Assembly: GCA_014189685.1 (NCBI GenBank)
Contig: DVAB01000011.1
Location: 1 to 14,998, forward strand
From: Candidatus Naiadarchaeum limnaeum
GTDB lineage: Archaea > Undinarchaeota > Undinarchaeia > Undinarchaeales > Naiadarchaeaceae
Reading direction: 5' to 3'
DNA length: 14,998 bases
Shown here: one piece after another, positions 1-14,998 of the stretch
Layout: the number at the start of each line of letters is the position of its first letter
How positions within the stretch are numbered: position 1 is the stretch's first letter
Notes under the pieces: generated by a model
What the model was told of the DNA's origin: nothing
Seen by the model: the letters and a program-made list of their open reading frames with translations, nothing else
The model's database searches: none
Position numbers and translations under genes: made by a program

Positions 1-620
1 AAAGCAAAAATTATACAGAAATTATTGAACCACGTGATTGCTTTACTTATTGGAAGAATTTAGAAGATGAGGTAAATCTAATATTTTCCGAATCATGTTC
101 TTTTGTCATAGATACTAGAAAGCACAGCGGCATTCTGAAAATTGAGATCATAGCTTTTGATCAAACATTGAGCGAAACTGCTACAGCTGAAAGAGTTTAT
201 ATTGTTGCAAATGAAGAAAAAATAGTTGAAAAAAACTTTACGTTTCAATTTTTAGATAGTAAAACGAAAAAATCAATTCCTTTTGTTTCATTATCTTATG
301 GCCCAAAAAGTCTTGAAACCGGAACTGTTAATTACTATTCATGGGCGCAGTTGCGTTCAGATGAGGAAGGAAAGCTATGGTTCGTGTTAAGCTCCAGAAC
401 AGCGCAATATGGATTCCTTGCACGAGCGCTTGGCTATACTGAAAAAACTTTTGCTATAGATACTACAAAAGATAATGTTGTTCAAATAATTTATCTTGAG
501 CCATTAAAATCAAAAAGACCTGCAGTACCATTTGAAAACATCGGAATACTGATAATTTTGTTAATTGCAATAGCAGTAGTGATAGTTATCCTTGGGGTAA
601 TTTATTTAGCTATGAGCTAA
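1..620 (+). CDS. C-terminal part of a membrane-anchored extracytoplasmic protein (5' partial)
   Basis: The reading frame is already open at base 3 and runs to TAA at 618-620, giving 205 residues of a protein that starts before the window. A TTG at 168 could be called as a start, but the frame upstream is open and protein-like, so the gene is better read as 5'-truncated by the window edge. The visible part is a mixed polar, beta-rich region with two early cysteines, then a 20-25 residue hydrophobic segment near the end (FENIGILIILLIAIAVVIVI) followed by only a few residues. This fits an ectodomain held by a C-terminal membrane anchor. I recognise no family. The middle (SIPFVSLSYGPKS, then a short turn and DEEGKLWF) could be a carboxypeptidase-regulatory or Ig-like beta-sandwich, but this is a guess. 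Two further small membrane protein genes follow on the same strand. Confidence 0.75.
   Translation, partial: SKNYTEIIEPRDCFTYWKNLEDEVNLIFSESCSFVIDTRKHSGILKIEIIAFDQTLSETATAERVYIVANEEKIVEKNFTFQFLDSKTKKSIPFVSLSYGPKSLETGTVNYYSWAQLRSDEEGKLWFVLSSRTAQYGFLARALGYTEKTFAIDTTKDNVVQIIYLEPLKSKRPAVPFENIGILIILLIAIAVVIVILGVIYLAMS
598..607 (+). promoter_or_regulatory. Possible TATA box for the 634 ORF
   Basis: An AT-rich stretch (taatttattt) lies about 30 bases before the ATG at 634, inside the end of the upstream gene. The spacing fits a nearly leaderless archaeal transcript. It is weak evidence because the whole region is AT-rich. Confidence 0.25.
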
Positions 621-633
621 CAAAGAAAAATTG

Positions 634-801
634 ATGGAAAAAATAACAAAAACAACCTTTTACAATGAAATAGAAAAGAATAAGAAAAAATCAATAGTAT
701 TGACAATTATTTTCTTTATAGGGACTTTCATATTCCTCGTGGCATTGGCAACTCCATTTCTTATTTTCTCAAAATATTTTGCAGCAACATTGAGATTTTG
801 A
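634..801 (+). CDS. 55-aa membrane protein resembling the N-terminus of HtpX
   Basis: An ATG at 634 opens a 55-codon frame ending in TGA at 799-801. The protein starts MEKITKTTFYNEIEKNKKKS and continues into one long hydrophobic segment of about 25 residues (IVLTIIFFIGTFIFLVALAT), then LIFSKYFAATLRF. The pattern TFY-x-EI-x-x-NKxKS followed by a hydrophobic stretch resembles the start of HtpX/M48 membrane metalloproteases. The second membrane segments and the HEXXH catalytic domain are absent: the frame stops and nothing protease-like follows. It could be a free-standing single-pass protein, a relic of htpX, or chance similarity in a short sequence. It begins 13 bases after the preceding gene, on the same strand. 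Confidence 0.5.
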   Translation: MEKITKTTFYNEIEKNKKKSIVLTIIFFIGTFIFLVALATPFLIFSKYFAATLRF

Positions 802-817
802 GGAGCATGTGAAAAAG

Positions 818-825
818 CTTATAAG
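818..825 (+). promoter_or_regulatory. Possible TATA box for the 848 gene
   Basis: CTTATAAG centred about 26 bases before the ATG at 848 is at the right spacing for a leaderless archaeal transcript. It lies in the short gap after the 634-801 ORF. Confidence 0.35.
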
Positions 826-847
826 AAGCGGAAAATTAATTTAAAAG

Positions 848-1051
848 ATGGGCAGAAGCACAATTCTAGAGATAACGAGTTTCGTATTGATAATTGCTGG
901 ATTGGGAATTTTCTTTTACCTGTATCCGCCTGATTTCAAGCAAATCCTAGTGGCAGCAGCTATACTTTTAATTGTGGTTGGAATTTTTGTTGGAATAGGA
1001 GGAGCGGTCGCTTCCATGCGGGCGCCTCAAAAGGGTACTCCCATGAGCTAA
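848..1051 (+). CDS. Small two-helix membrane protein, 67 aa
   Basis: The frame from ATG 848 to TAA 1051 encodes a 67-residue protein with two predicted membrane segments: roughly residues 8-26 (EITSFVLIIAGLGIFFYLY) and 31-55 (a run of I, L, V, A and G). A Pro-Pro-Asp-Phe turn lies between them, and the tail is short and basic (SMRAPQKGTPMS). I recognise no family. Glycine spacing in the second helix (GIFVGIGG) suggests close helix packing. It converges with the minus-strand gene ending at 1054, with only two bases between the stop codons. The function is unknown. Confidence 0.65.
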   Translation: MGRSTILEITSFVLIIAGLGIFFYLYPPDFKQILVAAAILLIVVGIFVGIGGAVASMRAPQKGTPMS

Positions 1052-1053
1052 TT

Positions 1054-1320
1054 CTACTTCCTGCACTTACAAGGAACACTTGTATTATTAATCACAACAT
1101 TAAAAATTGTCTCGCGCAGAGGCTCAGGAGTATATTTATCAGAAGTATTTATTCTCAAAACCAAATCAACCTTTCCGCCTTCCGGAAGCTCACAGGAGCA
1201 TTTAAACTCGTTCTTTTGAGAAGTTGTTGCGAATTCTAAAGTTCTGCTCATCATTATAATTAGAGAAATTCCTGCAATTACGAAAATTCCAATCAGGATT
1301 ATTTTTCCATCTATATTCAT
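1054..1320 (-). CDS. Single-pass protein with paired CxC motifs, 88 aa (paralogue of the next gene)
   Basis: The gene reads leftward from 1320 to 1054. A hydrophobic N-terminal segment (about residues 6-23, IILIGIFVIAGISLIIMM) is followed by a polar domain of about 60 residues. That domain opens with FKCSCELPEGG and closes with NNTSVPCKCRK, so two Cys-x-Cys motifs bracket it. The neighbour at 1317-1592 has the same layout (FTCSCEIPE ... YSVPCSC), and the pair looks like a tandem duplication. If exported, the four cysteines could form two disulfides; if cytoplasmic they could bind a metal. Two NxT sequons (INTS, NNTS) fit an outside location. Its start overlaps the upstream gene's stop by four bases, so the two are probably translated from one mRNA. 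No family is recognised. Confidence 0.7.
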   Translation of the reverse strand: MNIDGKIILIGIFVIAGISLIIMMSRTLEFATTSQKNEFKCSCELPEGGKVDLVLRINTSDKYTPEPLRETIFNVVINNTSVPCKCRK

Positions 1321-1592
1321 CTTATTAAGGATAGTTTAGTTTCGCAACTGCAGGGCACGCTGTAATTATAAACATTTAGTGTCAAATTCGTTGGCGCGAT
1401 AACTCCGGAGGGTAAATCGTCTCCTTGTACAATAACTGTAACTTTTTTGTTTCCAAGTTCGGGAATTTCGCAGCTGCATGTAAAGCGGTTTACAACTTCT
1501 TTTTTTGGGATAATTGCATATAGTGCCCCAATTAAAAGTATAGTTATAAACGCCAATATTACAATGTAAATTAATGGCTGACCTTCTGGCAT
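1317..1592 (-). CDS. Single-pass protein with paired CxC motifs, 91 aa (first of the pair)
   Basis: The gene reads leftward from 1592. An N-terminal hydrophobic segment (about residues 7-28, LIYIVILAFITILLIGALYAII) is followed by KK and a domain of about 60 residues. The domain opens with FTCSCEIPELG and ends with YNYSVPCSCE, matching the downstream paralogue motif for motif although the middles have diverged. NLT and NYS are possible N-glycosylation sequons, which fits an exported domain. It has its own TATA-like box about 24 bases upstream (1611-1622), back to back with the promoter of the MFS gene. The function is unknown. Confidence 0.7.
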   Translation of the reverse strand: MPEGQPLIYIVILAFITILLIGALYAIIPKKEVVNRFTCSCEIPELGNKKVTVIVQGDDLPSGVIAPTNLTLNVYNYSVPCSCETKLSLIR

Positions 1593-1610
1593 GGTTTCTT
1601 TTAGCTTTTT

Positions 1611-1622
1611 GTATTATTTAAC
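1611..1622 (-). promoter_or_regulatory. TATA box for the CxC gene pair
   Basis: On the minus strand GTTAAATAATAC lies about 24 bases before the ATG at 1592, giving a leaderless transcript. It sits next to the oppositely directed TATA box of the MFS gene, so the 60-base gap is a divergent promoter. Confidence 0.5.
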
Positions 1623-1633
1623 TATTTATATAG
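1622..1633 (+). promoter_or_regulatory. TATA box for the MFS transporter gene
   Basis: CTATTTATATAG is centred about 25 bases before the ATG at 1653. This is classic archaeal spacing for a leaderless mRNA, and there is no Shine-Dalgarno before that ATG. Confidence 0.6.
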
Positions 1634-1652
1634 GGAGTAATTATTTCATAGC

Positions 1653-2858
1653 ATGACTCGTGCTGTACGTCTAATCCGCGAATTTGTTGTTCTGAGCCAT
1701 ATTTTTGAAATTTCAATAATGTCTTTTATCGTTATTACTGCGATTGGAATTTTTGATATGATAATCCCTCTTTATGTTGAGGGCTTTGCTGAAAAAGTTG
1801 CACTTATCGGATTGATAGTTGCAATGCCATATATCGCTTCTATAATCGCTGAAATTCCAACTGGAATAATGGTAGATAAGTACGGAAGAAAAAGAGTTCT
1901 TTTAATTGCTTTGTTTGTATTTGGACTTGTTGGAATTTTGTATTACTTGTTTGCGAACAGCATAGCCATACTTGCGCTGCTTGGAATGCTTTTTGGAGTC
2001 ACGAGCGTTGCTTTTTGGATAGGCTCAGCAGTTCTTGTGAGAGATTATTCTCCAAAAGAGATGTTGGGGGAGAGTGAAGGAGTTTATTTGAGCATTTCAA
2101 GTATTGGCTGGATTATTGGCCCTATGATAGGAGGAATAATTGCATTTTACTTCAGCGATCAATTTAATTTTTTAATAATTGCGGCGCTTTTGTTTGCGAG
2201 TTTTGCTTACAGCTTTATTGTTTTAGTTGAGGCAAAAATAAAGAAAAAAAGGACTTATATGCGCATAAAAGCTCTTAAACTTTTTAGGGAATTTTACGAG
2301 ATGCACGAGCATGCGCTTCCACTTTATTTGCTCTCCTTATTTTTGAACGTTTGGATCGGAGTTGAATGGACATATACACAGCTTTCATTGCAGAACGTTT
2401 TTGGAATAAATGAATTGATTATTGGAGGCGTATTGGCAGGAATGATGCTGTCGGAAACACTGCTCTATTTCCCGGCAGGCTACATTATGGACAAAATTGG
2501 AAAAAGGTATATTATTTTGGCAGGATTTTTGCTTTTGTTTGGAGCTTCTTATTACGCATTTTTGTCTCAAACAGCCGCGCTTTTTGTTTTTATGCTCTTC
2601 CTAGCAGCAGGGGCAATTGGATGGGTATTTCCAGGAACAGAAGCTCTTTTAACAGAAATTACTCCTGCGCACAAAAGAGGGGAGATGACTGGAATTTTTG
2701 ATACCTCAAAAGATATTGGTTTAGTTGTGGGAATGCTTTTTGGAGGGGTTTTAGCAGATACAACCTTTAACTTAATGACTCCTTTCCTTTTAGTTACAGT
2801 CGTAGCTGTGCTTGGAGTAATATTTGGGTTAAAGCTTTGGACTGGTGCTATAAAATAA
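1653..2858 (+). CDS. Major facilitator superfamily transporter
   Basis: A 401-residue, very hydrophobic protein whose length and repeated hydrophobic segments fit the 12-helix MFS fold. The clearest marker is the loop between helices 2 and 3 at residues 71-81, GIMVDKYGRKR, which matches MFS motif A (G-x3-D-[RK]-x-G-R-[RK]-[RK]). A degenerate copy, GYIMDKIGKRY, lies at 276-286 in the second half, as expected from the internal 6+6 duplication. A basic cytoplasmic loop at about 194-220 (KIKKKRTYMRIK) separates the halves. The substrate cannot be read from the sequence; the general look is of a drug or small-molecule efflux protein. The start follows a TATA box by about 25 bases. Its stop directly abuts the purD stop on the other strand, so the two transcripts must overlap at their 3' ends. 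There is no sign that it belongs to the purine pathway. Confidence 0.9.
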   Translation: MTRAVRLIREFVVLSHIFEISIMSFIVITAIGIFDMIIPLYVEGFAEKVALIGLIVAMPYIASIIAEIPTGIMVDKYGRKRVLLIALFVFGLVGILYYLFANSIAILALLGMLFGVTSVAFWIGSAVLVRDYSPKEMLGESEGVYLSISSIGWIIGPMIGGIIAFYFSDQFNFLIIAALLFASFAYSFIVLVEAKIKKKRTYMRIKALKLFREFYEMHEHALPLYLLSLFLNVWIGVEWTYTQLSLQNVFGINELIIGGVLAGMMLSETLLYFPAGYIMDKIGKRYIILAGFLLLFGASYYAFLSQTAALFVFMLFLAAGAIGWVFPGTEALLTEITPAHKRGEMTGIFDTSKDIGLVVGMLFGGVLADTTFNLMTPFLLVTVVAVLGVIFGLKLWTGAIK

Positions 2859-4190
2859 TTAGCGCCCGCGAATTTTTATCATATGATGCACTCGTTTTTG
2901 CACTAACTTATCTGTTCCAATATCTTTTCTATAAAATAGTTTATCGCTTTTAACAGCTGAGATTGCACTCTCCGTCATCTTTTCTGCGCCGGAAATTGTT
3001 GTGTCAAATCCAACAACTCCAAATGAGCGCGATTTTGTTGTGGAAATTTTTCCATCATCCTCATTGACAGAGGCATAGTAAAGTTTTGCGCCTTTTTGTT
3101 TCACTAATGATTCATTAATTCCAACTTGCGCATCTGCTTCTGGATTATCCGGATAGCCTTTTGGAACTAAATATTTGCAAACAGAAGCCTTTTTTTCAAA
3201 ATCTGCATTAATTAATCGGCTTTCTAAAATTGAAAGGCAAATTGAATTGAAATCTGTTTTTAATATTGGCAAAACATTCATTGCCTCTGGATCTCCAAAG
3301 CGGACATTATATTCTAGAAGCTTTGGGCCATGGGCCGTGAGCATAAATCCGCCGTACAAAATTCCTTTGTAAATTATCCCATATTCTTTTTGCAATGCCT
3401 GAACAGAGCGCTCCATAATTTTTACAGCATCTTCCAAATCTTTTTTTTCGACAAAAGGTAGAAGATGATTTGAATCAGAATATGAACCCATTCCTCCTGT
3501 ATTTGGGCCTTCGTCATTTTCAAAAGCTCGCTTGTGATCTTGAACTAAAGGCATTGGAACAATTTTTCTACCATCTGTAAAAGCCTGCAGAGAAAATTCT
3601 TCGCCCTCCAATTTTTCCTCGAGAACAACTGTATTCATTCCACCAATTTGTTTTTCAACAATTTCATATGCATAATTGCGTACCTCTAAAAAATCTTTTA
3701 AATGCTCACCTTGGATTTTTACTCCTTTTCCTCCTGTTAATCCTGCAGGCTTTACAACTAATTCAGTATCAAATATCCTCATAGCCGTATCAATTTCGCG
3801 CACAGTATTGCATACAGCAAATTTTGGGATTCCATCTTTTACATATTTCTGCAAAAGATTCCTGCAAAATCCTTTATCACTTTCCAATCTTGCAGCGCCT
3901 TTTGTTGGCCCGCAGACTTTTATTCCGTTTTTAATTAAAATGTCTGCAACTCCTTGAGCTAAAGGCTCCTCTGGGCCGACAAAAACATAGTCTGGCCTTA
4001 TATGAAGAGCGAATTTTAAAACACTGTTTGGGTCCTTTATATCTCCAACTGAGAATTCTTTTGCTAGTTTTATAATTCCGGGGTTGCGCGCGGACATAAA
4101 AGCAAATAAATCAGCGCTTTTTGCTATGGATTCTGCTATTGCATGTTCGCGCGCTCCATTTCCGATTAATAATGCCTTAATTTTTTCCAT
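2859..4190 (-). CDS. purD: Phosphoribosylamine-glycine ligase (GAR synthetase)
   Basis: PurD joins phosphoribosylamine to glycine with ATP to give GAR, the second step of purine synthesis, in the cytoplasm. The 443 residues match the usual family length (about 420-440). The N-terminal motif LLIGNGAREHAIAES (residues 8-22) is the PurD form of the first nucleotide-like fold. The ATP-grasp core shows VVKPAGLTGGKGV (145-157), EEKLEGEEFS (191-200), QDHKRAFENDEGPNTGGMGSYS (217-238) and LLEYNVRFGDPE (291-302), which carries the Mg-binding Glu and Asn. The frame stays open upstream to an ATG at 4316, but that start would lie on the TATA box and add 42 residues translated from hairpins, so I place the start at 4190, right before the conserved motif. 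The leader holds three tandem hairpins. PurD is separated from purF by a small opposite-strand gene. Confidence 0.96.
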   Translation of the reverse strand: MEKIKALLIGNGAREHAIAESIAKSADLFAFMSARNPGIIKLAKEFSVGDIKDPNSVLKFALHIRPDYVFVGPEEPLAQGVADILIKNGIKVCGPTKGAARLESDKGFCRNLLQKYVKDGIPKFAVCNTVREIDTAMRIFDTELVVKPAGLTGGKGVKIQGEHLKDFLEVRNYAYEIVEKQIGGMNTVVLEEKLEGEEFSLQAFTDGRKIVPMPLVQDHKRAFENDEGPNTGGMGSYSDSNHLLPFVEKKDLEDAVKIMERSVQALQKEYGIIYKGILYGGFMLTAHGPKLLEYNVRFGDPEAMNVLPILKTDFNSICLSILESRLINADFEKKASVCKYLVPKGYPDNPEADAQVGINESLVKQKGAKLYYASVNEDDGKISTTKSRSFGVVGFDTTISGAEKMTESAISAVKSDKLFYRKDIGTDKLVQKRVHHMIKIRGR

Positions 4191-4210
4191 CTTTGAGCGC
4201 AAGCGAGACA

Positions 4211-4280
4211 ACGCGAAACCGAAGGTTTCGCGTGCGCAAAGGAATGAATTCCTTTGTGAGATGCGAGGAATCATGATTCC
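4211..4280. repeat. Three adjacent palindromes in the purD leader
   Basis: Three inverted repeats stand in a row. The first (4211-4233) has 10-bp perfect arms, ACGCGAAACC and GGTTTCGCGT, around a 3-base loop. The second (4237-4256) pairs CAAAGGAA with TTCCTTTG around a TGAA loop. The third (4267-4280) is the perfect 14-base palindrome GGAATCATGATTCC. They are joined by short GCG-rich spacers. The stretch is richer in GC than the surrounding intergenic DNA. It begins about 20 bases upstream of the purD ATG and lies within the predicted purD mRNA leader. It could be an RNA regulatory structure or a REP-like inserted repeat. Confidence 0.8.
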
Positions 4281-4302
4281 GAAGCACTTTCCCACTATGA
4301 AA

Positions 4303-4313
4303 GATTTAAATAG
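4303..4313. promoter_or_regulatory. Shared TATA-like box between purD and the small plus-strand gene
   Basis: GATTTAAATAG is almost palindromic. It lies about 30 bases before the plus-strand ATG at 4338, right for a leaderless mRNA. On the minus strand it would start purD transcription near 4282, giving a leader of roughly 90 bases that contains all three hairpins. Whether one or both directions are used cannot be told from the sequence. Confidence 0.5.
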
Positions 4314-4337
4314 CAAGATTATTTAACGCTTTGCATT

Positions 4338-4540
4338 ATGCGCGAAAAAATCAAAAATACAATCAGATATTTTGAGTATATGTTTTCAATTGCAGGAGTT
4401 ATAGTTGCGGTTTCAATTTACTACTATTGGAAAATTTTTGGCCAGCAGGAACTTATAAAAATATTTTGGGCTGGATAATTGGAGCAGGATTAATTGTCCC
4501 TCTTATAACTTTATTTATTCAGTGGAGAATTAAAAAATAA
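4338..4540 (+). pseudogene. Small two-TM protein gene, apparently frameshifted
   Basis: ATG at 4338 opens a frame that encodes MREKIKNTIRYFEYMFSIAG and a hydrophobic helix, and stops at TAA 4476-4478 after 46 codons. A neighbouring frame carries on past that stop with a convincing second helix, GWIIGAGLIVPLITLFIQW, then RIKK and TAA at 4538-4540. One missing base around the A4T5 run at about 4431-4440 would join them as ...YYYWKIFWPAGTYKNILGWIIGAGL..., a 67-residue, two-helix protein with basic ends. The likely causes are a true frameshift mutation, a base-calling error in the homopolymer, or less likely a programmed frameshift. It ends one base before the purF stop on the other strand. No family is recognised. 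Confidence 0.6.
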
Positions 4541-4541
4541 G

Positions 4542-6014
4542 TCAAACAGCTGCTTTTGCTTCTTTCCATTCTGAGCGCTCTTTATCCCTTGTGTCCCCAA
4601 GCAATTTTTTCTGCTCCTCAGAAACATCTGTAACATATTCTCCTGTCAAGCAGGCCATGCACAAATTGTTTCCAACTCCGATTGCATGCTTTAAGCGCTC
4701 AATTTCTTGATATGTAAGAGAATCCGCACCGATTTCTTTTCTGATTTCCTCAATTGTTTTTTCGCCTGCAATCAATTCTGTTTTGTTTGCAAAATCAATT
4801 GCATAGAAGCAGGGATATTTTATTGGAGGGCAGGTAACAACAAAATGAACTTCAGTTGCGCCAGCATTTCTAACCATATCAACAATTTTTCTGCTTGTTG
4901 TGCCACGCACAATTGAATCGTCGATTAAAATTACGCGCTTTCCTTTTATTTCGCGAACGACAGGATTTAATTTTATGCGGACTCCAAATTCGCGCTTTTT
5001 CTGATGGGGCATAATAAATGTGCGGCCAACATATCTGTTCTTAATTAATCCTTCTCTATATGGCAGGCCAACTGCTTGTGCAAAACTTACAGCAGCAGTT
5101 TTTGAGGTTTCAGGAACAGGGATAACAACATCTGCTTTTATTCCTTTTTTCTTCCAGATTTCTGCAAGCTCGTTCCCCAGATTTAAGCGAACCTCATAAA
5201 CTCCTTTGTTCTCGATAACAGAATCTGGGCGCGCAAAATAAACCCATTCAAACATACAGGCCCTTTTCTGCCCCCTTACAACAACTTTTGAATAGTATTG
5301 CATATTTTCATCAACAAGAATTGCTTCCCCCGGCTCCAAGTCTTTTATAATCCTGAATCCGAGCGTGTCAAGGGCAACGCTTTCAGAGGCAAATCCATAT
5401 GCGACAACTTTTCCATCAACAATTTTTTCCCCAAAAACCAGCGGGCGGATTGCATTCTGGTCCCTGAAAGCCAGAAGGCCCTTGTCCGCAACAACTGAAA
5501 CGCAGGAATATCCTCCGTTAATCTGCTGCATTGCATTTTTTAAAGCTTCAAAAACCTCATTCTCTGAGCAAGTGTCCTCTTTGCAAACTTTTTGTAACTC
5601 ACTTGCAAATAATCCAAGAATAACTTCAACATCATTGTTTGAGCGCATTCTTCTGTTGTGCTTTTTCAGCAATATTTGTTTTAATTGATTATAATTCACA
5701 AGATTTCCATTATGGCAAATTCCAATCCCAAATGGATTATAAGTGATAAATGGTTGGACATCTTTTTTTGGGTCGCTTCCTATAGTTGGATAGCGCACAT
5801 GTCCTATTCCAATTCTGCCTTTTAACTCAGAAAGATTTTGTTCGTTATAAAATTCGCTCACAAGCCCAATGCCTTTGTGCACATAAAATTCATTTCCATC
5901 AAAAGTTAAAATTCCGGTCCCATCTTGTCCGCGATGTTGTAGGGTGCTCAAAGAAACGTATAAATCATAAGCAACATTGCTGTCTCTAGAAATAAGTCCT
6001 ATAAAGCCGCACAT
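4542..6014 (-). CDS. purF: Amidophosphoribosyltransferase (iron-sulfur type)
   Basis: PurF is the committed step of purine synthesis: glutamine-derived ammonia displaces pyrophosphate from PRPP to give phosphoribosylamine. The protein is 490 residues. It starts MCGFIGL, so Cys2 becomes the N-terminal nucleophile after Met removal, with no propeptide. The class II glutaminase domain shows QHRGQDGTG (26-34), GHVRYPTIG (71-79) and CHNGNLVN (100-107). The PRPP loop is VILIDDSIVRGTTS (361-374). Cysteines at 253, 402, 452 and 455 (CMFEW, PCFY, LCMAC) match the four [4Fe-4S] ligands of the Bacillus-type enzyme. The mRNA probably starts near 6037 from a TATA box at 6060-6071. A purine-rich GGGGGAG lies three bases before the ATG and may act as a ribosome binding site. 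It sits 68 bases downstream of purQ. Confidence 0.97.
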   Translation of the reverse strand: MCGFIGLISRDSNVAYDLYVSLSTLQHRGQDGTGILTFDGNEFYVHKGIGLVSEFYNEQNLSELKGRIGIGHVRYPTIGSDPKKDVQPFITYNPFGIGICHNGNLVNYNQLKQILLKKHNRRMRSNNDVEVILGLFASELQKVCKEDTCSENEVFEALKNAMQQINGGYSCVSVVADKGLLAFRDQNAIRPLVFGEKIVDGKVVAYGFASESVALDTLGFRIIKDLEPGEAILVDENMQYYSKVVVRGQKRACMFEWVYFARPDSVIENKGVYEVRLNLGNELAEIWKKKGIKADVVIPVPETSKTAAVSFAQAVGLPYREGLIKNRYVGRTFIMPHQKKREFGVRIKLNPVVREIKGKRVILIDDSIVRGTTSRKIVDMVRNAGATEVHFVVTCPPIKYPCFYAIDFANKTELIAGEKTIEEIRKEIGADSLTYQEIERLKHAIGVGNNLCMACLTGEYVTDVSEEQKKLLGDTRDKERSEWKEAKAAV

Positions 6015-6017
6015 CTT

Positions 6018-6024
6018 CTCCCCC
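6018..6024 (-). promoter_or_regulatory. Purine-rich ribosome binding site of purF
   Basis: Minus-strand GGGGGAG lies three bases before the purF ATG. It is the clearest Shine-Dalgarno-like site in the window. This fits purF having a short leader while most other genes here look leaderless or coupled. Confidence 0.4.
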
Positions 6025-6059
6025 TAAATTTGCTTGCCATATTAGAATTTTGTTTTTTG

Positions 6060-6071
6060 TATTTAAATAAT
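6060..6071 (-). promoter_or_regulatory. TATA box for purF
   Basis: TTATTTAAATAC on the minus strand is centred about 51 bases before the purF ATG, directly after the purQ stop. It predicts a leader of about 25 bases and suggests that purF can be transcribed independently of purQ. Confidence 0.5.
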
Positions 6072-6082
6072 ATTGTATATAG

Positions 6083-6889
6083 TTAGAATTTTTTCTGCAA
6101 ATACTCAATAATAGATTCAAATATTACCATTCCATCCCCGCTTGCGCGATTATTTCGGTGAAAATCGTAGTGGTTAAAAGGATCCTGCACCCTTTCAGGG
6201 TGGGGCATCCAGCCAACGACATTTCCTCCCAAGTTGCAAATTCCTGCAATGTCAAAAGTCGTGCCGTTTGGATTGAAAGGATATTTTCCATTTGCAAATT
6301 CTCCTGCGGGAGTACAAAATCTGAAAACAATCTGATTATTTTCCTGCAATTCTTTCAAAGCTTGCTTATCTTTTCCAGGAACAAATAAAAGCCTTCCCTC
6401 TCCGTGCCCGTGCGCGAAATTTAAAACTTTTCCAATTTCAACATTTTCTGTAAAAGGTGTTTTGCGCAAATGCTTTACATAATTAAATCCTCCCTCGAAT
6501 TTTGAACTTGCGTTTGTTGTCAAAGCCGCTTCAATATTTCCAGGCAATAATCCTGCAGAGGTTAAAACCTGAAAGCCATTGCAGATTCCACCAATTATTT
6601 TTCCCTCATTCGCGAATTCGCGCACTTCTTTTTCCAATTTACTTTGCATTAAAGAGGCAAAAACAGCGCCTGAGCGGATATAATCGCCTGCTGAAAATCC
6701 TCCAGGGATAATTAAAGCTTGGTAATCAGATAATTTTCTCCGCCTTTCGCCTGAAGAATCGCCTGTCAATTGTTTTAGATGGACTTTTTCTGCAAAAACA
6801 TTTAAACGGCGGAATGCGCGCTCTGTTTCATCCTCGCAGTTTGTGCCTTCCATTCTTACGATACAAACTTTTATTTCTTCTTTTTTCAT
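6083..6889 (-). CDS. purQ: FGAM synthase, glutaminase subunit
   Basis: PurQ hydrolyses glutamine and passes ammonia to PurL in the PurS/PurL/PurQ complex that turns FGAR into FGAM. The 268 residues form a class I (triad) glutamine amidotransferase. The nucleophile elbow is GGICNGFQVLT with Cys103, and the other triad residues are His230 and Glu232 in WMPHPER. PGGFSAGDYIRSGA (62-75) and the HGHGEG segment (160-165) are typical of PurQ. It is somewhat longer than the bacterial subunits of about 225 residues, mainly through an insertion in the second half. Its ATG overlaps the TGA of the small membrane protein gene in a 4-base ATGA, so it is translationally coupled to that gene rather than directly to purL. 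Confidence 0.96.
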   Translation of the reverse strand: MKKEEIKVCIVRMEGTNCEDETERAFRRLNVFAEKVHLKQLTGDSSGERRRKLSDYQALIIPGGFSAGDYIRSGAVFASLMQSKLEKEVREFANEGKIIGGICNGFQVLTSAGLLPGNIEAALTTNASSKFEGGFNYVKHLRKTPFTENVEIGKVLNFAHGHGEGRLLFVPGKDKQALKELQENNQIVFRFCTPAGEFANGKYPFNPNGTTFDIAGICNLGGNVVGWMPHPERVQDPFNHYDFHRNNRASGDGMVIFESIIEYLQKKF

Positions 6890-7299
6890 TGTACCTTGTA
6901 TTCTTTTATATCAACTATTTCAGTAATTTTAGGAAAACCTACTTTGCAATAGGGCGTATACATCTGAGGGACTATTGGGCCTGAAAACTTCGGTCTGAGT
7001 CCTTCGCATAATCTTTTTGTAGCCATAACATAAAATACCTGAGCTTCAAGTGTTGTGTTATCAGAACGCCATCTTTCATATGTGGAATTCCTCTCCAAGT
7101 AAAGCGATACATAAACTCCAAGTCCTTTGAGTAGAGCGGGAGAATCTATAACAAAAATATAACCACCCTTCGCACCACTAATATGACCGACAACTGCTGC
7201 TTCTGTGTAGTCTAACTTTTCAGGAAGGGTCACAAATATGGCCACACTACTAATTATTACAGCGAGTATAACTATTACAATGAAAAATTTATTTTTCAT
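6886..7299 (-). CDS. Small membrane-anchored protein embedded between purL and purQ
   Basis: A 137-residue protein beginning MKNKFFIVIVILAVIISSVAIFV, that is two Lys and then one hydrophobic segment (about residues 5-24): a signal anchor or signal peptide. The remaining 110 residues are a mixed, probably beta-rich soluble domain likely outside the cytoplasm, with two cysteines (RLCEG, PYCKVGFP) that could form a disulfide and two NST/NTT sequons. No family is recognised. It overlaps purL at its start and purQ at its end by four bases each (ATGA), so its translation appears coupled to both. No purine step is known to need such a protein. It may be a passenger, or a factor linking the pathway to the envelope. 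Confidence 0.75.
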   Translation of the reverse strand: MKNKFFIVIVILAVIISSVAIFVTLPEKLDYTEAAVVGHISGAKGGYIFVIDSPALLKGLGVYVSLYLERNSTYERWRSDNTTLEAQVFYVMATKRLCEGLRPKFSGPIVPQMYTPYCKVGFPKITEIVDIKEYKVQ

Positions 7300-9692
7300 T
7301 TTCCGCCCTCAACTATTTTGTAAATCGGTGAATGCCAAGCTTTGTAAAGCTCTTTCAAACTCAAATCAACTAAATTATCAATTTTTAAACGCGGTTTCTT
7401 TGTTGTTTGCCCAAGTTTTAGGAATGAAACTTTACTTCTTCTCAAAATTTTCTCGAACTCAGAGGAATTTTCTTCTTTAACTTCTGTCAGCCAGCGGCCG
7501 TTTGATTCTGAGAACAATCTATAATCCGGTCTTTTCACAGCTCCGTTTATTTTTCTAATTGAAACCTCTGCTCCATATCCACCAGAAGCAAGCATTTCAG
7601 TTAAAGCAACTCCAAGTCCGCCTTCAGATAAATCATGACAGCTGGCTAGAAGCTTGAGGCTGGAAGCTTGAAGGAGTGCGTTCATTTTTGCTTTTGTTTT
7701 CTTTGGATTTACTCGCGGCACAACTTTGCCCCAAGAATTGTGAACTTGCTTAAAATATTCTGAACCACCCAATTCATTGTAAGTTTCCCCAACTAAGTAA
7801 AGAAAATTATCTGCTCCTTTTACATCAGCGCTCACAGATTTTCTTACATCATCAATAATTCCCATTGTCATAATTGTAGGAGTTGGCAGAATCGGACCTG
7901 CGTGCGATTCATTATACAAACTTACATTTCCAGAAACAAAAGGAACATTGAACTCGCGCGCTGCAAAGTGCATTCCTTCACAACATTTCCAAATATAGCC
8001 CATATTCTCCTCTTTTTCAGGATTTGCAAAATTCAAACAATCAACCATTGTGTGTGGAGTTGCTCCGACTGAAACAATATTTCTGAAACTTTCTTCAACA
8101 GAGCTTGCTGCACCCCAGTAAGGATCTAATTTACAAAATCGTGGGTTCACATCTGTTGTGATTGCTAATCCTTTAAAAGAATCTTCTACGGGCCGAATAA
8201 TTGCAGCATCTCCATGGCCAAGAGTTTCAAATTTTCCCTGCAAAGGAAAGAGCGCAGTATTTCCGCGAACATTTGAATCATACTGACGAATTATCCATTC
8301 TTTGCTGGCAATATTAAATGAGCCTAAAGTTTTGAGCAAAACATTTTCCAAACTTTTTGGCTGAGGAACATTTAATTCTACTTTTGCGCTCTCAGGAATT
8401 TTTGCAAATGGGCGTTTGTATTCTTTTGCCTCAATAATAAAGGGGAGCTCCATGTCATAAATTTTGTAACCTTTATATTTAATCGAAAGCCGATTTCCAC
8501 GCACTGCTTTTCCAATAATTGAAGCAGGCAAACCCCAGAATTCAAAAATTTCCAAAACCTTGTATACATTCTCAGGCTTGCAAGTGAGCATCATTCTTTC
8601 CTGGGATTCTGAAACCCAAATTTCCCAGGGAGCCATGTCATGCTCGCGCAGATGAACTTTTTCCAAATCAACTTCTGCGCCCAAATTTGCAGCGTGCGCC
8701 ATTTCTCCAACTACACAGGAAAGTCCTCCGCCGCCCAAATCTTTCAATCCAGTTAGCAAACCTTTTTCATTTGCTTCTAAACAAGCATGAATCAAAGGCT
8801 CTTTTGTAATCGGGTCTCCCAATTGAACTGCAGGCCTGGATTCAGAATCAGATTCTGCTGTGAGTTCAACCGAAGCAAAAGTAACCCCGTGAATTCCATC
8901 TCTTCCTGTGCTTCCGCCAACTAAAACAAAAACATCTCCTGCATTTCCAGCTCTGCTATGAACTAAATTTTTATTTTTCATAATTCCAACGCAGCCTGCA
9001 TTCACCAAACAATTTCCAACATAAGAATCATCAAAGTAAACCATTCCTCCTGCATTTGGAATTCCAACTGAATTTCCATAGGAGGATATGCCTTTTACAA
9101 CTCCACGCAACAAGTAGAGGGGATGCTTTACTCCATCTGGAACTTTTTCCTCTTTCAAATCCAAAGGCCCAAAAAACAAGGGGTCAACAACAGCAATTGG
9201 CTGGGCGCCCATGCACATTATATCTCTTAAGATTCCACCAATTCCAGTTGAAGCGCCTCCATAAGGGTCAAGAGCAGACGGATGATTATGCGATTCAATT
9301 TTTACAACATAGCTGTGCTCATTGTCAAATTTTACAACAGCTGCATCCTCTGAAACAGCTACCAAAGCTTGTGGGGCTTTAACTTTTAAAAAAGTCTCGC
9401 GCATAACTGGCTTGCTTGTTTTATAAGAACAGTGCTCGCTCCATGATTGAGCTAAACTTTCCAACTCAACATCAGTTGGATTTCTTTTTCCTCTGGAAAA
9501 ATATTCCTTAATTCTTTTCATTTCGTCTAGAGAAAGAGAAAGGTGTCTCTCTTTGCTAATCTGAATCAACTCAGAATCAGTCGCGCTGCGCACATCAATT
9601 TCATAAAATGGAAAAGAAGTATCGAGTCTTCTATACAAGTGAGACAAAGAATCTCGACTGGATGTTTTTAGCATTTGGGAGTCCATGAGCAT
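7296..9692 (-). CDS. purL: FGAM synthase, large catalytic subunit (small-type PurL)
   Basis: PurL uses ATP and ammonia from PurQ to convert FGAR to FGAM. At 798 residues it is the short archaeal/Bacillus-type PurL that needs separate PurS and PurQ, not the 1300-residue fused enzyme. FYEIDVRSATDSEL (29-42) begins the conserved region. WSEHCSYKTSKP (84-95), the substrate motif KIESHNHPSALDPYGGASTGIGG (131-153), GNSVGIPNAGG (206-216) and a glycine-rich DLGGGGLSCVVGEMAH follow. A repeat of the AIR-synthase-like fold fills the C-terminal half (CHDLSEGGLGVALTEM). The first ATG (9692) overlaps the purS stop as TAATG. Later ATGs at 9686 and 9674 are also possible, because the first 28 residues are not part of the conserved core. 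The usual family length is about 700-760, so the protein is slightly long. Confidence 0.97.
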   Translation of the reverse strand: MLMDSQMLKTSSRDSLSHLYRRLDTSFPFYEIDVRSATDSELIQISKERHLSLSLDEMKRIKEYFSRGKRNPTDVELESLAQSWSEHCSYKTSKPVMRETFLKVKAPQALVAVSEDAAVVKFDNEHSYVVKIESHNHPSALDPYGGASTGIGGILRDIMCMGAQPIAVVDPLFFGPLDLKEEKVPDGVKHPLYLLRGVVKGISSYGNSVGIPNAGGMVYFDDSYVGNCLVNAGCVGIMKNKNLVHSRAGNAGDVFVLVGGSTGRDGIHGVTFASVELTAESDSESRPAVQLGDPITKEPLIHACLEANEKGLLTGLKDLGGGGLSCVVGEMAHAANLGAEVDLEKVHLREHDMAPWEIWVSESQERMMLTCKPENVYKVLEIFEFWGLPASIIGKAVRGNRLSIKYKGYKIYDMELPFIIEAKEYKRPFAKIPESAKVELNVPQPKSLENVLLKTLGSFNIASKEWIIRQYDSNVRGNTALFPLQGKFETLGHGDAAIIRPVEDSFKGLAITTDVNPRFCKLDPYWGAASSVEESFRNIVSVGATPHTMVDCLNFANPEKEENMGYIWKCCEGMHFAAREFNVPFVSGNVSLYNESHAGPILPTPTIMTMGIIDDVRKSVSADVKGADNFLYLVGETYNELGGSEYFKQVHNSWGKVVPRVNPKKTKAKMNALLQASSLKLLASCHDLSEGGLGVALTEMLASGGYGAEVSIRKINGAVKRPDYRLFSESNGRWLTEVKEENSSEFEKILRRSKVSFLKLGQTTKKPRLKIDNLVDLSLKELYKAWHSPIYKIVEGGK

Positions 9693-9937
9693 TATTTTAT
9701 TGTAATTGAATAATTATTTATCACAGGATTCGCGAGCAAGCGCTTGCATGCTTCCTCAACTTCTTCCTGTGCCTTTTCTTTTGTAGGAGCACTAACATCA
9801 ATAACAAAAATTTTTGCAGTTTTTACTTCTCCAATTCCTTTAAATCCTAACAATTGGAGAGAATTTTGTACAGTATTGGCTTCTGCATCCAGAATTCCCC
9901 TTTTTAATTCAACCCTAACTTCAGCTTTAAAGACCAT
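9692..9937 (-). CDS. purS: FGAM synthase, PurS subunit
   Basis: PurS is the small dimeric subunit that bridges PurL and PurQ and is thought to help ammonia channelling. The 81 residues match the family length. The pattern is typical: VRVELKRGILDAEANTVQNSLQLLGF (residues 8-33), then a beta strand containing VKTAKIFVIDV and a helix EKAQEEVEEACKRLLANPVI before the last strand NYSITIK. It has a TATA box about 31 bases upstream, within the end of the lipoprotein gene, so it probably heads its own purS-purL-membrane protein-purQ transcript. The stop shares one base with the purL ATG. Confidence 0.95.
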   Translation of the reverse strand: MVFKAEVRVELKRGILDAEANTVQNSLQLLGFKGIGEVKTAKIFVIDVSAPTKEKAQEEVEEACKRLLANPVINNYSITIK

Positions 9938-9962
9938 TTTCCCACATGTTTATTATCTGCGC

Positions 9963-9975
9963 TTTTATTTAAAAA
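9963..9975 (-). promoter_or_regulatory. TATA box for the purS operon
   Basis: Minus-strand TTTTTAAATAAAA, preceded by purine-rich AAGG as in a BRE, is centred about 31 bases before the purS ATG. It directly follows the lipoprotein stop. It marks a likely second transcription start inside the purine block. Confidence 0.55.
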
Positions 9976-9977
9976 CC

Positions 9978-10385
9978 TTATCTCGTTCTAATCAGGTTGC
10001 ATTCAGTATCCACTTCAACAAAATGTTTTGCGGTTCCGTTATTAAATGCAGCGCATTGAGTTGCAATATCATTGTCAATTTCTATTCTTGGATTGTGTGC
10101 AACATCGCATACCCAATTTGCTTGAATTTCATTGCTTAAACATGGGCCTGTGCTCAAATTAACTTCCAAATCTTTTTGTTTATTGCAGAGCTGTACACAC
10201 GCTACTAGTGCTTCGCCACTTCCTATAAATGGAGTTTCAAATTCAGGTTTTTTAAGGCTCTTTATTGCGCTGACATTTGGTGCGCTTGAGGTAAACGCCT
10301 CGCCAAGTTTACCTACTTTTTCAGTACAGCCACTAAATAAAACAACTGTTGAGAGCAAAATTATTAATATCAACAAATTTTTCAT
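9978..10385 (-). CDS. Cysteine-rich lipoprotein embedded after purC
   Basis: A 135-residue protein with a clear lipoprotein signal peptide: MKN, a hydrophobic core LLILIILLSTVVL, then the lipobox LFSGC with Cys20 as the predicted lipidated residue. The mature part has a short linker rich in Ser, Ala and Pro, followed by a domain with six further cysteines (CVQLC, GPCLS, WVCDV, TQCAAF, TECNL) that probably form disulfides outside the cell. I recognise no binding domain. Its ATG overlaps the purC TGA by four bases (ATGA), so it is the last cistron of purP-like/purP/purC. A solute-binding or sensor role is possible but not shown by the sequence. Confidence 0.8.
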   Translation of the reverse strand: MKNLLILIILLSTVVLFSGCTEKVGKLGEAFTSSAPNVSAIKSLKKPEFETPFIGSGEALVACVQLCNKQKDLEVNLSTGPCLSNEIQANWVCDVAHNPRIEIDNDIATQCAAFNNGTAKHFVEVDTECNLIRTR

Positions 10386-11275
10386 ATAAGTTTTTTCCCT
10401 GTCAATTTTTCATATGCCTCAATATATTTTTTGCTCGTGCCTTCAACAACTTCTTTTGGAAGAACAGGAATTGGAGGCTCCTTGTTCCAATTGATTGAAA
10501 GTAAATAATCGCGAACATACTGTTTATCAAATGAGGGCTGCGGCCCGCCAGCTTTGTATTTATCAAGCGGCCAAAATCTGCTTGAGTCAGGTGTGAGCAT
10601 CTCATCAATTACGATTATTTCATTATTTTCATCGCGGCCGAATTCAAATTTTGTGTCTGCGATTATAATTCCGTGTTTCAAAGCATAATTAGCTGCGCGC
10701 TCATAAATTTCCAAAGTTTTTTTGCGCAAAAATTCTGCTGTTTCCGCCCCCACTATTTCGCAGGTTTTTTCGAAACTGATATTTATGTCATGCGCGCCGC
10801 CCTCTTCTTTTGTCGCAGGAGTAAAAATTGGCTTAGGCAATTTATCAGATTCTTTTAACCCTTTTGGAAGTTTTATTCCGCAAACACTTTGGGTTTCTTT
10901 GTATTCTTTCCACCCACTGCCTGAAAGATAGCCGCGCGCAACGCATTCAACAGGAATTGGCTGAACTTTTTTAACAATAACTGCGCGGTCCTTCAGCTCA
11001 TGAACTTTTTTCAAATTTGCAGGGAATTTTTCAAAATCAGAAATTAAAATATGATTTGGAATTGTTTTTTTCATCATATCAAACCAGAATAAAGAAATTT
11101 TGTTCAGAACAATTCCTTTATATGGAATTGGGTTTGGCAAAATTCGGTCAAATGCAGAAATGCGGTCAGTCGCAACCATCAAATAGGAGTTGCTTAAATC
11201 ATACATCTCGCGGACTTTTCCGGATTTAAATTTTTTCAGGGGCAAGTCAAGGGTTGTGATTGTTTGCGCACTCAT
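10382..11275 (-). CDS. purC: SAICAR synthetase
   Basis: PurC condenses CAIR with aspartate using ATP to give SAICAR. The protein is 297 residues, the longer form also seen in yeast Ade1 and some archaea, rather than the 235-residue bacterial form. KSGKVREMYDLSNSYLMVATDRISAFD (17-43) is the typical N-terminal nucleotide-binding part. PIPVECVARGYLSGSGW (106-122) and IADTKFEFG (205-213) are the two family signatures, and IDEMLTPDSSRFW (223-235) follows. Its start overlaps the purP stop in ATGA, and its own stop overlaps the lipoprotein start the same way. The enzymes that supply CAIR (PurM, PurE) and use SAICAR (PurB) are not in the window. Confidence 0.97.
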   Translation of the reverse strand: MSAQTITTLDLPLKKFKSGKVREMYDLSNSYLMVATDRISAFDRILPNPIPYKGIVLNKISLFWFDMMKKTIPNHILISDFEKFPANLKKVHELKDRAVIVKKVQPIPVECVARGYLSGSGWKEYKETQSVCGIKLPKGLKESDKLPKPIFTPATKEEGGAHDINISFEKTCEIVGAETAEFLRKKTLEIYERAANYALKHGIIIADTKFEFGRDENNEIIVIDEMLTPDSSRFWPLDKYKAGGPQPSFDKQYVRDYLLSINWNKEPPIPVLPKEVVEGTSKKYIEAYEKLTGKKLI

Positions 11276-12270
11276 GATATCACCTCATCCAACCTCTTTT
11301 CTTTTTGCGCGCGCTTTATTTCCATTGCGATCCTGCGCCCCATTGAAATTGGCTTTCCATATTTTAAGTATGTGTAAGGTGAGCCTGGCATCCAAACGTT
11401 TGTTCCTGCAACAATCCGCGCAGAAATTTCGAAAACGTACATCTCTAACTTATCCGTGCAAACCAATTCAATTGAGTAAGGCCCTATTAATCCAGGGGAA
11501 AAAAGTTCCTTTGATTTTTCAACTAATCTATCAGCAAGATCAAAAACTTCTGGCAAAAGAGATTCGCGCATCATAATTGGAATATTTCCAGTTATCACAT
11601 AAGTTGGCGGCATGTAAAAGTCCGCAGGCATTCTTGGCAAGCCATCTGCGTTTGATTCGTATCTTAAATCAATTCCAATTAATTCATTTTCTTTTTCCAG
11701 AGGTGAGTAGAAGAAATGCGGATAAAATCTTGTCCCTAAAACATATTCCTGCAATTGCATTTTTTCAGGGTCAAAAGTTCCTACTTTTTCATTAAACTCT
11801 TTTTCACTCTGGACTAAGGCATAACCACGGCCGCCTTTTGCGCCAAAAAGTTTTACTAAAGTTAATCTATCAATTTCATCTGGCTTTAAGAAATCATGTG
11901 GAATTTTAATTCCTGCTTTTCTAAACCACTGATAACTTTTTCTTCTATCAGCTTCCCATTCCAAAACTTTTTTGTTCCCAAACATCGGAACATTTAATTT
12001 CAAAAGTTCGCGGCCGCCAATATATTCAACGAAACTTCCATGTGGGATTAAAATACTGTTTTTTTCGTTTAAAGTTTTCTGCGCTTTATCATCTAAAATA
12101 TCCTTAAAATCATCTACAACTAAAACATCATCCGCTAAATTAAATCTTTCATAAAACTTATCGCGCTTTATATTTGAAATTAACAGGGTTTTAAATCCTT
12201 CTTCCTTTGCGCCTTTTAAAATTTGCAATGCTGAATGCGAAGCTAGGGTTGCAATTGTTGGTTTATTCAT
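11272..12270 (-). CDS. purP: FAICAR synthetase (formate-dependent, archaeal)
   Basis: PurP uses ATP and free formate to formylate AICAR to FAICAR, replacing the folate-dependent PurH step in many archaea. The 332 residues match the family. ATLASHSALQILKGAK (7-22) is the N-terminal substrate region. IPHGSFVEYIGG (75-86), VPMFGNKKVLEWEADR (94-109), the ATP-grasp glycine loop GAKGGRGY (143-150), EYVLGTRFYPHFFYSPL (175-191), DLRYESNADGLPR (201-213), YVITGNIPIMMRESLLP (224-240) and FEISARIVAGTN (280-291) all agree with the well-known Methanocaldococcus enzyme as I remember it. The start sits on the purP-like stop in an ATGA overlap. This copy is the likely working FAICAR synthetase of the organism. 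Confidence 0.95.
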   Translation of the reverse strand: MNKPTIATLASHSALQILKGAKEEGFKTLLISNIKRDKFYERFNLADDVLVVDDFKDILDDKAQKTLNEKNSILIPHGSFVEYIGGRELLKLNVPMFGNKKVLEWEADRRKSYQWFRKAGIKIPHDFLKPDEIDRLTLVKLFGAKGGRGYALVQSEKEFNEKVGTFDPEKMQLQEYVLGTRFYPHFFYSPLEKENELIGIDLRYESNADGLPRMPADFYMPPTYVITGNIPIMMRESLLPEVFDLADRLVEKSKELFSPGLIGPYSIELVCTDKLEMYVFEISARIVAGTNVWMPGSPYTYLKYGKPISMGRRIAMEIKRAQKEKRLDEVIS

Positions 12271-13397
12271 GTCACAACCTCGCTTAAACGATCTTGTTTC
12301 ATAGCTTCCTTAATTTCCATCGCAATTCTTTCCCCATACGAGAGCGAATTTCCATGCAAGTAAGAGGAGTACGGAGTGAAAATTGTTCCAGGCGAGCCAG
12401 GAATTCTAAATGAAACATCAAAGCAAACAAATTCCTCTTTTGGTGGCCCAGCCGTAACTGCTCCTTGCAAAGCAAAGGGGCCTACAATTCCGGGCGGAGC
12501 TTCAGTTTGTAAAGTTTTTACAAATTTTTCTCCTAATTCAAAGGCTTGTTCAAGTAAACTTTCTTTTACAGTTACTGCGATATGCCCTGTCTCAATATAT
12601 TTAGGATTTAAATATTGCAAAACCTCGTGCTGCTCATGAGCGGGCAATCTCACTAAGCCATCAATATTTGTCTGCCTTCTTGTATCAGTTCCCATTAATT
12701 CAAGCTCATCGTTTAAAGCAGAGTAGAAATAATTAAAATTAACTTGCGCGCCAACAATATATTCTTCGATTACCGCGCGTTTCAGATCTTCCTCAGTAAT
12801 TACTAATTTATCAATTAATTCCTGCGATTTTTTCTCATATTCCCCATAATTTGAGGCAAAGAAAAATGCGCGCTCATAGCCACGCTCGGCTTCTGCAACT
12901 TTTACAATGCTCAATTTGCTAATGTGTTTTGGATTTTTGAAAATTTGCGGGAAAGGAATTTTTGCTTTTTCTAAAAAATCGTATTGATTTGGCTTTTGAT
13001 CTCTTTCTTCTGCGCGCAAAAGGAATCGGTTTCCAAAAATAGGAACAGGAAAGTTTTTTTCAATATCCTTGAAGTCAAAATAAACCCAGAAATATCTGTT
13101 GTGGATAAAAATTGTGTTTAAAGATTGCAATTTTTTAACAACATCAGGCTTGGTTAAGTGGGAAAATTTATCAAGAACAATTGTTTTGTCAATTATTCCT
13201 TTGTTTCCGCGGGTTTTGAAATATTTATCATAAGTTTTTTCGCGGCCGCGCTGGCAGACTGCAACAGTTTTAAAGCCAAATTTCTTTGCGCCGCGCGCAA
13301 CATCTAAGGCTGAATGCCCGCCAAGAACTCCGATATGAATGTCTTCAAAATTATACTTCTCAAGTATTTTATTGAAATCGTATGCCTGTTCTCCCAT
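12267..13397 (-). CDS. Divergent PurP-family ATP-grasp protein
   Basis: A 376-residue homologue of PurP and first gene of the purP-purC operon. The overall order is kept: IGVLGGHSALDVARGAK (22-38), VPIFGNRFLLRAEERD (118-133), EEYIVGAQVNFNYFYSAL (211-228), NIDGLVRLPA (244-253), PPGIVGPFALQ (301-311) and GERIAMEIKEA (355-365). Several motifs of the neighbouring PurP are changed: PHGSF becomes HNRYF (99-103), the glycine loop GAKGGRGY becomes AEAERGY (168-174), RYESN becomes RRQTN (240-244), and SARIVAGTN becomes SFRIPGSPG (329-337). Substrate or chemistry may therefore differ. An ATG at 13484 would add 29 residues, but the TATA box at 13417-13427 lies inside that stretch, so the start at 13397 (MGEQAYDF) is preferred. 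The paralogue could be a regulatory subunit or do another step of the pathway. Confidence 0.85.
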   Translation of the reverse strand: MGEQAYDFNKILEKYNFEDIHIGVLGGHSALDVARGAKKFGFKTVAVCQRGREKTYDKYFKTRGNKGIIDKTIVLDKFSHLTKPDVVKKLQSLNTIFIHNRYFWVYFDFKDIEKNFPVPIFGNRFLLRAEERDQKPNQYDFLEKAKIPFPQIFKNPKHISKLSIVKVAEAERGYERAFFFASNYGEYEKKSQELIDKLVITEEDLKRAVIEEYIVGAQVNFNYFYSALNDELELMGTDTRRQTNIDGLVRLPAHEQHEVLQYLNPKYIETGHIAVTVKESLLEQAFELGEKFVKTLQTEAPPGIVGPFALQGAVTAGPPKEEFVCFDVSFRIPGSPGTIFTPYSSYLHGNSLSYGERIAMEIKEAMKQDRLSEVVT

Positions 13398-13416
13398 ATT
13401 AGAATATAGTTGGGAG

Positions 13417-13427
13417 TATTTAAAAGG
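13417..13427 (-). promoter_or_regulatory. TATA box for the purP-like/purP/purC operon
   Basis: Minus-strand CTTTTAAATAC, preceded by AAAC as a possible BRE, is centred about 25 bases before the ATG at 13397. This predicts a leaderless transcript and fixes the start codon of the first gene. Confidence 0.6.
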
Positions 13428-13471
13428 TTTGCTAGATAAATCATATAAATTAGCCACTACACATATTTTAG

Positions 13472-13786
13472 CAGAGGAAATCAATACCAGAGCCTATAGC
13501 AACGATACATATCTATAGAGAGAGAAATATTTTAGTACTGAAATATAGAGAAGAGGATTGCGAGAAAATTTTTAAGGTTATTGTTCAATTTTTAAAACAA
13601 TTTGGCCCTCTTAAACGATTACCATTAGAGAAACAATTTCAAGTACCGGAACTCCGTTCAGTGTGAATACTTGAAAAAGACGAGGCAAGAATAACTTTTG
13701 TTGAAAGCCCAGATCTGAACATTCCAAAGATAACAAAGTTTTTAGTTGAGAATAATATTAGATTATTTACTCATTTCAAAGGATAA
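13472..13786 (+). pseudogene. Decayed coding remnant, possibly the end of an ABC-transporter ATPase
   Basis: This stretch between purP-like and the 13830 gene has no intact gene. One plus-strand frame is open from 13472 to TAA 13784-13786 except for a single TGA at 13664-13666. It reads like protein: ERNILVLKYREEDCEKIFKV, a helix, GPLKRLPLEKQFQVPELRSV, then after the TGA ILEKDEARITFVESPDLNIP and KITKFLVENNIRLFTHFKG. There is no ATG at its beginning. A CGA-to-TGA change would explain the stop. The second half (strand, IPKITKFLVENNIRLF) resembles the C-terminal accessory domain after the ATPase of DrrA-like ABC transporters, but the similarity is weak. It is most likely a fragment of a lost gene. 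Confidence 0.45.
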
Positions 13787-13793
13787 CACAATT

Positions 13794-13803
13794 GATATAT
13801 AAC
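13794..13803 (+). promoter_or_regulatory. TATA box for the 13830 gene
   Basis: GATATATAAC is centred about 32 bases before the ATG at 13830. It fits a nearly leaderless transcript and confirms that ATG as the start. Confidence 0.55.
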
Positions 13804-13829
13804 TTTTAAGACAATCCCTATATTATAAG

Positions 13830-14522
13830 ATGGCCCCCATTGCTGAACAAATAAAAGCAAGCACAAGTCGGAAAGAAGAGAGTATTCTACAATTTGAAAG
13901 TATACCACTTGAAATATACGAGGGAGTTAGAAAAGAAATATTAAAATTTATAGCTGAGGAACTAAGAAAAGTAGGAAAAGAGACTACTGCAAAAAAATTG
14001 CTTAAAAATCTTAAAAATTTGAAAAGGTTGAAGGGCACGACTTTTAGCTTTGAATTTGAAAAAGGCAGGGGATGGGTTCAATTTTCTAAAAGATTTGATT
14101 ATGATGAGATAGTAAACAGACTTTTGGCTAGATTGACTGAAAAATTTCCAGAAAGAGTGGCACCAATAGTGATAGAAGAAAAAGTACGTGCAAAATTAAC
14201 TATAAAATTTATACCGCAAAAAGAAGCTGTACTATTTTCTGGAATGAATGAAGTGCTCTATGAGAAATTACTAAAAGCTCTTGCAGAATTTATCGCAGAA
14301 CAGACAAAAAAGCATGGCGTCCCAACACCAAAGGAGTACATAATTAAAAAATTAAGAGAGGGAGAAACTTTTATACCATATGGATATAGGAGCTCGTGGA
14401 AAATAACAAAACAGGGCGGAAGAGCAGTTATAGAAACTCTAGAAGCGGCAAGCGAACTATACGAGTTGAGAAATATGTTGAAAGGGGAGTTTGGGAATAC
14501 CGCAGAGATAAAAGAAGGATAA
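13830..14522 (+). CDS. Uncharacterised 230-aa soluble protein with internal duplication
   Basis: The 230-residue protein has no signal peptide or membrane segment and is rich in Lys and Glu, so it is probably cytoplasmic. I recognise no family. Two halves look alike. Residues 29-108 run IYEGVRKEILKFIAEELRKV, a second helix, then KGTTFSFEFEKGRGW and a helix. Residues 143-220 run LYEKLLKALAEFIAEQTKKH, a second helix, then EGETFIPYGYRSSW and a helix. The shared order is helix, helix, G-x-x-F strand, a tryptophan about 10-11 residues later, strand, helix. The middle (110-130) is a beta-like linker (VIEEKVRAKLTIKFIP). Nucleic-acid binding is one idea given the charge, but nothing proves it. It lies downstream of the decayed remnant and converges with tRNA-Gly seven bases away. 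Confidence 0.75.
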   Translation: MAPIAEQIKASTSRKEESILQFESIPLEIYEGVRKEILKFIAEELRKVGKETTAKKLLKNLKNLKRLKGTTFSFEFEKGRGWVQFSKRFDYDEIVNRLLARLTEKFPERVAPIVIEEKVRAKLTIKFIPQKEAVLFSGMNEVLYEKLLKALAEFIAEQTKKHGVPTPKEYIIKKLREGETFIPYGYRSSWKITKQGGRAVIETLEAASELYELRNMLKGEFGNTAEIKEG

Positions 14523-14529
14523 TTTAAAG

Positions 14530-14623
14530 TGCGGCGACCGAGATTCGAACTCGGATAATTAGCTATCTTTCGACCTTTAAAGGTCGGTGGAAGGCTAATG
14601 TCCTACCGTTAGACTATCGCCGC
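14530..14623 (-). tRNA. tRNA-Gly (anticodon UCC) with a 23-nt intron
   Basis: Read on the minus strand, the acceptor GCGGCGA pairs with TCGCCGC and is followed by discriminator A; CCA is not encoded. The D arm is GTC-TAACGGTAG-GAC, the anticodon stem TTAGC/GCTAA, the variable loop TTAT, and the T arm CCGAG-TTCGAAT-CTCGG. The mature anticodon loop is CTTCCAA with anticodon TCC. The intron is 14565-14587, after A37, at the usual archaeal site. A bulge-helix-bulge can be drawn: bulges CAC and ATA flank a central helix CTTC/AAAG (three pairs and one C-A mismatch), with an inner stem CGACC/GGTCG. Confidence 0.95.
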
Positions 14624-14649
14624 ATGTGGAATTATATGAATAGTAAATG

Positions 14650-14658
14650 TTAATAAAG
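14650..14658. promoter_or_regulatory. Shared AT box between tRNA-Gly and the surface-protein gene
   Basis: TTAATAAAG lies about 31 bases before the tRNA 5' end on one strand and about 25 bases before the GTG at 14679 on the other. It could serve as TATA box in both directions. Confidence 0.35.
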
Positions 14659-14678
14659 ATTTCATTCATAATATTTAT

Positions 14679-14998
14679 GTGATAAAAGTGCTAAACGCAA
14701 GAGGAGAGGCTAAAGGATTTTTTATTGCAATTGGCACTGCAATAATTGTAGTCCTTGTTTTATTTACTTTTCTTAAAGGCGGACCTTTTGGGATATCTGG
14801 ATTTCTGATTTTTCAGCAGATCTCACAATCTGATTTTGATTCTGGAACATATAACAATACAAATTATAATGCAGGAGGATACGTTCAACTTTCTAGTGGA
14901 GCTAGCCAAGGAACTTATATATCAAAAGTTTTTGATGGAAGCACACAGGTTGTTTGGAACAATATAAGCTGGGGCGAGGGATTGCCATATCAAGAGCA
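14679..14998 (+). CDS. Membrane-anchored surface protein, LamG/adhesin-like (3' partial)
   Basis: The frame from GTG at 14679 is open to the window end, giving about 106 residues of a longer protein. No in-frame ATG precedes the hydrophobic segment; a second GTG at 14688 is an alternative start. After a short basic leader (VLNARGEAKG) comes a signal anchor, FFIAIGTAIIVVLVLFTFL, then a Gly/Ser/Thr/Asn-rich region. The stretch GGYVQLSSGASQGTYISKVF, continuing DGSTQVVWNNISWGEGLP, resembles the repeated segments of large archaeal surface proteins that carry LamG or fibronectin-like domains (pattern Y-x-SKVFD ... V-x-WNNISW). A role in cell-surface structure or adhesion is inferred. The rest of the protein lies outside the window. 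Confidence 0.8.
   Translation, partial: MIKVLNARGEAKGFFIAIGTAIIVVLVLFTFLKGGPFGISGFLIFQQISQSDFDSGTYNNTNYNAGGYVQLSSGASQGTYISKVFDGSTQVVWNNISWGEGLPYQE

Follow-up and report, generated by a model that had tools for sequence, protein, structure and literature searches.

A cluster II PurP paralogue at the head of an archaeal purine operon, a candidate IMP cyclohydrolase

The purine operon and its two purP genes

The window that we analysed is a whole contig of 14,998 bases (C45) from an archaeal genome of 0.98 Mb, which is in 52 contigs and 98% complete. Its minus strand carries purine genes in the order purP(II)-purP(I)-purC-orf-purS-purL-orf-purQ-purF-purD, and from purP(II) to purQ most adjoining genes share one or four bases. 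The first gene of the operon (12267-13397) has an ATG start and encodes a cluster II PurP paralogue of 376 amino acids, as assigned by Pfam domains (PF06849 and PF06973), residues and tree. Reading of the open frames showed that its stop codon and the start codon of the next gene share an ATGA (12267-12270). The next gene (11272-12270) encodes a cluster I PurP of the Ib type, 332 amino acids long, which is predicted to be a formate- and ATP-dependent FAICAR synthetase with an intact GAKGGRG loop, N258 and E310. A preliminary description of this DNA had reported two PurP-family genes overlapping by ATGA, with the divergent copy heading the purine operon, and the shared bases and the gene order confirmed both points.

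The purC gene (SAICAR synthetase, 10382-11275; PRK13961, 425.7 bits, above the cut-off) overlaps purP(I) by four bases. It overlaps, again by four bases, a lipoprotein-like open reading frame of 135 amino acids inside the operon (9978-10385), for which a Pfam search gave no match. Then come purS (9692-9937; TIGR00302, 94 bits) and purL (7296-9692; TIGR01736, 862.7 bits). A second open reading frame (6886-7299) of 137 amino acids, with an N-terminal hydrophobic stretch and no match in a Pfam search, has four-base overlaps with both purL and purQ (6083-6889; TIGR01737, 219 bits). The series ends with purF (4542-6014; TIGR01134, 476.9 bits) and purD (2859-4190; TIGR00877, 424.2 bits), and all of these genes are on the minus strand.

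An alternative, longer reading of purP(II) begins at a TTG and reaches 13484. The ATG at 13397 is the likelier start, because a TATA-like box, TTTAAATA (13417-13424, minus strand), lies about 20 bases 5' of it; this box is a candidate leaderless promoter by consensus only. Elsewhere on the contig, a tRNA gene on the minus strand (14530-14623; Rfam, 60.7 bits) was missed by ARAGORN, and its extra length suggests an archaeal intron.

Assignment of the upstream copy to PurP cluster II

Both copies carry PF06849 and PF06973, and PurP structures are the nearest solved relatives of both. In the upstream protein PF06849 scored 132.7 bits against a cut-off of 25, and PF06973 scored 229.7 bits against a cut-off of 23.8. 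A phmmer comparison with the FAICAR synthetase of M. jannaschii (2r7k) gave E values of 8.5e-76 for the upstream copy and 8.1e-101 for the downstream copy. The two copies are 34% identical to each other, and identity to MJ0136 was 49% for the downstream copy and 40% for the upstream copy. The upstream protein, when modelled with AlphaFold2 (pLDDT 91.4), matched 2r7m with a TM score of 0.87, and the nine best Foldseek matches of this model were all PurP structures.

PurP-like proteins were divided into clusters I and II by Brown, Hoopes, White and Sarisky in 2011 (PMC3261824). Cluster II was defined by a His in place of Asn at MJ0136 position 258 and by a loop that exceeds the glycine ATP loop by two residues; both clusters conserve H27 and R314 (PMC3261824). 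We built a tree of 128 PurP sequences with SH-aLRT support, in which cluster II was set apart with a support of 100 and the upstream copy fell inside it, as sister to the gene of genome G062 (support 97). The window genome contains one cluster II and one cluster Ib purP. With near certainty the upstream copy belongs to cluster II, an ancient clade of paralogues within the ATP-grasp family of FAICAR synthetases. The preliminary description had allowed that this copy might be just a lineage-specific duplicate, which the clade with support 100 contradicts.

Active-site residues

All the motifs quoted in the preliminary description are present in the sequence, and three of its pairings between the upstream and downstream copies were correctly aligned (HNRYF with PHGSF, RRQTN with RYESN, and SFRIPGSPG with SARIVAGTN). 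The fourth, AEAERGY with GAKGGRGY, was not. The upstream loop AEAERGYERAF has a two-residue insertion (GY) before E163-R164, so that the RGY of AEAERGY is not homologous to the RGY of GAKGGRGY, and the homologous residues are E163-R164-A165-F166 of ERAF.

Position 258 is His in the window copy and in all 67 of the 67 cluster II sequences, and Asn in 83/83 cluster I sequences. Fifteen positions are listed as invariant in the 67 cluster II sequences (H27, R51, R93, K156, E163, R164, N208, R228, Q244, H258, E265, S266, Q297, D310 and R314), and every one is present in the window copy. Cluster I is invariant or nearly so at G93, G163, N258 and E310. The replacements from cluster I to cluster II are G93 to R93, G163 to E163, Y/C208 to N208, N258 to H258 and E310 to D310, while R164, Q244 and Q297 are fixed in cluster II at positions that vary in cluster I. 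The upstream copy thus lacks the FAICAR synthetase features of MJ0136, namely the glycine-rich ATP loop, N258 and E310, and the preliminary description was right to see in it a divergent PurP paralogue whose active site is altered. H27, S266 and R314 contact AICAR and the formyl group in the enzyme of M. jannaschii (PMC3261824). At position 94, a phosphate contact, the window copy has Tyr instead of Ser.

Mean pairwise identity was 0.47 in cluster II and 0.48 in cluster Ib, with 33 and 36 invariant columns, respectively. Constraint on cluster II is equal to that on cluster Ib and, judged from the alignment, the site is retooled and under selection.

Purine routes in the window genome

We searched the window genome for purO and purH. 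PurO was absent, and an intact, full-length PurH was encoded on contig C42 (644 bits, cut-off 528) with the known motifs of both of its domains. The gene order there is glyA-folD-purH, the first two genes being our reading of the sequence. Bin contamination is unlikely, because an archaeal IF-5A-like protein is encoded on the same contig, whose GC content of 38-39% equals that of the window. Contig C39 carries purN (217.7 bits, above the cut-off), and its neighbours are, by our reading, genes for folylpolyglutamate synthase and 5-formyl-THF cyclo-ligase. The preliminary description had supposed that the cyclisation step might be missing; because purH is intact, FAICAR cyclisation is not missing in this genome, and with purH and purN both found we reject a missing step here. 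A purO or purH gene elsewhere in the genome was one half of what that description had named as refuting its proposal. With a folate-dependent route present (GlyA/FolD/PurN/PurH), the PurP pair is therefore an additional route in this organism.

Five other genomes of the same small phylum (G001-G005; 75-86% complete) showed no PurP gene, and PurL was found only in G001. The purine pathway of the window genome is unusual among the sampled relatives.

Distribution of PurP clusters and cyclohydrolases

We searched 197 archaeal genomes for PurP, PurO, PurH, PurT, PurN and PurL, and classified the PurP copies. PurP was present in 94 genomes: 23 with cluster I only, 66 with both clusters and 5 with cluster II only. 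All 23 cluster-I-only genomes contained PurO. One further genome, G192, had been a candidate for cluster I without a cyclohydrolase and was dropped, its cluster II copy being truncated at a contig edge. A known cyclohydrolase was found in 26 of the 71 cluster II genomes (21 full PurH, 1 PurH2-like and 4 PurO) and not found in 45.

Among the 113 genomes with PurL, 67 had cluster II, 41 of them without and 26 with a known IMP cyclohydrolase. Of the PurL genomes without cluster II, 42 contained a known cyclohydrolase and 4 did not; these four, lacking cluster II, PurO and PurH2 alike, are 75, 84, 87 and 89% complete. Cluster II was thus present in 41/45 of the PurL genomes without PurO and PurH2, a proportion that an obligate partnership of the two PurPs predicts equally, and it was present in all such genomes that are at least 90% complete. 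The co-occurrence of this clade with loss of PurO and PurH2, which the preliminary description had proposed to look for, was therefore seen in 41 PurL-bearing archaeal genomes. Fisher's test gave P = 5e-8 for the pattern, which is not independent evidence and amounts to about one evolutionary contrast, because the cluster-I-only genomes form one clade (Ia).

Clusters I and II occurred together in 66 of the 71 cluster II genomes whichever cyclohydrolase was present, and Ib was never found without II. Each of the 21 PurP genomes that have full PurH kept II together with I, as did the one with a PurH2-like protein and the four with PurO. The two genes were neighbours within about 165 bases, often overlapping, in 26 of the 61 genomes in which both copies could be read. 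PurO and PurH2 vary inside families that keep the pair (f9, f11 and f15), and four genomes (G020, G041, G054 and G181) keep it without PurL, PurO or PurH. These results showed that the I+II pair behaves as one unit, inherited as a module.

Cluster II without detectable cluster I was seen in G027, G077, G118, G152 and G153, all metagenome-assembled genomes (MAGs) of 85-95% completeness. In the G077 locus (L076), cluster II purP is the first gene of a purine operon that continues with a purC-purS fusion, purQ and purL, and a search of that genome found no cluster I PurP. The PurPs of G027 (L138) and G153 (L140) are highly divergent and cluster II-like, again with no cluster I detected in their genomes, and the position-258 stretch is entirely absent from the L140 protein. 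As a separate observation, G006, G012, G068, G094 and G187 have PurL and lack both PurN and any strong match to PurT.

We scanned GTDB genomes for cluster II loci and found them in Thermoplasmata, Methanofastidiosia, Altiarchaeota, Woesearchaeota and Asgard archaea, and likewise in CPR bacteria and other bacterial-labelled MAGs. In 14 bacterial-labelled loci, mostly CPR, purH and purP I-purP II share a stretch of a few kilobases (L179, L193, L197, L210, L213, L214, L217, L220, L225, L227, L228, L230, L231 and L232). Their labels include Peregrinibacteria, Peribacteria, Gracilibacteria, Nitrospirota and others, and some of these taxon labels may be wrong. The set of purH, purP I and purP II in these MAGs is apparently redundant. 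Of the 50 genomes behind the scanned loci, 41 had a PurH sequence, 2 had PurO, and in 8 no known cyclohydrolase was seen.

Discussion

In many archaea, Crenarchaeota and Pyrococcus among them, no enzyme has been assigned to the final reaction of purine synthesis (PMC3261824). The suggestion that one of two PurPs is the missing IMP cyclohydrolase dates to 2011, in a paper that also remarked that the phyletic pattern is imperfect (PMC3261824). The cluster II family, its features and the cyclohydrolase suggestion were therefore already known. What the present analysis adds is the scale of the survey, the invariance of the replacement residues, the purH-purP-purP clusters in bacteria and the presence of PurH in the window genome. 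We found no later experimental resolution of the cluster II role in the open-access literature; most subscription journals lay outside the scope of this search.

The reading that we favour, with a probability of roughly 0.42, is that the I+II module converts AICAR to IMP, with cluster II as a FAICAR cyclase acting after PurP I. The module would use formate and ATP, in parallel with the folate-dependent PurH: PurP I would formylate AICAR, and cluster II would close the ring, giving IMP and water from FAICAR. For this, cluster II would rely on the nucleotide site that it has kept (H27, S266 and R314), and the new His at the carboxamide contact, together with loss of the glycine ATP loop, may have turned a formate ligase scaffold into a cyclase. 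In the window genome the module would be a second, formate-based route beside GlyA/FolD/PurN/PurH, with no missing step to rescue. The wider proposal, that cluster II is the long-missing archaeal IMP cyclohydrolase and forms with Ib a self-contained formate-dependent AICAR-to-IMP module of archaea and CPR bacteria, is a shade more tentative.

Only ring closure by cluster II explains the 41 genomes that have no other candidate. The same holds for the four genomes left with just the pair, in which FAICAR by itself would be a dead end, and for the retention of the AICAR and formyl contacts alongside a changed ATP loop. Several observations nevertheless count against a FAICAR cyclase. The rule that a genome without cluster II has PurO comes down to about one contrast, the cluster-I-only genomes being a single clade. 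A pure cyclohydrolase should be dispensable beside PurH, yet the pair is kept there, even in bacteria. The P. furiosus proteins PF1517 (Ib) and PF0421 (II) were reported to be inactive alone as AICAR formyltransferases (PMC3261824), which hints that Ib needs a partner. Parts of the ATP-grasp site (K156, Q297 and D310) survive in cluster II, where we only infer the loss of ATP use, and the window copy has the Tyr at phosphate contact 94.

The strongest competitor, possible although less probable than ring closure, is that cluster II serves the Ib PurP as an indispensable subunit or activator within a heteromeric FAICAR synthetase; it would perform no formylation of its own, and cyclisation would fall to PurH, PurO or another enzyme. 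Such a partnership better explains both the retention of the pair beside PurH and the inactivity of the single Pyrococcus proteins. It would also fit the joint occurrence of I and II regardless of cyclohydrolase, the frequent adjacency of the two genes, and their position next to purH in CPR bacteria. On the other hand, strictly conserved replacement residues in the cluster II nucleotide site go beyond the needs of a structural partner, and 41 genomes would be left with a cyclohydrolase yet to be identified. Cluster II also occurs without detected cluster I in five genomes, albeit MAGs that are 85-95% complete, and in G077 it does so in an otherwise ordinary purine operon.

We consider it unlikely that cluster II catalyses some other reaction, or is a regulatory sensor of an AICAR-like nucleotide, with the absence of PurO and PurH2 a coincidence. 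Ligand sensing would be compatible with conserved residues in the nucleotide site and a remodelled ATP loop, and retention beside PurH does need explaining, but cluster II is near-universal in purine-making genomes without both known cyclohydrolases and sits in a purine operon. Far less probable is that the pair supplies a missing GAR formyltransferase (the PurN/PurT step) rather than the AICAR step. Several I+II genomes with PurL and without PurN or strong PurT, for example G006, G012, G068, G094 and G187, would fit such a substitution, but many I+II genomes have PurN or PurT, and in the window genome it is unsupported, since purN is present. That the upstream copy is a lineage-specific duplicate or a decaying pseudo-enzyme is hardly credible: several family motifs appear degraded if set against the neighbouring copy alone, but cluster II is monophyletic and extends across most archaeal lineages and into some bacteria, which rules out the first, and 33 invariant columns with the same constraint as cluster Ib rule out the second.

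A FAICAR cyclase remains our preferred reading, and cluster II is the leading candidate for the missing archaeal IMP cyclohydrolase because it is in all the surveyed purine-making archaeal genomes of at least 90% completeness without PurO and PurH2. The proposal is directly testable. Since the pair persists beside PurH, co-occurrence by itself cannot settle the role of cluster II. Caution is also needed in annotation, as cluster II genes are easily annotated as FAICAR synthetase despite the loss of the ATP loop.

Comparison with known systems

Compared with known cluster II PurPs such as P. furiosus PF0421, the window copy showed nothing categorically different. It shares with them H258, the longer, glycine-poor loop, H27 and R314, and a cluster Ib partner that is often adjacent. 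Its differences are the Tyr at 94 and its position at the head of an operon in a small archaeal genome, where complete PurH and PurN are encoded as well. MJ0136 (2r7k/l/m/n, cluster Ia) has the same fold as the upstream copy and shares with it H27, K156, R228, E265, S266 and R314, whereas in cluster II the glycine ATP loop, N258 and E310 are replaced. Genomes with the MJ0136 type use PurO and are without cluster II. Two families of IMP cyclohydrolase are known, PurO and PurH2, and archaeal members of both have been used to complement an E. coli strain without the IMP cyclohydrolase domain of PurH (PMC6797443). Cluster II is unrelated to both families in fold and sequence; the reaction proposed for it is the same, and this equivalence is hypothetical.
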